Of a stretch of DNA of 64,000 nucleotides, positions 1-64,000 are shown piece after piece. Source of the DNA: Thermococcus piezophilus (GTDB lineage: Archaea; Methanobacteriota_B; Thermococci; Thermococcales; Thermococcaceae). The notes under the pieces were generated by a model. It had not been told where the DNA came from. It saw only the letters and a program-made list of their open reading frames with translations, and ran no database searches. The stretch lies in the NCBI RefSeq assembly GCF_001647085.1, contig NZ_CP015520.1, forward strand, positions 372,001-436,000, given 5' to 3'. Both the position numbers and the translations under genes were made by a program. Each line of letters opens with the position of its first letter. Positions within the stretch are counted from its first letter, which is position 1.

Positions 1-1
1 T

Positions 2-439
<438 letters not shown>

Positions 440-493
440 GGTTTTTCCTTGTCTCTTTATTTCTCGTCATTTGATGGTGAAAAATGAAAGGCT

Positions 494-1360
494 TTAACCT
501 CCGACGCTTCCTGCGGTGAACGCTTCGGCATATGCCTTCACGACTTCCTCATCGCCCATTATCATGAGGACTCTGACCAAATCCATGCCTTTGACCTCCG
601 AGAATTCAACGTAGAGGTACTGGTTACCCTTGCGGTAGAGTTTGACACTGAGCGGCTTGAAATACTCGTTTTTAGTCGGTTTTTTCTCCAAGATTACCTC
701 CTCAAACCCCTTAGCCGTTATGGCATCATCGAGCTGCGCAATCACTGCCTCGACCGGACACGTGCATGTACCGGTGAGCTGTGTCCTCCTTCTCTCCGAG
801 ATGCCGCTGCTCATCAGGAAGTCCGTCCCGTTCGAGTTCGCAAGGTTTTCCGTTACCTCCCAGGGGGTATTCTTCAAGGGTATCACGTAGTGGACGAAGT
901 AAACGTCTCCTGATGGTAGTTCGATGTCCTGCCTTTTTATCTCTCCCCTGTTTCCGACAACTACTGGGTAGTACATTCCTCTCGTGGTGTCGTTGTTCTC
1001 GAAGAAGACGGCACTACCGGCAAGGGTGCACTTGGGCGCTATGCCCAGCTCTGCCGGTCAGTCATCTGCGTGAAGGTAACCGCTACTCTTCCCTTCACTC
1101 AGCGATACCTTTGGAATCAACTCCAGGAAATCAGTGAACTCTACCATGCGGTTGTCTACAAGCTCTCTGATGCTCCAGCCAGTCCAAGCGTTTGCGTGGG
1201 TGAACTGGGGCTCCGTCTCAAGCGTGCAGGTTGCGGTGGAGTAGTCCACCCCGTCGCTGAAGTCCTTGCTTGGTAGCTAGTTCTCAGGTATGTAGTAACC
1301 CAGCGTGAGAACCAAAATAAAAGAGAAAACGAGAACTATAATCCTCACATTTCTGTCCAC
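494..1360 (-). pseudogene. Secreted/membrane-anchored protein with two in-frame stops
   Basis: One reading frame runs from GTG 1360 to the stop at 494 (289 codons) and is interrupted by TAG at about 1279-1277 and TGA at 1060-1058. There are no frameshifts. The GTG has a strong RBS (GAGGTGATTA) just upstream. The first 27 codons encode a hydrophobic signal or anchor (MDRNVRIIVLVFSFIL...). The rest is a soluble extracellular-type domain with paired Cys (TGTCTC). Reading through, the flanks are natural protein (PEN-stop-LPSKDF and HADD-stop-PAELGI), consistent with a Gln (or other) codon changed to TAG and Trp to TGA. I do not recognise the family. It sits directly downstream of a decayed C39-like peptidase, as if in the same operon. 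Confidence 0.75.
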
Positions 1361-1371
1361 TTCTAATCACC

Positions 1372-1640
1372 TCATAAGATTTTTACCGGGTTAATCAGTG
1401 TAAGTGTTCTGACGCTGCCGATGCTGTCTAGAAGTATCCATGCTGAGTATGGATCATCGTAAGTTATGTGAAATGTATAAGTAGTTTTCACCATTGTCGT
1501 ATACATTATAGCCAACTACTGTGATTGTATGGAGCACTGAAGGGGCCTTCCGGTTCATAACCTGCACCCCCAATGAGGAAATGGCATTACAAAATATACC
1601 AATTGGGCTACTATTTAACTCTCTCTATCATCAGAAGTGA
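1372..1640 (-). pseudogene. C39-like cysteine peptidase fragment (decayed)
   Basis: On the minus strand the residues preceding the stop at 1374-1372 read HITVVGYNVYD-like sequence (seen as HTITVVGYNVYDNGENYLY) and, one frame over, YDDPYSAWILLDSIGSV and TLINPVKIL before TGA. The HxVTVVGYD core followed by a W-rich strand is typical of the second half of C39-like peptidase domains. At least one frameshift near 1470 and earlier stop codons break it. Its end overlaps the RBS of the next minus-strand gene, so the two probably formed an operon. The family call rests on a short motif. Confidence 0.45.
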
Positions 1641-1861
1641 AAACTTGGCTGGAACTAAGTTATACTGGTATAAATCCCACGTCGTTGCACATACATAAAC
1701 CTATGCGATGCGGATCGATGACCATTAAAACCCAAACTGATCTGGTTTATCGACTGCAGGCATGCCTATATGGGGGATTAATACTGTAACGAATACACGC
1801 AAGGGTTTAAAACGCCTAACCCTTTTATACTTTGGAGACAAAAACTGAGAGGGTGATTATA
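1641..1861. other. Intergenic DNA with nop5 promoter
   Basis: No intact gene is visible. The minus strand may hold further decayed peptidase sequence (segment reading NLVPAKFSLL). On the plus strand a TATA-like TTTATAC at about 1824-1830 lies 32 bases before the nop5 ATG at 1862, and GGGTGAT precedes that ATG. Confidence 0.4.
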
Positions 1862-3139
1862 ATGAAAGCGTACCTTGCTGAGAACGTCAGGGGCATCTAC
1901 GCCTTTGACGAGAGCGGTAATCTCATCGACCAGAAAGTATTCTCGGGAAAGCCAGAGGTTAGCCTTGACAGGCTTTTGAAGGGCGAGCCGAGCGACGAGC
2001 TCATTTCGTTCCTCAAAGAGCTTGAAAGCAGAGGCTACGACGAGTTCGTGGTCGAGGATGGGGAGCTGAGCAGAAAGCTCAAGGATCTTGGCTACAACGC
2101 AGTGAGCAAGTTCCCCAACCTGGCCGGCCAGAAGCTCCGTGAAAGCCCAGAAGAGTTTCTCGGAAAGGACTGGTTTGAGGAGTACTTCACCATTGGCGTC
2201 GCCCTCACCAGGATGAGGATACAAGAGCAGAGCGGAGCAAGAGACAAGATGATAATCCAGGCCATCGAGGCCCTGGATGATATAGACAAGGTCGTCAATC
2301 TGCTCGTTTCGAGGCTTAGGGAGTGGTACAGTCTACACTTCCCCGAACTCGATGAGCTCCTGCCGAAGCACCAGCAGTACGTCGCCTTCGTGAAGGCAAT
2401 CGGACACAGGGACAACGCAACGAGGGAGAGGCTCGAAGAGCTCGGACTGAGCGAGGGCAAGATAGAGAAGATACTTAGGGCCAAGGAGACCACCATGGGA
2501 GCGCAGATGGACGAGACCGACCTCAAGATCGTGAAGTACTTCGCCGAGGAGATAGACAGGCTCTACAGGCTCCGCGCCGAGATAGAGGACTACCTCGAGA
2601 GGGCCATGGACGACGTCGCGCCAAACCTCAAGGCCCTCGTCGGAGCGAAGCTTGGAGCCAGGCTCATTAGCCTTGCGGGGGGCCTAAGGGAGCTTGCCAT
2701 GATGCCGGCTTCAACCATACAGGTGCTCGGTGCAGAGAAGGCCCTCTTCAGGCACCTAAGGAGCGGTGCCAAGCCGCCCAAGCACGGTGTCATCTTCCAA
2801 TATCCAGCCATAAACCGCTCGCCGTGGTGGCAGAGGGGTAAGATAGCGAGGGCCCTTGCTGGAAAGCTGGCCATAGCAGCGCGCGTTGATTACTTCTCAG
2901 GGGAATACATAGCCGAAGAGCTCAAACAGGAGATAGAGACAAGGATTAAGGAGATCAAGGAGAAGTACCCGAACCCGCCCAAGAGGAAGGCCAAGAAGCC
3001 CGAAAAGAAAGAGAAGGGCAAGAAGTCCAAGAAGAAGGGCAAGGAGAAGTTCAGAGGAAAGGAGAAGAAAAAGGTCAAAGGCGGAAAAGGCGAGAAGCCC
3101 AGCAAAGGTGGAAAGAAGAAAAAGGGCGGTAAGAGGTGA
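1862..3139 (+). CDS. C/D box methylation guide RNP subunit aNop5 (Nop56/58)
   Basis: The 425-residue protein is the scaffold of the archaeal box C/D sRNP. It bridges L7Ae bound to guide RNA and the methylase fibrillarin during rRNA and tRNA 2'-O-methylation. An N-terminal fibrillarin-binding domain (about 1-120), a long coiled coil (about 120-240) and the Nop domain are followed by a very lysine-rich tail (about 370-425, runs of KK/KGKEK). Start: ATG 1862 has GGGTGAT 7 bases upstream; an in-frame TTG at 1832 has no RBS. Five bases separate its stop from flpA, its partner, so they are co-transcribed. Confidence 0.95.
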   Translation: MKAYLAENVRGIYAFDESGNLIDQKVFSGKPEVSLDRLLKGEPSDELISFLKELESRGYDEFVVEDGELSRKLKDLGYNAVSKFPNLAGQKLRESPEEFLGKDWFEEYFTIGVALTRMRIQEQSGARDKMIIQAIEALDDIDKVVNLLVSRLREWYSLHFPELDELLPKHQQYVAFVKAIGHRDNATRERLEELGLSEGKIEKILRAKETTMGAQMDETDLKIVKYFAEEIDRLYRLRAEIEDYLERAMDDVAPNLKALVGAKLGARLISLAGGLRELAMMPASTIQVLGAEKALFRHLRSGAKPPKHGVIFQYPAINRSPWWQRGKIARALAGKLAIAARVDYFSGEYIAEELKQEIETRIKEIKEKYPNPPKRKAKKPEKKEKGKKSKKKGKEKFRGKEKKKVKGGKGEKPSKGGKKKKGGKR

Positions 3140-3144
3140 TTTGA

Positions 3145-3825
3145 ATGAAGATTAAGAAGCACGAGTTCCCTGGCGTTTACGTCTTCATCGACGAGGACGG
3201 GAGCGAGAAGATAGCGACCAAGAACCTCGTCCATAGCCAGAAGGTCTACGGCGAGAGGCTGATAAAGTTCGAGGGCGAGGAGTACAGGGTCTGGAACCCG
3301 AGGCGCTCGAAGCTCGGCGCGGCCATACTGAACGGCCTCAAGCACTTCCCGATTAAGCCCGGATCAAGCGTTCTCTACCTGGGCGTTGCGAGCGGAACCA
3401 CTGCCTCCCACGTCAGCGACATCGTCGGTTGGGAGGGTAGGGTCTTCGGCGTGGAGTTCTCTCCAAGGGTTCTCAGGGAGCTTGTACCAATCGTCGAAGA
3501 GAGGAGGAACATCGTTCCCATTCTCGGTGACGCAACGAAGCCAGAGGAATACCGCGCGCTGGTTCCCAAGGTGGACGTCATCTTCGAGGACGTGGCTCAG
3601 CCTACGCAGGCAAAGATACTCATCGACAACGCCAAGGTCTATCTCAGAAGCGGTGGCTATGCCATGATATCCGTCAAGAGCAGGAGCATAGACGTTACCA
3701 AAGAGCCCGAGCAGGTCTTCAAGGAGGTCGAAAAGGAGCTTGCGACCTACTTCGAGGTCGTCGAGAGGATTTCGCTCGAGCCCTACGAGAAGGACCACAC
3801 GCTCTTCGTGGTCAGGAAACCCTGA
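3145..3825 (+). CDS. flpA: Fibrillarin-like rRNA/tRNA 2'-O-methyltransferase
   Basis: This 226-residue enzyme uses S-adenosylmethionine to methylate ribose 2'-hydroxyls at sites chosen by C/D guide RNAs. A short N-terminal domain (about 1-60) is followed by a Rossmann methyltransferase fold. The SAM motif I is [18 protein letters not shown], with acidic FGVEFSPRV after it and the [10 protein letters not shown] segment typical of fibrillarin. Length matches archaeal fibrillarin. The ATG at 3145 follows nop5 by 5 bases with GGTGATTTGA as RBS. The operon pairing with nop5 is standard in Archaea. Confidence 0.96.
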
Positions 3826-3929
3826 CCTTTCTCATTTTGTTTTCCGTTTTATTCTGCATACTGCTGAATCGGATAACTCATAAAAAGCTATAAGAGGGGA
3901 AAATAAAAATCCACGGCTCATCCACATAT

Positions 3930-4356
3930 TGTGGCTGGAATGTTCCAAAGTTTCCTTCTCAAGTACCCATCACGATGGGGAAGCTTACAAACGATGTTAT
4001 CGCCCGAAGATTCTTCCTGCCAGACCGGGGAAATGCTACAGAATAATCAGAGAAACCAGATGGACAAACGGAGTAACTTACCCACACTACGGCAGTAAAG
4101 AAGTCCAGAAAAACGGACACACACCAAAGGAGGCATCTATTTATGATTCTCTGCGAGAAAAACTAGGGGGTATCACCAGGGCTCACGGACGGTTAATCAT
4201 TCTGAGAAAGAGTCTGCCCGCGGCGTTAATGGATGTGAGAACAGGCATAGTTTTCTGAGAGCTTGCCTGAGGGGGTATCATAAGGCCATGTTCAGAAGAT
4301 TACATGGGTATTCGGACTTTCTGGAGTTGATTCTGAATAACAGTGGGTGTTCTTAG
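3930..4356 (+). pseudogene. IS1595/ISXO2-like transposase relic
   Basis: An N-terminal part in one frame reads RIIRETRWTNGVTYPHYGSK, which resembles the zinc-ribbon start of IS1595-type transposases (W.NGV.CPHCGS), but both Cys of CPHC have become Tyr. A C-terminal part in another frame (about 4210-4356) reads GVNGCENRHSFLRACLRGYH and then LHGYSDFLELILNN, like the family's end. The catalytic middle is missing, so this is a short internally deleted relic. No inverted terminal repeats were identified. The family assignment comes from motif memory, not from a search. Confidence 0.5.
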
Positions 4357-4405
4357 AACTAATCTCAGCCAAAATATCCAGATGGGCGAAATCCAAAAAG
4401 AAAGT

Positions 4406-5086
4406 TCAGTCACTTCTCTTTGGCAGATATGGTATTAACCAGCCCACAAAGCTGTCAAGGCTTCTAGTTTGGATGTAAAGTGTTCCTGTTCCGTAGAACT
4501 CCGCTACAAGGCCTTCGCCGCTGAAGAGAGTGCTCTTCAGACTGCCAACCCTTTTGACCTTGAAGTCCAGCCCCTCACTGAAGGCCACCATATGTCCCGT
4601 GTCTATGACAAAGCGCTCGTTGTGGAGCTCCTTTTTGTATATCGCGCCAAAGCTGGAAAGGAAAACAGTACCGCGTCCCTGCATCTTCAGGAGAAACAGA
4701 CCCTCCCTGCCAAAGAACGTCTTCGTTCCTCCCCACTTGGTGTCTATGCTTATCTCCTCAGAACTTGCCAGAAAAGCACCGCTTTGGGCGTAGATAGTCC
4801 CATTCAGCTCAAAGACTTCTATGTCGCCAGGATAGGCCGGCGCAAGACCGACGGTTCCGGGCCCGTTCTCGGCCCTGAACGTGTTGATGAAGAAGCTCTC
4901 CCCTCCAAGGACGGAACGCTTTAAAGCCCCAAAAACGCCGCCTTTTGCCTTTGTTTCGAGCGTTATTGTCGGGCTCATATGCACCATCGCACCGGATTCC
5001 GCCTGTATTGCCTCGCCCCTCTCAAGCTCTACCTCAAGAAGGGAAAAACTCGGCCTGTGCATTATCTCGTATCTCACTTCGTTCAC
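4406..5086 (-). CDS. AIM24/TIGR00266 family protein
   Basis: A 226-residue all-beta protein of the AIM24 (TIGR00266) family. Seen: the ESGAMVHM motif near residue 30, glycine-rich KGGVFGALKRSVLGGESFF, and repeated turns ending in a hydrophobic GWLIPYLPKRSD tail. No catalytic residues are known and the role in Archaea is undefined. The start is GTG 5086; an ATG at 5062 is possible. It is transcribed divergently from the HMG-CoA synthase gene, with a TATA-like TATATAAAG on its strand about 30 bases upstream. Confidence 0.85.
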   Translation of the reverse strand: MNEVRYEIMHRPSFSLLEVELERGEAIQAESGAMVHMSPTITLETKAKGGVFGALKRSVLGGESFFINTFRAENGPGTVGLAPAYPGDIEVFELNGTIYAQSGAFLASSEEISIDTKWGGTKTFFGREGLFLLKMQGRGTVFLSSFGAIYKKELHNERFVIDTGHMVAFSEGLDFKVKRVGSLKSTLFSGEGLVAEFYGTGTLYIQTRSLDSFVGWLIPYLPKRSD

Positions 5087-5228
5087 CTCAATGGTAATTG
5101 CCAGCGAGTCTTTATATACACTCGTATAGCCAATCGTCGAAAAAGCCTTTCACTTTCACCGAAAGACTTTTATAAGGTCCACCTCAACCGTAGGCGGAGT
5201 TACGTTCAACTTTTGTAGGTGATGCCGC

Positions 5229-6281
5229 ATGAGAAAGCTCTTGAAGCCCATCAAGGACGTCGGTATCGTCGGCTACGGTGCCTATGTTCCGAGGTATAGA
5301 ATCAAAGCCGAAGAGATTGGACGGGTCTGGGGAGTTTCGAGCTTCCCGATCGAGGAGAAAGCCGTTCCAGGTCTTGACGAGGATGCGCTCACCATAGGAA
5401 TTGAAGCCGCTCGCAACGCCCTCAAGAGGGCGGGAATAGACCCCAAGCTCATCAAGGCGGTGTGGTTTGGCTCCGAAAGCAAGCCCTACGCCGTTAAGCC
5501 CACCGGAACCGTAATAGCTGAAGCCATCGGTGCAACTCCAGATGTGAGCACCGCCGATTTCGAGTTCGCCTGTAAGGCTGGAACCGAGGCACTTCAGACC
5601 ACCATAGGTTTTGTCGGCTCAGGAATGGCCGAGTATGCTATGGCCATCGGTGCCGACACCGCCCAGGGAAGGCCCGGCGACCACCTCGAGTTCACCGCCG
5701 GCGCTGGAGGTGCCGCTTTCATAGTTAGCGAGAAGAGCAGCGAGACCGTTGCGTATTTTGAGGGAAGCTACTCCTACGTCACAGACACTCCTGACTTCTG
5801 GAGGAGGCAGCACGAGCACTACCCGAGGCACGGTAACAGGTTCACTGGGGAACCGGCATACTTCCACCACATAGTCAACGCCGCCAAGACACTTATGGAG
5901 GAGCTCGGTCTAACCGTCAACGACTTCGACTATGCCGTCTTCCACCAGCCCAACGTCAAGTTCCCGCTTACCGTCGGCAAGATTCTTGGAATCCCAAGGG
6001 AGAAGATACTCCCAGGACTGCTCACCGGAATCATAGGAAACACCTACAGCGGCGCGACCATGGTGGGCGTTTCTGCCGTTCTCGACATCGCCAAGCCAGG
6101 CGATAGAATACTGTGGGTCTCCTTCGGTTCGGGAGCAGGGAGCGATGCCTTCAGCATCGTCGTACAGGATGCCATAGAGGAGAAACGCGACCTCGCTCCA
6201 AAGACCATGGACTACGTGAACAGGAAGAAGTACATCGACTACGCCCTCTACGCGAAGGCGAGAAGGAAGTATATAATGTGA
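5229..6281 (+). CDS. Hydroxymethylglutaryl-CoA synthase
   Basis: The enzyme condenses acetoacetyl-CoA with acetyl-CoA to HMG-CoA in the mevalonate route to archaeal lipids. The 350-residue protein has a thiolase fold. The nucleophile Cys lies in [12 protein letters not shown] (about residue 113), and VFHQPN near 235 and the terminal [10 protein letters not shown] loop are characteristic. The ATG at 5229 is preceded by TAGGTGATG, and a TATA (TTTTATAAG, 5168-5176) lies upstream. It heads an operon with thiolase and DUF35. In Archaea these three proteins form one complex that channels the acetoacetyl-CoA intermediate. Confidence 0.96.
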
Positions 6282-6291
6282 GGTGGTTGAG

Positions 6292-7452
6292 ATGAAGAAA
6301 GCCGTCATAATCGGTGCAGGCATGACCCCAGTTGGTGAGCACTGGAAGCTCGCCCTCCGCGACCTGGCCGTCGAAGCCGTTTTCAACGCGATGGACGATG
6401 CTGGAATAGACAAGGTTTATTCCCTTTACGTCGGAAACATGATTTCAGGCCCATTCGTCGAACAGGAGAACCTCGGTTCGCTCATAGCCGACTGGGCCGG
6501 CTTAGGAAACATCCCGGCGGTAAAGATCGAAGCTGCTTGTGCCAGCGGCGGTGCCGCGGTTCAGGAGGGAGTTAAAGCTGTCCTGAGCGGCCTCGAGGAC
6601 GTCGTGGCCGTAGTCGGCGTCGAGAAAATGACCGATGCCTGGCCGAACGATGCCACGCGTTACCTCGCCTACGCCGCCGATGCTGAGTGGGAGCTCTTCC
6701 ACGGGGCGAGCTTCGTGGCGCTCAACGCGCTCGTGATGCGCTACTACATGAAGACCCACGGCTACACCGAGGAGGACCTTGCTCTTTTCGCGGTAAATGC
6801 CCACACCAACGGAGCAAAGAACCCCTACGCGATGTTTAAGAGGTCGATAAAGCTTGAGACAGTCTTAAAGAGCCCCTACATCGCTGATCCGCTCAAGCTA
6901 TTCGATGCTTCCCCAGTCTGTGACGGTGCCGCGGCGGTGATAATCACAACTCCAGAGAAAGCCAAGGAGCTCGGTGTTCCAAAGGAGAAGTGGGTAGAAG
7001 TTGCGGGAATGGGAAGGGCCATCGACACAATCAACCTCGCCAACAGGGAAGACTTACTCACGCTCAAAGCGGCGAAGATTGCCGCCGAAAGGGCATACAA
7101 GATGGCTGGCGTTGAGCCGAAGGACATTGACTTCTTCGAGATCCACGACGCGTTCACCATCATGGCCGCACTCAGCCTCGAGGCCCTCGGAGTAGCGAAG
7201 AAGGGAGATGGTGCGAAGCTCGCCAGGGAGGGTCAGATCGCCATCGATGCCGACTATCCGATACAGACCATGGGTGGACTCAAAGCCAGGGGCCATCCAG
7301 TTGGAGCGACTGGCGTCTACCAGACGGTTGAGGCAGTGCTCCAGCTCCGCGGTGAGGCTCCGAACCAGGTTCCAAACGCTGAGGTGGGCCTAACCCAGAA
7401 CATAGGTGGAACCGGCTCGAACATAACGGTTACCGTTTTGAGGAGGGTCTGA
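6292..7452 (+). CDS. Acetyl-CoA C-acetyltransferase (thiolase)
   Basis: This enzyme makes acetoacetyl-CoA from two acetyl-CoA and hands it to HMG-CoA synthase. The 386-residue protein carries the nucleophilic Cys in EAACASGGAA (about residue 83), HDAFT near 286 and the GGLKARGHPVGATG loop with the second active-site His. Start: ATG 6292 follows GAGGTGGTTGAG at good spacing; the upstream in-frame GTG at 6283 is part of that RBS. It begins 10 bases after the HMG-CoA synthase stop and ends one base before the DUF35 ATG, so the three are one operon. Confidence 0.95.
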   Translation: MKKAVIIGAGMTPVGEHWKLALRDLAVEAVFNAMDDAGIDKVYSLYVGNMISGPFVEQENLGSLIADWAGLGNIPAVKIEAACASGGAAVQEGVKAVLSGLEDVVAVVGVEKMTDAWPNDATRYLAYAADAEWELFHGASFVALNALVMRYYMKTHGYTEEDLALFAVNAHTNGAKNPYAMFKRSIKLETVLKSPYIADPLKLFDASPVCDGAAAVIITTPEKAKELGVPKEKWVEVAGMGRAIDTINLANREDLLTLKAAKIAAERAYKMAGVEPKDIDFFEIHDAFTIMAALSLEALGVAKKGDGAKLAREGQIAIDADYPIQTMGGLKARGHPVGATGVYQTVEAVLQLRGEAPNQVPNAEVGLTQNIGGTGSNITVTVLRRV

Positions 7453-7453
7453 A

Positions 7454-7858
7454 ATGTCTAGGCCAATGCAGGTTTCCCGTTACTGGAGGCACTTTCGCGA
7501 GAAGTATAGGCTCATCGGCGGAAAGTGCGAGAACGGTCACGTCCACTTCCCAAAGAGGCCAATCTGCCCAGTCTGTGGCAGCAGGGAGATCGAAGAGGTA
7601 GAACTGAGCGGAAAGGGCAAAGTGCTCAGCTGGACCATCATTAGAAATCCCCCCAGTGGCTTTGAATACTACAAGCCCTATCCCCTCGCCCTCATAGAGC
7701 TCGAGGAGGGGCCGATAGTTCTGGCCCAGCTCACGGACATTGATCCCGAGGAGATAGACTTCGGCATGGAAGTTGAAGTCGTCACCAAGAAGATAAGAGA
7801 GTTCGAGGAGGACGGAATAATCCTCTACGGCTACAAGTTCAGGCCGCCAGTGAAATGA
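7454..7858 (+). CDS. DUF35 OB-fold/zinc-ribbon acyl-CoA-binding protein
   Basis: A 134-residue protein with an N-terminal zinc ribbon (Cys in GGKCENGH, then CPVCGS, about residues 25-43) and a C-terminal OB-fold. In the archaeal HMG-CoA synthase/thiolase complex the DUF35 protein bridges the two enzymes and helps form the shared CoA-binding site. The first ribbon pair is C..H rather than CxxC. The ATG at 7454 starts one base after the thiolase stop and uses the GAGGAGGGTCTG RBS inside the thiolase end. Confidence 0.93.
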   Translation: MSRPMQVSRYWRHFREKYRLIGGKCENGHVHFPKRPICPVCGSREIEEVELSGKGKVLSWTIIRNPPSGFEYYKPYPLALIELEEGPIVLAQLTDIDPEEIDFGMEVEVVTKKIREFEEDGIILYGYKFRPPVK

Positions 7859-7948
7859 TTCGAGTTCTTTTCCACTTCCTTTTTCCCCTGATCCTTGAGG
7901 GAAGTTTAAGATAAAACCAGTCCAACAAAGGAAATTGAGAAATGAGAT

Positions 7949-8254
7949 TCAAGCCTTCTCTATCCTCATCCTATCTACATTATCGAACTCCAGCTCAAGC
8001 TTTCCGCGCTCCATCTTGACCTTAACGCCATCTACGACGGCCTCTATTTTCCCGCCCTTTGCCTCAACTCCAAGTATCTTTGCTATCTCTCCAACGCTTT
8101 TTAAAGAGCCGCTCATCGTCGTTTCGAGGGCTTCTCCACTGCTCTCTATCGTCACCTTCAGCCTGCCCTTTCCTTCCCTTATAAAACTCTCTTCTCTAAG
8201 TTCCTCGTTCAACTTCCTCACCTTCTCGGGACTTGGTGTATCTATGCAAGGCAT
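7949..8254 (-). CDS. Conserved hypothetical protein, 101 aa
   Basis: I do not recognise a named family. The protein is small, charged and alpha/beta, with an early helical segment (PEKVRKLNEELREES) and later strands rich in Lys/Glu/Val (KGGKIEAVVDGVKVKMERGK). There is no signal peptide or membrane segment. The chosen ATG at 8254 has GGGTGG five bases upstream; the in-frame GTG at 8263 is within that RBS. It lies 17 bases downstream of the GNAT gene on the same strand, so the two are probably co-transcribed. Confidence 0.75.
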   Translation of the reverse strand: MPCIDTPSPEKVRKLNEELREESFIREGKGRLKVTIESSGEALETTMSGSLKSVGEIAKILGVEAKGGKIEAVVDGVKVKMERGKLELEFDNVDRMRIEKA

Positions 8255-8271
8255 AACATCCACCCAACAAA

Positions 8272-8760
8272 CTAACTATCTTTCCACTCTTTATCATCCT
8301 TTCGGAGGTCCTTTACCATCCTAACCCATATCCCGTTCTGTCCAACTTTCCTGAAACCGTAGCTCTCGTAGAATTTAATGGCACCTTCGTTCTTCTCCCC
8401 CACCCAGAGCTCTATCCTGTTGTTGTATTTGCTCAGATATTCCAGGCAATTCTCCATGAGCTTGTGGCCTATCCCGTGCCCCTGGAAACGTTTGTCCACC
8501 ACAAACTCGTGTACTGCACCGACGACCCTCCCCTCGTACTTGCTGTACCAGTCGTTATCACAGACTATGAAGCCCACTATTTCATCCCCAAGCTTCGCCA
8601 CGAAGAAGCCGTCCTTGGCCTTGTTCCAGCACCATCTCAGATAGCGCTTGGCATAGCTCTCGCCCTCGCCGCCGTACTCGCGCATATTCTCATAGCCACT
8701 CATGTATATCTCGATGAGCCTCTCAAGAATTTCCTGGTCAAGCTTTTGCAACTTCTCCAT
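8272..8760 (-). CDS. GNAT family N-acetyltransferase
   Basis: A 162-residue acetyl-CoA-dependent acyltransferase of unknown substrate. The fold's core strand VVGAVHEFVVDKRFQGHGIGHKL contains the acetyl-CoA pyrophosphate loop (Q-G-H-G-I-G), followed by the C-terminal ELWVGEKNEGAIKFYESYGF motif with the conserved Asn and Tyr. Start: ATG 8760 follows GAGGTAAGG; an ATG at 8775 is also possible. A TATA-like TTTTATAAAT lies about 40 bases upstream on the minus strand, divergent from mbf1. Confidence 0.88.
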   Translation of the reverse strand: MEKLQKLDQEILERLIEIYMSGYENMREYGGEGESYAKRYLRWCWNKAKDGFFVAKLGDEIVGFIVCDNDWYSKYEGRVVGAVHEFVVDKRFQGHGIGHKLMENCLEYLSKYNNRIELWVGEKNEGAIKFYESYGFRKVGQNGIWVRMVKDLRKDDKEWKDS

Positions 8761-8847
8761 CCTTACCTCACTCATCAAACTAGGACTACGGCGAGGGATT
8801 TATAAAAGATAGCTCCAAGCTTCAAGTGGAGCCAAAAGGTGATTGAT

Positions 8848-9381
8848 ATGGGGAAGGCAAAGCCCAAGATATGTGAAATCTGCGGTGCCACCATCAGGGG
8901 TCCGGGTCACACGATACGGGTCGAGGGAGCCGAACTCCTCGTCTGCGACCGCTGTTACGAGAGATACGGGCGTAAAAAGCCCGGAACCTTCAGCGTGATG
9001 CCCACCGGAAGAGAGCCAAGGAGAAAATACGCGAGGCCCAAGCCAAAGCCGGCTCCCAAGCCAAGGACGGAGAGGCCCCTCTACACAGAGGACATCGTCG
9101 AAGACTATGCGGAGAGAGTTTACCAGGCGATACAGAGAAGCGGAAAGAGCTATGAGGAGCTTTCACACGAGATCGGCCTCTCGATGAAGGATCTAAAGGC
9201 CATAGCCCACGGCTACCGCGAGCCGACGATAAAGGAGGCCAAGAAGCTGGAGAAGTACTTCAAGATAACCCTCATCGAGCGCGTCGAGGAAGTCCCCAAG
9301 GAAAAGGCAACTATACCCAAGGACTACGAGCCAACCCTTGGAGACATAGCGAACATCAGGATCAGGAAGAGGAAGAAGTAA
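8848..9381 (+). CDS. Multiprotein bridging factor 1 (aMBF1)
   Basis: A 177-residue archaeal MBF1. An N-terminal zinc ribbon (CEICG at about residue 8 and CDRCY near 33) is joined by a basic, proline-rich linker (KPKPAPKP) to a Cro/C1-type helix-turn-helix (about 75-135, ending in YREPTIKEAKKLEKYF) and a short tail ending in RIRKRKK. In Archaea the protein associates with ribosomes and may affect transcription or translation. The ATG at 8848 follows AGGTGATT; the GTG at 8839 is inside that RBS. Confidence 0.93.
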   Translation: MGKAKPKICEICGATIRGPGHTIRVEGAELLVCDRCYERYGRKKPGTFSVMPTGREPRRKYARPKPKPAPKPRTERPLYTEDIVEDYAERVYQAIQRSGKSYEELSHEIGLSMKDLKAIAHGYREPTIKEAKKLEKYFKITLIERVEEVPKEKATIPKDYEPTLGDIANIRIRKRKK

Positions 9382-9437
9382 CTGCGACGCTTGACGATGA
9401 CTCAACAAACTCGAGAAGAAATGGAACTGGAGGTTCA

Positions 9438-9845
9438 TTAAAACTCTTCAAAGTCCTCTTCCTTTCTCTTGGCCCCCTCCTCGCCCTTAGTTCTCTTTGG
9501 TGGGTGGAAGCCGCGGAGCTTCTCAAAGGTTCCCCAGAGCCTGAGGAACTCCCTGTGAACCTCTGTGTCTGGGGGTATCACGAGAATGTGAGCGGGCGGA
9601 TGGATGTCCATAAGCCTGCCTATCGCCTTCGCTGGGGGGAAGTCTATCTGAGCCACCACGTGAGCTTTGAACTTCTTTCTTGGCTTCTCTCCGGAGATCT
9701 TCTCAAATGCCCAGTCAGAGAGCGCGGGGGGTATTATCCTCGGGTCTCCCCTTATCCGCATACCGCCGTAGCGGACGAGGTCGGCCAGTGCTACGATGGC
9801 CTTCTGGAAGTTGTCGGTTCTCACCAATACTATAGTGTTTAGCAT
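9438..9845 (-). CDS. DUF356 family protein
   Basis: A 135-residue archaeal protein of unknown function. It contains the family's signature IHPPAH (in LMDIHPPAHILVIPP, about residue 80), preceded by a conserved N-terminal LVRTDNFQKAIVALADLVRYGG segment and GDPRIIPP. The C-terminus is a charged, probably disordered tail (KRTKGEEGAKRKEEDFEEF). ATG 9845 has GGTGGTGAG upstream. It is convergent with mbf1, with about 55 bases between the stops. Confidence 0.85.
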   Translation of the reverse strand: MLNTIVLVRTDNFQKAIVALADLVRYGGMRIRGDPRIIPPALSDWAFEKISGEKPRKKFKAHVVAQIDFPPAKAIGRLMDIHPPAHILVIPPDTEVHREFLRLWGTFEKLRGFHPPKRTKGEEGAKRKEEDFEEF

Positions 9846-9962
9846 GCTCTCACCACCACCAACTTATCAGTGGTCTTTTTAAGTCTTCTCCATTTTTAGT
9901 TACCGAAAGTTTTAAAAAATGCAGGTAATAAAAAAGTCCAAAAAGGGAGAGGAGGGATAGGA

Positions 9963-11666
9963 ATGTTCCTTAAGAAGAGGCACCTCGAGATTCTGAAGGA
10001 GATGAAGAACACCAAGAGTGGGGCCGAAATAGAGGCGAAGCTCCCAGAAGAGTTCCAGATAAGAGCTGTTGAGCTCTACATCCTCGGCTTCGTCGAGCTT
10101 AAGGGGGGTAAAATAAGGTTCACCGAGGCAGGAAAGAGGATGCTTGAGCTCGTCGAAAAGCTTGACGTTGAAAAACTGCCCGACGTCTTTGCCGATAGCG
10201 AGATAATCAAGATACTCGAACTGGCCGTCGAGACTGGAGAGGTTCCCGAGAAGTGGATGGAGCTCCTCAGGGAGAGGCAGCTGGCTGACGAGAACGGTGT
10301 TAACGAGCTTGGAATGGAGCTCCTGAAGATATACCGTGAGACCCACCCGGTCGTTTACCTCACGCCCGAGATAGTTTCCTTCCTCCGCGGAATGCCCAAG
10401 ATAGGAACCCTGGACGAGCTGGTGAACTACAAGAACGCCAGGCTCTACGGAGACAACATCACTAACGCCCTTCAGGCGATGAGGCTTCTCAAGATTTCGC
10501 CCGCCACCGAGAAGGGAAAGGCCTTCGTCGCCACCCCCGCGGCGAGGCTCGCGCTCAAAGCCGCCAGCATGGTACCCGTCTTCACGGGCGCGATAACCCT
10601 GAGGAAGGAGGACTTCGAGGCTCTCAAGGCAGGCAAGAGGAGCGCGGCCAGCGATGCCCAGAGCTTCACCGATGAGAAGGGCATCACAGAGTTTGGAAAA
10701 GCCATGATGGAAACCTACGAAGCAATAGGCAGGGAAGAGGAGAGGATCCTTCCAATATACCTGCTGGCAGACGAGCTCAAGGTTCTCGAGGCTATAGCGG
10801 AGATAGAAGAGAAATACAAGACCAACCCAGAAATCCTGCCAACGTACAGGGAGGTAGAGAAGCTCGCCAAAGTAGAGGATCTCGGAGCGGTGCTTCACAT
10901 CCTCGAGTCAAAGGAGCTCATCGAGAGAAAGCTCATGAAGAACAAGGACACTTACTGGCTTACCGACTGGGGCATGAATGCTAAGAAGTTCGGCGTCGTA
11001 ACTCCAGACGGAATGAAGGCCCTCACCTACGCCGAGAGCGGCGATGTCCCAATAGCCGAGTGGGTGCTCAAGGCCAAGGAGGAGGACCTGATAAGGAACG
11101 GAATCACCGATAAGGGCAGGTTCTACCTCAGGATGAGCAGGGAGATAAAGAGGAAGCCATACTTAACCAAGTACGATGCCGTCATACTCCTCAAGACGCC
11201 GAAGAGGAAGTACATCTCAAGGAGCGAGCTGGTGGAGCTCGTAAGGAACTACGTCGGCGGGGACGAGAGAGACATCGTAAGGGCCATTGGAGAGGCCGAG
11301 GCAAAGGGCTTCATCGTCGAGCTCCATAACGGCATGGTCAAGCTCACCGAGCTCGGCGAGAAGGTCAAGACGGCCATTGAAAACGCCAAGGTCCAAGAAG
11401 TCATCGCCACGAAGTTTGGAATTACGCCAACGACCTACAACGTGCTCCGCGTGGTCTACGAGAACCTCGAAGTCTTCAACAGGATATGGAAGGAGAAGGG
11501 AGAGATTAAAGGCTACAAGCAGGATGAGGTAGACGTGATAAGGAAACACCTTAGCCTCAGCGAGGAGGAAATCAAGAAGGCCCTAACGATACTGAGGACA
11601 CTGGGCTTCCTCGGAGAGAAGAGCCTCACGGAGGCCGGAAGGCTGCTCGTGGAGGCCTACCTCTGA
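9963..11666 (+). CDS. DUF505 family protein (winged-helix repeats)
   Basis: A 567-residue soluble protein that I place in the archaeal DUF505 family. The sequence alternates helix-rich stretches with short 'F.ELKGGKIRFTEAGKRML', 'ELIERKLMKNKDTYWLT' and 'VELHNGMVKLTELGEKV' units, which look like several tandem winged-helix modules. No catalytic motif is visible. The function is unknown; DNA or RNA binding is an inference from the wing-like units. ATG 9963 has GAGGAGGGATAGG upstream and a TATA-like TTTTAAAAAA about 50 bases before it. Confidence 0.8.
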   Translation: MFLKKRHLEILKEMKNTKSGAEIEAKLPEEFQIRAVELYILGFVELKGGKIRFTEAGKRMLELVEKLDVEKLPDVFADSEIIKILELAVETGEVPEKWMELLRERQLADENGVNELGMELLKIYRETHPVVYLTPEIVSFLRGMPKIGTLDELVNYKNARLYGDNITNALQAMRLLKISPATEKGKAFVATPAARLALKAASMVPVFTGAITLRKEDFEALKAGKRSAASDAQSFTDEKGITEFGKAMMETYEAIGREEERILPIYLLADELKVLEAIAEIEEKYKTNPEILPTYREVEKLAKVEDLGAVLHILESKELIERKLMKNKDTYWLTDWGMNAKKFGVVTPDGMKALTYAESGDVPIAEWVLKAKEEDLIRNGITDKGRFYLRMSREIKRKPYLTKYDAVILLKTPKRKYISRSELVELVRNYVGGDERDIVRAIGEAEAKGFIVELHNGMVKLTELGEKVKTAIENAKVQEVIATKFGITPTTYNVLRVVYENLEVFNRIWKEKGEIKGYKQDEVDVIRKHLSLSEEEIKKALTILRTLGFLGEKSLTEAGRLLVEAYL

Positions 11667-11790
11667 TTTCCCTTCCTTTTCTTCCACGTTCAATTTTTGG
11701 GGTTTTGACATTTTCATGACCTAAACCTTTAAAAACTTCGAGCGTTCATTTATAAAGGGTTTTTAAACCCACCATCCGGAGGTGTAAGCC

Positions 11791-12363
11791 TTGGTAGACA
11801 TGAGCAATGTAAAGCTCAGGATCGAGAACATTGTCGCTTCTGTGGATTTGTTCACACAGCTCAACCTCGAGAAAGTCATCGAAATATGCCCCAACTCCAA
11901 GTACAACCCCGAGGAGTTCCCGGGTATTATATGTCGCTTCGATGAGCCGAAGGTGGCCCTTCTAATATTCAGCTCGGGCAAGCTCGTCGTCACAGGTGCA
12001 AAGAGCGTTGAAGACATCGAGAGGGCAGTCAACAAGCTCATCCAGATGCTCAAGCGTATAGGGGCCAAGTTCCAGCGCGCGCCACAGATAGACATCCAGA
12101 ACATGGTATTCAGCGGCGATATCGGCATGGAGTTCAACCTCGATGCGATTGCTTTGAGCCTGCCCAACTGTGAGTATGAACCAGAGCAGTTCCCGGGCGT
12201 TATCTACCGCGTTAAGGAGCCAAGGGCCGTTATACTGCTCTTCTCATCAGGAAAGATAGTCTGCTCCGGCGCGAAGAGCGAGCACGACGCCTGGGAAGCC
12301 GTGAGAAAGCTCCTAAGGGAGCTCGAGAAGTACGGGCTCATCGAGGAAGAGGATGAGTGGTGA
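11791..12363 (+). CDS. tbp: TATA-box-binding protein
   Basis: The 190-residue general transcription factor that binds the archaeal TATA box with TFB. Two imperfect repeats form the saddle: residues about 7-95 ([24 protein letters not shown]) and 98-180 ([20 protein letters not shown]). A short acidic tail ends EEEDEW. The start is a TTG at 11791 preceded by GGAGGTG, giving [10 protein letters not shown], which matches the known Thermococcales N-terminus; the ATG three codons later is less likely. A TATA-like TTTATAAAG at about 11750 and a second AT-rich box lie upstream. Confidence 0.97.
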
Positions 12364-12384
12364 TCCCTTTGGAGGGCGCGGGCC

Positions 12385-13392
12385 TTGCCCGCTTACGAAG
12401 TTTTATACTCTCCCCTCTTCAGGGAGCACAAACCTGAGGAATACCACCCCGAGAACCCGAGCAGGCTGGACTACGCTATAGAGGGCCTAAAAGCCAACGA
12501 CCTTTGGAAGAACATCAGGGAGCCGGAGGAGGCTACACCTAACGACCTCCTTGGGGTTCACGAGAGGCCCTACGTGGCGAGGGTAAGGGAACTGAGTAAA
12601 AGCTCCGGAAACCTCGACCCTGATACCTACGTTTCTCCGGGCACCTGGAACGCGGCATTAAAGGCCTTTGGGGCTTCTCGCGAGGCCGCGCTTTCGGCGA
12701 TGGAGCGGAAAGGTCTCTACCTCGCCCTTGTCAGGCCGCCCGGCCATCATTCTGGCAGGAATGGAAAAGCCTTCAACGCCCCAACGCTTGGCTTCTGCAT
12801 ATTCAACAACATAGCTGGAGCGGCTAAGCTAGTTGAAGCCCTCGACGGAAAGGCGGTAATCATCGACTTCGACGCCCACCACGGCAACGGAACGCAGGAG
12901 ATTTTCTGGAACGACCCAAACGTGATTCACATCGATATCCACGAGACAGACATCTACCCCTGGAGCGGCCACGAACATGAGGTCGGCGGCAGAGATGCAA
13001 AAGGAACCAAAGTAAACATACCCATGCCGCACTACTCACGGGACGACGACTACATCTTCGTATGGAGGGAGATAGTTGTACCCATAGTCGAGAACCTCGA
13101 TCCAAAGGTCATCCTCATCTCTGCGGGCTTTGACGGCTTCCGTGGGGAGCACCTCACGACATTAAGACTTACGGAGAGGTTCTTCCGCTATGCTGGCTCA
13201 ACGCTTTCCAAGTATTCCCTCACGGTAATCCTCGAGGGCGGCTACGACGTTGGACTGAGGAAGGGCCTGCCAGCTTTCATTGAGGGCCACTTAAGCGGGA
13301 TAGAAACTGAAGAGACCGTTCATCCAAGCTACGAAACCCTCAAAACTGTGGAGAAAATAATCGAGATACAAAAAAAGCAATGGGAACTTTAA
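12385..13392 (+). CDS. Histone deacetylase family hydrolase
   Basis: A 335-residue zinc amidohydrolase of the arginase/deacetylase fold. Active-site features are RPPGHHSG (two His, about residues 118-119), the metal motif DFDAHHGNGTQ (Asp/His), DIHETDIYPWSGH and the later ISAGFDGF Asp. The Gly-rich LEGGYDVG closes the site. The family removes acetyl groups from lysines, polyamines or small amines; the substrate here cannot be told. The start is TTG 12385 with GGAGGGCG 7-8 bases upstream. It lies 21 bases after tbp on the same strand, so it may be read through from the tbp promoter. Confidence 0.9.
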   Translation: MPAYEVLYSPLFREHKPEEYHPENPSRLDYAIEGLKANDLWKNIREPEEATPNDLLGVHERPYVARVRELSKSSGNLDPDTYVSPGTWNAALKAFGASREAALSAMERKGLYLALVRPPGHHSGRNGKAFNAPTLGFCIFNNIAGAAKLVEALDGKAVIIDFDAHHGNGTQEIFWNDPNVIHIDIHETDIYPWSGHEHEVGGRDAKGTKVNIPMPHYSRDDDYIFVWREIVVPIVENLDPKVILISAGFDGFRGEHLTTLRLTERFFRYAGSTLSKYSLTVILEGGYDVGLRKGLPAFIEGHLSGIETEETVHPSYETLKTVEKIIEIQKKQWEL

Positions 13393-13401
13393 AAGGAAGA
13401 C

Positions 13402-14010
13402 TTAGAGCCCAAGCATCTCTTTTGCCGCCTGGACTCCAAGGTCGAAGGCCTTCATGTTGACCTCAACGGCTTTCGGCGGGACGCTTACGCGAATGACTTC
13501 CTTGACGTGCTCGGCGTCGAGCGGAAAGCCCGGTGTCTGGGTCAGTGCGCCGATGAGGACGACGTTCGTAGTGATGACGTTGCCGGCCTTCATGGCGAGC
13601 TCTTCGGCGTCGAAAGCCATGAACTTGGCCTCAAAATCCTCCTCGACGACCTTCTTTATCTCCTCGAGACTCGGATACTTGGCGAGTCCCATGGAGACCT
13701 GAACCGGCGGAATCGGCCTCGCGTTGGTGAAGACCAGGCCACCCTTCTTGAGGTAGTTGATGTAGCGGAGAGCCTCAACTGGCTCGAAGCTTAGGATAAC
13801 ATCGGCCTTCCCTTCAGGAACCATTGCGCCATAAACGTCCTCGCCGAAGCGGACGTAAGCGATAACGCTACCGAAGCGCTGGCTCATGCCGTGAACCTCA
13901 CCAACTCTCACTTTGTAGCCGGCGTGGAGGGCGGCCCAGCCGAGAAGGTTTGCGGCCGTAAGGATTCCCTGGCCGCCAACTCCGGTGATAACGATGTTGT
14001 ACTCCCTCAT
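13402..14010 (-). CDS. iorB: Indolepyruvate ferredoxin oxidoreductase, beta subunit
   Basis: The 202-residue small subunit of the enzyme that oxidatively decarboxylates aryl pyruvates (from Trp, Phe and Tyr) to aryl-acetyl-CoA and reduces ferredoxin. It corresponds to the gamma-type domain: [15 protein letters not shown] (residues 10-24), [13 protein letters not shown], then the ADVILSFEP segment. Its ATG overlaps the iorA stop by 4 bases, indicating translational coupling. It is the last gene of the acyl-CoA synthetase-iorA-iorB operon. Confidence 0.95.
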
Positions 14011-15953
14011 AGCTCTCCCTCCCTGACCCTCTCAAAGGCATCAAACGGACAGACCTGCGCACATCCGCCACAGCCCCAGCACATGAGCGGGTCGACCTTT
14101 GCCTTCTTCTTCTCAGCGTCCCAGTAGATCGCAGGACAGCCGTAGGCGTTGATACATATCTTACAGCCGGTACACTTCTCCTCGTTGACCTGGTAGAGAG
14201 GCCACTGTATGCGTGCCTTCCTGAGCTCGCCGATCCTGTGGAGGGCGCAGACCCTTCTCGAAACAACGACGCTCACACCCTCAACCTGGAGGGCCTTCTT
14301 GATGGTCTCGGTGGTGGCCTTTATGTCGTAGGGGTCAACGACCGCAACAAAGTCTGCACCGAGTGCCCTGGCGACCTCTTCGATCTTGATCTGCTTACCC
14401 GGTCCGTGCGGGGTGTCGCCCGTTCCCGGGTTCGGCTGGTCGCCGGTCATTGCCGTGACGAGGTTGTCCACGACAACTATGACGACGTTGGAGCGGTTGT
14501 AGATGGCGTTCGCCAGAGCCGGAAGTCCCGTGTGGAAGAAGGTCGAGTCTCCGATGGTCGCCACAATAACCTTCTTCTCCCTGCCCTCCTTGTGCTCATC
14601 CTCAGCGACGGAGCCGTTGAGGGCTATGCTGAGACCGTGGGCAACTCCGATCGAACCGCCCATCGCGACGGTTGTATCGACGGCCTTGAGCGGCGGGAGA
14701 ACACCGAGGGTGTAACAGCCGATGTCGCTCGGGAATATCGCCCTGGGCGTTGCGGCCTTCTTGATGGCGTAGAAGGTGTTCCTGTGAGGACAGGCCGGAC
14801 AGAGGCTCGGCGGCCTCGGCGGAACCATCTCGCTGACTTTCTTATACTTCTCGTCAAGCTCGGCAAAGTCTATCGGGGTTTCAAGGCCGAGGAACTTTGC
14901 TATGGCCTCGACGGCCCTCCTCGTGGTCATCTCGTAGATCCTCGGAACGATGTCCTTGCCGTGTATCGGAATCCTGATGTCCCTATCGAAGGCCCAGGTC
15001 TTGACATGCTCCTCAACCACCGGTTCGAGCTCCTCAACGATGAGAACCCTCTCAAGGCCGTCGAAGAACTTCTCGAGAAGTCCGTAGGGAACCGGGAAGG
15101 GCGTTCCGAGCTTGAGTACCTTAACGTTATCGACGCCGAGCCATGCCAGAGCTTCCTTGACGTAGGCGTAGCTCAAACCCGGAGCGATGATACCGACCTT
15201 AGCATCCTCTTTGCCCTCAATCCAGTTGAAGGGACAGTTGTCGAGCTCTGCTCTTATCTTCTCGATCTTCTCGAGTATCTGCGGGTGGAAGCGCCTCGCG
15301 TTGGAGGGAACATCGACGAACCTGCCCGGATCCTTCTTGAACTCACCGAACTTCCTCTTGCCGGTCTTTATTTCCTCAGGGAGCTCATCGAGGACTACGT
15401 CGCCCCTAGCGTGGGAGCTCCTGGTGGTGGTTCTGAGGATGACGAAGTGCTTGAACTTTTCGCTCAGCTCGAAGGCGTACTTCGTCATCTCCTTGGCTTC
15501 ATGCGGCGAAATCGGCTCGAGAACCGGGACGTTTGCGAACTTAGCATAAACGCGCGTGTCCTGCTCGTTCTGTGAAGACCACATGCTCGGGTCGTCGGCG
15601 ACCATTATGACGAAGCCGCCCTCAACGCCCATTCCAACGGCGCTCATGAATGTGTCGGCAGCGACGTTCAAGCCAACGTGCTTCATTGCCGTCATGGCCC
15701 TCAATCCGGCCCAGGCGGCGCTCAAAGCGGTCTCAAAGGCAACCTTCTCGTTGGTCGAGTACTCCATGTAAACACCGGCCTTTTTAGCAACCATGGCCAT
15801 GGTGTCGGTAAGCTCTGAGCTTGGAGTTCCAGGATATGCCGCGAAAACCGCTATGTTGGCCTCAAGTGCTCCTCTGGCTATGGCCTGGTTACCGAGGAGG
15901 ATAACCTTCTCCCCGGGCTTGTCCCACAACACTATGTCGGTAACCTTCGCCAT
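14007..15953 (-). CDS. iorA: Indolepyruvate ferredoxin oxidoreductase, alpha subunit
   Basis: The 648-residue catalytic subunit. The N-terminal pyrimidine-binding half includes GAGLEA-like [21 protein letters not shown] central thiamine-diphosphate region has [19 protein letters not shown] and [19 protein letters not shown]. Two C-terminal clusters follow ([14 protein letters not shown] and [12 protein letters not shown], about residues 580-640), passing electrons to ferredoxin. The ATG at 15953 has AGGTGATTTT upstream, inside the 11-base gap after the acyl-CoA synthetase gene. The pairing with the synthetase lets aryl-CoA be turned to acid and ATP. Confidence 0.96.
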
Positions 15954-15964
15954 CCAAAATCACC

Positions 15965-17344
15965 TCATTTTTCTTCCTTCAAAATTCCAACGTCCTTCGC
16001 GAATTCGACAAGGGCACAAGCAGCAGAAGCAACATCTTCCGGCCTCTCGTAGCTTGGAATGCCTGCCTTTTCGAGAACCTCCTTAGCGGGCTCGCTTATG
16101 TATCCGGCCATAAACAGTCCAAGAACTGGCTTGCCGTTGTTGACCTCTTTAACCGCCCTGACGACGCCTTCAACATGCTCGGTTGGCGTCATTCCTGCGA
16201 AGGTTGGGACAACGCATATCGCTATGAGCATGTCAACGTTCGGGTCCTCGAGGAGGGCCTTTGCCGTTCTGTAGTAGTCCTCGCCGCGGGCGCTCGCTAT
16301 CATATCGACTGGATTCTTCACTGCTGCCATCGGCGGCAGGAAGGAACGGAGCTCCTCTATCGTCTTCTCCTCGAGGTTAGTCAGCTTTAATCCGCGCTTG
16401 TCAATCTCATCGGCCGTAAGAACTCCAGGGCCGCCAGCATTGGTCATTATGGCGACACGCTTGCCCTTAGGCAACGGCTGGGTGAAGGCACGAGCCATGC
16501 TGAGCATGTCGTCGATGGTTTCGGCAACGATTATGCCGCTCTGCTTGAAGGCGGCCTCGTAAATCTTGTAGGAGCCCGCCAGAGAGCCAGTATGGCTTGA
16601 AGCTGCCCTCGCTCCACTCTCGCTCTTCCCGGCTTTGAGGACTATGACCGGCTTCTTCTTTGTTACCCGCTTTGCAACCTCCATAAACTTCCTACCATCC
16701 CTGAGCCCCTCGATGTAAAGCGCTATCGCCTTGCTCTCAGGGTCGTTGGCTAAGTACTCCATGAATTCGGCGAAATCAATGTCAGCCATATTACCTATGC
16801 TGACGAACTTAGAAAAGCCGATGCCCTCCTTGATGGTCTTGTAGATGATTCCAGCCCCCAAAGCTCCGCTCTGGCTGATAAAGGCTATGTCGCCCTTCTT
16901 AGCATTGGTCACGAAGGTGGCGTTCATGCCGTTGTGGGTATTCATTATTCCAACGCAGTTGGGGCCAACTATTCTCATTCCGTACCTGTGGGCAATCTCG
17001 ACGAGCTCACACTCCTCTTTCTTTCCTTCCTCACCAGTCTCGCCGAAGCCCGCGGTGATGAGTACTATTCCCTTGACGCCCTTCTCGCCGCAGTCGATTA
17101 TCGTTTGCTTGACGAACTTCTTGGGGACGACGATAACCGCTAGCTCCACGTCATCCGGAATGTCCTTGACGTTCCTGTAGGCCTTGACTCCCTGAACGAT
17201 TTCGTCCTTGACGTTCACCGGATAGACCTTGCCGTCCTGGTACCCTTTGAGATTCTTGAAGACCTCGTAGCCAAGCTTGAGAGGATCGTTAGAAGCTCCG
17301 ATTACGGCTATGGCCTTGGGTTTGAAGAAGTAATCAAACGTCAT
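15965..17344 (-). CDS. Acyl-CoA synthetase (ADP-forming), alpha subunit
   Basis: A 459-residue subunit of the NDP-forming acyl-CoA synthetase, which converts acyl-CoA + ADP + Pi to acid + ATP + CoA. The CoA-binding Rossmann domain starts AVIGASNDPLKLGYEV. The succinyl-CoA-synthetase-like domains carry the phosphorylated His region (SSHTGSLAGS) and TNAGGPGVLTADEID. Start: ATG 17344 follows CGGTGATCCTG; the GTG at 17353 is within that RBS. The linkage to iorAB is the arrangement known for the ACS II alpha gene, whose enzyme accepts aryl-acetyl-CoA. The beta subunit (ATP-grasp) is not in the window. Confidence 0.93.
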   Translation of the reverse strand: MTFDYFFKPKAIAVIGASNDPLKLGYEVFKNLKGYQDGKVYPVNVKDEIVQGVKAYRNVKDIPDDVELAVIVVPKKFVKQTIIDCGEKGVKGIVLITAGFGETGEEGKKEECELVEIAHRYGMRIVGPNCVGIMNTHNGMNATFVTNAKKGDIAFISQSGALGAGIIYKTIKEGIGFSKFVSIGNMADIDFAEFMEYLANDPESKAIALYIEGLRDGRKFMEVAKRVTKKKPVIVLKAGKSESGARAASSHTGSLAGSYKIYEAAFKQSGIIVAETIDDMLSMARAFTQPLPKGKRVAIMTNAGGPGVLTADEIDKRGLKLTNLEEKTIEELRSFLPPMAAVKNPVDMIASARGEDYYRTAKALLEDPNVDMLIAICVVPTFAGMTPTEHVEGVVRAVKEVNNGKPVLGLFMAGYISEPAKEVLEKAGIPSYERPEDVASAACALVEFAKDVGILKEEK

Positions 17345-17531
17345 CAGGATCACCGAACCTAACTCGGTGGAATTCTATATAAGCTTTCTCAAAACGGCCA
17401 GTAAGGCAAATATGAACATGGAAGAGAATAAGTAAAGCTCCCATGAGCTAAAAAGACCATTATTGACCAATTCCTCAAGAGTCGAAAGATTTAAGTGAGC
17501 TTTGGTTATTATATCCGCTAGGGGTGATGAT

Positions 17532-18206
17532 ATGGTGAAGGTGAGGTTTCTGGGCCATGCAGCTTTCGAGATAGTGGGAAGCAAGAGGATTCTCATCGAC
17601 CCCTTCCTGACGGGCAACCCGGCCGCGGCAGTAAAGCCCGAGGAGCTTGAAGCCGACCTGGTCCTAGTTACCCACGCCCACGGCGACCACATTGGCGATG
17701 CCGTATTGATAGCCCAAAGAACCGGCGCTAAGATAGTGGCGATGTACGACATAGCCACCTATCTCATGGAGAACAACAAGGGGATAACGACCATAGGCAT
17801 GAACTACGGTCCGACCGAGATTGAGGGCGTGAAAATCGTTCAGGTTCCGGCCTGGCACTCCAGCAGCGACGGCAAGTACAGCATTGGAAACGCCTGTGGT
17901 TACATCATCGATCTCGATGGTGTTAAAATCTACCACGCCGGCGACACCTTCGTGTTCAGGGACATGGAGCTGCTCGCAGAGCTCTACGGGCCGATTGATT
18001 TGGCACTCCTCCCAATAGGCGGCCACTTCACGATGGGGCCGAAGGAAGCAGCCAAGGCCGTCGAGTTCCTCAAGCCGAGGAGGGTCGTTCCGATGCACTA
18101 CAACACCTGGCCACCGATTGCCAAAGACCCTGAGGAGTTCAAGAGGCTCGTCGGAGATAAGGCAGAGGTCGTAATACTCAAGCCCGGCGAGAGCCTGGAG
18201 CTTTGA
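17532..18206 (+). CDS. UPF0173 metallo-beta-lactamase-fold hydrolase
   Basis: A 224-residue metal-dependent hydrolase. The metal motif THAHGDHIGD (about residues 53-62) is followed by WHSSSDG, the Asp in YHAGDTFVF, and MHYNTWPPI with the last His. The substrate is unknown for the UPF0173 family. Start: ATG 17532 with GGGGTGATGAT as RBS; the earlier in-frame codon at 17502 has none. A TATA-like TTATTATAT lies about 20 bases before the RBS. It is single-gene or joined to the next ORF 45 bases on. Confidence 0.92.
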   Translation: MVKVRFLGHAAFEIVGSKRILIDPFLTGNPAAAVKPEELEADLVLVTHAHGDHIGDAVLIAQRTGAKIVAMYDIATYLMENNKGITTIGMNYGPTEIEGVKIVQVPAWHSSSDGKYSIGNACGYIIDLDGVKIYHAGDTFVFRDMELLAELYGPIDLALLPIGGHFTMGPKEAAKAVEFLKPRRVVPMHYNTWPPIAKDPEEFKRLVGDKAEVVILKPGESLEL

Positions 18207-18251
18207 AAAACCTTTTAAGGAGCTCCCCCTACTCTTTTTTCAGGTGATAAA

Positions 18252-19253
18252 ATGGTCAAAAGGGCCCTTGTCTTTGTGCTCATCCTGTTTATGGTCTCGC
18301 CCCTCATACTTTCCCTCTCCGCCGCTCAGGAGGAGACTCCAAAATATGACCTGATAATCGTGAGGAACGATGATTTGATAGATTACATCGTGGCGTGGCC
18401 GTACGCCAAGATGCTCGGTGTCCCTATTCTGCCCGTTGATCCGAAGGAACTCGATCCGGGAACGCTGGCCCAGCTCCAGTCCTATGCCCAGTCCGGCTGG
18501 AACCACGTGCTTATCATAGGGGACTCCCAAGCGGTAAGCAACGATGTTCAGGACGAGCTACTGAACATAGGCTTCGTAGTCGAGAGAATAGGCGGGGCCG
18601 TTAGAACCGAAACTGCCGCAAAGCTTGCACTCCACTTCTATCCCAACGGCGCGGAGACCGTCGTCGTGGCCAGCTCCAGCGACTACGGCTCAGCTCTGGC
18701 AGCGGCTAGATGGGCAATGAACTACAACTACCCCCTGCTCCTCACGCAGGAGGATGCCCTCTCAGACTCAACGGCCGATGCTATCAAGAAGCTGAAGCCG
18801 GAGTTGGTCATCCTAATGGGAGCGGGCATGTCAAAGGACGTGCAGACGAAGATAGAGGCATTGGGCTACCAAACGTATTGGCTCAAAGAGGACATAGAGA
18901 TAACCGTACCCAAACCCAAAGAGGAAGGAACCAACTGGATCATGGTAATCGCCGCGGTGCTGCTGTCTCTAGCCGTCGCGGTGCCGGTTTCGCTCTACTA
19001 CGCCAAGAAGCGCTGGGCCGCCAACAGGGTCCCAATAGAGGTGCTCACGGAGAAGGAGCGCATAGTCGTCAAGGCAATACTCGACAGGGGAGGCGTTATA
19101 AAACAGGAGGAGCTGCCCGAACTGACGGGCTATTCCAGACCGACCATAAGCAGGATAATCCAGGAGCTGGAGAAGAAGCAACTCGTCACGAGGGAAAAGG
19201 TGGGCAAGACATTCATAGTCAAGCTGACAAAAGAAATAGCGATTAGGGAATAA
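18252..19253 (+). CDS. Membrane-spanning cell-wall-binding-repeat/winged-helix regulator
   Basis: A 333-residue protein with three parts. A signal peptide (about 1-24, FVLILFMVSPLILSLSAAQ) leads to an extracellular region (about 25-215) of cell wall-binding repeat 2 type, seen in the alternating 'VLIIGDSQAVSNDV', 'VVVASSSDYGSALAAA' and 'LVILMGAGMSKDV' units. One membrane helix (about 227-247) precedes a cytoplasmic winged helix (about 265-325, LTEKERIVVKAIL, GYSRPTISRIIQELEKKQLV). This suggests a one-component sensor that binds DNA from the membrane. The ligand and target genes are unknown. ATG 18252 has GGTGATAAA upstream. Confidence 0.85.
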   Translation: MVKRALVFVLILFMVSPLILSLSAAQEETPKYDLIIVRNDDLIDYIVAWPYAKMLGVPILPVDPKELDPGTLAQLQSYAQSGWNHVLIIGDSQAVSNDVQDELLNIGFVVERIGGAVRTETAAKLALHFYPNGAETVVVASSSDYGSALAAARWAMNYNYPLLLTQEDALSDSTADAIKKLKPELVILMGAGMSKDVQTKIEALGYQTYWLKEDIEITVPKPKEEGTNWIMVIAAVLLSLAVAVPVSLYYAKKRWAANRVPIEVLTEKERIVVKAILDRGGVIKQEELPELTGYSRPTISRIIQELEKKQLVTREKVGKTFIVKLTKEIAIRE

Positions 19254-19329
19254 CGGTCAGCAAGCCCAAACCGCTCATCACGGTTCAGACCCTTAGCTTT
19301 TCTTCATCCCTCAGAAAAAGTGGGAGGGA

Positions 19330-19476
19330 TCAAGCCTTCTTAAAGAGGTGGCCGTGAGCCTTGTTGATATGCCTCACGTAGTCCTTGCTCCTGCGGAAGA
19401 CCATTCCGCACCTTGGGCAGCGGAAGTAGAGCTCTCCGTCCCTGTCCTTGAACTTGATGGCCTCCAGCACCGCCAT
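19330..19476 (-). CDS. 48-residue C2H2 zinc-finger protein
   Basis: A very short gene that long-ORF scans miss. The frame from ATG 19476 to TGA 19330 encodes one C2H2-like finger: CPRCGMVF, then H-x4-H in [20 protein letters not shown] sits just upstream as RBS and a TATA-like TTAAAAATTC lies further up. It is basic at the end (HLFKKA). Small single-finger proteins of this sort are common in Thermococcales and probably bind nucleic acid, but the role is unknown. Confidence 0.85.
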
Positions 19477-19594
19477 CTCCTCCACCCCTGCCGTAGGTAG
19501 AAGAATGAATTTTTAAGCTTTATCCCGCTCGCTTCATTGAGCACTATTTCCCGTTGCCATGCACACCCATCAAAATCCGGAAGAAAAAGGAAGT

Positions 19595-20437
19595 TCAAAT
19601 CCAAATCCTGTTGCCCTTGACCTTGAGGTAGCCCAGCGTTTGGAGCTCCTTCAGGAAGTCCTCTATGGCCTCTTCGTCGAAGTATATGTTAACCCTCTCG
19701 CGCTTGCCCTCAACCACTATTGGCTCCCTCTCGAGCAGGGCCTCAATGAGCTCGTTCTTCTTCTTGTACTTCTCAGCCAGCTCGAGGATAACATCCGCCA
19801 AAACCGAACGAGCAATTCCCTCAAACATGGCCTCGACAATGCTTTCCTCCGTTGCGTACTCCTCGGCTATCTCCAGTGCGGCCTCGACGAGCTCCCTGTC
19901 AACCTCCATGACCTCTACATAGTAGTGCCTCTCCAGCGTGAACTCTGTCACCATGCTCGTCTCAAAGCGCTCCTCCAGCTCTTCCAGATACTCTTCGATC
20001 TCATCTATCGGAAAGCGCAGCTCAATGGACAGTCCCTCGAGCCTCGGCTTCTCCATGAGAACGAGCCTTCCGTCCTCTTCCATGACAGCACCGACTTCAA
20101 TGAGGGACGTAACAACAAGCAACTTTCCAAGGTCCGACTCATCAAAGAGCTCCTCAAGTGTCCTTCCCTGGTTTACCTCCCAGTTGCTCATTAGGTCGTC
20201 GAAAGCCGCCTTGAGCTCCCCTAGGCTTTCCTCTAGGGGTTCTATATCCTCGGCCTTCTCTATAATCTCGGCGTACGTGCCGTTTATGACCACGTAGTGC
20301 GCTATCTCGGGCGAAACCTCCTCCAGAGTTCGGTTCATTATCCCAGCCCTGCTCAGCTCCCTTGAGAGGGCGTTCATATCGTCCTTGCCCAGAACCTCAA
20401 ATCTCAACTGTCTCACCGATAAAAAGAGAGATGGCAT
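19595..20437 (-). CDS. Conserved acidic helical protein, 280 aa
   Basis: I do not recognise a named family. The protein is rich in Glu, with long helices (LEEVSPEIAHY, IDEIEEYLEELEERFETS, EESIVEAMFEGIARSVL) and a C-terminal segment that looks like a small winged-helix (EDFLKELQTLGYLKVKGNRIWI). No signal or membrane segment is visible. It starts 12 bases after the preceding gene's stop, so it is the end of the GT/creatininase operon. The ATG at 20437 follows AAAGGT weakly; the in-frame GTG at 20416 about 28 bases after TTATAA is an alternative start. Confidence 0.7.
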   Translation of the reverse strand: MPSLFLSVRQLRFEVLGKDDMNALSRELSRAGIMNRTLEEVSPEIAHYVVINGTYAEIIEKAEDIEPLEESLGELKAAFDDLMSNWEVNQGRTLEELFDESDLGKLLVVTSLIEVGAVMEEDGRLVLMEKPRLEGLSIELRFPIDEIEEYLEELEERFETSMVTEFTLERHYYVEVMEVDRELVEAALEIAEEYATEESIVEAMFEGIARSVLADVILELAEKYKKKNELIEALLEREPIVVEGKRERVNIYFDEEAIEDFLKELQTLGYLKVKGNRIWI

Positions 20438-20449
20438 TGGTTATAACCT

Positions 20450-21091
20450 TTAGGTCTCGATGAGGGTCTCAAGGAGAGCCCTGAGGGGCTTGTTGTGGAG
20501 CCGGCTTATGGTCTCCTTCACTTCGTCCTCAAGGCCCTCGGTGTAGGAAGCGTACAGGTAGAGGGCGTAGGCCATGAGCTTAGGGTCACCCTCGTTCATT
20601 CTTTCAATGGCCCCTGCAAGGACAGGATTCCGGAGGAGCTCCTCGGCGAGGTTCTTCATGGCCTCTTTATCGTCCTCCTCAATGGCCTTCATGAGTGGAC
20701 GATAGAAGGATGCGATTATCGTCCGAGCGAGCCGCTCTCTTTCCTCAAACTCGTCCATCGGAGTTCTAACTTCCTGATTTTTGCTCCACATCAGGTAGAG
20801 GATGGGGATGAGAATGATCGAGAGGGTTATGAAAAGGTATGGAAGCAAGGGTATGTTTATTACCCCCGGGAGACGGTCCTTGATGCTCATGAAGGCGAGC
20901 AGGCCGACGAGCATCCAGACACCAATGAAGATGGTGTAGTAAACGGAGTAGTCTCTCCTTTTAAGTGCCTTGTACTTTGAGGGTGCTCCTATCTCCTCAA
21001 GGTAGCGGAGCCTTTCCTCGGCGAACTCTATCTCGGCCTCAAGTCTCTTTATACGCCTGTCCATCTCTTCCAGAACTTTCTCTTTTCCCAT
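20450..21091 (-). CDS. Coiled-coil protein with two membrane helices, 213 aa
   Basis: The N-terminal 40 residues form a coiled coil (EKVLEEMDRRIKRLEAEIEFAEERLRYLEE). Two membrane helices follow (about 51-68, YTIFIGVWMLVGLLAF, and 83-102, PYLFITLSIILIPILYL), and a C-terminal cytoplasmic helical domain has repeated 'KEAMKNLAEELL' and 'DPKLMAYALYLYAS' units. The family is not recognised. Its ATG at 21091 overlaps the creatininase stop by one base (TGATG), which indicates translational coupling. Confidence 0.75.
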   Translation of the reverse strand: MGKEKVLEEMDRRIKRLEAEIEFAEERLRYLEEIGAPSKYKALKRRDYSVYYTIFIGVWMLVGLLAFMSIKDRLPGVINIPLLPYLFITLSIILIPILYLMWSKNQEVRTPMDEFEERERLARTIIASFYRPLMKAIEEDDKEAMKNLAEELLRNPVLAGAIERMNEGDPKLMAYALYLYASYTEGLEDEVKETISRLHNKPLRALLETLIET

Positions 21092-21807
21092 CACACTTCA
21101 CCCAAGAGCAACCGGGCGATCTTTTCGCTGATTACACCTAGTATTGCCTCGCCATTCTCCCTCATCGCCGACCCAGGGTCGTCGTTGACCCCACCCGGGA
21201 ACAGTTCCCTCCCTATGTCCTTCCTGATGACCCTAACCCTGCTCGTCCTTTTCTCGCCGACTGCTTTGTCCATCTTCACGAGTTCCGGCCTTATGGCGAG
21301 CATCACCGACGTTTCGTCCTGGCCTGCATGGCCCTGGCTGGAGCATATGCTGAGTATGTCCTCCCTGAAGTCGATCCACCAGTTTATGAGCCATATCTCG
21401 GCGTTCGGATAGCTCTCCGCAACTTCCTCGGCGGCCTCAACGAGCGGATAAACGTTGCCCCCATGGCCGTTCATAAGGACTACCCTCTTGAAGCCCTCCT
21501 CGACGAACTCCGAGATGACTTCCCTAACGTAGACTTTGAAGGCATCGGCTCTAACGTCGATGGTCCCGGGATAAACGTTCAGGACGAATGTATGGCCGTA
21601 CCATATCGGCGGCGCTATTAGAACGTCCTTCCCCGCTTTTCTCACTCTCTTCTCCACGCGCCTGCAGAGCTCCAGGGGGGCAAAAACGTCGGTACCAAGC
21701 GGCAAATGCCTGCCGTGGGCTTCCACACTCCCAACGGGAATAAGAACCGTGTCTATTGACTTCTTGGCTTCCTCAAAATCAGGCCAGGTGAGTTCTTCCA
21801 TCCTCAT
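21091..21807 (-). CDS. Creatininase family metal-dependent amidohydrolase
   Basis: A 238-residue protein of the creatininase/FAPy-deformylase (MftE, ArfB) family. Metal ligands appear as IPVGSVEAHGRHLPLGTD (Glu and His, about residues 24-41) and VLMNGHGGNV (Asn, His); the late SSQGHAGQDETSVML motif is also typical. The reaction depends on the family member and cannot be read from sequence. Start: ATG 21807 with AAGGGGATAATT upstream; the gene begins 10 bases after the glycosyltransferase stop. Confidence 0.87.
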   Translation of the reverse strand: MRMEELTWPDFEEAKKSIDTVLIPVGSVEAHGRHLPLGTDVFAPLELCRRVEKRVRKAGKDVLIAPPIWYGHTFVLNVYPGTIDVRADAFKVYVREVISEFVEEGFKRVVLMNGHGGNVYPLVEAAEEVAESYPNAEIWLINWWIDFREDILSICSSQGHAGQDETSVMLAIRPELVKMDKAVGEKRTSRVRVIRKDIGRELFPGGVNDDPGSAMRENGEAILGVISEKIARLLLGEV

Positions 21808-21817
21808 AATTATCCCC

Positions 21818-22960
21818 TTATCCCATAAGGAGTGCATCCTCATAAGCCTTTTCTATCGCTACGGTGACTCTTTTCCACGAGTAACGGGTCTCCACGGCTT
21901 TCCTTCCGTTGGTTCCAAACCACTTGCGCAGTTCTTCGTCGTTAAGGAGCTTTTGAATTGCCCGTCTAAGCGAAAGCTCGTTGCCTGGTGGAACGAGGAG
22001 TCCACTTCCACTCTCCTTAATTATCTCGGGGATTCCCCCAACGTCCGTCGCGACAACGGGAATGCCTGATGCCATCGCCTCGAGAATCACTATACCGAAA
22101 GCTTCCGCCGTAATGGATGGAAGGACGAAGACATCCGCCATGCCAAAGAGCTTCGGAAGGAGAGAGCTCTCCACGTAGCCGAGAAAGCGCACCTTGTCCT
22201 CCACCTTCAGGAACTTAGCCTGCGCCTTAAGGAAGGGGAGCATCTCTCCCGAGCCCACCATGACAAGGGTGGCATCCTCAATTCCGGAGAACGCGTTGAG
22301 GAGAACCTGTGGGCCCTTGCGGTAGCTCATCCTGCTGACGTACAGGACGACCTTTCCTTCAATGCCGAGTTCGGACTTGAGGCGCTCCCTTTCCGTCTTA
22401 CTCAAGGGTTTGAAGATCTCATCATCTACTCCATTCGGGATGACCCTCACAGGAACGTCCGTGAAGTGGTTGATGAACGCCTCCGCAGCCTTGCTGACGG
22501 CTATTATCTCATGGGGATAGCGAAGATACCTGCTGAAGAGAGGGATAGTCAGTCCGAGAGCTTCCCAGAGCCTCGATTCGTGGGAGAAGGATATGCTGTG
22601 GGTCGTCAGCAGGGTCGCCTTCCCCAGGGTTCTGCCGGCTTTAACAGCCTTGAGCGCAAGAGGCGTAAAGGCGTGGTGGGAGTGCACGACATCGTAATCC
22701 TCCAAAAATTCGCCCAGCTCTTCGCTTGATGCAAGGGAGTAGCTCATGTTAATCCCAAGTATAGGGCTTATCCTCCCCGGAACCTTCACGAGCTCGATGC
22801 CGAGGCTTTCGAGTTCCTCCTCCTTCCCGGTCTCAAGGTCGTTGGTAACAATGGCCACTTCATGACCGCGCTCTCTGAGGTGGATTGCAAGGTGGTGCAT
22901 GTGGCTGGCGACGCCGCCGACCTTAGGGTAGTACCAGTCACTGACGAGGGCGATCCTCAT
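21818..22960 (-). CDS. Family 4 glycosyltransferase (GT-B fold)
   Basis: A 380-residue retaining glycosyltransferase. The N-terminal domain begins MRIALVSDWYYPKVGGVASH, with VVHSHHAFTPL and TTHSISFSHESRL following. The C-terminal donor-binding domain has NGVDDEIFKP, SRMSYRKGPQ and EAFGIVILEAMASGIPVVAT with its two conserved Glu. Acceptor and sugar are unknown; a lipid or glycan head group is an inference from the upstream UbiA gene. ATG 22960 follows the UbiA stop directly, with GGTGGTGTGA as RBS. Confidence 0.9.
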   Translation of the reverse strand: MRIALVSDWYYPKVGGVASHMHHLAIHLRERGHEVAIVTNDLETGKEEELESLGIELVKVPGRISPILGINMSYSLASSEELGEFLEDYDVVHSHHAFTPLALKAVKAGRTLGKATLLTTHSISFSHESRLWEALGLTIPLFSRYLRYPHEIIAVSKAAEAFINHFTDVPVRVIPNGVDDEIFKPLSKTERERLKSELGIEGKVVLYVSRMSYRKGPQVLLNAFSGIEDATLVMVGSGEMLPFLKAQAKFLKVEDKVRFLGYVESSLLPKLFGMADVFVLPSITAEAFGIVILEAMASGIPVVATDVGGIPEIIKESGSGLLVPPGNELSLRRAIQKLLNDEELRKWFGTNGRKAVETRYSWKRVTVAIEKAYEDALLMG

Positions 22961-23749
22961 TCACACCACCGCTCCGAGCAAGTGGGTAATGAGCAGTGCG
23001 ACGATTCCAGCGTCCATCAGCCGGTAGTTGCCCCTGATGCTATAGACAGCCACTCCAAGCGCCCCCAGAGCGAAGTTGAAGGAAGCGAGCAGAAGCACTA
23101 GTGAGAGACCCGAGAAGACTACCACGAGGGTCTCTGAGGCTTCCCTACCGAGGACTATTGGCGTGGTTTTCAAGCCTGCCCTGAGGTCGCTCTCGTAATC
23201 CCCAAGGTGGTTTCTCAGCTCTAAGGCAAAGGAGTAAAGGAGCACCGCGACGGCTATGGTTATCTCCCCCCGCGTGAGGATACCATCGAAGTAAGCCCCG
23301 TAAAGGAAGGGCAGCACCCCAAAAAATATTCCGTGGGAGAGCACGTCGATTATCGGACGGGCCTTGAGCCTCGGCGGGGCTGAGTAAACCGTTGCAAGGG
23401 CAACCATAGCCAAATATATCGCGAACTCACCCAATCCAAGGGAGTATGAGAGCAGGATTCCCGGAAGGATTATCGAGAGGGACGAAATCACCCCGGCGCG
23501 GAAGCTCAGCTCTCCGCTAGCCACAGGGTTCTTGTGCCTCTTTGCTGGATTGAGGGAATCCGTATCGGCGTCGAAACAGTTGTTTATCGCGAAGGCATAG
23601 GCAACATAGAGGACGAGCGAAACCACCAATATGAGGGCATCATAAACATCGGGGCAATCTGGAAAGCTCATGGCCACACCAAGGAGGCCTATCCCAAAGA
23701 AGGCCCTACCGTCGAGTACTCGGGTGTTCTTAAGTATCACTCGAAACAT
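22961..23749 (-). CDS. UbiA-family prenyltransferase
   Basis: A 262-residue integral membrane enzyme with about eight helices that joins a prenyl diphosphate to an aromatic or alcohol acceptor. The first Asp-rich site is NNCFDADTDSLNP (about residue 59) and the second is NHLGDYESDLRAG (near 184), both metal-diphosphate binding sites of the UbiA family. The archaeal homologues act in tetraether/diether lipid or quinone-like synthesis. Which one this is cannot be told. It heads the run of minus-strand genes through the glycosyltransferase. Confidence 0.9.
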   Translation of the reverse strand: MFRVILKNTRVLDGRAFFGIGLLGVAMSFPDCPDVYDALILVVSLVLYVAYAFAINNCFDADTDSLNPAKRHKNPVASGELSFRAGVISSLSIILPGILLSYSLGLGEFAIYLAMVALATVYSAPPRLKARPIIDVLSHGIFFGVLPFLYGAYFDGILTRGEITIAVAVLLYSFALELRNHLGDYESDLRAGLKTTPIVLGREASETLVVVFSGLSLVLLLASFNFALGALGVAVYSIRGNYRLMDAGIVALLITHLLGAVV

Positions 23750-23791
23750 GCGTGAATCACCTCCAAAAATTCCAAAGTTTAAGGGAGAGAG

Positions 23792-24643
23792 TTAGGCCCT
23801 CCTCTCGAGGAGCTCCCTCACGTACCTGGGCATCTGGAAAAGGGTCTCGTGCCTCTCTGGGTCGTAGTAGTAGAGGCCAAGCCCTTTGGCCCTCTCCAAA
23901 TCTACCTTTCCGAAGTCAATATCACCTTTGACTCCAACGAGGAAGCTCCAGGGCGAGGCGTAGCCTATCACCGGGAAGCTGAAGTAGTGTACCTCGTCGA
24001 AGACGTTCTTCATGCTTTGGTATGCGTCGAGCAGCTCGTTGGTGAAGAGGTAGACGCTGCCCGACTGGGTGATGTACAGACCGTTATCGTTGAGCGTCTC
24101 GTAGGCGCTCCTGAAGAATCCCTCGCTGAAGAGCATCTTTGCCGGTCCAACGGGATCCGTTGAGTCAACAATGATGACGTCAAACTTCTCATCCGTGTTT
24201 TTGAGGTACTCAACGCCGTCGCCGACTATAACTTCTGCCCTCGGGTCCTCGAAGGCGCCCCTCGCGACGTTCATGTAGATCTTGGAGACCTCTATGACCA
24301 TCTCGTCTATCTCGACCATGATGGCTTTTTCCACAGTCTTGTGCCTCAGCACTTCTCTCAGCGTTCCTCCGTCGCCACCACCTATGATGAGCACCCTTCT
24401 CGGGTTCGGGTGAGCGAGCATGACGGGGTGAACGAGGGGCTCGTGGTAGCTCTCTTCACCGATCTCGACCAGCTGAACAGTCCCATCGAGGACGAGGAGC
24501 TTGCCAAAGCCTTCGGTCTCGTAAAGTTCGAGTCTTTGATACTTTGTCTGAGTCTCAAACAAGCGCTCCTTAACCTTGAAACCCACCCCGTAGCCGCGGG
24601 GGTACCATTCAATGAAAGCGTTCTCCCTCTCGTTGAATCCCAT
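23792..24643 (-). CDS. speE: Polyamine aminopropyltransferase (SpeE family)
   Basis: A 283-residue enzyme that transfers aminopropyl groups from decarboxylated SAM. The SAM-binding motif is [18 protein letters not shown] (about residue 84), the acidic residue in [10 protein letters not shown] follows, and the catalytic Asp region is [14 protein letters not shown]. In Thermococcales this enzyme acts on agmatine to form N1-aminopropylagmatine, the step after arginine decarboxylase, encoded just upstream here (24696-25168). GGGGTGGG precedes the ATG at 24643. Confidence 0.93.
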
Positions 24644-24695
24644 AAATTCCCACCCCTAAAAGCTGAAGAAGAGAAAGGGCTTAAAAACTAAACCC

Positions 24696-25168
24696 TCAGT
24701 AGGGGAACATAACCACAGCCGCTATGGCCGCAGCGGGCTTGTCCCTGACAGTTATCGAAGCGGAGGCAACCTTAAACTCCCTCAGTTTCCAGCCTCTGAC
24801 TCTGAAACCCTCTTCGACCATCTTTCTGACCATTTCTTCCGCTTCTTCCTTGGTGCAGTAGCCGCTGTACTCGTAGATGAGTCCTCCACCGTTGCCCTCA
24901 CTTATTCCGATGCCGAGAGCAGCGCTGATGGTCATTCCTGGCTCGTCGCTCTCGATGTGTGCATAAACCGTCGGGAGGAGCATTCCTACTGGGACATCAT
25001 GGAGCTCCTCTATCCATTCTATGTGCGCTGGTATGACGCTGCTGAGCTTGACGAGGTTGACGTTGCTATACCAAGCTTAAGGAGCGCGTTGTCAAATGCA
25101 TTAAGCTTGGTACCGCCCTCTGCCGCGGCGGCTCCTATGAAAGCCCTCTTAGGAGTTGTCCAACTCAT
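24696..25168 (-). pseudogene. pdaD: Pyruvoyl-dependent arginine decarboxylase with one-base deletion
   Basis: This enzyme makes agmatine from arginine by self-cleavage at a Ser that becomes a pyruvoyl cofactor. The 5' part (ATG 25168, RBS GGAGG) reads MSWTTPKR... to NALLKLGI, and the 3' part holds LVKLSSVIPAHIEW (cleavage Ser), EMLL and the terminal PAAAIAAVVMFPY. They are offset by one base: GGTATAGCAACG should be GGTATAGGCAACG, so one G is missing at about 25065-25066. The internal ATG at 24983 would give a 95-residue product that lacks the pyruvoyl Ser. Agmatine is essential in T. kodakarensis, so a sequencing error is likely. Confidence 0.9.
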
Positions 25169-25332
25169 TTCAACTTCCTCCTTTTTTCTCACAGGGTAAA
25201 CGGTTATACGTTAAAGCAAGGGTTCGCTTACTCGCTAATTTGTGGGGCACTTAAAAACGTTTCGCTACATTGGAAAGAACGTCGAAGAGCCTTTTTTCAG
25301 TTAAAAGCCCCATCAAAAAAAGATTGAATGGT

Positions 25333-26481
25333 TCAATAGGCCGTTTCCGCAAGCCTTATCCAGTAGTGATTCACAGCCCGGCCCAGCGTAGCTGAGGCAA
25401 CTATTCCTAAGATGCAGGCGAGTGAGGCCATGGCGTACATGTGTTCGCTGAGGACGCCCGAGACGTAGCCTATCTCACCGACGAGCAGGCCTAAAACTCC
25501 AAAGCTCGCTATTCCTGCTCCCCTAACCAGAGAAGTTGGGACATCCCTGTGCCTAACCACAGCCGCTGAGAGGAGAAGCCTAATAAAGTAAACCACGAGG
25601 AAGAACTCCAGCACGGTAAGGGAAAGCTCCGTCTCGAAGTTCAGTCCCCTCCATGCGAAGAATATCGGGGCAAAGATGCCGTAGGTGACACCGCTGACTA
25701 TGGTGATGAGCCTGTCGTACTGCTTAGTTCCCACGAGGTCGCTGTGCATCATTAGGCCAGCAAGGAAGCCACCTATGCTGAAGTGCATGCCTATCTCTTC
25801 GCTGACGAAAGCCAGGGAAGTCGAAAACACCATGAAGAGGCCAAAAACGGCCTCGTCGCTCTTGAGCCTCCTCAATGTCATCGTAATCCAGACCTTGTGC
25901 TGTATGCCTATGATGTAGTTGAGGTACATGATGCCCCCTATGAAGATGGCATCCTTGAGGATGCTCGTGATTATCGGCGTGTAATCGCCAGGGGTCTCGT
26001 GTATCCTCACCATCATGTAGACTATGAAGAGGCTCATGACCTCGCTTATGACCGCGTAGGAGAGGGCAACATGGAGGAAGTCGTCGCCGAAGAACCTTTT
26101 CAGCCTAAGCACTATCGGAGCAGACGCCGTCGATAGTATTGCCGCAACTATGATGTTGTCCGAGCTGACCGCCCAGCCCGTGAAGGGCAGCGTGACGAGG
26201 AACATCGCGGCGTAGGTGATTGCATACAGGGGCAGTGTCTTTTTACCTGCGTAGTGGAGCTCCTCAGGCGTAACTTCGAGGCCAGCGGAAATCATGAGGA
26301 AGAACAGGCCGAGCTCAGCTAAAAGAACCATCTCTCCCCTTGGCATGTCGATTAAAACTGCACTCAGTATCATGCCCGCGGTTATCTCACCCAAAAAGCT
26401 AGGGTAGCCCAGTCTCTCAAAGCATTCTGCTAAGAGTCTTGCAAAGGCTATGATTATGAAAACGTAGCCTATGATTTGCAT
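25333..26481 (-). CDS. CPA2-type cation/proton antiporter
   Basis: A 382-residue membrane protein with about 12 helices of the KefB/NapA type. The first helix pair contains FLGEITAGMILSAVL, then GLFFLMISAGLEVTP (about residue 63) and the crossover STASAPIVLRLKRF near 118. A late IGGFLAGLMMHSDL segment has the second charged motif. It exchanges Na+ or K+ for protons; the ion cannot be told. There is no long cytoplasmic nucleotide-binding domain. ATG 26481 lies about 75 bases from the divergent ACT gene. Confidence 0.87.
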   Translation of the reverse strand: MQIIGYVFIIIAFARLLAECFERLGYPSFLGEITAGMILSAVLIDMPRGEMVLLAELGLFFLMISAGLEVTPEELHYAGKKTLPLYAITYAAMFLVTLPFTGWAVSSDNIIVAAILSTASAPIVLRLKRFFGDDFLHVALSYAVISEVMSLFIVYMMVRIHETPGDYTPIITSILKDAIFIGGIMYLNYIIGIQHKVWITMTLRRLKSDEAVFGLFMVFSTSLAFVSEEIGMHFSIGGFLAGLMMHSDLVGTKQYDRLITIVSGVTYGIFAPIFFAWRGLNFETELSLTVLEFFLVVYFIRLLLSAAVVRHRDVPTSLVRGAGIASFGVLGLLVGEIGYVSGVLSEHMYAMASLACILGIVASATLGRAVNHYWIRLAETAY

Positions 26482-26558
26482 GTTGAAATCCTACAGCGAG
26501 CAAGTTAATAATCTTTCTGCTGGGCAAGGTTTTTATCGGTGGAAGGAGAGCTTAGACT

Positions 26559-26966
26559 ATGAGGCACTACGAGATAGTCAGGGTAAGGGAGAAAGGAAAA
26601 GTTGAAATACCCCCAGACTACGCCTATGAGCTCGGCCTCGTGGAGGGGGCTTACTTTCTCCTCGAGATAGACACAGACCTTAATGAGGTTCACATGGAGA
26701 GAATAGCCCTGCCCGGAAAGAAGCTCGTGGAGGTCGAGCTGATTGTTGAAGACAAGCCCGGTGTTCTAGCCAAGATAAGTGGCCTTTTTGGAAAGCACAG
26801 GGCGAACATACTCTTCAGTGAGACAGAGGAGCTGGAGGGCATAGAACTTGGAGGAATAGTGGCAGTAATAGATGTGAGCGAAATGATAGGCACCATTGAG
26901 GAGATGAGAAGAGAGTTAGAAGCTCTTAGGGAAGTAAAGGAAGTGACCCTACGCCCCCTGCAGTAG
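26559..26966 (+). CDS. ACT-domain protein with AbrB-like N-terminus
   Basis: A 135-residue protein. The first part (about 1-50, KGKVEIPPDYAYELGLVEGAYFLLE) resembles a SpoVT/AbrB strand-swapped domain. The second (about 58-132) is an ACT domain (VEVELIVEDKPGVLAKISGLFGKHRANILF), a fold that usually binds amino acids. It may be a small-molecule-responsive regulator; no target is visible. Its 3' end overlaps the convergent mnhD gene by 18 bases, which suggests tight packing or transcriptional interference. No strong RBS is seen. Confidence 0.8.
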   Translation: MRHYEIVRVREKGKVEIPPDYAYELGLVEGAYFLLEIDTDLNEVHMERIALPGKKLVEVELIVEDKPGVLAKISGLFGKHRANILFSETEELEGIELGGIVAVIDVSEMIGTIEEMRRELEALREVKEVTLRPLQ

Positions 26967-28448
26967 GACTACCGCCAGGACGGCCAAGACAAAGAGGGCA
27001 ACGAGGACGTTTATCTCCTCCCCAACTTCCTTGGGGCGAACGTTAATCCCATTTTTAAAAACGCCGAGGGACTTGAGAAGGACGAACAGTGCCAGAGCAG
27101 ATGCCAGATAGAGGGCATCCATAAGGTCAATCCAGGAGCCGAGGTAGAGACCCATGCCAAGGGTAACGAGGGCAAGCGACATGGAAACGACTTTCCAGAC
27201 GGTTTTGACGTCTTCCGAACTGGCCCTGGAGAGAGAGTAGTTGAGCTTCGTGAACGAAAGGAGAGTGCCAATGCCCCCGAGATAAACCGCGTACTTCCAA
27301 GTCCCGCTAAGCTCGGAGGAAATAAGACCCTTGGCGTAGGAACCCACGAACGGTGAAATTCCGCCGATGGCAAGGCTGAGCATTATCGTTGAGAGCGCCA
27401 TGATTGGAGCAGTCCGATAGCCGAACTTTCCAAGCTCCCTCGTCCTCCTCGCCAGTCCCCCGACGCTCAGGAAAAGGCCGCCCTTGAAGAGTGAGTGGGC
27501 GAGGGCGTAGTAAGCGGCACCAACGAAGTTGAGGCTCGCTATCCCAAGCAGAACGTAGCCCATTTGTCCAACGCTTGAGTATGCGAGCAGCCTCTTTGCG
27601 TCCCTCTGGATGAGTGCCATGCCTATGCCAAAGAAGATAGAAGCGACGGCAACGCCCATCGCGGCAATCCTCAACGTCCGGCCAATGGGAAGGGCAGAGA
27701 AGACCAGTATAAGACCGTAGGCAGGAGCCTTAATGACCGCTCCAGACAGAATAGCACTCACCGGCGTTGGCGCGCTCGAGTGGGCGTCCGGCAGCCAGGA
27801 GTGGAGGGGGAATATGCCCGCCTTCAGCAGGAGGGAAGCAATGACTATTCCCACCGCCGCGTTCAGTTCCCTCGACGGGAGAGCATTAGCTGAGATGAGG
27901 GCGAGGTTCAGGTAGCCTGTCTCCATGTAGATCACACCTATGGCAAAGATAAAAAGGTAAGATGCCAGCAGGGAAAGGATGAGATACTTAAAGGCCGCTC
28001 TTCTGGAGTTGGGGTCGTCGGAGAATGTTATGAGCGCGAAGGCAGATACCGAAGCTATCTCCATATAGATGTAAAAGTTGAAGAGGTCCTTCGCTATGAA
28101 AGCGCCGAGCAGTCCGGCGTGAAGCAGGAGTAGAAGCGCCAGGGCCTTTGGGGTCTTCTTCCTGAAGTCGAAGTAGGAAAGTGCGTATGGAACAGTAAAG
28201 CCGAAAAGGATGAGTTCTCCGACGATGAATGGCAGGTTCACCTCGTTTATTCCGACCTCTATCCCGCTCACCCTGTTCCACCCGCCGACGACTTCACTCG
28301 CCGGGATGCCTCGGAGGAGCACACCAGCGGGAAGCAGGGCGCCAAGGAGGAAGACAACCTTTATTAGGAGTTTTCTTACGCCCAAGGTGTCCATCAGGAT
28401 GATCAGGAAGGCAAAGAGCAATGGAAGGGCGACCATCAGGGAAACCAC
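26949..28448 (-). CDS. mnhD: Mrp-type Na+/H+ antiporter subunit D
   Basis: The 499-residue, about 14-helix subunit related to complex I NuoM/N. The proton-path Glu lies in YIYMEIASVSAF and the Lys in LKAGIFPLHSWLPDAHSSAPTPVSAILSG, both diagnostic. The start is GTG 28448 with GAGGAGGG before it; ATG 28436 (TGATG junction with mnhC stop) is an alternative. It is the last gene of the mnhE-F-G-DUF4040-MbhE-B-C-D operon. The large MrpA subunit is absent as one gene; its C-terminal module is present as the separate DUF4040 gene. Confidence 0.93.
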   Translation of the reverse strand: MVSLMVALPLLFAFLIILMDTLGVRKLLIKVVFLLGALLPAGVLLRGIPASEVVGGWNRVSGIEVGINEVNLPFIVGELILFGFTVPYALSYFDFRKKTPKALALLLLLHAGLLGAFIAKDLFNFYIYMEIASVSAFALITFSDDPNSRRAAFKYLILSLLASYLFIFAIGVIYMETGYLNLALISANALPSRELNAAVGIVIASLLLKAGIFPLHSWLPDAHSSAPTPVSAILSGAVIKAPAYGLILVFSALPIGRTLRIAAMGVAVASIFFGIGMALIQRDAKRLLAYSSVGQMGYVLLGIASLNFVGAAYYALAHSLFKGGLFLSVGGLARRTRELGKFGYRTAPIMALSTIMLSLAIGGISPFVGSYAKGLISSELSGTWKYAVYLGGIGTLLSFTKLNYSLSRASSEDVKTVWKVVSMSLALVTLGMGLYLGSWIDLMDALYLASALALFVLLKSLGVFKNGINVRPKEVGEEINVLVALFVLAVLAVVLLQGA

Positions 28449-28735
28449 TGGTTTTCCCTCCTCATGCGCATTATCATCGCGAGGGCGAGGGAGGTTATCG
28501 CCACATCAACGACGAGGGTAGTCAGCATCAGCGTCGCTGGGAGGGGGTCAACAGGCTCAGTGGGCATTATGGGGACGTCTTTCCCCGGAGAATAAGCTAG
28601 GCCGACGAAGAAGAGAACTAAGCCGAGCGACGCGACGTTCACGGAGAGGACTAACTTCACCGGGTTTCTCTTTGTCATCAGGCCGTAGATTCCAACTAGC
28701 ATTATGATTACCCCAGTTTGCTCCGGGCTAATCAC
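28436..28735 (-). CDS. mnhC: Mrp-type antiporter subunit C
   Basis: A 99-residue NuoK-like subunit with three membrane helices (TGVIIMLVGIYGLMT, VNVASLGLVLFFVGLA, LMLTTLVVDVAITSLALAMIM). The Glu usually found in helix 3 of NuoK is not obvious, as in other MrpC. The GTG start at 28735 overlaps the mnhB stop, and the stop overlaps the start of mnhD. Confidence 0.92.
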   Translation of the reverse strand: MISPEQTGVIIMLVGIYGLMTKRNPVKLVLSVNVASLGLVLFFVGLAYSPGKDVPIMPTEPVDPLPATLMLTTLVVDVAITSLALAMIMRMRRENQWFP

Positions 28736-29129
28736 TTTCCACCCACCTCAGCAGTATGTAAAAGACGAATGTGAAGGCCGCCCCAACCTCCAGGCCAACA
28801 GCGATGTTGAAGGGGACTATTATGCCGCCCTCGGAGGGCAGGAAGTTCGCGTAGAAGGCTCCGAAGGCAAGACCTACCAAACCAAGGAGCACGAGAAAGG
28901 CCCCGGCGGAGCTCTCTATCAGGCTCGCCCAGTTGAACTTGAACTTTTTGCGAACCTGTTTGTAGCCATGAGAGGTAATGAGCAATATCACAGCAACCGC
29001 CAGGATGACGCCTCCTTGGAATCCTCCCCCAGGGCTCAAGTAACCATAGAACATGAGATATGCTGCATAGGTGACGAGAAATGGACTCACGAGCTTTGTG
29101 GTTGTTCTAACCACGATGCTCATCTTCAC
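28728..29129 (-). CDS. mnhB: Mrp-type antiporter subunit B
   Basis: A 133-residue, four-helix subunit (MnhB/MbhF family) with the conserved YGYLSPGGGFQGGVILA loop (about residue 29-45). It overlaps both neighbours. The start is GTG 29129 or ATG 29123 two codons later; the choice is unresolved. It forms part of the antiporter core that couples Na+ and proton flow. Confidence 0.92.
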   Translation of the reverse strand: MKMSIVVRTTTKLVSPFLVTYAAYLMFYGYLSPGGGFQGGVILAVAVILLITSHGYKQVRKKFKFNWASLIESSAGAFLVLLGLVGLAFGAFYANFLPSEGGIIVPFNIAVGLEVGAAFTFVFYILLRWVESD

Positions 29130-29368
29130 TTCTTCTTCCCCCCGAGGAGCAGGTAGAATCCTACGACCGCCGTGAACAGCAGGCTCGCCTCGCCGAGGCT
29201 GTCGTAGACCCTCCAGCCAGCGAGTATGGCCGAGACTAAGTTCGGAACCCCTATCTCGCCCCAGTTCTGGACGTAGTAGGCGTAGCTTCCACTAACCTCG
29301 TGGGAGTAGTCAAGGCTGAGTAGGACGATGCCAAGGGCGAGAGTTATAACCACCCCAGCCTTCTTCAC
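29126..29368 (-). CDS. Mrp/Mbh small membrane subunit (MbhE-like)
   Basis: An 80-residue protein with two helices (VVITLALGIVLLSLD at 6-20 and ASLLFTAVVGFYLLLG near 60-75) around an extracellular-type loop ending in GWRVYDSLGEA. The YDSLGE-type motif is typical of MbhE and of the N-terminal segment of some MnhB proteins. GTG 29368 has GGAGGTGACGA as RBS and overlaps the previous stop by four bases. Confidence 0.85.
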   Translation of the reverse strand: MKKAGVVITLALGIVLLSLDYSHEVSGSYAYYVQNWGEIGVPNLVSAILAGWRVYDSLGEASLLFTAVVGFYLLLGGKKK

Positions 29369-29595
29369 CTCGTCACCTCCTCGATGGTGAACAGGAATAT
29401 ACCAATAACTACCGCGCCGACCACTATGGCAGAGAGTGCGACGTCTGGGGCTTTGAGCTCGAAGAGGACCAGTATGAAGAGCAAACTTAGGAGGGAGTAC
29501 TTAACGACAGCACTAACCAGCTCATTCTCCTCTACCACCGCAACAGCGAGGATTATCATGGCTATGAACACAACATCAAGGATTGTCCCAAGCAT
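29365..29595 (-). CDS. DUF4040 subunit (MbhD-like; MrpA C-terminal module)
   Basis: A 76-residue protein with two to three helices and a central Glu (FELKAPDVALSAIVVGAVV). DUF4040 corresponds to the C-terminal part of bacterial MrpA, here encoded separately as in archaeal membrane hydrogenase operons (MbhD). It overlaps mnhG by 20 bases at its start. Confidence 0.87.
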   Translation of the reverse strand: MLGTILDVVFIAMIILAVAVVEENELVSAVVKYSLLSLLFILVLFELKAPDVALSAIVVGAVVIGIFLFTIEEVTR

Positions 29596-29890
29596 ACATG
29601 TCCACCACTACTTTCGGCTTAACCCCGTACTTGTATGCCCCGCGCGCTATGGCGTGCGAGACCATCGGGTTTATCATTGCTATAAGGAAGGCCAGCACGA
29701 GGAACTTGAGCTTGACTAGGGCTGGAGCTTCCATCATGAGGACGAGAGCTAAAATTATGCCCATCGCTCCGCCCGTATCGCACTTGGTAGCCGCGTGGAG
29801 GCGTGTGTAAACATCTGGAAATCGGAGTATCCCGAGCGCCCCGAAGAGCATGACGGCCCCGCCGAAGATGAGAAGAGCCGCCTCAATCAT
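29576..29890 (-). CDS. mnhG: Mrp-type antiporter subunit G
   Basis: A 104-residue subunit with three helices. GALGILRFPDVYTRLHAATKCDTGG (residues about 17-41) is the family's signature. ATG 29890 has GGAGAGGAGGGGCA immediately upstream and overlaps mnhF. The C-terminal tail (KYGVKPKVVVDMYAWDNP) is cytoplasmic-type. Confidence 0.93.
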   Translation of the reverse strand: MIEAALLIFGGAVMLFGALGILRFPDVYTRLHAATKCDTGGAMGIILALVLMMEAPALVKLKFLVLAFLIAMINPMVSHAIARGAYKYGVKPKVVVDMYAWDNP

Positions 29891-30131
29891 TGCCCCTCCT
29901 CTCCATGTATTTTGCCAGTATCAAACCCCCAACCGCGTTCACCATGAGCAGGACTATGGCGAGATCTATGAGGTAGTACTCCTGCTGGAGCACGGATAAG
30001 ACGGCTATTATCACCACCACCTTGGTCGTTATGGCGTTGAGGCCCACTATTCTGTCCGGAAGGGTTGGTCCCCTAACCACGCGATAGATTATCAGCATCG
30101 CCGTGAAGACGAGCAGGTAGAAAGCGCTCAC
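29883..30131 (-). CDS. mnhF: Mrp-type antiporter subunit F
   Basis: An 82-residue subunit with three helices. The RGPTLPDRIVGLNAITTKVVV loop (about 20-40) is diagnostic of MrpF/MnhF. The chosen start is GTG 30131, which overlaps the mnhE stop (GTGA) and follows GAGGGTC; the in-frame ATG at 30152 lies inside mnhE and lacks an RBS. Confidence 0.9.
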   Translation of the reverse strand: MSAFYLLVFTAMLIIYRVVRGPTLPDRIVGLNAITTKVVVIIAVLSVLQQEYYLIDLAIVLLMVNAVGGLILAKYMERRGND

Positions 30132-30733
30132 CAGAAGACCCTCTTGAGCCATTCCTCGATGTCCCCCTTTATTTTCTCCCCAGCCTTCTCGCGGTTGAGC
30201 GTTTTGAGGTCTATCCAGTGGACGTAGAGATAGGTCTCACCGAGCTTCTTGCGTACATCCAGCGTTAGCGTCCCCGGAGTTAAGGTTATGGAGTTGGCAA
30301 GTATTGTAACGCCGGTGTCAGAGTGCAGGTCGGTCTTTATCTTGACTATGCCCGGATTGATGTCCATAAAGATTACATTCTTGGCGACTTTGAGGTTGCT
30401 CTCCACGAGCCTGAAGGCCATTATCACGATGTACTGCGGCAGGTAAAGGAAAGCGAAATAGAGGAGTTTTTCAAGGATGTGCCCTGTCTTTCGTATATCC
30501 TCAGTTAGCATATCCCGCATAAAGGAGGCCATTATAAGAGTCATCGCCGCGCCCACCGCGAGGTTCTCCAGCCTGAGGCTCGATGAGATTACAATCCAGA
30601 AAGCGAACAGAACCGCCCAGGTTAGGACTACCCTCTCCCAGACAGGAAGCTTCGACGCCTCAAACCTCTCGTGGAGAATCCTCTGGCGCAGGCTCTCCAG
30701 CCTCTCCTTGAGGTAGAAGGTGACGCGGCTCAT
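30128..30733 (-). CDS. mnhE: Mrp-type antiporter subunit E
   Basis: A 201-residue first gene of the Mrp operon. It has two N-terminal helices (LTWAVLFAFWIVISSSL and LYFAFLYLPQYIVIMAF) and the MrpE signature TILANSITLTPGTLTLDV followed by LYVHWIDL. The start is ATG 30733, about 25-28 bases after TTATAA on the minus strand and without an RBS, so the transcript may be leaderless. A longer frame from 30805 has no supporting start. It is divergent from gcvH. Confidence 0.9.
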   Translation of the reverse strand: MSRVTFYLKERLESLRQRILHERFEASKLPVWERVVLTWAVLFAFWIVISSSLRLENLAVGAAMTLIMASFMRDMLTEDIRKTGHILEKLLYFAFLYLPQYIVIMAFRLVESNLKVAKNVIFMDINPGIVKIKTDLHSDTGVTILANSITLTPGTLTLDVRKKLGETYLYVHWIDLKTLNREKAGEKIKGDIEEWLKRVFW

Positions 30734-30868
30734 GGTGTAGACTACGGCGCGGAGGGTTATAACGGTTTTGCAGACGCCAAGATTTTCCGGGAAGCTATCG
30801 GCCATCAGGTGGTTTCACCATGGAAAGGTTTAAATCTCCCGCCGTTTCAGAGAGATTTGGTGGTGCTC

Positions 30869-31272
30869 ATGATTGAGGCTGGGGAATACAAGGTCAAGGA
30901 GGGCCTTTACTACACGAAGGACCACGAGTGGTCCAGGTTCTTGATGATGGAACGGTTCTCGTTGGAATAAGCGATTATGCCCAGAAGGAGCTCGGTGACC
31001 TGGCCTACGTCGAGCTTCCGGAGATTGGGACGGAGGTAAGTCAGGGCGACGTCCTCTGCGAGCTGGAGAGCGTTAAGGCTGTCTCAGAAGTTTACGCTCC
31101 CGTCAGCGGCGAAGTGATTGAGGTCAATGATGAGCTTGAAGACAGCCCCGAGGTTCTCAACGAAGACCCCTACGAGAACTGGATAGCCAAGCTCAAGCCG
31201 AGCAACCTTGAGGAAGAGCTCAATGAGCTCATGGATGCGGAAGCTTATGCCAAATACCTTGAGAGCCTCTAA
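30869..31272 (+). pseudogene. gcvH: Glycine cleavage system H protein with one-base deletion
   Basis: The H protein carries the lipoyl arm of the glycine cleavage system. The ATG at 30869 begins MIEAGEYKVKEGLYYTKDHEW. After CACGAGTGG the reading frame shifts because one G of a GGG run at about 30930-30931 is missing. The remainder, VQVLDDGTVLVGISDYAQKE and the lipoyl-lysine segment CELESVKAVSEVYAPVSGEV, is intact to 31272. The rest of the protein shows no decay, so a sequencing error or a very fresh mutation fits. An internal start at 30928 would lack the first 20 residues. Confidence 0.9.
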
Positions 31273-31333
31273 GCCTTTCTTTCCTTTCAGAAAGCTTAAG
31301 TATTTTTGGGCCCTTCTTCTATCGGTGATTCCC

Positions 31334-31672
31334 ATGAAGGTTCTAAAGGAGTGGGATGTTAAGGTTAAGCTTGTAAAGACCAAGCGCGGGGCTATTCTGC
31401 ACATGATAGAGCTCGAACCTGGGCACTTCTATCTCGAGCAGAACCCACTAAAGGATTCTAAATACGGCGTCGCCTACAGGAAGATTAAGGAGAACTTCCC
31501 CGAGTTTTACATGTTCTGGGAGATAAAGAACAACCGCTACACGGGCAAGCTCCTCGCTGGGGCGTTCCTTGAGAAGAAGGAGATTGACGACTTCATAACC
31601 CTCGTCGCCAGGAGCGAGGACTTCAAGAAGTTCGAGGAGATTTTCGAGGAAATCGAGGATATGGAAGAGTGA
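31334..31672 (+). CDS. Conserved hypothetical protein, 112 aa
   Basis: A small, soluble, alpha/beta protein I do not assign to a family. Visible are a strand-rich N-terminal half (VKVKLVKTKRGAILHMIELE), the aromatic cluster FPEFYMFWEIKNNRYTGK and an acidic C-terminal helix (FKKFEEIFEEIEDMEE). ATG 31334 has CGGTGATTCCC as a strong RBS. It stands 60 bases after gcvH on the same strand. Confidence 0.75.
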   Translation: MKVLKEWDVKVKLVKTKRGAILHMIELEPGHFYLEQNPLKDSKYGVAYRKIKENFPEFYMFWEIKNNRYTGKLLAGAFLEKKEIDDFITLVARSEDFKKFEEIFEEIEDMEE

Positions 31673-31868
31673 GCTCAGGTTTGACCATCATCATCTTTTT
31701 CTCAGATACCCTAGAGGTCTTCATCGCTCACTTTTATCCTTGCTAGTTGTCCATTATTTCCAAAACATAGCTTTTATCAGTTTCGTTCTTTTTAGATATC
31801 ATGGTCGTTTTTGTCGCCAGGGAGTACTCCCATGCCGTCCATCAACAACCGCAACCTTTTTCTCTTTT

Positions 31869-32004
31869 TTAAAACCTCGGCGATATCTGCCTTCGTTTCG
31901 AGATCTCAATGCGGAGGTTCTCTGCCCTCTGCGGATCGTTCTCCCTCCGTATTTCCTCAACGAGGGCTTCGCAGGATTCCGGAGAAGGTCGCTCCCCTGT
32001 TCAT
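31869..32004 (-). pseudogene. Possible short frameshifted gene
   Basis: A TATA-like GATATATATTA (about 32032-32042) is followed by GAGCGGTGAG and ATG 32004, reading MNRGATFSGILR. One frame over, EALVEEIRRENDPQRAENLR continues to a TAA at 31869. A single-base shift would join them into a peptide of about 45 residues. The promoter and RBS make this worth listing, but it has no family match and may be chance. The rest of 31673-32220 shows no gene. Confidence 0.25.
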
Positions 32005-32220
32005 CTCACCGCTCTATAGGGCCGCACCTAGTAATATATATCAATGGAGCATAGCTTCACGGAGCTGATGATGTTGTCCAGCACGGACACAACCTCGTGC
32101 TCATTTATACCTTTACTAATGGTAACAATGTAGAAAAAACTTTAAGACTCTGCGGCATCACTGGCACAGGTAAGGTTATAAGACGAAACACGAACAATTA
32201 TGTAGTGTCGCAGCCGTGGT

Positions 32221-32844
32221 TTGGGGGAACTCATAGGTCTCGTCAGTGCGGTCGTAGAGGACAAGAGGAAACTCACAACCTCGCTTAAACTGATCCAGAT
32301 AGTTTCTCTCTATTTCACGGCCGTCACCGGGGTTGCGGCTTTTGTCCTATGGCCATCTAACACATATATCCGCTTTATCCTCTCCGTAGCGATCCTGGTA
32401 GAGTATGTATGTGTCCGGAGAATTCTATCACGGAGGGCAGCCGATATAACACAGGACGAGGAAGAGGGCTTCGAGAAATTCCTCGATAAGGCTTTCGAGC
32501 TGGTGAGCGCCGCAATTAGGAACTATGAGAAGCTCGAAGATGTATTCTATGAAAAGTTCCCCGAAGTTGCTTCAAAGATGTCTCTTACTGTGTGGGTGGA
32601 CAATCTGCTGGGGGAGTTTGAAAAGTGGGTTGTTCCCACATTTATCCTTTGCAGAGCGATTTACGGCATTCTTTTGTTGTGGTGGGCTGATACGCTCGTT
32701 TATGTGGAACCGAACATCGAGAATGTAGGCGCCGGCTTTCTCATATATGTGGTCTCAACGACCACAACCTCGGTATTGAAGCTCGATATCGAGAATAGCA
32801 TTTCAATAATACGGAAATGGACCAAGGATAGTAAAAAGAAGTAA
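32221..32844 (+). CDS. Predicted membrane protein, 207 aa, unrecognised
   Basis: I do not recognise a family. Two helices near the N-terminus (LIQIVSLYFTAVTGVAAFVLW and YIRFILSVAILVEYVCV) are followed by a cytoplasmic helical region (EEEGFEKFLDKAFELVSAAIRNYEKLEDVFYEKF) and two more helices (FILCRAIYGILLLWWA and AGFLIYVVSTTTTSV), with a lysine-rich end. There is no good RBS before the GTG/TTG start region, so 32221 is tentative. It lies in an accessory patch, next to an interrupted gene of similar style. Confidence 0.6.
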   Translation: MGELIGLVSAVVEDKRKLTTSLKLIQIVSLYFTAVTGVAAFVLWPSNTYIRFILSVAILVEYVCVRRILSRRAADITQDEEEGFEKFLDKAFELVSAAIRNYEKLEDVFYEKFPEVASKMSLTVWVDNLLGEFEKWVVPTFILCRAIYGILLLWWADTLVYVEPNIENVGAGFLIYVVSTTTTSVLKLDIENSISIIRKWTKDSKKK

Positions 32845-32872
32845 CGAATGGACGGGTTGGATAAAACTCAAA

Positions 32873-33409
32873 TTGGCTAGGGCATACCTGGGACTTTCCG
32901 CCGTTTTCTTCCTCGCTCCATACTCACTTCTCAATTTCGTTCTCGGGGACTTCGCTAACCCAAAGTTGGGGAGCGGCGAGTTTCTCCTCAGCTATAAGTC
33001 CTCCAAAGAGAAATATACCCCCTAATGTGTGGAATCGGAAGCACTCGAGTTTCTGAGAAAAATCGTGGAGAAATACAAAGTGAGGGCGCTCTTCGACCCG
33101 GAGAAAAAGATCGGGGCTTACTGGAATATTATAGACAAAATCGACTATATGTTCGAGAGTCCAGTGGCAACGGACATAGGGAAGTTCTGGAACAGCTACT
33201 TCCTCATCGACCGCAAAGGCCAGCGGTTCTCATTAATCCAGATTGTTCTGGAGCAAGTTGAAGTGGTAGAAAGAAGGAGGTTTTTCTGGAACAAGACCAT
33301 ACTACCAAAACACCGTTATTTCATCAGGATTCACGAGGCCTATTTTAAGAGTAGTCTCGTTGCTGATGTCCTCCGCGAGGTGGTGGAGGTAGTTGAAAAG
33401 AAAAAGTGA
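32873..33409 (+). pseudogene. Unrecognised membrane-anchored protein with in-frame TAA
   Basis: One frame holds both parts. Codons 32873-33022 begin MARAYLGLSAVFFLAPYSLL (a membrane anchor) and end SSKEKYTP before TAA (33023-33025). The next in-frame codons read CVESEALEFLRKIVEKYKVR and continue to the stop at 33409 with a conserved-looking soluble domain (AYWNIIDKIDYMF...). A single nonsense change explains the break; GTG 33029 could also restart translation. The TTG start is weak. The gene lies 28 bases after the 207-aa membrane protein and may work with it. Confidence 0.5.
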
Positions 33410-33595
33410 GTATATCATCTGGAGTGGTGCAAAGCGACCGTTTTGTAGCGGACAAACCCCTCACAGAGTTGTTCCACAACAGTCGTTTCTTTTCCAGAAC
33501 TCCTTATGAGACAAAATCCAACACTGACAGTTTGTCCCGTAGAGGGGCAAACGGCCTATAAGCACTTGTCTACGCACCCGCACGAGGTGTTTGTA

Positions 33596-33640
33596 ATGGC
33601 CGTATTCGCTTATCTGAGGGTTAGCACGAGTGAACATTAA
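33596..33640 (+). pseudogene. Serine recombinase N-terminal fragment
   Basis: ATG 33596 begins MAVFAYLRVSTSEH and stops at 33640. YxRVSTxEQ is the N-terminal catalytic motif of serine resolvases and of IS607-type TnpA, with the nucleophile Ser. The remaining 200 or so bases (33641-33845) show no continuation I can follow. The preceding region 33410-33595 holds no gene that I can see. This is a mobile-element remnant in the accessory patch. Confidence 0.5.
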
Positions 33641-33868
33641 ATCAACAGCCAGAAATGACATATCCTAAGAATCTCAGCGCGGTTATCTCTTTTGTGAGTT
33701 TAGTAAATTAGCGGCTCGGCCAGTATGCCCTTCATCATGGCATGCCCGATTCAGCCACTCCGGAGTTTGTCATCGCCAGAGTTTCATTTGCCAGGGAATT
33801 GATAAAGGTGCCGCAACTTCTGGGGTAGTAGTTGTAAGAGGAAAGTTGAGAAGAACAGAGAAAGGAGC

Positions 33869-36183
<2,315 letters not shown>

Positions 36184-36244
36184 AATGAACACCTCCATAC
36201 ATGTGGTCAGATTTGGACATCAAAGAGGTTTACAACTCTGAGTG

Positions 36245-36278
36245 TTTATAAATCTGTTGTTAACTTTTGGTTATCAAC
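36245..36278 (-). promoter_or_regulatory. Nfn operon 1 promoter with SurR-type site
   Basis: On the plus strand the sequence reads GTTGTTAAC (36256-36264), five bases (TTTTG), then GTTATCAAC (36270-36278): an exact GTTn3AACn5GTT site with a second full half. TTTATAAAT (36245-36253), the TATA box of the minus-strand nfn operon, begins three bases away, so the site sits next to the BRE. SurR is the Thermococcales redox-responsive sulfur regulator. Its binding here is inferred from the match. Confidence 0.8.
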
Positions 36279-36381
36279 CCCGAAATAATTTCGAACTCTG
36301 GGAGATATTCACGAGAATTGGCCGTTTTAGAATGGACAGTCTCGAATACAAGCCGTCCAAAGAATAGAAGACAATAGTGGC

Positions 36382-37143
36382 TCAGAGCTTTCTCAGGAAG
36401 GTTATGTATCCAGTATGCGCCAGCATCCTGGTTTTCGGGCGCATGCAGTCCTTCTTAACCTCCTGCTCCCTGACGAGGACTTCAACGGTCCTCGGCCTGT
36501 AGAAGTGCTTCCGGTACTCCTGAAGTGCAATATAGAACCGGTGAACCTGATTCATGCACGGCGTGTAAGCCACGAAGTATCCGCCGGGCTTAAGGGCTTT
36601 GACTGCGTGTGGAAGAACGTTCTCTGGCTGTGGGAGGTCGAGGACGATGTGGTCAACGTTTTCCTCGTCTATCCCTTCGTAGATATTTTTGAGCTTTATC
36701 GTGACCCTGTCGTCGAAGCCCACCCACCTGATGTTGCGCTCGGCTATCTTCGCGAAGTCTTCTCTGATCTCGTAGCTGATGACTCGTCCGGTGGGGCCAA
36801 CGATGTTGGCGAGAAAGATGGTTAAAGCTCCACTACCGACGCCAGCCTCGACGATCGTATCCCCCGGCGAAATTCCCGCGTAGGCGACTATTATTCCGGC
36901 GTCCTTCGGGTGGACTATCTGCGGCCCGCGCTTCATCTTCTCGATGTAGTCTATTATGCTCGGCCTGAGGATGAGGAACTCCTCGCCCTTGTGGCTGGTT
37001 ATCTTCTCACCGTAATCCTTCTCAAGGAGCTCCTCGAGGTTGATTATACCAAGATCCGTATGAAACTCCTTCTTCTCAACCGTCAGAAGGTACCCCTTCC
37101 CCCTCATATCTATTAGCAATACCTTATCCCCCTCCTGTAGCAA
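36382..37143 (-). CDS. trmI: tRNA (adenine-57/58-N1)-methyltransferase
   Basis: The 253-residue enzyme methylates N1 of A57 and A58 in the T loop. After an N-terminal beta domain, the SAM site IVEAGVGSGALTIFLANIV (about residue 97) and the DHIVLDLPQPENVLPHAVKALKPGGYF motif are clear. The start is TTG 37143 with GGTGAGGCG upstream, giving LQEGDKVLL; the GTG at 37152 lies inside the RBS. The start overlaps the DUF257 gene's 3' end by 20 bases. Confidence 0.92.
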   Translation of the reverse strand: MLQEGDKVLLIDMRGKGYLLTVEKKEFHTDLGIINLEELLEKDYGEKITSHKGEEFLILRPSIIDYIEKMKRGPQIVHPKDAGIIVAYAGISPGDTIVEAGVGSGALTIFLANIVGPTGRVISYEIREDFAKIAERNIRWVGFDDRVTIKLKNIYEGIDEENVDHIVLDLPQPENVLPHAVKALKPGGYFVAYTPCMNQVHRFYIALQEYRKHFYRPRTVEVLVREQEVKKDCMRPKTRMLAHTGYITFLRKL

Positions 37144-37762
37144 ACGCCTCACCTTCCTTTTTTATAATTAAACCTTCCTTGGAAATGTAGAAGACTATCG
37201 ACGAGACTTCCTCAAGCATCGCAAGATGCTCGGGACTTAAAATGTCCACATTAACAAAGTGAATCCCGATCCAGTCTTCCATTGGGATTGTACTGATGCT
37301 TGTGAGTATCGCTTTCATTGCTTCATCGCCTCCAAAGCGTATGTACTGGGCCAGGCCGAATGTCAGGACGTAATCTGGTTTGGCTGGGCAGTTCGCCATC
37401 CTGTTAACAACCATGTGGTAGTTCTTGAAGAAACCGTGGGAATCATAAACTGGTACCACTTCCTCTATTACCTCGCCGTAACTGGCCGAGCCAGGGCCAA
37501 CTTTGACAATCTTGATTTTTTTGATGATTTCAATGATTTTGGAATATTCCCTGCCGGATATTCTGCGAATGTAGTTCCTGAACATGAGGTCTCCCACTCC
37601 AAAGAAGTCACCTATAACAACTACCCCCCTATCCACGAGCATAGGGATGAGCAATCCCCACGAAAACTCCTCAACTGGATACACCGAAGGATATTCTACC
37701 ATAACGATGTCGCCCTTTTGGACCTTCCCGAAGAGATAAGTCTCAAAGTCGGTGGTGTCCAT
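37124..37762 (-). CDS. DUF257 family protein (KaiC/RecA-like fold)
   Basis: A 212-residue member of a family expanded in Thermococcales, probably related to RecA/KaiC-like proteins but without a clear Walker A motif. Features include GDIVMVEYPSVYPVEEFSWGL near 16-36, GVVVIGDFFGVGDLMFRNYIRRI and an internal GFFKNYHMVVNRMANCP. ATG 37762 has GGTGAGCTGAT upstream. It shares an operon and a 20-base overlap with trmI. Confidence 0.8.
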   Translation of the reverse strand: MDTTDFETYLFGKVQKGDIVMVEYPSVYPVEEFSWGLLIPMLVDRGVVVIGDFFGVGDLMFRNYIRRISGREYSKIIEIIKKIKIVKVGPGSASYGEVIEEVVPVYDSHGFFKNYHMVVNRMANCPAKPDYVLTFGLAQYIRFGGDEAMKAILTSISTIPMEDWIGIHFVNVDILSPEHLAMLEEVSSIVFYISKEGLIIKKEGEAFATGGG

Positions 37763-37820
37763 ATCAGCTCACCAAAAGGGTTTTTAACTACTCCTCTTTT
37801 AAACCTTTTAGGTGGAAGAA

Positions 37821-38159
37821 ATGAGAAAGTTTGTGGTGTGGCCCAACGAGCTCGATGCACGGCTCAGCAGGAAATACGGGCGCGCCGTTGGCAAGAGCTT
37901 TGCTGTCGATGGGCCCACGATTCGGGAAATCATCAATGCCGCAGAAAGTCTTGGGATGAAAATCATTGAGGTCGACGAGAACAAGCTCAATCCAAAGCTG
38001 GCAGGGCTCGATGAAGAGTACAGAAGGCGTGGAATGGTCAGGATAGAAAGCAAACACCCCAAGGGTAAGAGTCTCAAGATGATATGTCAGAAAATCGGAG
38101 AAATCAGGAGAACTCACTCTAAGGGCAAGAAGTCCAAATCCAAGAGGAGAAAAAGGTAG
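37821..38159 (+). CDS. srp19: Signal recognition particle protein SRP19
   Basis: A 112-residue protein that binds 7S RNA helices 6 and 8 and helps SRP54 dock. Characteristic are the start MRKFVVWPNELDARLSRKYGR and the later NPKLAGLDEEYRRRGMVRI. A lysine-rich tail (KGKKSKSKRRKR) ends it. ATG 37821 has AGGTGGAAGAA as RBS. It is divergent from DUF257 and overlaps no neighbour, ending one base before the convergent Lrp-like gene. Confidence 0.92.
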   Translation: MRKFVVWPNELDARLSRKYGRAVGKSFAVDGPTIREIINAAESLGMKIIEVDENKLNPKLAGLDEEYRRRGMVRIESKHPKGKSLKMICQKIGEIRRTHSKGKKSKSKRRKR

Positions 38160-38405
38160 TCACTCCTCTTCTTTCATTTCTACGACGATAGCGGTCGTTG
38201 TATCAATTACCCCATCGATGTTATGGATGTCATGGAGTATTTTTCTGGTCAGCTCCCCGAGGTCCTTGGCCTCGATGTGGACTATCGCATCGTAGGGCCC
38301 GGTGACTGCATCGGCCTTGGTGACCCCAGGAATCTGCTTAAGGGCCTCTATGACGCTTTCTACTTTTCCAATCTCAACAGTCAATAAAACGTACGACCTA
38401 ACCAT
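38160..38405 (-). CDS. Stand-alone Lrp/AsnC effector (RAM) domain protein
   Basis: An 81-residue protein with the ligand-binding and oligomerisation half of an Lrp/AsnC regulator (VLLTVEIGKVESVIEALKQIPGVTKADAVTGPYDAIVHIEAKD) and no DNA-binding domain. Such proteins may modulate full-length Lrp members or bind amino acids. ATG 38405 follows GGTGGTGAAAAA. It is convergent with srp19. Confidence 0.88.
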   Translation of the reverse strand: MVRSYVLLTVEIGKVESVIEALKQIPGVTKADAVTGPYDAIVHIEAKDLGELTRKILHDIHNIDGVIDTTTAIVVEMKEEE

Positions 38406-38599
38406 TTTTTCACCACCGGGGAAAGGTTTTCGTTTTTATTTACTCTCACACATCATTTAAGCTTTTCGTAGTTTTTCAGGGCGCCCCTGCTGCGAATTTA
38501 AACCCAATGAGAGTTAATAACCAATGGTACATTAAAAGGGCGACCAGAGCACTAATATACCCATCGAAAGATTTATTACTCACCCGATTGTAGGAGACT

Positions 38600-40029
38600 A
38601 TGTCCTCAATGAACAGAAGGGTATTTAGTGAAGGCAAGGGTGCAATAACCCCGCTGGTTGTTTTTTGGTGGTTTTTTCAGTAGTGGTCAGCGACTCTGAG
38701 AACACAACGACATCCACCGCTGAAACCCCGACCCAGAGCTCACCGACGACGGGCACACAGACCGAAACCGGCACCTCCACGCAGAGCGGTTCTCAAACCT
38801 CAGCCCGGGGTGGGCCCGTCATCATAGAAATGGACAAGGTGTATGTGATAGTCACTGACAAGAGCGTCATCATTGTTGGCCCGAAGGGCGAGAAGCCGAC
38901 CGTCGAGCTTCCCGAAGGAAAGAAGGTTATAACCGTCAGCTACGTCGTCGATGAAGCCAACACGCCGGACGTCAAGACCCTCAGGGAGAATGGCTAGGAT
39001 TCGGTGCGATTAATCCAGCGTTCTTCCGCGATGAGCACGTTGATGCCCTCGTCGTCACCGCGAGGAGGGAAACCGAACCGACGATAAGAACCGAGCTCTT
39101 TAAGGCGTTCTACATCCTCGGAAACAAGTTCGTTCCTGAGGTCATTCTCGGCCAGAATATACAGCTCCGCGTCTACTGGGACTGGGTCAAGGGACGCTAT
39201 TACCACCCGACCCTCGCCGAGCGCTACGACCTCCTCACCGAGGACACGAACGCTCCGGTTGTTATGATAGGCATCAAGGACTGCACCAACGATCCTGAGA
39301 CCTACGTCATAGCCACCGCGGGTGGCCGGAGAGCTTTGACCCGGCCATGACCTACGAGACCTTCGGCTGGCAGATATGGCACGAGATAGGCGACACCCTC
39401 GTCACCTACTGGAAAGAGGAGACCGAGGAGGCCAGCCAGGACCTCGCCGTCGCCTGGGCCCACAACAAGGACGGTATCGAGTGGTATTTCCTCATAATGG
39501 ACGGCGTCAATGCCTACGACCCGTGGAACGACAAGACCTACCTGATTGACGCCACCGACGTTGCCTTCACCTTCCTCCGCGTTGAGAGGCTCGGCCACAG
39601 CGTCAGCTGGATGGTGAGCAGCTTCATGGACGTCAACGCCTCACAGGCACTAACAGAGGAGGAGTTCGACCAGTACCTCAAGGAGCACCTACTCATAGCC
39701 TAGTACCGCGGCAAGACCGCCGAGATAAAGAGTCTCGACGACCTCAAGAGGTTCTTCAGCTACGACGGTCCGACCGCCGGCGTCTTCAAGCTCGTCCTCC
39801 CTCAGCCCTACACCCCGGGACTCCCCAGGGCCGTTCCCAACCCTCTCGGGAAGATAGACAGGCTTGAGACGATTCCAGGGACTGTTCCAAATCTCATAGA
39901 GCCCCCGAGCGGCTGCTGCTTCCACCTGTGCTGTCCCTCCGCGGAGGAGCGGTGCAGGAAGGAGAAACCTCCGCTCATCGAGGTGAGAAGGACCACTATG
40001 CCGCCTGCTGGCTCTACGCCAAGTTTTAG
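38600..40029 (+). pseudogene. Remnant of a peptide ABC transporter operon: binding protein fused to ATPase tail
   Basis: The 5' part is a family-5 solute-binding protein (signal MNRRVFSEGKG..., Ser/Thr linker, ENG, ...FDPAMTYETFGWQIWHEIGDTL...). It is broken by missing single T bases near 38661-38666, 38993 and 39326 and by TAG at 39701-39703. At about 39812, after LPQPYT, the sequence jumps to a different protein: PRAVPNPLGKI...ETIPGTVPNLIEPPSGC...CRKEKPPLIEV, the C-terminal end of a dipeptide-type ATP-binding subunit, finishing at 40029. The permeases and most of the ATPase are gone. Confidence 0.8.
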
Positions 40030-40084
40030 ACCTTTTCTCCTTTCGCCCAGTTCAGCCACACGAGCGCCATTCCAGCCCCGTGGT

Positions 40085-40592
40085 TTATTTGAACAGCTCC
40101 CTATAAATGGGGTCGCCCACTTCGCTCCCGGTCATCTCAACCTCCAAGAAAGCGTAGCGGTAGAGCCTCACAAGGATCCATTCGAGGTCCTTCGGCTTCT
40201 TCGCCCAGAGCACCTTCTGCAGTATCGCCAGCGCCAAAATGGCCTCGCGGTTCTCCTTTGCTAGCTCTTCGTCCCTGTCAATGTGCCTCTGGTGCCCCAT
40301 AGGGATGCCGATGATACGTCACACATTCCAGCGCCTCATGTGGTCAGTTCGCTTCCTGAACCCTCTCCACTCAGCTCATAGAGGGCCAGGAAAAGCTCCC
40401 CAAAGTAGTTCTCCACGCCGTCATCGTCAAGCAGAAGAACCGGTGGCCTGTCCATTGTCCACTCAAGGTCATCGGCCTTCCTTATCAGAGTCGCCCGCCT
40501 CTTGAGCTTCGCAACCCTGAGCGAGAAGTATGTATCGACGCCGTATTTCCCCGTCTTCGTCTCGAACAGGACGTAGAGAACCTCACCCTCAT
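40085..40592 (-). pseudogene. Disrupted gene of unknown function upstream of hel308
   Basis: ATG 40592 starts MRVRF with GGGGGAGAAC before it, then shifts frame (one C missing after RVRF) into VLFETKTGKYGVDTYFSLRV...DGVENYFGELFLALYEL. Further breaks near 40360 and 40315 lead into MGHQRHIDRDEELAKENREA and IYRELFK (stop 40085). The protein is charged, soluble and unrecognised. A TATA-like TTTTATATG lies between it and hel308, so the divergent pair probably shared a promoter region. Confidence 0.5.
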
Positions 40593-40662
40593 GTTCTCCC
40601 CCACAACCTTAGGGGGATAAGCATATAAAACCGCCGGCGGAATGAAATCGGACGTGAGGGTT

Positions 40663-42846
40663 ATGAGAATTGAGGAGCTTTCCGTTGATGAGCGAGTTAA
40701 AAGGATCATCCGGGAGAGAGGCATAGAGGAGCTCTATCCCCCTCAGGCCAAAGCTTTGAAAAGCGGGGTACTTGAGGGGAAGAACCTAGTCCTTGCCATC
40801 CCTACGGCTAGCGGGAAAACCCTCGTTTCTGAGATAGTGATGGTCAACAAACTCCTGCATGAGGGCGGAAAAGCGATCTATCTCGTCCCTCTTAAGGCCC
40901 TCGCCGAGGAGAAGTACCGCGAGTTCAAAGCCTGGGAAGTGCTGGGACTGCGCGTCGCGGCGACGACGGGGGATTATGACTCCACCGATGAGTGGCTCGG
41001 AAAGTACGACATAATAGTCGCCACCGCCGAGAAGTTCGACTCCCTCCTGAGGCATGGTTCAAGCTGGATTAGGGACGTCAAGCTCGTAGTCGCGGACGAA
41101 GTCCACCTCATAGGCTCCTACGATAGAGGAGCAACGCTGGAAATGATTCTCAGTCATATGCTCGATAAGGCTCAAATCCTAGCCCTGAGCGCCACCGTTG
41201 GAAACGCAGAAGAGTTGGCAGAGTGGCTCAACGCTGAGCTCGTTGTGAGCGACTGGCGTCCCGTGGAGCTGAGAAAGGGAGTCTTCTCCCACGGCCAGCT
41301 CTTCTGGGAGGACGGTAAAATAGACCGGTATCCTTCGAGCTGGGATTCCCTCGTAGTTGATGCAATAAAAAAGGGCAAGCAAGCACTCGTCTTTGTGAAC
41401 ACGAGACGCTCGGCTGAAAAGGAAGCGGTGAGCCTTGCCTCCAAGATTTACAGACTCCTCACGAAGCCCGAGCAGAGAAAGCTGGAGGAGCTGACGGAGT
41501 CGCTGGAGAGCAACCCCACCAACAACAGGCTGAGGGAAGCACTAAAGAAGGGTGTGGCTTTCCACCATGCTGGACTGGGGAGAAGCGAGAGGACGGTGAT
41601 AGAAGATGCCTTTAGGGAAGGCCTGATTAAGGTAATAACAGCGACTCCGACGCTTTCTGCTGGAATAAACCTCCCCGCGTTTCGCGTCATAATACGGGAC
41701 ACCAAGCGCTACTCCAACTTCGGCTGGGTGGACATACCCGTCTTAGAGGTTCAGCAGATGATGGGGCGCGCTGGAAGGCCCAAGTACGACAAACGTGGAG
41801 AGGCCATAATAGTGGCCAAGACTGAGGATCCAAAGAAGCTGATGGAGCGCTACGTCTTTGGAAAGCCGGAAAAGCTCTTCTCAATGCTATCTAACGAATC
41901 AGCCTTCAGGGGACAGATTCTGGCCCTAATCACCAACTTTAGCATCGGAAACTTCCGCGAGCTGATAGAGTTCCTTGAGAGGACATTCTACTTCCACCAG
42001 AGGAGCGACACCTCTCAGCTGGAGTGGAAGGCGAAGGAGATAGTCTACTTCCTCATCGAGAACGAGTTCATAGACCTTGACCTTAACGACCATTTCATGC
42101 CCCTGCTATTCGGCAGAAGAACGTCGCAGCTCTACATAGACCCGCTCACGGCCAAGAAGTTCCGCGATGCGTTTCCAAAGCTGGAGAAAAATCCAAATCC
42201 CTTTGGAATCTTCCAGTTGATAGCCTCCACACCAGACATGGGCACACTGAACGCGCGCAGGAAGGAGATGGAGGACTATCTCGATCTGGCATACGAGATG
42301 GAAGAGAAGCTCTACGTCAACATCCCCTACTGGGAGGATTACACCTTCCAGAGCTTCATCAACGAGGTAAAAACGGCAAAAATCCTCCTCGACTGGATAA
42401 ACGAAGTGCCCGAGACGAGGATATACGACGCCTACAACATAGACCCCGGCGACCTCTACAGAATCCTCGAGCTTGCTGACTGGCTGATGTATTCACTCAT
42501 TGAGCTCTACAAGCTCTTCGAGCCGAAGGAGGAGGTTTTAGCTTACCTCAGGAATCTCCACCTCCGCCTGAGGCACGGTGTTAGGGAAGAACTCCTCGAG
42601 CTCGTCAGGCTACCCAACATCGGCAGGAAGAGGGCGAGGGCGCTCTATAACGCGGGCTTCAGGACGCAGGAGGACATAATCAGGGCCAAAGTGAGCGAGC
42701 TCCTCGCGGTCGAGGGAATAGGTATGAAGGTCATCGAAGGGTTGTTCAGGTACTTCGGCGTTGAGCTTCCAGGGGCATCAAAGAAAGGGGCAGACGAGAG
42801 AAACCCCAAAAAGCGCAGGGGAACGCTCGACGACTTCCTTAGATAA
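40663..42846 (+). CDS. hel308: DNA repair helicase Hel308
   Basis: A 727-residue superfamily 2 3'-5' helicase that unwinds stalled forks and Holliday-like structures. Walker A is IPTASGKTLVSE (about residue 44), the DEAD motif is DEVH, SAT follows (LALSATVG), and motif VI is QMMGRAGRPKYD. A winged helix, ratchet and C-terminal helix-hairpin-helix (LPNIGRKRARALYNAGF) complete the fold, and the tail RRGTLDDFLR resembles a PCNA-interacting end. Start: ATG 40663 with GTGAGGG upstream and MRIEEL at the N-terminus; the ATG at 40642 is the alternative. Confidence 0.95.
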   Translation: MRIEELSVDERVKRIIRERGIEELYPPQAKALKSGVLEGKNLVLAIPTASGKTLVSEIVMVNKLLHEGGKAIYLVPLKALAEEKYREFKAWEVLGLRVAATTGDYDSTDEWLGKYDIIVATAEKFDSLLRHGSSWIRDVKLVVADEVHLIGSYDRGATLEMILSHMLDKAQILALSATVGNAEELAEWLNAELVVSDWRPVELRKGVFSHGQLFWEDGKIDRYPSSWDSLVVDAIKKGKQALVFVNTRRSAEKEAVSLASKIYRLLTKPEQRKLEELTESLESNPTNNRLREALKKGVAFHHAGLGRSERTVIEDAFREGLIKVITATPTLSAGINLPAFRVIIRDTKRYSNFGWVDIPVLEVQQMMGRAGRPKYDKRGEAIIVAKTEDPKKLMERYVFGKPEKLFSMLSNESAFRGQILALITNFSIGNFRELIEFLERTFYFHQRSDTSQLEWKAKEIVYFLIENEFIDLDLNDHFMPLLFGRRTSQLYIDPLTAKKFRDAFPKLEKNPNPFGIFQLIASTPDMGTLNARRKEMEDYLDLAYEMEEKLYVNIPYWEDYTFQSFINEVKTAKILLDWINEVPETRIYDAYNIDPGDLYRILELADWLMYSLIELYKLFEPKEEVLAYLRNLHLRLRHGVREELLELVRLPNIGRKRARALYNAGFRTQEDIIRAKVSELLAVEGIGMKVIEGLFRYFGVELPGASKKGADERNPKKRRGTLDDFLR

Positions 42847-43026
42847 TTACATCGTCCTCAACCTCCACTGGGAGAAAAAGCAGTGACAGCAAAGATGACG
42901 CCATAATCTATTCCAGAACTGACCTCCTCTCCCCTGAAAGGCGAAGCTTGAAAAAGAGAAAAGGCACAAATCACTGAACGTGGATTAAATTTTTAAACTC
43001 CCATCTTTTACGTTGGCGTGGGCACT

Positions 43027-43584
43027 ATGATAATCATCGTAACTGGAATGCCGGGTTCTGGAAAGAGCAAAATCGTCTGGGAGTTCGCCAGGAGAGGAAT
43101 TCCTCACGTTTCTATGGGGGACGTCGTAAGAGAAGAGGCGGAGCGCAGGGGAATCCCCAAGACCAAGGAGGGCATGGCGAAGGTCAGCATCCGCCTAAGG
43201 CAGGAGCTCGGCCAGAATGCAGTAGCAAAACTCACTGTTCCTAAGGTAAGAGAGCTCCTTGAGAAGCACCGGGTGGTAATCATCGACGGCGTCCGCTCGC
43301 TCGACGAGATAGGAACATTTAGGAGCGCCTTTCCCGATGAGGAGATCGTTATCTTTGCCGTCCACACCCCGCCGAGGCAGCGCTTCAAGAGGCTTAGAGA
43401 GAGAGGAAGGAGCGACGACCCGCAGAGTTGGGAGGACTTCGAGGAGCGTGATTGGAAGGAGCTCAAGTTCGGCATAGGCAACGTCATAGCGATGGCCGAC
43501 TACATGATAGTCAACGACGGACCGAAGGAAGAATATGAGAAAAAGGTCAAGGAGCTCGTGGAGAGGATTTTAGCCGAGCATTGA
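43027..43584 (+). CDS. UPF0200 nucleoside/nucleotide kinase-like ATPase
   Basis: A 185-residue P-loop protein with GMPGSGKSKIVWEF (about residue 6-19) and the adenylate-kinase-like RERGRSDDPQSWEDF lid, in the family also annotated as dephospho-CoA kinase-like. The substrate is not established here. ATG 43027; the in-frame GTG at 43018 is nine bases upstream. A TATA-like TTTTTAAAC lies about 30 bases before. Its end overlaps the convergent ZIP gene by 15 bases. Confidence 0.85.
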   Translation: MIIIVTGMPGSGKSKIVWEFARRGIPHVSMGDVVREEAERRGIPKTKEGMAKVSIRLRQELGQNAVAKLTVPKVRELLEKHRVVIIDGVRSLDEIGTFRSAFPDEEIVIFAVHTPPRQRFKRLRERGRSDDPQSWEDFEERDWKELKFGIGNVIAMADYMIVNDGPKEEYEKKVKELVERILAEH

Positions 43585-44379
43585 GTCAAGGAACAGCATC
43601 ACGTAGAAGCCCACAAAGAAACCAAGGGTTACGAGAATGTCGTTCTCTTCTCTTTTGTATATCTCGGGAATCATCTCCTTGACAGTAACGTAGAGCATCG
43701 CCCCGCCAGCGAGTCCGAGACCGTAGGGTAGGGACCACTCGAAGGCCGTGAAGAAGACCGCCCCTACGATGACCATTGCCATCTCAGCCAGTCCGCTGAG
43801 GATACCTATGAGGATTGGCTGGAGGCGCTTCTTCTGAATGACCGCAAGGGGGAGGGAAACCACAGTCCCCTCCGGGAAGTCCTGGATGCCTATCGCTATG
43901 GCCGTCACGAGACCAACCTCAAGGTTGTAGATGAGAGAAGTGCCGATAGCCAAGCCCTCGGGGAGGTTGTGGATTACGAGTGCGAAGACAAGGAGCCAGG
44001 CCTTTCTGAGCTTGTTCTTCAAATCGCTGGGCCCCTCATAGCCCTTGACCATGTGCTCGTGGGGAATGATGCGGTCTATCAGGAAGACCAGCAACACACC
44101 GAGGGCTATACCAATCCCGGCAGGAGCAAAGCTACCCGTGCTATATATCGCCGGGAGGATTAAGCTCGTAAAGCTGGCCACTATCATGACGCCGGCGGCA
44201 AAGCTGAGGCTGAAGTCCACGCCCCTCTCGGGTATGTTCTTGGCGAAGATGGCAACCATTGCGCCGAGAGAAGTCATCACGGCCACGAACAGGCCCGCGT
44301 AGAAAGATACCCAGAGAATGCTACCCCCAGAGATTCCAAGCAGCCACTCGGCCAGGTTCGTGATGAAGTTCTCTAACAT
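43570..44379 (-). CDS. ZIP family metal transporter
   Basis: A 269-residue membrane protein with eight helices. Helix IV holds HNLPEGLAIGTS and helix V DFPEGTVVSLPL, the binuclear metal site of ZIP proteins (here Asp replaces the usual His in the second motif). The family imports Zn2+, Fe2+ or other divalent ions. A short His-containing loop (IIPHEHMVKGYEG) follows helix III. ATG 44379. Confidence 0.9.
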   Translation of the reverse strand: MLENFITNLAEWLLGISGGSILWVSFYAGLFVAVMTSLGAMVAIFAKNIPERGVDFSLSFAAGVMIVASFTSLILPAIYSTGSFAPAGIGIALGVLLVFLIDRIIPHEHMVKGYEGPSDLKNKLRKAWLLVFALVIHNLPEGLAIGTSLIYNLEVGLVTAIAIGIQDFPEGTVVSLPLAVIQKKRLQPILIGILSGLAEMAMVIVGAVFFTAFEWSLPYGLGLAGGAMLYVTVKEMIPEIYKREENDILVTLGFFVGFYVMLFLDSMLG

Positions 44380-44449
44380 AGTTAGGCCACCCTAATTAAT
44401 TCGTGGGTTGGTTTTATAAGCTTTGGGTAGAGCCAATAGCGGTGGGAAC

Positions 44450-44857
44450 ATGTTTGAGGAAGTCGAAGTCGAGGCTTACGTTTATCCAACTGAGGATATC
44501 GAGAAAGTCAAAGAGGCCATGCTGAACCTCGTTCCAGGACTGGAGTTCGAGGCCTTCGATAGGGGCGACTACATCATTCTGACGGGCAGAACCAAGAGCA
44601 AGAAAGCCCTCCAGAGGCTTTACGAGCTCTTCCGCGGGCAGGCCATACTCGACACGGCGCGCTCTTTCCTTGAGGAGGGCTACTTCGGTGAGGAGATCAT
44701 AATAAAGGTCAACAAGCAGGCGGCATACGCCGGGAAGGTGAACTTCAACGAGGAATCCCCCCTCGGCCCGATAACGATAATCATCCGCACGAAGAATCCC
44801 CACAGGATAATGAAGTGGCTCGCCCCGAGGACGAAGGACGGAGTACCGATAGAATAA
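44450..44857 (+). CDS. UPF0201 family protein (RNA-binding-like)
   Basis: A 135-residue conserved archaeal protein of the UPF0201 family. It is mixed alpha/beta, with [20 protein letters not shown] at the start and a conserved middle ([27 protein letters not shown]). The function is not established; RNA binding is a common suggestion. ATG 44450 has GCGGTGGGAAC upstream and a TATA-like TTTATAAGC about 35 bases earlier. Confidence 0.85.
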
Positions 44858-44869
44858 AAAAGAAAGAGT

Positions 44870-46147
44870 TCACTCTCTTTTCTTCCTCCCCCCGCTTATC
44901 TTCGCCGTCAGCATCTTCTCGGTTGAAAATATCCAGGCAGTAACGTAGAGCGTCAGCCCGGCCATAAGGGCGAGGTAGGCCACGCTGGGGAGCACGGGGG
45001 CGTAGTCTCCAAGGAGTATGTGGCGGTAGTCCACTATGGGGTGCGTGAAGGGAATCGCCAGCAGGAGGTATTTGACGGCCACGGGCAGATCGTTGATGCC
45101 CGTGTACATCAGGAGGAAGGCCGGAAAGGCCAGTGGCATTATGACGGCGCTTACAACGGTGTTGGCGCTCTGGACGTCTTCGGCAAAGATAGCCAGTATC
45201 ATCGCCAGGCTGAGGGCGAATATTATGGTCAGGAAGACCACAAGGGAGAATAGGAGCATCCCCGTCGGAGTAACCCGGAGTCCGATGTCTTCAAGGGTTA
45301 TGCCAACAGCGCCCAGTCCAAAGGAGCCGAGGTAGCTGCGCATTCCAATCATATAGGCCAAAGCCGCGACTAGGCCCATCACGGCGGTACCGAATATCTT
45401 CGCGCCGACTATCTTCGTCCTCGCCACCGGAAGCGTCAGGAGGGTCTCAAGGGTCTTGTTCTCCTTTTCAGCCGCCATCGCCCCTGCGGCCATCTGGGAG
45501 GTTATTATGACCATGAGGAAGACTATCATCGGTATCGAGAACGCCTGAGAGGCTATGACGTTGGAAACCAGACTTGGAGAGACGTCAACAACCTTGCCGT
45601 TGATTACAGACCTGCTCTCCGTCTCTATCGGCTGGAGGATGGCATCGGGATTCTGGGCACCGAGCTGTTCTACCTTTATCTTGGCTATTTCGTCTCCGAG
45701 AAGTCCTATAACCGCGTTTATCCTGCCCTCGCTGACGCTCTCCTTTATTCCTGCACCTATGGATGTAAATATCCCGTAAACCTGCACATTAGCCTTCTCG
45801 TTGCCTTCCAGTTTAGCCGAGAAGTCTGGAGGAATTACAACCAAAACGTTCTGCTTCTCCACAACAGCCTTCCTGAGAGCCTCGTCGAGCGAGGTGGCCT
45901 TAATAACGGTAACGGTCACGTTTGGGGTAACCTCAAGGGCCTTTATGAGAGTCTCCCCGTACTTCCCCTCATCGAAGTTCACTATGGCGACCCTAGTCTC
46001 GCCCTGAGCCTGCTCTATGCCGACGTTTATCACCTTACCCATGATGGGAAACAGGATGAGGGGAATCACCACGAGGCCAAAGAGCAGCTTCCTGTCCCTG
46101 AAAAGGTTCTTAAGCTCCTTCTTTGCCATCACCCAGAAGTCGCTCAT
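44870..46147 (-). CDS. ABC-2 type exporter permease (NatB-like)
   Basis: A 425-residue permease with one N-terminal helix, a large extracytoplasmic domain (about 45-215, with QAQGETRVAIVNFDEG) and five to six C-terminal helices that include the AAGAMAAEKENKTLETLLTLPVARTKIVGAK coupling segment. It is the partner of the ATPase just upstream, whose stop it overlaps by four bases. Sodium or antimicrobial export is typical of this family, but the substrate here is unknown. Confidence 0.9.
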   Translation of the reverse strand: MSDFWVMAKKELKNLFRDRKLLFGLVVIPLILFPIMGKVINVGIEQAQGETRVAIVNFDEGKYGETLIKALEVTPNVTVTVIKATSLDEALRKAVVEKQNVLVVIPPDFSAKLEGNEKANVQVYGIFTSIGAGIKESVSEGRINAVIGLLGDEIAKIKVEQLGAQNPDAILQPIETESRSVINGKVVDVSPSLVSNVIASQAFSIPMIVFLMVIITSQMAAGAMAAEKENKTLETLLTLPVARTKIVGAKIFGTAVMGLVAALAYMIGMRSYLGSFGLGAVGITLEDIGLRVTPTGMLLFSLVVFLTIIFALSLAMILAIFAEDVQSANTVVSAVIMPLAFPAFLLMYTGINDLPVAVKYLLLAIPFTHPIVDYRHILLGDYAPVLPSVAYLALMAGLTLYVTAWIFSTEKMLTAKISGGRKKRE

Positions 46148-46902
46148 GAGCCCTCACCCCCAACGGGCTCGTTGATTTCAGCACCGACGGCACTCATGAA
46201 GACCTCCTCAAGGTTTTTAGCGCCGTACTTCTCCTTTAGCTCTGCTGGAGTGCCCATTTCAACTATCCTGCCCCGGTTGATGAGCGCCACTCGGTCGCAG
46301 AGGTACTCGACCTCCAGCATGTTGTGGCTCGATATGAGGAAGGTAACGCCCTCGTTCCTTGCGAAATCCCTTATGGTATTCCGTATGGTGTAAGCATTGA
46401 CTATGTCCAGCCCGCTCGCGGGCTCGTCTAGGATGGCCAGCTTCGGCTTCACCATCAGGGCCCTCGCGAGGAGGAGCTTCCTCGTCATGCCCTTAGAGTA
46501 AGTGGAGACCTTATCGTGGAGCCTCTCGCCCAGGTCTGAAATCTTGACACCGAGCTCAAGCATTTCCTCCACATTTCTTCCACCCTTCGCGTATAGCCTC
46601 GCCATGAATTCGAGGTACTCGATGCCCGTGAGGTTTTTGTAAGCTCCTGCCTCCTCCGGCAGGTAGCTTATCAGCTCCCTCACCTTCGGGGCATCTTTGA
46701 CAACATCGTAACCAGCTATGATTGCCTTCCCAACGGTTGGCTTCAATAAGGTGGCGAGTATTTTCAGCGTAGTGCTCTTACCTGCGCCGTTTGGCCCTAT
46801 CAGACCAAATATTTCACCCTCTTTAACCTCAAAGCTTATCCCATTTAGGGCCTTGACTTTCCCATAGTATTTTTCGAGGTTTTCAACTTTTATGACCGCC
46901 AT
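46144..46902 (-). CDS. ABC transporter ATP-binding protein
   Basis: A 252-residue ATPase with Walker A GPNGAGKST (about residue 38), signature region STYSKGMTRKLLLARAL (signature modified to YSKGM), Walker B KLAILDEPASGLD and the switch His in LISSHNMLEVE. The start is ATG 46902 with GGAGGTTGTCAA before it; a longer upstream frame is not real. It is in the operon of six genes regulated by an Xre protein. Confidence 0.92.
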   Translation of the reverse strand: MAVIKVENLEKYYGKVKALNGISFEVKEGEIFGLIGPNGAGKSTTLKILATLLKPTVGKAIIAGYDVVKDAPKVRELISYLPEEAGAYKNLTGIEYLEFMARLYAKGGRNVEEMLELGVKISDLGERLHDKVSTYSKGMTRKLLLARALMVKPKLAILDEPASGLDIVNAYTIRNTIRDFARNEGVTFLISSHNMLEVEYLCDRVALINRGRIVEMGTPAELKEKYGAKNLEEVFMSAVGAEINEPVGGEGS

Positions 46903-47065
46903 TTGACAACCTCCTGTCGTACTCGAGGAGTGCAACCACCCCAATGCCAAGGAGCAGGGCAAGCCACTTGGCCCGCTCAAACCCTGAAAGGCCACCGGAA
47001 AAGCCCGTCACTAAGGCCCCGAGGAGGAGAAACCAAGCAACTTTCCGGTATCTGCTCCTAAACAT
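46883..47065 (-). CDS. Small two-helix membrane protein, 60 aa
   Basis: A short protein with two hydrophobic segments (VAWFLLLGALVTGFSGGLSG and WLALLLGIGVVALLEYD) and basic ends. ATG 47065 has GGTGATGGCG upstream and overlaps the HTH gene's stop by eight bases; its own stop overlaps the ATPase start by 20 bases. The family is unrecognised; its place between regulator and ATPase suggests an accessory membrane part. Confidence 0.75.
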   Translation of the reverse strand: MFRSRYRKVAWFLLLGALVTGFSGGLSGFERAKWLALLLGIGVVALLEYDRRLSNGGHKS

Positions 47066-47264
47066 CGCCATCACCCTCGTAGACGAAAATGTCTTCAATG
47101 AGAACTCCAAAAAAGCGCGCTATCTTGAAAGCGAGCTTAAGCGACGGATCGTACTTACCCTTTTCTATCGCTATTATCGTCTGCCTTGTAACGCCGAGGG
47201 CTTTGGCCAGCTCCTCCTGGGTTAGCCTCCTGGCTTCCCTGAGCTCGCGGAGGCGGTTCTTCAT
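47058..47264 (-). CDS. Xre-type helix-turn-helix regulator, 68 aa
   Basis: A compact Cro/C1-type DNA-binding protein. The helix-turn-helix spans about residues 14-45 (TQEELAKALGVTRQTIIAIEKGKYDPSLKLAFKIA), and a short tail (FGVLIEDIFVYEGDGDV) follows. It lies inside the ABC operon and is the natural candidate to bind the symmetric operator at 47951-47986 in front of that operon. Confidence 0.9.
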   Translation of the reverse strand: MKNRLRELREARRLTQEELAKALGVTRQTIIAIEKGKYDPSLKLAFKIARFFGVLIEDIFVYEGDGDV

Positions 47265-47275
47265 AACTCAATCCC

Positions 47276-47647
47276 TCACATCTTTCTTGAGTAGTAGGCC
47301 CTGGAGATGACCAAGGCCCCTACCATCAACGTAAGCGGAACCGCGAGGAGCTTTGCGAATACGAGAGCACTCTCCTGGTCGTTTCCAGCGAGCCATATGA
47401 ATTCGAGCGTTATTCCAGTCAAAAACGTTAATGTGCCGTGGTAGAAGCTCCTCAGCTTTATCAGCTCCGCCCTCTCGTTCCCGACAGGTTCAACCTTCGC
47501 GTTGTAGAACTTCTCGATTGCCCAGGTCCCGGCAACTGCGCTCATGAAAAAGACCAGACTCAGGGCGGGCCTGCTGTTCAGGAAATATAACATCGGCAGG
47601 TACATCGCAAGGAGGAAGGCGAAAATCAAGGAGCGGTATCGCTCCAT
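47276..47647 (-). CDS. Four-helix membrane protein, 123 aa
   Basis: Hydrophobic helices at about 8-24 (LIFAFLLAMYLPMLYFL), 28-45, 74-92 (TLTFLTGITLEFIWLA) and 98-117. The loop after helix 2 (KFYNAKVEPVGNERAELI) resembles the DER/NERAE region of DUF2178-like proteins, as in the next gene. It ends one base from the 47648 gene and precedes the HTH gene in one operon. Confidence 0.7.
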   Translation of the reverse strand: MERYRSLIFAFLLAMYLPMLYFLNSRPALSLVFFMSAVAGTWAIEKFYNAKVEPVGNERAELIKLRSFYHGTLTFLTGITLEFIWLAGNDQESALVFAKLLAVPLTLMVGALVISRAYYSRKM

Positions 47648-47941
47648 TCACATCACCCTCGAGTAGTGAACCTTAAACGCGAGGTGTCCGAAGGTTGATG
47701 CCATGAAAACCAGCAGAAGGAACGTGAAGGCCGTTGAGAGGTTCTTGGCAACGAAGGCCGAGTAGGCGATTCCCAATCCACTTACTAACTGAACAAGCTC
47801 AAGGGTCACCTTCGAGGCCTTTTCCTCTATTCTCGCAACTCTCTCGTCCATTTCGAGCCCTATGTTCCTTCGGTAAATAACCGGAAGGTAGGTCGCTACG
47901 GCGAGCCCAAGGATGAGTCCGACGACAGCGCCCCAGTTCAT
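47648..47941 (-). CDS. DUF2178-like membrane protein, 97 aa
   Basis: A three-helix protein (GAVVGLILGLAVATYLPVIY, LVQLVSGLGIAYSAFVA, TFLLLVFMASTFGHLAF) with the MDERVARIEEKASK loop typical of DUF2178. It is the first gene of the six-gene minus-strand operon through the permease. ATG 47941 has GGTGGGAG before it. The function is unknown; pairing with HTH and ABC genes is common for this group. Confidence 0.75.
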   Translation of the reverse strand: MNWGAVVGLILGLAVATYLPVIYRRNIGLEMDERVARIEEKASKVTLELVQLVSGLGIAYSAFVAKNLSTAFTFLLLVFMASTFGHLAFKVHYSRVM

Positions 47942-47950
47942 GCTCCCACC

Positions 47951-47986
47951 ATGTAAAGTTTCATTTACGTAAAGCTTCCTTTACAT
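47951..47986. promoter_or_regulatory. Symmetric operator before the Xre-ABC operon
   Basis: ATGTAAAG (47951-47958) and CTTTACAT (47979-47986) are inverted repeats whose exact centre (47968.5) is also the centre of the perfect palindrome TTTACGTAAA (47964-47973). The 36-base block lies between a minus-strand TATA (CTTATAAGG, 47988-47996) and the first ATG at 47941, where a repressor would cover the transcription start. The operon's own Xre protein is the likely ligand. Confidence 0.75.
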
Positions 47987-48042
47987 CCTTATAAGCTTTG
48001 CCCCTCAAAGTTTTTAAAGAGCGGGGGAGAAGTTCCATCCGC

Positions 48043-48127
48043 GCGGGGGTTGCCGAGTTTGGTCAAAGGCGCGGGATTTAGGGTCCCGTCCCGTAGGGGT
48101 TCCGGGGTTCAAATCCCCGCCCCCGCA
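48043..48127 (+). tRNA. tRNA-Leu (anticodon TAG)
   Basis: A class II tRNA. The acceptor GCGGGGG pairs with CCCCCGC, the anticodon stem CGGGA/TCCCG closes the loop TTTAGGG (anticodon TAG), and the T-arm is CGGGG-TTCAAAT-CCCCG. The long variable arm expected for Leu is present. CCA is encoded (48128-48130). A TATA-like TTTTTAAAG lies about 30 bases upstream. Confidence 0.93.
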
Positions 48128-48370
48128 CCACAACAGCCCTTGCTTCGCAAGCGCTGGCGGAAAATTAGGTGCTTTTCTAAGAACGTCAAGTTTTGTGATG
48201 ATTTACTCTTCAAGTTGCAGTTTTTCAGGGTTTGCTAATCTCAAGGCGTCCTTTGGACGCCAGAACAAAAAGCAAACTGTTTGAAAGACTTCCATTGAAG
48301 TTAAACCCACTTTCCAACCAGCAAATTATGAGTGCACGACTGTCCTCCAACAAGTTGAAGAGGAGGGCAC

Positions 48371-48406
48371 TCTTTGATTAAACTTTGTTCCAGCAAAGTT
48401 TGTTTG
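48371..48406 (+). repeat. AAACTTTG hairpin element, copy 1
   Basis: AAACTTTG (48380-48387), loop TTCCAG, CAAAGTTT (48394-48401), with CTTTGATT before it and GTTTG after. Copy 2 at 49242-49277 has the same element in the opposite direction, loop included. Confidence 0.8.
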
Positions 48407-49241
48407 CCAATCAAAAATTTCATCAAAGTTCGTGATTCCTGTTTGAGGATTTCTCGTGAAGGAATTTCGTTTCAATGGGCGCTTTTTGAAGGAATGCAGT
48501 CGTATTGATATACCTTTGATTGGATTTTTACTCCACCTGCGCTCCTCCGGAGCGCTAAAGAAAGCAAACCCTCGACAGGTTAAACTTCAGAATTGCATTC
48601 CATTAGTAACTTACCGTTCAAACGTTAAATCCCCAAAATTGGACGTGCACTAAAAAGAATCACGAGCCTTTCGCCAGCTTTTCCTAAAGGCTGAGTGTTG
48701 ACGGAAAAATCGCGTTCAATTCTAAATTGGTCTCTTGTGAAATAGGTTTACTCACCAGTTGCCAACTCTTCAGGGTTTCACTCTCCTCAAGGCGTCCGAA
48801 GGACGTCAGAATAAGAGTATAAACCTCTCAAAAAGATTACTTTTGTACAAACCCTTTAAATCCTAGGGATTTGATAGTGCACGCTTGATTTTCTGTCCTT
48901 GAGCAAGAAAGGGACACTTTGGTCAACCTTTGCTAGACAAAACTTGATAGCGAGAGTTTGATCAAAAATATTGGCTGGTAGAATTGAGTCAAGATGAATT
49001 TGTACGTCCATTATTTATCGCCGTTTATGATGGGACTCTATTTAAATTCAAAGCTTTTGACGTTTGTTCCTTTCTTCTGCGCCCGTAGGGCGCTAAATTG
49101 GGTTGAACACTCTAAACTTGCCCTTTAAAGAGCGAGTCTACTTGTAAGATTGGCAGTTTAGAAGAGACGTACTAACTTTGATGAAACTTCACTGAGAACA
49201 AAGTTCTCAGTGTGTCGGAGCTTCGCTCCAATATGCGCAGG

Positions 49242-49277
49242 CAAACAAACTTTGCTGGAACAAAGTTTTATCAAAGG
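49242..49277 (-). repeat. AAACTTTG hairpin element, copy 2 (inverted)
   Basis: Reverse complement of copy 1 over about 35 bases with very few differences; hairpin 49247-49268 with loop CTGGAA. The pair forms an inverted repeat about 0.87 kb apart. Confidence 0.8.
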
Positions 49278-49495
49278 ATAAACTTCTCACTAAACGGGCA
49301 GAAATGAGTTCGCATCTTCTTTTAAGCTTGCTAGTTTAAAGCGAGTTTAATTCAAAAAGCTGGCAAGTTAAGAGGTTTTTCTCCCCTTAATGCCCAAAGG
49401 ACATTATTTTTGAAGCGTAAACCCTGAAGATTGACAGGTTAAATGTAAACTCGCTTAGAAGTGGGCAACTTCAGAATGAGATGCCAACTTTGATC

Positions 49496-49517
49496 AAACT
49501 TTTCGCCAGAAAAGTTT
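49496..49517 (+). repeat. AAACTTTT hairpin element, copy 3
   Basis: AAACTTTTC (49496-49504), loop GCCA, GAAAAGTTT (49509-49517), preceded by ACTTTGATC. It lies six bases beyond the 3' CCA of the minus-strand tRNA-Val, where it could help end that transcript. Confidence 0.75.
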
Positions 49518-49525
49518 GTTTCTGG

Positions 49526-49600
49526 TGGGCCCGCGGGGCTTTGAACCCCGGACCTCCGCCGTGTGAGGGCGGCGTCATAACCAGGCTAGACCACGGGCCC
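49526..49600 (-). tRNA. tRNA-Val (anticodon CAC)
   Basis: On the minus strand: acceptor GGGCCCG pairs with CGGGCCC, anticodon stem CCGCC/GGCGG holds CTCACAC (anticodon CAC), and the T-arm is CGGGG-TTCAAAG-CCCCG. CCA is encoded at 49525-49523. Cloverleaf pairing is complete. Confidence 0.93.
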
Positions 49601-49643
49601 GTCCCGGGAATAGTGGAAGGGAACGGAAATATAAAGCTTTCGC

Positions 49644-50438
49644 CTAGACTTCGTCGAGTATATCCTTCGGCGCACCGGCGAAGGCCACAAGGTACTCAGC
49701 CTCAACGATGTGCAGCTTCCCGGGAACGACCATAACGTGCGGCTGCCTTCCGAAGTCTTCCTTTAGCATGTCCTTAACATAACCGGCTTTAAGCGTCGGC
49801 GTTAGCGAGCCGGCCCTGGCCAAAACGACGACAAGGGTTTCCGGCGTGAAGATGCCCTGTTTTTTCATCTCCTCAACCTGGAGAAGAATCTCCATGGCCT
49901 CGTTGGCGGTCATATATCTGTTCTGCTCGGCCTTTATGTCAAGGAAGAGCATCGTGTGAAGTCCCCGCTCTTTGTTCTCCTTTATCACGTCGTAGTGGCT
50001 CGTTGGAAACCAGTTCTTCTCTGGATAAGCCACGGTTGCGCTCTTGCCGAACTTGTATATCTGGAGGCCAGTCATGGCTATGGCAGAATAGATGCTGGGC
50101 GCGTGGATTACATAGCTCTCAATGCCCAGCTCCTTTGCCCTTATGCGGAGGTCGGAGTGAGTGGTTGCCACCATAGGATCGCCAGCGGTTAGAAAAGCGA
50201 CGTCCTTGCCCTTCGCCTCGCTAAGAACGATTCTCTCAAATTGGAGCTCTACCTCTTCCCTGCTGAGCCTCCTGAGGGGCTTCCCTATGAGTCCTTCAAT
50301 TTTATCAAGCGTCGTCCCTGCCAAAAGCGAGGTGTAGAACTCGGCAAAGACGAGGTCGCATTTTCTGGCCATCTCAAGGCCCTTGAGCGTGATGTCCTTT
50401 TCGTCGTAGAGTCCCAACCCAATGAAGTATATCGCCAT
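49644..50438 (-). CDS. dphB: Diphthine synthase
   Basis: The 264-residue SAM-dependent methyltransferase methylates the modified His of elongation factor 2 on the way to diphthamide. Seen: the N-terminal YFIGLGLYDEKDITLKGLE, GDPMVATTHSDLRIRAKELG (about residue 84), the HAPSIYSAIAMTGLQIYKFG segment and the C-terminal GKLHIVEAEYLVAF. ATG 50438; the length is usual for the family. Confidence 0.94.
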   Translation of the reverse strand: MAIYFIGLGLYDEKDITLKGLEMARKCDLVFAEFYTSLLAGTTLDKIEGLIGKPLRRLSREEVELQFERIVLSEAKGKDVAFLTAGDPMVATTHSDLRIRAKELGIESYVIHAPSIYSAIAMTGLQIYKFGKSATVAYPEKNWFPTSHYDVIKENKERGLHTMLFLDIKAEQNRYMTANEAMEILLQVEEMKKQGIFTPETLVVVLARAGSLTPTLKAGYVKDMLKEDFGRQPHVMVVPGKLHIVEAEYLVAFAGAPKDILDEV

Positions 50439-50793
50439 TCTCTTCCACCGACCCAGCGTAGGATGGGAGGTTTTTAAGCTTGACCGCCAAACGTGGGCAA
50501 CTCTGAGACTGCATTTAATCTCCCAATTAATGTTAAACCTGGATTCAACTTAAAATGGCCGGTTTAACGCGGGTTCACCTTGTTTTAGATGCCAGTAAGG
50601 CGTCAGGTTGGAGAAACTCGCATAAACACCGCCATTCAGTGAATGGATCCATCAACAAGCAAGCCAAGTAAAAAGAGGAATTCATTGCAAAACTGCAATC
50701 GTAATGGGTTAATCACTTTGATCAAACTTTGCAAAGCAAAGTTTGTTAGGCAATTGCCGAAAGGTTTATAATGATTGACGAATATCTTTCACT
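50439..50793. other. AT-rich intergenic region with hairpin
   Basis: About 350 bases without a gene. It has the same AT-rich character as the tRNA interval, a hairpin element at 50724-50744, smaller inverted repeats (ATTCAGTGAAT, TTGCAAAACTGCAA) and, near the end, TTTATAATG at about 50766, the TATA box of the next gene. Confidence 0.6.
50724..50744 (+). repeat. AAACTTTG hairpin element, copy 4
   Basis: AAACTTTGC (50724-50732), loop AAA, GCAAAGTTT (50736-50744), preceded by CACTTTGATC and followed by GTTAGG. Fits the pattern CTTTGATYAAACTTT...AAAGTTTGTT shared with copies 1-3. Confidence 0.8.
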
Positions 50794-51525
50794 ATGCTTG
50801 AAAAGGAGAAAGAAGCTCTCGCCAAGAGGATAGCAGGGGAAATAACCCTCTCCTCCGACCCCGGAAAGACCATGCGCAAATGGAGGGAGATATTCGGTAT
50901 AAGTCAGACGGAGCTCGCCGAATACCTCGGCGTCTCTTCTTCCGTCATAAGCGACTATGAAGGTGGGAGGAGGAAGAGTCCTGGTGCCTCAACCATAAGG
51001 AAGTTTGTAGAGGCCCTCCTGGAAATAGACGAGCGCAGAGGAGGCAACGTCATAAAAGCCTTCAGCAAGACTCTCGGGAACGAGCTTCCAACCAACGCTA
51101 TTCTGGACATAAGGGAATTCGCACTGCCCGTCACGATAAAGGACATTGTGAGTGCCGTCAAAGGTGAGGTAGTGGCGAACATGCACCTCCTCGACAGGAA
51201 GATATACGGCTACACAGTCGTTGACAGCATCAAAGCGATCCTCGAGATGTCGGCGGAAGAGTTCCTTAAGCTCTACGGATGGACGACGGAGAGGGCGCTC
51301 ATATTCACCAAGGTAACGACTGGAAGGAGTCCAATGATAGCCGTCCGCGTTCAGGGGCTCAAGCCGGCAGTTGTGGTGCTTCACGGCGTCAAGAAGCTCG
51401 ATGAGCTAGCGGTAAAGCTTGCCGAGCGCGAGCGCGTTCCCCTCATAGTATCCCACACAGAAACCGAGGCAGAGCTCATAACAGGCCTCAGAAAACTTGT
51501 GGAAAAGACAGAAAGGGAGCTTTAA
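50794..51525 (+). CDS. Putative helix-turn-helix transcriptional regulator (COG1709-like)
   Basis: A 243-residue protein with an N-terminal Cro/C1-type helix-turn-helix (about 27-80, KWREIFGISQTELAEYLGVSSSVISDYEGGRRKSPG) and a C-terminal alpha/beta domain of unknown ligand (about 120-243, with the KVTTGRSPMIAVRVQGLKPAVVVLHG segment). It is a member of an archaeal regulator group. ATG 50794 is about 27 bases after TTTATAATG and has no RBS, so it may be leaderless. It overlaps the convergent 51522 gene by four bases. Confidence 0.87.
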   Translation: MLEKEKEALAKRIAGEITLSSDPGKTMRKWREIFGISQTELAEYLGVSSSVISDYEGGRRKSPGASTIRKFVEALLEIDERRGGNVIKAFSKTLGNELPTNAILDIREFALPVTIKDIVSAVKGEVVANMHLLDRKIYGYTVVDSIKAILEMSAEEFLKLYGWTTERALIFTKVTTGRSPMIAVRVQGLKPAVVVLHGVKKLDELAVKLAERERVPLIVSHTETEAELITGLRKLVEKTEREL

Positions 51526-52306
51526 TCGAGTTTTTTCTTTCTCCAAATCCCACCTTCCGCGAGCTTAGTTAGCCTGTCCCTTATGTGGAGAAGAACATCG
51601 TTCAGAACTTTTCCGTTGTTGTACTCCTCTATGATCCTGAGAAGCTCCTCCCTGCTGTAGTCCTTCATTTCACGGGCGAACTCCGTCATCCTTGGATAAG
51701 CCCTGACAATGTTGTCAACTATCGTTATGTCTGCCATCCTTGCCGAGCGGGAGAGTGGATTCAGGTCGATAGTTATCACAAACTTGCCCATCTTCACAAG
51801 AGTTTCTGTTCTGTCACCGTCCTCCAAGGGAACAACTACCACGTCGGCCTTCCAGATACCGTTCTCATCGACTTTGCCGCGCTCGTGCTCCAGGCCGGGA
51901 ATCCTCTTCGTCGGGTTTATACCAAGGAGCTCTATCTCAGGGTCGTATTTGCGAAGTTCTTCTGCTATCGCTTTAACGCGCTCCTCCGTGCGGTAGAAGA
52001 GGTTTATCTCGAGCTTCGCGTTTAAAGCCTTAGCGAGCTCTATGGTTTCCTTGGGCACCAAAGCGCAACGTTGCCGTTCACGGATACAACAGGATCCTCC
52101 GCAAGGAGGAGCTTCGCGACCGCTGCCCTCATGGCCCTCTCGGCAGGTTCTATCGTCCTTTCGCCGATGAGATAGTCAAAGGCTTCTCCCCTACCGTGGG
52201 CAATCAAGCCTGCCTTCGCCGTCATTCCTTTTTCCATTCCCTCGATGATCTTCTCTCTATAGTAAAGGCTCCAGTAACGCGGATGGCTTGGAGGTATTTT
52301 CACCAC
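51522..52306 (-). pseudogene. 4-phosphopantoate--beta-alanine ligase with one-base deletion
   Basis: This archaeal ligase joins 4-phosphopantoate and beta-alanine on the CoA route (COG1701). The N-terminal part (GTG 52306, RBS AAGGTGATG) reads [18 protein letters not shown] and shifts frame at VNGNVA, because GTTGCGCTTTGG should be GTTGCGGCTTTGG: one base is missing at about 52066-52067. The rest, [20 protein letters not shown] to GGIWRKKKLD, is intact. T. kodakarensis needs this step, so a sequencing error or very recent loss is likely. Confidence 0.88.
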
Positions 52307-52421
52307 TTCCATCACCTTGTATTGGTCTTGGCATAATATGATAAAAAGCCTTCCTCGTTAAATTTATTCTTTAGCCCGTCTATAATAAAGTCTGCAGAGA
52401 ACTTTTTTGGGGCGGCTCGGA

Positions 52422-52438
52422 GTTCTGAACCTTTGGTT
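52422..52438 (+). promoter_or_regulatory. SurR-type site before Nfn operon 2
   Basis: GTTCTGAAC (52422-52430), five bases (CTTTG), then GTT (52436-52438): an exact GTTn3AACn5GTT. The TATA-like GAATATAAAC begins at about 52447, so the site lies just upstream of the promoter of the second nfn operon, in the place where activators act. SurR binding is an inference from the match. Confidence 0.78.
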
Positions 52439-52512
52439 TAAAAAAGGAATATAAACCTTAGGTTAAAAACCTTGGGTGGACAAATTTGAACACATGTCTA
52501 AGGTGGTGCATT

Positions 52513-53361
52513 ATGGGGTATAAAATAACAAAAAAGGAGAACCTGAGCGCCATAGACTTCTTCATGGAGGTCGAGGCACCCCACATAGCTCGCTCCTGGA
52601 AGGTGGGCCAGTTCGTGGTTTTGATTCCCGATGATAAGGGCGAAAGAGTCCCGATGTCTGTCTATCATGCTGATGACGGAAGGATAGGTATGTTTCTCAG
52701 ACGCCATGGAATCACAACCTTCAAGCTCTGGTATGAGTTCGACGTTGGAGACGAGATTCTCAGTATAACAGGCCCTCTTGGAAAGCCGATTGACGTCAAG
52801 TACTACGGCAACGTTGTCTTTGTCTCGAATGCTGTCTGTGCGCAGGCCGAGAGCTACGCAACGCTCAAGGCCATGAAAGAAGTTGGAAACTACACTATAG
52901 CGATTCAGACCTTTGAGAACGCCGCAAACGTTTATCCAGAGAAGTACCTAGCAAAACCGGTGGCGGACGAGCACTACCTCACAACAGAAGATGGAAGCGT
53001 TGGTATAAAGGGCCACTACATTGATGTCCTCAATGAGTTCATCGAGAAGGACAAGGTGGATATAGTCTTCGGCGGTGGAAAGCTCGGCTCCCTCAAAAAG
53101 CTCGCTGAGCTAACAAGGCCCTACGGAATCCCCACGATAGTCACGGTCAGGCAGATAATGGTTGACGGAACAGGAATGTGCGGTTCGTGTAGGGTTCTTT
53201 ACGACGGTGAGATAAAGTTCGCCTGCAGGGACGGGCCGATGATGGATGCTCACAAAATAGACTGGGACGATGCCATAAAGAGGAACGCCCGCTTTGCTGA
53301 GCAGGAGAAAATTGCAAGGGAGAGATACCTTGCCAAGCTGAGGGAGAATGGGGTGATCTGA
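52513..53361 (+). CDS. Nfn/Sud small subunit, copy 2 (FAD/2Fe-2S)
   Basis: A 282-residue paralogue of the 35317-36183 gene. It has the FAD-module start (VGQFVVLIPDDKGERVPMS) and the CGSCRV 2Fe-2S ligand site (GTGMCGSCRVLYDGEIKFAC); the tail differs (RDGPMMDAHKIDWDD). Start: ATG 52513 with AAGGTGGTGCATT upstream; the earlier frame from 52486 has no RBS. The stop touches the large-subunit ATG. Confidence 0.9.
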   Translation: MGYKITKKENLSAIDFFMEVEAPHIARSWKVGQFVVLIPDDKGERVPMSVYHADDGRIGMFLRRHGITTFKLWYEFDVGDEILSITGPLGKPIDVKYYGNVVFVSNAVCAQAESYATLKAMKEVGNYTIAIQTFENAANVYPEKYLAKPVADEHYLTTEDGSVGIKGHYIDVLNEFIEKDKVDIVFGGGKLGSLKKLAELTRPYGIPTIVTVRQIMVDGTGMCGSCRVLYDGEIKFACRDGPMMDAHKIDWDDAIKRNARFAEQEKIARERYLAKLRENGVI

Positions 53362-54810
<1,449 letters not shown>

Positions 54811-54825
54811 TACCTCTTTTCTTCT

Positions 54826-55290
54826 CTACCATTGCCTTTTCCTCTCACCGAAGAAGAACTTCATGAAGCCTGAGAAATCCTCGCCTCGAAAGGCCGCGTA
54901 GAGACTCTGCGTTTCCTCCGGGGAGAGCCATTCAATCCTTTCTGGAATGCCTTCCTCAAGGAGGTATAGAATCTCGTCACCCTTCCTGGCCACATCGAGG
55001 GTGTATATCTTCTTTCCCTGCTCCTGGGCGATTTTTATCTCCCTAGCAACGAGGGAGGTGAACTTGCTCACTATGGCTATTGCCACAAATATCTCCGCGT
55101 CCTTTATCATGTGATCTGTGCTCTTGAGTCCGTAGTCTGAAGGAACTATGAAGTTGTTCGAGCCGAACTTCTCCTCGAGTAGCTCAAGGATGACCTTCTC
55201 CGTCCGGGTATGATATAGTATCGTGGGCTCGCTCAGGTAAACGAGCGGCCCGTATTTCTCCTTGTTCTTTCGTCTCAAAAATCCAAACAT
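54826..55290 (-). CDS. Conserved hypothetical protein, 154 aa
   Basis: I do not recognise a family. A basic N-terminus (MFGFLRRKNKEK) leads to a Rossmann-like alternation (VYLSEPTILYHTRTEKVILE, SDYGLKSTDHMIKDAEIFVAIAIVSKFTSLVAREI, GKKIYTLDVARK), reminiscent of nucleotide-binding or TIR-like folds without catalytic residues that I can name. No signal or membrane segment. ATG 55290. It is convergent with Nfn copy 2. Confidence 0.7.
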   Translation of the reverse strand: MFGFLRRKNKEKYGPLVYLSEPTILYHTRTEKVILELLEEKFGSNNFIVPSDYGLKSTDHMIKDAEIFVAIAIVSKFTSLVAREIKIAQEQGKKIYTLDVARKGDEILYLLEEGIPERIEWLSPEETQSLYAAFRGEDFSGFMKFFFGERKRQW

Positions 55291-55416
55291 GAGACCACCT
55301 CAGGTGGGGATAATGTCCTCATCGTCTCCTCGGGAGGGATGACACTCATCATCGGTCAACCTCACTAATGGGTAGGGCTTATTAAGGTTTGGCCCTCCAT
55401 TTTGTTAGGTGATGGA

Positions 55417-56337
55417 ATGCGCGTCATCCCACTCACATCGGAGAGCCTAGGCGTGAGGAGCTTAGCCACCTTCGTAGAGGCCTCTGGAATAAAAATCCTC
55501 ATCGACCCCGGTGTCGCCCTCGGGCCGAAGCGCTACGGCCTTCCACCGGCTAAGGCCGAGATGGAGGTACTCCAGAAGATGAGACGGAAGCTTCAGGGCT
55601 ACGCGCGGAGGAGTGAGGTTGTCGTTATTTCCCACTATCATTACGACCACCACACACCGTTCTTCGAAGGTCTGTACGAGAGTTCAAGCGAGAGCTACGC
55701 GAGGGAGATATACGAGGGAAAGCCCCTCTTCATAAAGCACCCCCAGGAAAACATAAACTTCAGCCAGAGGAAGCGCGCTTGGGCCTTCCTCAAAAACACC
55801 GAACCGATAGCGGGGAAGATTGAGTTCGCGGACGGCAAATCTTTTGACCTCGGCGGCGTTGAGTTGGAGTTCTCTCCAGCAGTTCCCCATGGAGGCGAAG
55901 GTTCCAGGCTCGGCTTCGTTGTGATGACGCTCATTGATGACGGCTCTAAGAGAGTAATCCACGCGAGCGATATTCAGATGCTCAACAGAAAATCTGTAGA
56001 GTGGATAATCGGGAAGATTCCAGATTTGCTCATAACTGGGGGGCCACCGACATACCTCGGTAAGCGCGCTGAGGGAAGCTGGCAGGTTGGCATTAAAAAC
56101 CTCAACGAGATAATCCGCGAAACAGGAGCGGAGATAATACTCGACCACCATATCATCAGAGATAAGAACTATCCGAGGTTTTTCGACGAGCTCGAGGAGA
56201 TACCAAAGACCTTCGCGGGCTACCTGAAGGTTGAAGATCGACCGTTGGAGGCTTACAGGCGGGAACTTCACAAAATCGAGAAAGGTGGGGAGGCAGAGAT
56301 ACCGTTCAAACTAAGTCGAGGAAGCCGCCGTCCCTAG
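55417..56337 (+). CDS. UPF0282 family metallo-beta-lactamase-fold protein
   Basis: A 306-residue hydrolase with the metal motif SHYHYDHHTP (about residues 71-80), the HASDIQ Asp/His and the LDHHIIRDKNYP late ligand, as in the archaeal UPF0282 family. The substrate is unknown. Start: ATG 55417 with TTAGGTGATGGA upstream; the earlier frame at 55402 lacks an RBS. Confidence 0.88.
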   Translation: MRVIPLTSESLGVRSLATFVEASGIKILIDPGVALGPKRYGLPPAKAEMEVLQKMRRKLQGYARRSEVVVISHYHYDHHTPFFEGLYESSSESYAREIYEGKPLFIKHPQENINFSQRKRAWAFLKNTEPIAGKIEFADGKSFDLGGVELEFSPAVPHGGEGSRLGFVVMTLIDDGSKRVIHASDIQMLNRKSVEWIIGKIPDLLITGGPPTYLGKRAEGSWQVGIKNLNEIIRETGAEIILDHHIIRDKNYPRFFDELEEIPKTFAGYLKVEDRPLEAYRRELHKIEKGGEAEIPFKLSRGSRRP

Positions 56338-56373
56338 GGATAATCACTCGTCGAGTTCGTGAAAGGACAGTTC

Positions 56374-56523
56374 CTATATAATCACCAGATTGTGGTCGTC
56401 AACATTGGGTTTTTCGGTGACCCAGGTCACTTTACCTCACGTTACGTCCTTTATCGCCTCTGCCATCCAGTGAGCGACCTTCTCCGTCGAGCATCACCTG
56501 GTGTTGTATATTGTGCAGACCAT
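56374..56523 (-). pseudogene. Flavodoxin-like N-terminal relic
   Basis: From ATG 56523 one frame runs 50 codons: MVCTIYNTR, TGA, CSTEKVAHWMAEAIKDVT, TGA, GKVTWVTEKPNVDDHNLVII, TAG at 56376-56374. The S/T-rich phosphate loop followed by EKVAHxMAEAIK is the start of a flavodoxin fold, and the strand VTWV and VDDHNLVII fit strands 2 and 3. All is in one frame, but three stops break it and the rest is missing. No RBS is needed to see this as a relic. Confidence 0.55.
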
Positions 56524-56621
56524 GATTTCACTACTCACAGGGTCAGTTTTGGTACTACTTAGACCTTTCAACTGAGGAAAGCCTTAAATCGAGGGGGGTA
56601 AAGTTGTTTTAGGTGAGGAAA

Positions 56622-57794
56622 ATGAGGGATTTCTATATCGCCCACGAGGAAGATATAAAAGCCGGAAGGACCACTGACGTTTACTTCATCAGGACAAAGA
56701 AAATCCTTGAGAAAAAGGGCATCCACAAGAAGGTTTTCGCCGACGTAACCACGACGGGACTTCCAAAGGGCTGGAAGTGGGGAGTTCTGGTTGGAATCGA
56801 AGAAGTTGCCAAGCTCCTCGAAGGCCTGCCGGTGAACGTCTACGCCATGCCAGAGGGGACGATATTCCATCCCTACGAACCAGTTCTTCAGATTGAGGGA
56901 TACTACGAGGAATTCGGCATCTACGAGACTGCTTTACTTGGAATGCTCAGCCAGGCGAGCGGTATAGCCACCGCAGCATTGAGGGTCAAGATCGCCGCGA
57001 ACTTCAAGCCAGTTTATTCCTTTGGCATAAGGCACATGCATCCGGCAATAGCTCCAATGATTGACCGCTCGGCTTTCATAGGTGGCTGTGATGGAGTAAG
57101 CGGCGTTCTTGGGGCGGAGATGATAGGTGAAAAGCCCGTTGGAACGATGCCTCACGCGCTGATTCTTACCGTAGGTGACCAAATGAAAGCCTGGAAGTAC
57201 TTCGACGAGGTCGTCGAGCCGGAAGTTCCAAGAACAGCGCTGGTTGACACCATCTGCGACGAGAAGTTTGAGGCTCTGATGGCGGCCGAAGCTTTGGGAG
57301 AACGCCTGACCGCGGTGAGGCTCGACACGCCCGGCTCGAGGAGGGGCAACTTCAGGAGGATAATCGAGGAGGTTCGCTGGGAGCTCGATTTGATGGGCTA
57401 TGACCACGTTAAAATCTTCGTCAGTGGAGGCCTAAACGAGGAGAGCATAAGGGAGATAGTGGACATAACAGATGCTTTCGGTGTTGGCTCGTCCATCGCC
57501 AGTGCTAAACCCATAGACTTCTCCCTCGACATAGTCGAGATCGAGGGAAAGCCCTTCACCAAGCGCGGCAAGCTCAGCGGAAGGAAGCAGATATACCGCT
57601 GTGAGAACGGCCACTATCACCGCGTTCCAGCAGATAAAAAGCTGGAAAGGTGTCCAGTCTGTGGGGCGAAAGTCGAGCCGCTCTTAAAGCCACTCATCGA
57701 AAACGGCGAAATAGTGGCAGAGCTTCCAAAGGCGAGGGAGATAAGGGAGTACGTCTTGGAGCAAGCAGAGAGGTTTAAGCTGGACCTCGAATGA
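56622..57794 (+). CDS. pncB: Nicotinate phosphoribosyltransferase
   Basis: The 390-residue enzyme makes nicotinate mononucleotide from nicotinate and PRPP for NAD synthesis. Visible are VFADVTTTGLPKGWKWGV, SFGIRHMHPAIAPMIDRSAFIGGCDG (about residue 135-160), the FVSGGLNEESI phosphate loop and a C-terminal zinc ribbon (CENGHYH...CPVCGA, about 330-350) found in the archaeal form. Start: ATG 56622 with TTAGGTGAGGAAA upstream. Confidence 0.92.
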   Translation: MRDFYIAHEEDIKAGRTTDVYFIRTKKILEKKGIHKKVFADVTTTGLPKGWKWGVLVGIEEVAKLLEGLPVNVYAMPEGTIFHPYEPVLQIEGYYEEFGIYETALLGMLSQASGIATAALRVKIAANFKPVYSFGIRHMHPAIAPMIDRSAFIGGCDGVSGVLGAEMIGEKPVGTMPHALILTVGDQMKAWKYFDEVVEPEVPRTALVDTICDEKFEALMAAEALGERLTAVRLDTPGSRRGNFRRIIEEVRWELDLMGYDHVKIFVSGGLNEESIREIVDITDAFGVGSSIASAKPIDFSLDIVEIEGKPFTKRGKLSGRKQIYRCENGHYHRVPADKKLERCPVCGAKVEPLLKPLIENGEIVAELPKAREIREYVLEQAERFKLDLE

Positions 57795-57870
57795 GCTTGT
57801 TCTTCCTCAAATATTTTTGGGAAAATGTCCTCAGAAAAGTCTGATATAATGAATGGAAAAGGAGAGGCCT

Positions 57871-58080
<210 letters not shown>

Positions 58081-58197
58081 TCACCGCTTTTAGATGCACC
58101 TTCTGGGAATATAAACTTTTTGTTAGAATTCCCCGGCACGTGGATTATGGAACGGCCGCCGGCGCCCGGGCTGGATGGGAAAAGAAGAAGAAGGCAT

Positions 58198-58394
<197 letters not shown>

Positions 58395-58563
58395 TCACCC
58401 GGTTTGGGTGAATTTCTTCAAATATAAACTTTTGACAGATGAACTTTTTGACATATATAAATGGGCGTGTAAAGGTGTACTGGGAAAAGCTTTGATGTGC
58501 AGAAGACGCTAGCCTGTGGGTATTCCAAGGTTCATAGAAGGGACAAAGTTTGAAAAGAGGGCA

Positions 58564-59094
58564 TCAGAATATGCCCAGCCTCTTCTTGTACTCCTCGCTT
58601 ATCCTGTCCGGCGTCCACGGCGGGTCAAAGGTAAGCTCTATTTCCGCATCCTTCACGCCTGGGATTTCCAGTATCTTATCCTCAACAGCCCTGAGAATCC
58701 ACATGGTTAGAGGACAACCCGGGGTGGTCATCGTCATCTTGACGTAGACGGTCTTGTCGGGCCTGATGTCCAGCTCATATATAAGGCCCAGATTAACGAC
58801 ATCAACGCCGATTTCCGGGTCGATGACTTCCTTGAGCTTTTCGAGTACGATCTCTTTGGTGACTTCGGCGCCCTCATCAACGGTCTTCTCGCGCTCTCGG
58901 TTTATCGTTATCGTACCTATACCCTCTATTTTCTGGAGCTCGGCATTGAGCCTTATGAGAACGTCATCTATGTTAGGAGTGTTCTTGGCGAGTGTAATCG
59001 TTATGGAATTATCTTCCCCGATTTCAAGTCCCTTAACGTACTTCTCATCAACCACCGCTTTAACCTTCTCCATTACTTCTTCCTTGGTTACCAT
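58564..59094 (-). CDS. DUF59 (MIP18/SufT-like) iron-sulfur assembly protein
   Basis: A 176-residue protein. The C-terminal half is a DUF59 domain: VIDPEIGVDVVNLGLIYELDI (about residue 92-112) and TTPGCPLTMWILRAVE with the conserved Cys. The N-terminal half (about 1-70, KVKAVVDEKYVKGLEI...) resembles a second, degenerate copy of the same fold. It probably helps Fe-S assembly or transfer, fitting its place beside two ferredoxins. ATG 59094. Confidence 0.87.
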   Translation of the reverse strand: MVTKEEVMEKVKAVVDEKYVKGLEIGEDNSITITLAKNTPNIDDVLIRLNAELQKIEGIGTITINREREKTVDEGAEVTKEIVLEKLKEVIDPEIGVDVVNLGLIYELDIRPDKTVYVKMTMTTPGCPLTMWILRAVEDKILEIPGVKDAEIELTFDPPWTPDRISEEYKKRLGIF

Positions 59095-59157
59095 AATTCA
59101 CCACCTAAGCGAAGTTCAAGATGACAAATTTAAACCTTTTGGGTCAGAAATGAGTAG

Positions 59158-59898
59158 TCAGCGGGATAGGATGTCGAGTATCAATGTCTCCGCTATTTCA
59201 GGGGTTATGGCCCTGGCTCTAAGCTCACGGAGAACCCTCTGGATGGAGAATCGCTTTACGCTGGGCGCTTTCCTAAAGGTCTCCCACAGAAGGGGACAGC
59301 CGAACTTGAGGTCGTACTTTCCACCTATGAGCTCGATTATCTCAGCCTTGTCGAGAGCAAGAAAAGCCGGGAGGTTCAGCGTTACTATGTCTCCGTTCCT
59401 GTAGATGGAAATAAGGCCAGAGCTCAGCAAGTCGCCGCTGGCTACGATTTTGGCACCTATCTCTCTCGCGTAGTCCTCGACGGCCTTTATGACCATCGAA
59501 TGACACCGGCCGCAGATTGGGGCACCCTTGTTCATCTGCTCAGTCATCGCCTCAAGATAACCAGGAATTTCAACAAAAACCGCGCCGTAGCTTTTGGCCT
59601 TCTCGATAACCCCTTCGTTTATCTGGGGGAGCTTTGCCGTAACGGGGACAACCTCGAAGCCAGCCCAGCGGAGGATTTTGAGAGTTGAGGTGCTGTCTGA
59701 GCCGGCAGAAAAAGCCAGAGCTATTTTTTCACCAACGGGTGAGCGGTCGAAGTCTTTTCCAGTCAGACGATATTCAAGGAGAGCCTTAAGACGGGAGTAA
59801 GGTCTCTCGCCAATGTAAGGCCTAACCTCCTCAAGGGCCTCGCGGTTGTACTCAAGGCAGTATCGCTTGACGAAGTCGTCTCCAACAACTCTTAGCAT
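59158..59898 (-). CDS. PP-loop ATPase (ATP pyrophosphatase family)
   Basis: A 246-residue adenylating enzyme of the ExsB/TtuA-like group. The PP-loop is AFSAGSDSTSTLKIL (about residue 60), and ICGRCHSMVIKAV (CxxC) and GDLLSSGLISIYRNG follow. Such proteins modify tRNA or other sulfur acceptors. ATG 59898, about 28 bases after TTAATAAG and without an RBS; a TTG at 59901 is the alternative. Confidence 0.85.
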   Translation of the reverse strand: MLRVVGDDFVKRYCLEYNREALEEVRPYIGERPYSRLKALLEYRLTGKDFDRSPVGEKIALAFSAGSDSTSTLKILRWAGFEVVPVTAKLPQINEGVIEKAKSYGAVFVEIPGYLEAMTEQMNKGAPICGRCHSMVIKAVEDYAREIGAKIVASGDLLSSGLISIYRNGDIVTLNLPAFLALDKAEIIELIGGKYDLKFGCPLLWETFRKAPSVKRFSIQRVLRELRARAITPEIAETLILDILSR

Positions 59899-60007
59899 CA
59901 AAGACCCGAAAGTTGCAGAACTTATTAACCTTACTCCAGTGGAAAACCTTTAAAAGTGCCTTACCTTAACCCCGTTCACGAATAAAATCCTTCTGGAGGT
60001 GCTTGAA

Positions 60008-61060
60008 ATGAGGGAAATAGTGGGGAGGGTCAAAGAGAAGACGAGCATTCCCGTTTACGAGAGGACCGTCGAGAACGTTCTGAGCGCAGTTCTAGCGAGC
60101 AGCGACGTCTGGCGCATAGTTGACCTTAGCGAGGAGCCGCTCCCGCTGGTCGTCGCGGTGATAACGGCCCTCCACGAGCTCGGCTACATCGCTTTCGAGG
60201 AGAACGGCGTGAGGCTCACCGCCAAGGGCAAGGAGCTGGTGGAGAAGTATGGAATCGGGTCAAGAAAGAAATACACCTGCTCTCACTGCCAGGGCAAGAC
60301 CGTCGAGCTCGACGCCTTCAGCGATTTACTTGAGCAGTTCAAGGAGATCGTCAAGGACAGGCCACAGCCGCTCCATAACTTCGATCAGGCCTACGTTACG
60401 CCAGAGACCACCGTGGCAAGGATTGCCCTGATGCACACGAGGGGCGACCTTGAGAACAAGGAGGTCTTTGTCCTGGGTGATGACGACCTCACCAGCGTTG
60501 CCCTGATGCTCAGCGGCCTTCCGAAAAGGATAGCCGTCCTCGACATCGACGAGAGGCTTGTTAAGTTCATCGAGAAGGTCGCCGATGAGATAGGCTTCAG
60601 CAACATCGAGATGTTCACCTTCGACCTCAGGGAGCCGCTTCCAGACTACGCCCTCCACAAGTTCGACACTTTCATCACTGACCCACCAGAGACTGTTGAC
60701 GCCATAAGAGCCTTCGTCGGCAGGGGAATCGCCACCCTCAAGGGACCAGGTTGCGCCGGCTACTTCGGTATAACGAGGCGCGAGAGCTCTCTCGACAAGT
60801 GGCGCGATATACAGAGGGTTCTCCTCAACGAGTTCAACGTCGTCATAACAGACATCATCAGGAACTTCAACGAGTATGTCAACTGGGGCTACGAGGAGGA
60901 GACCAGGGCCTGGAAGCTCCTTCCGGTTAAGGTCAAGCCGTCCTACAACTGGTACAAGAGCTACATGTTCAGGATTCAGACACTGAAGGGCTCAAAGGGC
61001 TACGAGGAAAAAATAGAGAACTGGGACATCTACAACGACGAGGAAGCCTCAACCACATGA
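60008..61060 (+). CDS. bpsA: N4-bis(aminopropyl)spermidine synthase
   Basis: A 350-residue enzyme that adds two aminopropyl groups to one nitrogen of spermidine to make the branched polyamine that hyperthermophiles use to protect nucleic acids. A winged-helix N-terminal part (to about residue 85) and a CSHCQGK zinc/ribbon site lead to the aminopropyltransferase fold (VFVLGDDDLTSVALML, DTFITDPPETV). ATG 60008 has GGAGGTGCTTGAA. Its last bases overlap the following nucleotidyltransferase relic (ATGA). Confidence 0.93.
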   Translation: MREIVGRVKEKTSIPVYERTVENVLSAVLASSDVWRIVDLSEEPLPLVVAVITALHELGYIAFEENGVRLTAKGKELVEKYGIGSRKKYTCSHCQGKTVELDAFSDLLEQFKEIVKDRPQPLHNFDQAYVTPETTVARIALMHTRGDLENKEVFVLGDDDLTSVALMLSGLPKRIAVLDIDERLVKFIEKVADEIGFSNIEMFTFDLREPLPDYALHKFDTFITDPPETVDAIRAFVGRGIATLKGPGCAGYFGITRRESSLDKWRDIQRVLLNEFNVVITDIIRNFNEYVNWGYEEETRAWKLLPVKVKPSYNWYKSYMFRIQTLKGSKGYEEKIENWDIYNDEEASTT

Positions 61061-61380
61061 AGGTTGAAGGCCTCATAGAATGCTTGAGGCAAAAGCTCGG
61101 CCGGGTTCCCGGCCTCCACTCTTTAATTCTCTTTGGCTCGCTGGTTGGGGGCGACTTCATTCCCGGAACGAGCGACGTTGACTTCTTCTCGATCCTTGAT
61201 GATGGTGTTGAATGGCTCTGGCCTGAAGAAGGATGACGTCCTTAAAACGCTGAAAGATCTCGGCGATGGTGATGCGATTAGAATATACGAGGCATATCTT
61301 GATGAAAGAAAAACATACTTTGACGAAGAGTTTCTGAAAGAGTTCGTGAGATTCAGGGTAAGAAAAATAAGAAAAGGCCT
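61057..61380 (+). pseudogene. Nucleotidyltransferase with internal deletion
   Basis: ATG 61057 (overlapping the bpsA stop) gives MKVEGLIECLRQKLGRVPG then LFGSLVGGDFIPGTSDVDFFS, the GS-x-DxD active site of minimal nucleotidyltransferases, and ends at TGA 61234-61236 after 59 residues. A separate frame from about 61215 reads SGLKKDDVLKTLKDLGDGDA and IYEAYLDERKTYFDEEFLKEF, which fits the C-terminal helices of the same enzyme. The middle is missing, so the gene is internally deleted. Confidence 0.6.
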
Positions 61381-61385
61381 TTATA

Positions 61386-63146
61386 TCACCTTTTGTTTCG
61401 TTTCTTCCAGGACCTTGACACCACAATGGCAAGTGTTATCAGAACTGCTCCTGCTATCATGTAGACGTATGTCATCCTTTCACTTGGTGCCGGCTCGCTG
61501 GCGATGAAGCCATCAACCTCATAGGCATTAATCATCAGTGGACTCTGAGAGGGATAAATGACCACGTAGCCGTCCAAGCTGCTAACATCTGCACTGTTCG
61601 TAGAGTTGCCGATGTAAAGTCCATTTCTCACGAGAAGGAATGTCGCATTGGCCAGCTTTACTTCATTCCCACTTTCTTCGGGCTCGGGTATGTCAACGTA
61701 GAGTATGGTCCTGAGGAACTTAACTCCCTTCTCGTACATTGGGGTATCCGTAAGCCCTGCCTCCTGAAGGGCCCACAGAACCCTGATCGTGGACGTCAGC
61801 CCTACCACCGAACCCTGAGTGTATGGCCAGCCGCCGTTAGGATACTGTCTTTCTGCGAGGATGCTGAGGCTCTCGTTAAGGGGCCTTTCGAGGCCAAACT
61901 CCTTGAAGACGATAGCCGCGTAGGCGAAGTAGTAGGTGGGCGTGTTGTAGTAAATCGGGTTGCCTGTTTTGGAATCTTTCGTCTCGAGCATCCAAGTGAG
62001 GTTCTCCTGGAGATATTCTAGAGACCTAGCATAGTCATAGTTCACACCAAGATTCTTGAGCACCCAGACGACGTATTCTGTGTTGTAGAAGTCCTTCCAG
62101 ATGCCATCCTTAGATATCTTGAGGAGGTAGCTAACGGCATCTTCATAATCCTCGCTGAGCAGGGCCTTAACTCTCGCTACTTCAGCGATCTGCCAGGGGA
62201 GCAGAGCCGAGTAGTTGGTAGGGAGTTCGGGCTTCTTGCTACAGGCTATATAGTAGTCGGCGAAAATCACCTTCTCCCAGTCGTCGTTGGGTGTTATCTT
62301 GTCAATATAAGGGCAGGCTATCGGCTTTAAGTCCTCAAAACCACTTATCTTCGAAGCGCTCAACAGGTCGAGGACACGATAGTGAAGAACTCCCCAGAAG
62401 CCGAAGTGTTCTTTCTTGAGGAGTTCCTCGCGGTATTTTTCACTACCGGTAGCGTAGAGGGCCATTGCTATTGCTACCGTGCTCTGAAAGTCCTCAGTCA
62501 ACTCAATCCTCTCACCCATATAGGCGAGTGCAAATGCTCGGTATGCTGCCAGTTCACCGTCAACTTCCATCCTCTTCAGATCTTCCTTTTTCCCTAGAGC
62601 CATATAGCCTAATACTCTCTCGACGTCGTTCTTCGGCTGTGCAGCCATAAGCCAACCCTGGGCCCTGTCTATTGCCCCCTGAACCTGCTTCCTAAACCCT
62701 GGGAGCTTTTCGTTGAGATAGCCGCTATTGAGGAACTCCCTGAGGGCAATAAGTGCGAGGGCAGTGTCGGTATAGTCCTGCCAGGAGCCGTCTGGATTCT
62801 GCTTGTAGATGAGCCAATAAGCGGCGCTGTTTATGGTGGTGTTGTACCTTCCACTAGCTATCCTCTCGCCTCTTAGGAGCGCGAGTATCGCCATCGCGGT
62901 GTACTTGGCTTCGTAGTCTTCGCCGTATGCGAATCCCCATGAGTCAAAAGGTGTCCTGAGCATCATCAGCCACTCGCAGCCCTCGAGAACCTTCGCATAG
63001 TCACCAGTTTCATAGAGGGCAAGAACTGAAAAGGCCGTGTCAGGGACGGTCGGCTTGTATACGTAGGGCTCGATTTTAGCGTTTGCGAGAGGAACAGATG
63101 ATACGATGATCACAACAAAGAACACTGCTGCGAGAACTTTTCTCAT
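61386..63146 (-). CDS. Secreted alpha/alpha-toroid protein (prenyltransferase/squalene-cyclase-like)
   Basis: A 586-residue protein with a signal peptide (RKVLAAVFFVVIIVSSVPLANA) and a C-terminal membrane anchor (YVYMIAGAVLITLAIVVSR) followed by KKRNKR. The body has repeats of the type 'NPDGSWQDYTDTALALIAL' and 'YPNGGWPYTQGSVVGLTSTIRVLWAL', typical of the alpha-6/alpha-6 barrel of terpene cyclases and related toroid proteins, but no DxDD active site. It may bind or process a surface substrate. ATG 63146 with GAGGTGATAGCC; GTG 63155 is the alternative. Confidence 0.8.
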   Translation of the reverse strand: MRKVLAAVFFVVIIVSSVPLANAKIEPYVYKPTVPDTAFSVLALYETGDYAKVLEGCEWLMMLRTPFDSWGFAYGEDYEAKYTAMAILALLRGERIASGRYNTTINSAAYWLIYKQNPDGSWQDYTDTALALIALREFLNSGYLNEKLPGFRKQVQGAIDRAQGWLMAAQPKNDVERVLGYMALGKKEDLKRMEVDGELAAYRAFALAYMGERIELTEDFQSTVAIAMALYATGSEKYREELLKKEHFGFWGVLHYRVLDLLSASKISGFEDLKPIACPYIDKITPNDDWEKVIFADYYIACSKKPELPTNYSALLPWQIAEVARVKALLSEDYEDAVSYLLKISKDGIWKDFYNTEYVVWVLKNLGVNYDYARSLEYLQENLTWMLETKDSKTGNPIYYNTPTYYFAYAAIVFKEFGLERPLNESLSILAERQYPNGGWPYTQGSVVGLTSTIRVLWALQEAGLTDTPMYEKGVKFLRTILYVDIPEPEESGNEVKLANATFLLVRNGLYIGNSTNSADVSSLDGYVVIYPSQSPLMINAYEVDGFIASEPAPSERMTYVYMIAGAVLITLAIVVSRSWKKRNKR

Positions 63147-63186
63147 GGCTATCACCTCAAATGAAAAGAGAAAAGAGGCTTAAAAA

Positions 63187-63999
63187 TCAACCGTAGTAGA
63201 CAACGACGTCAAGCTGGTAGCTGGCCCAGCCGTAGGTGTTGTAGGCGTAGACTATGAACTTCCATGTTCCAGGAGCCGGGTTAAGGTACTCGACGTGCTC
63301 GTAGCTGGTGGAGGTCTCGGAGCGGTCGACGAGGTTGCCGTTCGGATCGTAGAGATAGAGGTCAAGGTCGTGGAGTGAAGTGTCAAAGGTGAGGTCACCA
63401 GTTATCTTGGTAGCTCCGCTGTTGACGGTCATGGTGAAGCTGTCGCTCTTGTCGTACCAGTCGTGGACATAGCCAGTGAAGGTCTGGCTGTCGGTGGTGG
63501 GAGTTGGGGTAGGAGCGGGCGTCGGAGTGGTTCCGGTAGACTGGCTGAGAGTTCCATCACTGACGACGTCGACCTGGTAGTTGGCGGCACCGCTGTAGCT
63601 GACAACCTTAACCGTCCAGGTTCCAGCGGTCGGATTGTAATAACCAACCTTCTCGAATCCGTAGTAGGAGGTGTAGGAGTAGTCGACCTGGTTGCCGTTC
63701 GGGTCGTAGAGATAGAGGTCAAGGTCACTGGCGCTGTTGTCCCAGTAAAGGGTAGCGGTGACGAAAGTCGCGCCGCTTATGTCGAAGGTGTGACTGACAC
63801 TTCCCTTATCCGCGACGGAGCCGGTGAAGACAAGCTTGGCGTAGTTGTCGTAGTTGAGGGCCTTGTAGACATTGACCCTACCTGCACCGTATGCGATGTC
63901 GGCTATTTCAGCTGGGGCCACTATTTCGGCGGTCTCAATGAGGGCAGTCTTGATCTTGCTGTTGGTCCAGTCCGGGTGAGCCTGGAGGAGCAAGGCGGC
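63187..63999 (-). CDS. Subtilisin-like serine protease, C-terminal part with two PPC domains
   Basis: The window edge cuts this gene; it opens in frame with [11 protein letters not shown], the helix that follows the catalytic GTSxA Ser, so the active site lies outside. After [12 protein letters not shown] there are two bacterial pre-peptidase C-terminal (PPC) domains (about residues 55-140 and 170-265), each with [11 protein letters not shown], split by a Thr/Pro linker ([11 protein letters not shown]). Such domains aid secretion and stability. It is consistent with the Tk-SP type of Thermococcus protease. Confidence 0.88.
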
Positions 64000-64000
64000 A

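Follow-up and report, generated by a model that had tools for sequence, protein, structure and literature searches.

A probable fold-back DNA element of ~280 bp, stacked behind two convergent tRNA genes in Thermococcus piezophilus

REP sequences and REPINs are small, palindromic, non-coding chromosomal units with two inverted end hairpins and a high turnover, and are mobilised by RAYT (PMC3116915). MITEs, such as those of Sulfolobus islandicus (PMC3718332), are short, non-autonomous, multicopy sequences with inverted repeats. The Thermococcus repeat unit that we describe here works like a REPIN or a MITE while conforming fully to neither. Like a REPIN, it is a non-coding palindrome with two inverted hairpin ends, but it is ~280 bp long with a nested body instead of consisting of two short REPs, it is set in fixed orientation at the 3' ends of RNA genes, no counterpart of the GTAG/CGTC tag that stands beside the REPIN hairpin was noticed in the consensus of our alignment A3, and the T. 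piezophilus genome has no Y1/RAYT transposase. Like a MITE, it has terminal inverted repeats and a short multicopy non-coding body, but no parent element was found in the contexts read and no clear target-site duplication was seen, and the units stack and show an extreme preference for tRNA 3' ends. The same archaeal order is known to harbour other repeated, structured intergenic sequences, the sRk48/sRk52 RNAs of ~130 nt, which contain a K-loop and of which P. abyssi has six copies and T. kodakarensis one (PMC3124441). Judging from these descriptions, our unit differs in its high copy number and in being absent from one whole sister genus. In eukaryotes, retroelements such as Ty3 and the Dictyostelium TRE use tRNA genes as safe landing sites at a fixed distance, whereas the Thermococcus unit has no retroelement genes, belongs to another domain of life and lies directly at the tRNA 3' end. 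A search of the open-licence literature (main texts without supplements) returned no description of the repeat.

Chromosomal inversions associated with tRNA genes have been reported in Thermococcus, and the pTN3 integrase acting on tRNA genes was invoked to explain them (PMC5495485). They involve the same loci as the units, namely oppositely oriented tRNA pairs, but the part of that paper available to us does not mention the repeat. According to the same part, an in vitro test of the proposed pTN3 integrase gave no recombination between tRNA-Leu and tRNA-Thr (PMC5495485), which makes recombination between units a directly testable alternative.

The locus lies in a window of 64,000 nucleotides, by which we mean the whole stretch of DNA analysed. 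It spans positions 48131-49522, exactly the gap between tRNA-Leu(tag) (48043..48130, + strand; ARAGORN) and tRNA-Val(cac) (49523..49600, - strand; ARAGORN and RF00005), as a preliminary description had proposed. That description also holds for the lack of genes, since the longest ORF wholly within the interval is 65 aa and the ORF check gave nothing pointing to a gene, and for the high AT content (GC 0.40-0.41 versus 0.51-0.56 in nearby genes). At least six hairpins had been claimed, and six whose stems are perfect over at least 7 bp were indeed found; 100 dinucleotide shuffles of the interval averaged 1.34 and never exceeded 4. The diverged internal duplication seen earlier is real (spacing 545-546, identity 72-83%), but it captures only part of the pattern: R1, a covariance model of the unit body, identifies five cores in the order + + + - -. 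Three units run outward from tRNA-Leu and two from tRNA-Val, so that the two stacks meet in the middle of the interval. The concern that the interval might be an assembly collapse is removed by an independently assembled relative, G028, which carries the same middle units at 92% identity.

From an alignment of sequences behind tRNAs, the unit length is ~275-285 bp. The tRNA-proximal end takes one of two forms, type A, (T)AACAGCCCTTTGC-loop-GCAAAGCGCTGGCGGAA, or type B, ACAAACTTCGC-loop-GCGAAGTTTGATCAAGG, while the distal end reads CTTTGATCAAACTTTGC-loop-GCAAAGTTTG. The body consists of three nested helices, GCGTGC/GCACGC (or GCATGTC/GACATGC), GGGTTTACTC/GAGTTAAACCC and GTTTCAC/GTGAAAC, with a GGCGTCC/GGACGCC hairpin at their centre. 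With a hairpin at each end and a nested stem-loop body, the unit thus folds as one imperfect palindrome.

Unit 1 (48131..48408, +; core 48196-48313; 100.7 bits with R1) has the type-A end CAACAGCCCTTGCTTCGCAAGCGCTGGCGG and is included in A3; its 3'-terminal hairpin, AAACTTTG-ttccag-CAAAGTTT at 48380..48401 (+), was picked up by the hairpin scan and corresponds to helix 6 of A3. Unit 2 (48409..48671, +, boundary approximate; core 48489-48605) is degenerate, matching R1 at E=0.0037 with filters off, and begins with the leftover of a broken end hairpin; it is 92% identical in G028, where it is the tRNA-proximal unit. Unit 3 (48672..48950, +, boundary approximate; core 48741-48860; 82.1 bits) matches a tRNA-adjacent unit at locus L143. 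The remaining two units are oriented from tRNA-Val: unit 4 (48951..49239, -, boundary approximate; core 49028-49142; 48.4 bits) and unit 5 (49240..49522, -; core 49338-49455; 85.4 bits). The latter has a type-B end, a form that occurs at many tRNAs, and shares 91% identity with the unit that follows tRNA-Ala(cgc) in G014/G026. Its tRNA-proximal terminal hairpin, CAAACTTTTC-gcca-GAAAAGTTTG in the + reading (49495..49518, -), is followed outward by TTTGATCAAA. G028 lacks units 1 and 5, the outermost unit on each side, and the difference between the two genomes therefore comes down to the two tRNA-proximal units, through either gain here or loss there. In G014, by tRNA positions, tRNA-Val(cac) faces tRNA-Arg(ccg) and not tRNA-Leu, which identifies the pairing of the two stacks as a product of rearrangement.

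We next consider where units sit, using the 54 units that R1 identifies in three genomes (the window's own, G028 and G014). Of these, 46 lie at most 1.5 kb downstream of a tRNA, in zones that make up 3% of the genome, and all 46 have the same orientation as the tRNA. The tRNA-to-core distances are quantised at ~70, 350 or 620 nt and cluster by unit rank: many first units lie at 68-77, later units at 333-437 or 614-636. By blastn, about a dozen further places were found in the window's own genome, most starting no more than a few bases from a tRNA 3' end, and such tRNA-adjacent starts are likewise seen across the genus. The first conserved bases lie 1-14 nt after CCA, mostly 2-6, in 122/122 tRNA-borne ends of a sample picked in part by similarity to the island. 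Unit ends are present at 15/44, 17/44 and 23/39 tRNAs in the three genomes. In these closely studied genomes, a multicopy element takes up between about one third and more than one half of tRNA 3' flanks.

Eight of the 54 units are not downstream of a tRNA in this sense. One (L246) stands behind an apparent intron-bearing tRNA, another (L121) beside a tRNA-Gly fragment displaced together with an integrase-like gene, and two lie on the C/D sRNA sR36 (L245, RF01124). Type-A ends stand at sR36 in three species, with differing sequence behind them, which makes sR36 a recurrent site. Similarly, a type-A end directly follows the H/ACA sRNA Pab160 in the window's own genome, there with no unit core. 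Units also start where a protein gene ends, at its stop codon (L244, L258), or come after a conserved sequence that contains a TATA box and a T-run (L125, L308, L347, L348). The two stop-codon units, together with end hairpins found upstream of ribosome-binding sites, indicate that RNA genes are not the only kind of site used.

Several of these places deserve mention in their own right. At L121:1300-3050 (313800-315550 of the window's own genome), the 3' fragment of tRNA-Gly is joined to the integrase-like gene, and the repeat island that comes next matches units found downstream of tRNAs; it seems that an integration carried off the flank which the tRNA had originally. The conserved TATA box with CCACCCTTTTTTGGGTTGGG..GTGTACAATTTTTTTGCAA occurs at L125, L308, L330, L347 and L348, repeatedly with a unit after it, and possibly marks an undescribed short transcript. 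At L301 and L312, a two-hairpin sequence ~70 nt before position 1502 (minus strand), ending in CCCCCTCACAG, looks like an H/ACA sRNA, although Rfam gives no match to it, and is immediately followed by the start of a unit. Solo type-A end hairpins, often of the variant GCGCTCGCGGAA, are located directly upstream of the ribosome-binding sites of operon genes, with no unit body after them (L270, L271, L277, L323, L329, L331, L337, L345, L350). Several apparently lie within the cluster for the membrane-bound hydrogenase and at pyrI. From their translations, several of the genes beside them are presumably mbh-type hydrogenase, pyrI and ribosomal L6 genes, and on account of these resemblances they were rejected as candidates for a mobilising enzyme.

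A comparison across Thermococcus, suggested in the preliminary description, found the unit in 57 of the 61 genomes searched, with 0-28 matches per genome. The nine genomes of one sister genus gave no match, and three further genera gave between none and five; at most of the 20 loci inspected in these three, the unit is immediately preceded by a tRNA with a type A or B end. Neither plasmid, phage nor viral collections (viral contigs searched with two patterns) contained a match to the unit.

Units also change rapidly. Of 36 tRNA genes, 17 differ in the presence or type of the end among the three genomes. In G076, units 98.9-95.7% identical to each other occupy the Arg(ccg), Val(cac) and Val(tac) tRNAs, the block of identity running from CCA to TTTGATCAA ~310 nt later, just inside the end hairpin of the next unit, and further unit pairs more than 82% identical are found at different tRNAs. 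G074 and G076 share the Arg(ccg) unit at 100% identity, whereas its flanks are 85-92% identical. All ten copies found of the subfamily to which the G076 units belong sit behind Arg(ccg) or Val tRNAs, one of them on a truncated contig where the tRNA is visible only in part. Several of the changes consist in the exchange of the proximal unit for another and are not pure insertions, and inner units often stay.

The reading that we favour, and consider probable, is that the island represents two stacks of a non-autonomous ~280 bp fold-back DNA element, similar to MITEs and REPINs and targeted to the 3' ends of small-RNA genes. It builds on what was observed directly: the anatomy of the unit, its bias in site and orientation, the turnover of whole units, near-identical units on different tRNAs and the structural covariation described below. 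Almost all placements of the units are 3' of small stable-RNA genes, tRNAs in the great majority, and the same end always faces the RNA gene. Newcomers would land at the end of the RNA gene, and older units would be pushed outward, or the tRNA-proximal one replaced. Arrival at the RNA-gene end would explain why three units trail tRNA-Leu and two trail tRNA-Val, and why the more decayed units 2 and 4 stand behind fresher tRNA-proximal ones. The mobile or recognised form would be folded single-stranded or cruciform DNA, and a putative trans-acting enzyme would insert the units. An element of this kind would parallel, in prokaryotes, the tRNA-targeting elements of eukaryotes, and it points to a mobilising activity to look for.

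No transposase or integrase could be linked to the unit ends, and searches with end motifs in the 61 genomes and in an active subfamily revealed no coding copy in the subset of contexts read. Comparisons of filled and empty sites gave no clear target-site duplication; the empty sites carried older units. A Y1 transposase (PF01797) was rejected as partner because it is absent from the T. piezophilus genome, and it is present in only 15/61 congeners. Antisense coding remnants behind Thr(cgt), Glu(ttc) and His tRNAs were rejected as an autonomous partner, since they look like remains of the RHH N-termini of SSV-type integrases. Such RHH-like ORF remnants, running antisense into the tRNA 3' end, are found at L203:5848-6159 (G028) and downstream of tRNA-Thr(cgt) (L172) and tRNA-Glu(ttc) (L171/L186), and look like footprints of past integrations.

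The main rival, which strikes us as rather unlikely, dispenses with transposition: the units would be old tRNA trailers, spread by homologous gene conversion between tRNA loci and anchored by similar tRNA 3' ends on one side and by TTTGATCAA/hairpin sequence on the other. The limits of the shared G076 block, at CCA and at TTTGATCAA, are as conversion would have them, as is the replacement of proximal units with inner ones kept, and the most recent copies are confined to tRNAs with near-identical 3' ends, GGGCCC(A/G)CCA (Val isoacceptors and Arg(ccg)). In addition, two loci of the window's own genome, tRNA-Arg(tct) and tRNA-Gln(ttg) (L151 vs L223 and L155 vs L230), match G014 at 96-98% identity along more than 1 kb, compared with ~85% at other loci, so that inter-species recombination does take place at tRNA loci. 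However, units are also present on tRNAs with dissimilar 3' ends, and on sR36 and the conserved transcript-like sequence, which lack tRNA homology, and conversion alone leaves the first colonisation of a site unexplained. Transposition and gene conversion may both be operating.

The fold of the unit bears on a second alternative, namely that the units form a structured non-coding RNA family, co-transcribed with tRNAs or terminated behind them and kept for a cellular role. Over 37 units, the six-helix structure is 91% paired, with double-sided changes at 25/45 pairs; pairing falls to 25-48% when partners are slid by 1-3 columns, and shuffle controls are exceeded as well. Because the aligned rows are related, it is the slide control and the double changes that carry the argument, and the compensatory changes support the six-helix fold. 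Such strong covariation is what an RNA family would display, and the strict sense orientation behind RNA genes and the presence of units in nearly all Thermococcus would fit it too. RNA helices, however, tolerate G-U but not A-C, and on the modelled strand the helix positions contain 39 G-T versus 47 A-C, in contrast to 15 versus 0 in the tRNA acceptor stems of three of the same genomes (Fisher p=3e-5); helix P1 alone leans the opposite way (14 G-T versus 5 A-C). As the G-U bias typical of RNA is absent, folding of DNA, or correction of DNA templated by the palindrome, is favoured over a functional RNA. Since the unit is palindromic, both strands fold, which likewise speaks against an RNA, as do the fast turnover and decay, the lack of a unit end at about half or more of the tRNAs and the lack of any Rfam match to the interval at strict or lax thresholds. 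We therefore do not favour the earlier suggestion of a non-coding RNA source and judge an RNA family to be quite improbable. At tRNA-Val(cac) of G077 (L376:1500-1830), the unit interior has been wholly lost at the base of helix P1, as expected for a deletion caused by replication skipping the hairpin (hairpin slippage).

Integrases do use tRNA genes in Thermococcus, as stated in the part of PMC5495485 available to us, and integrase-fragment footprints lie behind other tRNAs of this genome, but we give practically no credence to the island being the remnant of one plasmid or provirus bordered by tRNA attachment sites, given that five units tile the whole interval, there is no coding trace or attachment repeat between the two tRNAs, and the plasmid, phage and viral collections hold no match. 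Of the earlier idea of an integrated-element relic, the word element comes closest, while a unique relic has given way to a five-copy stack of a genus-wide repeat. The earlier proposal of a replication-related site was rejected as well, GC skew in the interval being near zero with no step across it.

Beyond the island, the fold-back element might exemplify a broader class. We put forward only tentatively, as possible but somewhat doubtful, an archaeal selfish DNA that would use the 3' ends of small stable-RNA genes in general (tRNA, C/D, H/ACA), insert one-way as folded single-stranded DNA through an undescribed enzyme, build time-ordered stacks with the newest unit by the RNA gene, and also provide crossover sites for the tRNA-linked inversions of Thermococcus. 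The units do supply homologous inverted sequence at tRNA pairs, where Thermococcus chromosomes invert. Between the window's own genome and G014, at tRNAs with conserved upstream sequence, downstream synteny is lost at 8/18 with a unit compared to 2/12 without one, a link that is suggestive, with numbers too small to conclude.

Elsewhere in the window, a weak match to the model (50536-50653, -; E=0.047) falls in an AT-richer gap beside dphB and could be a decayed unit, and the C/D box sRNA sR55 (RF01307) is found at 55298-55356 (-).
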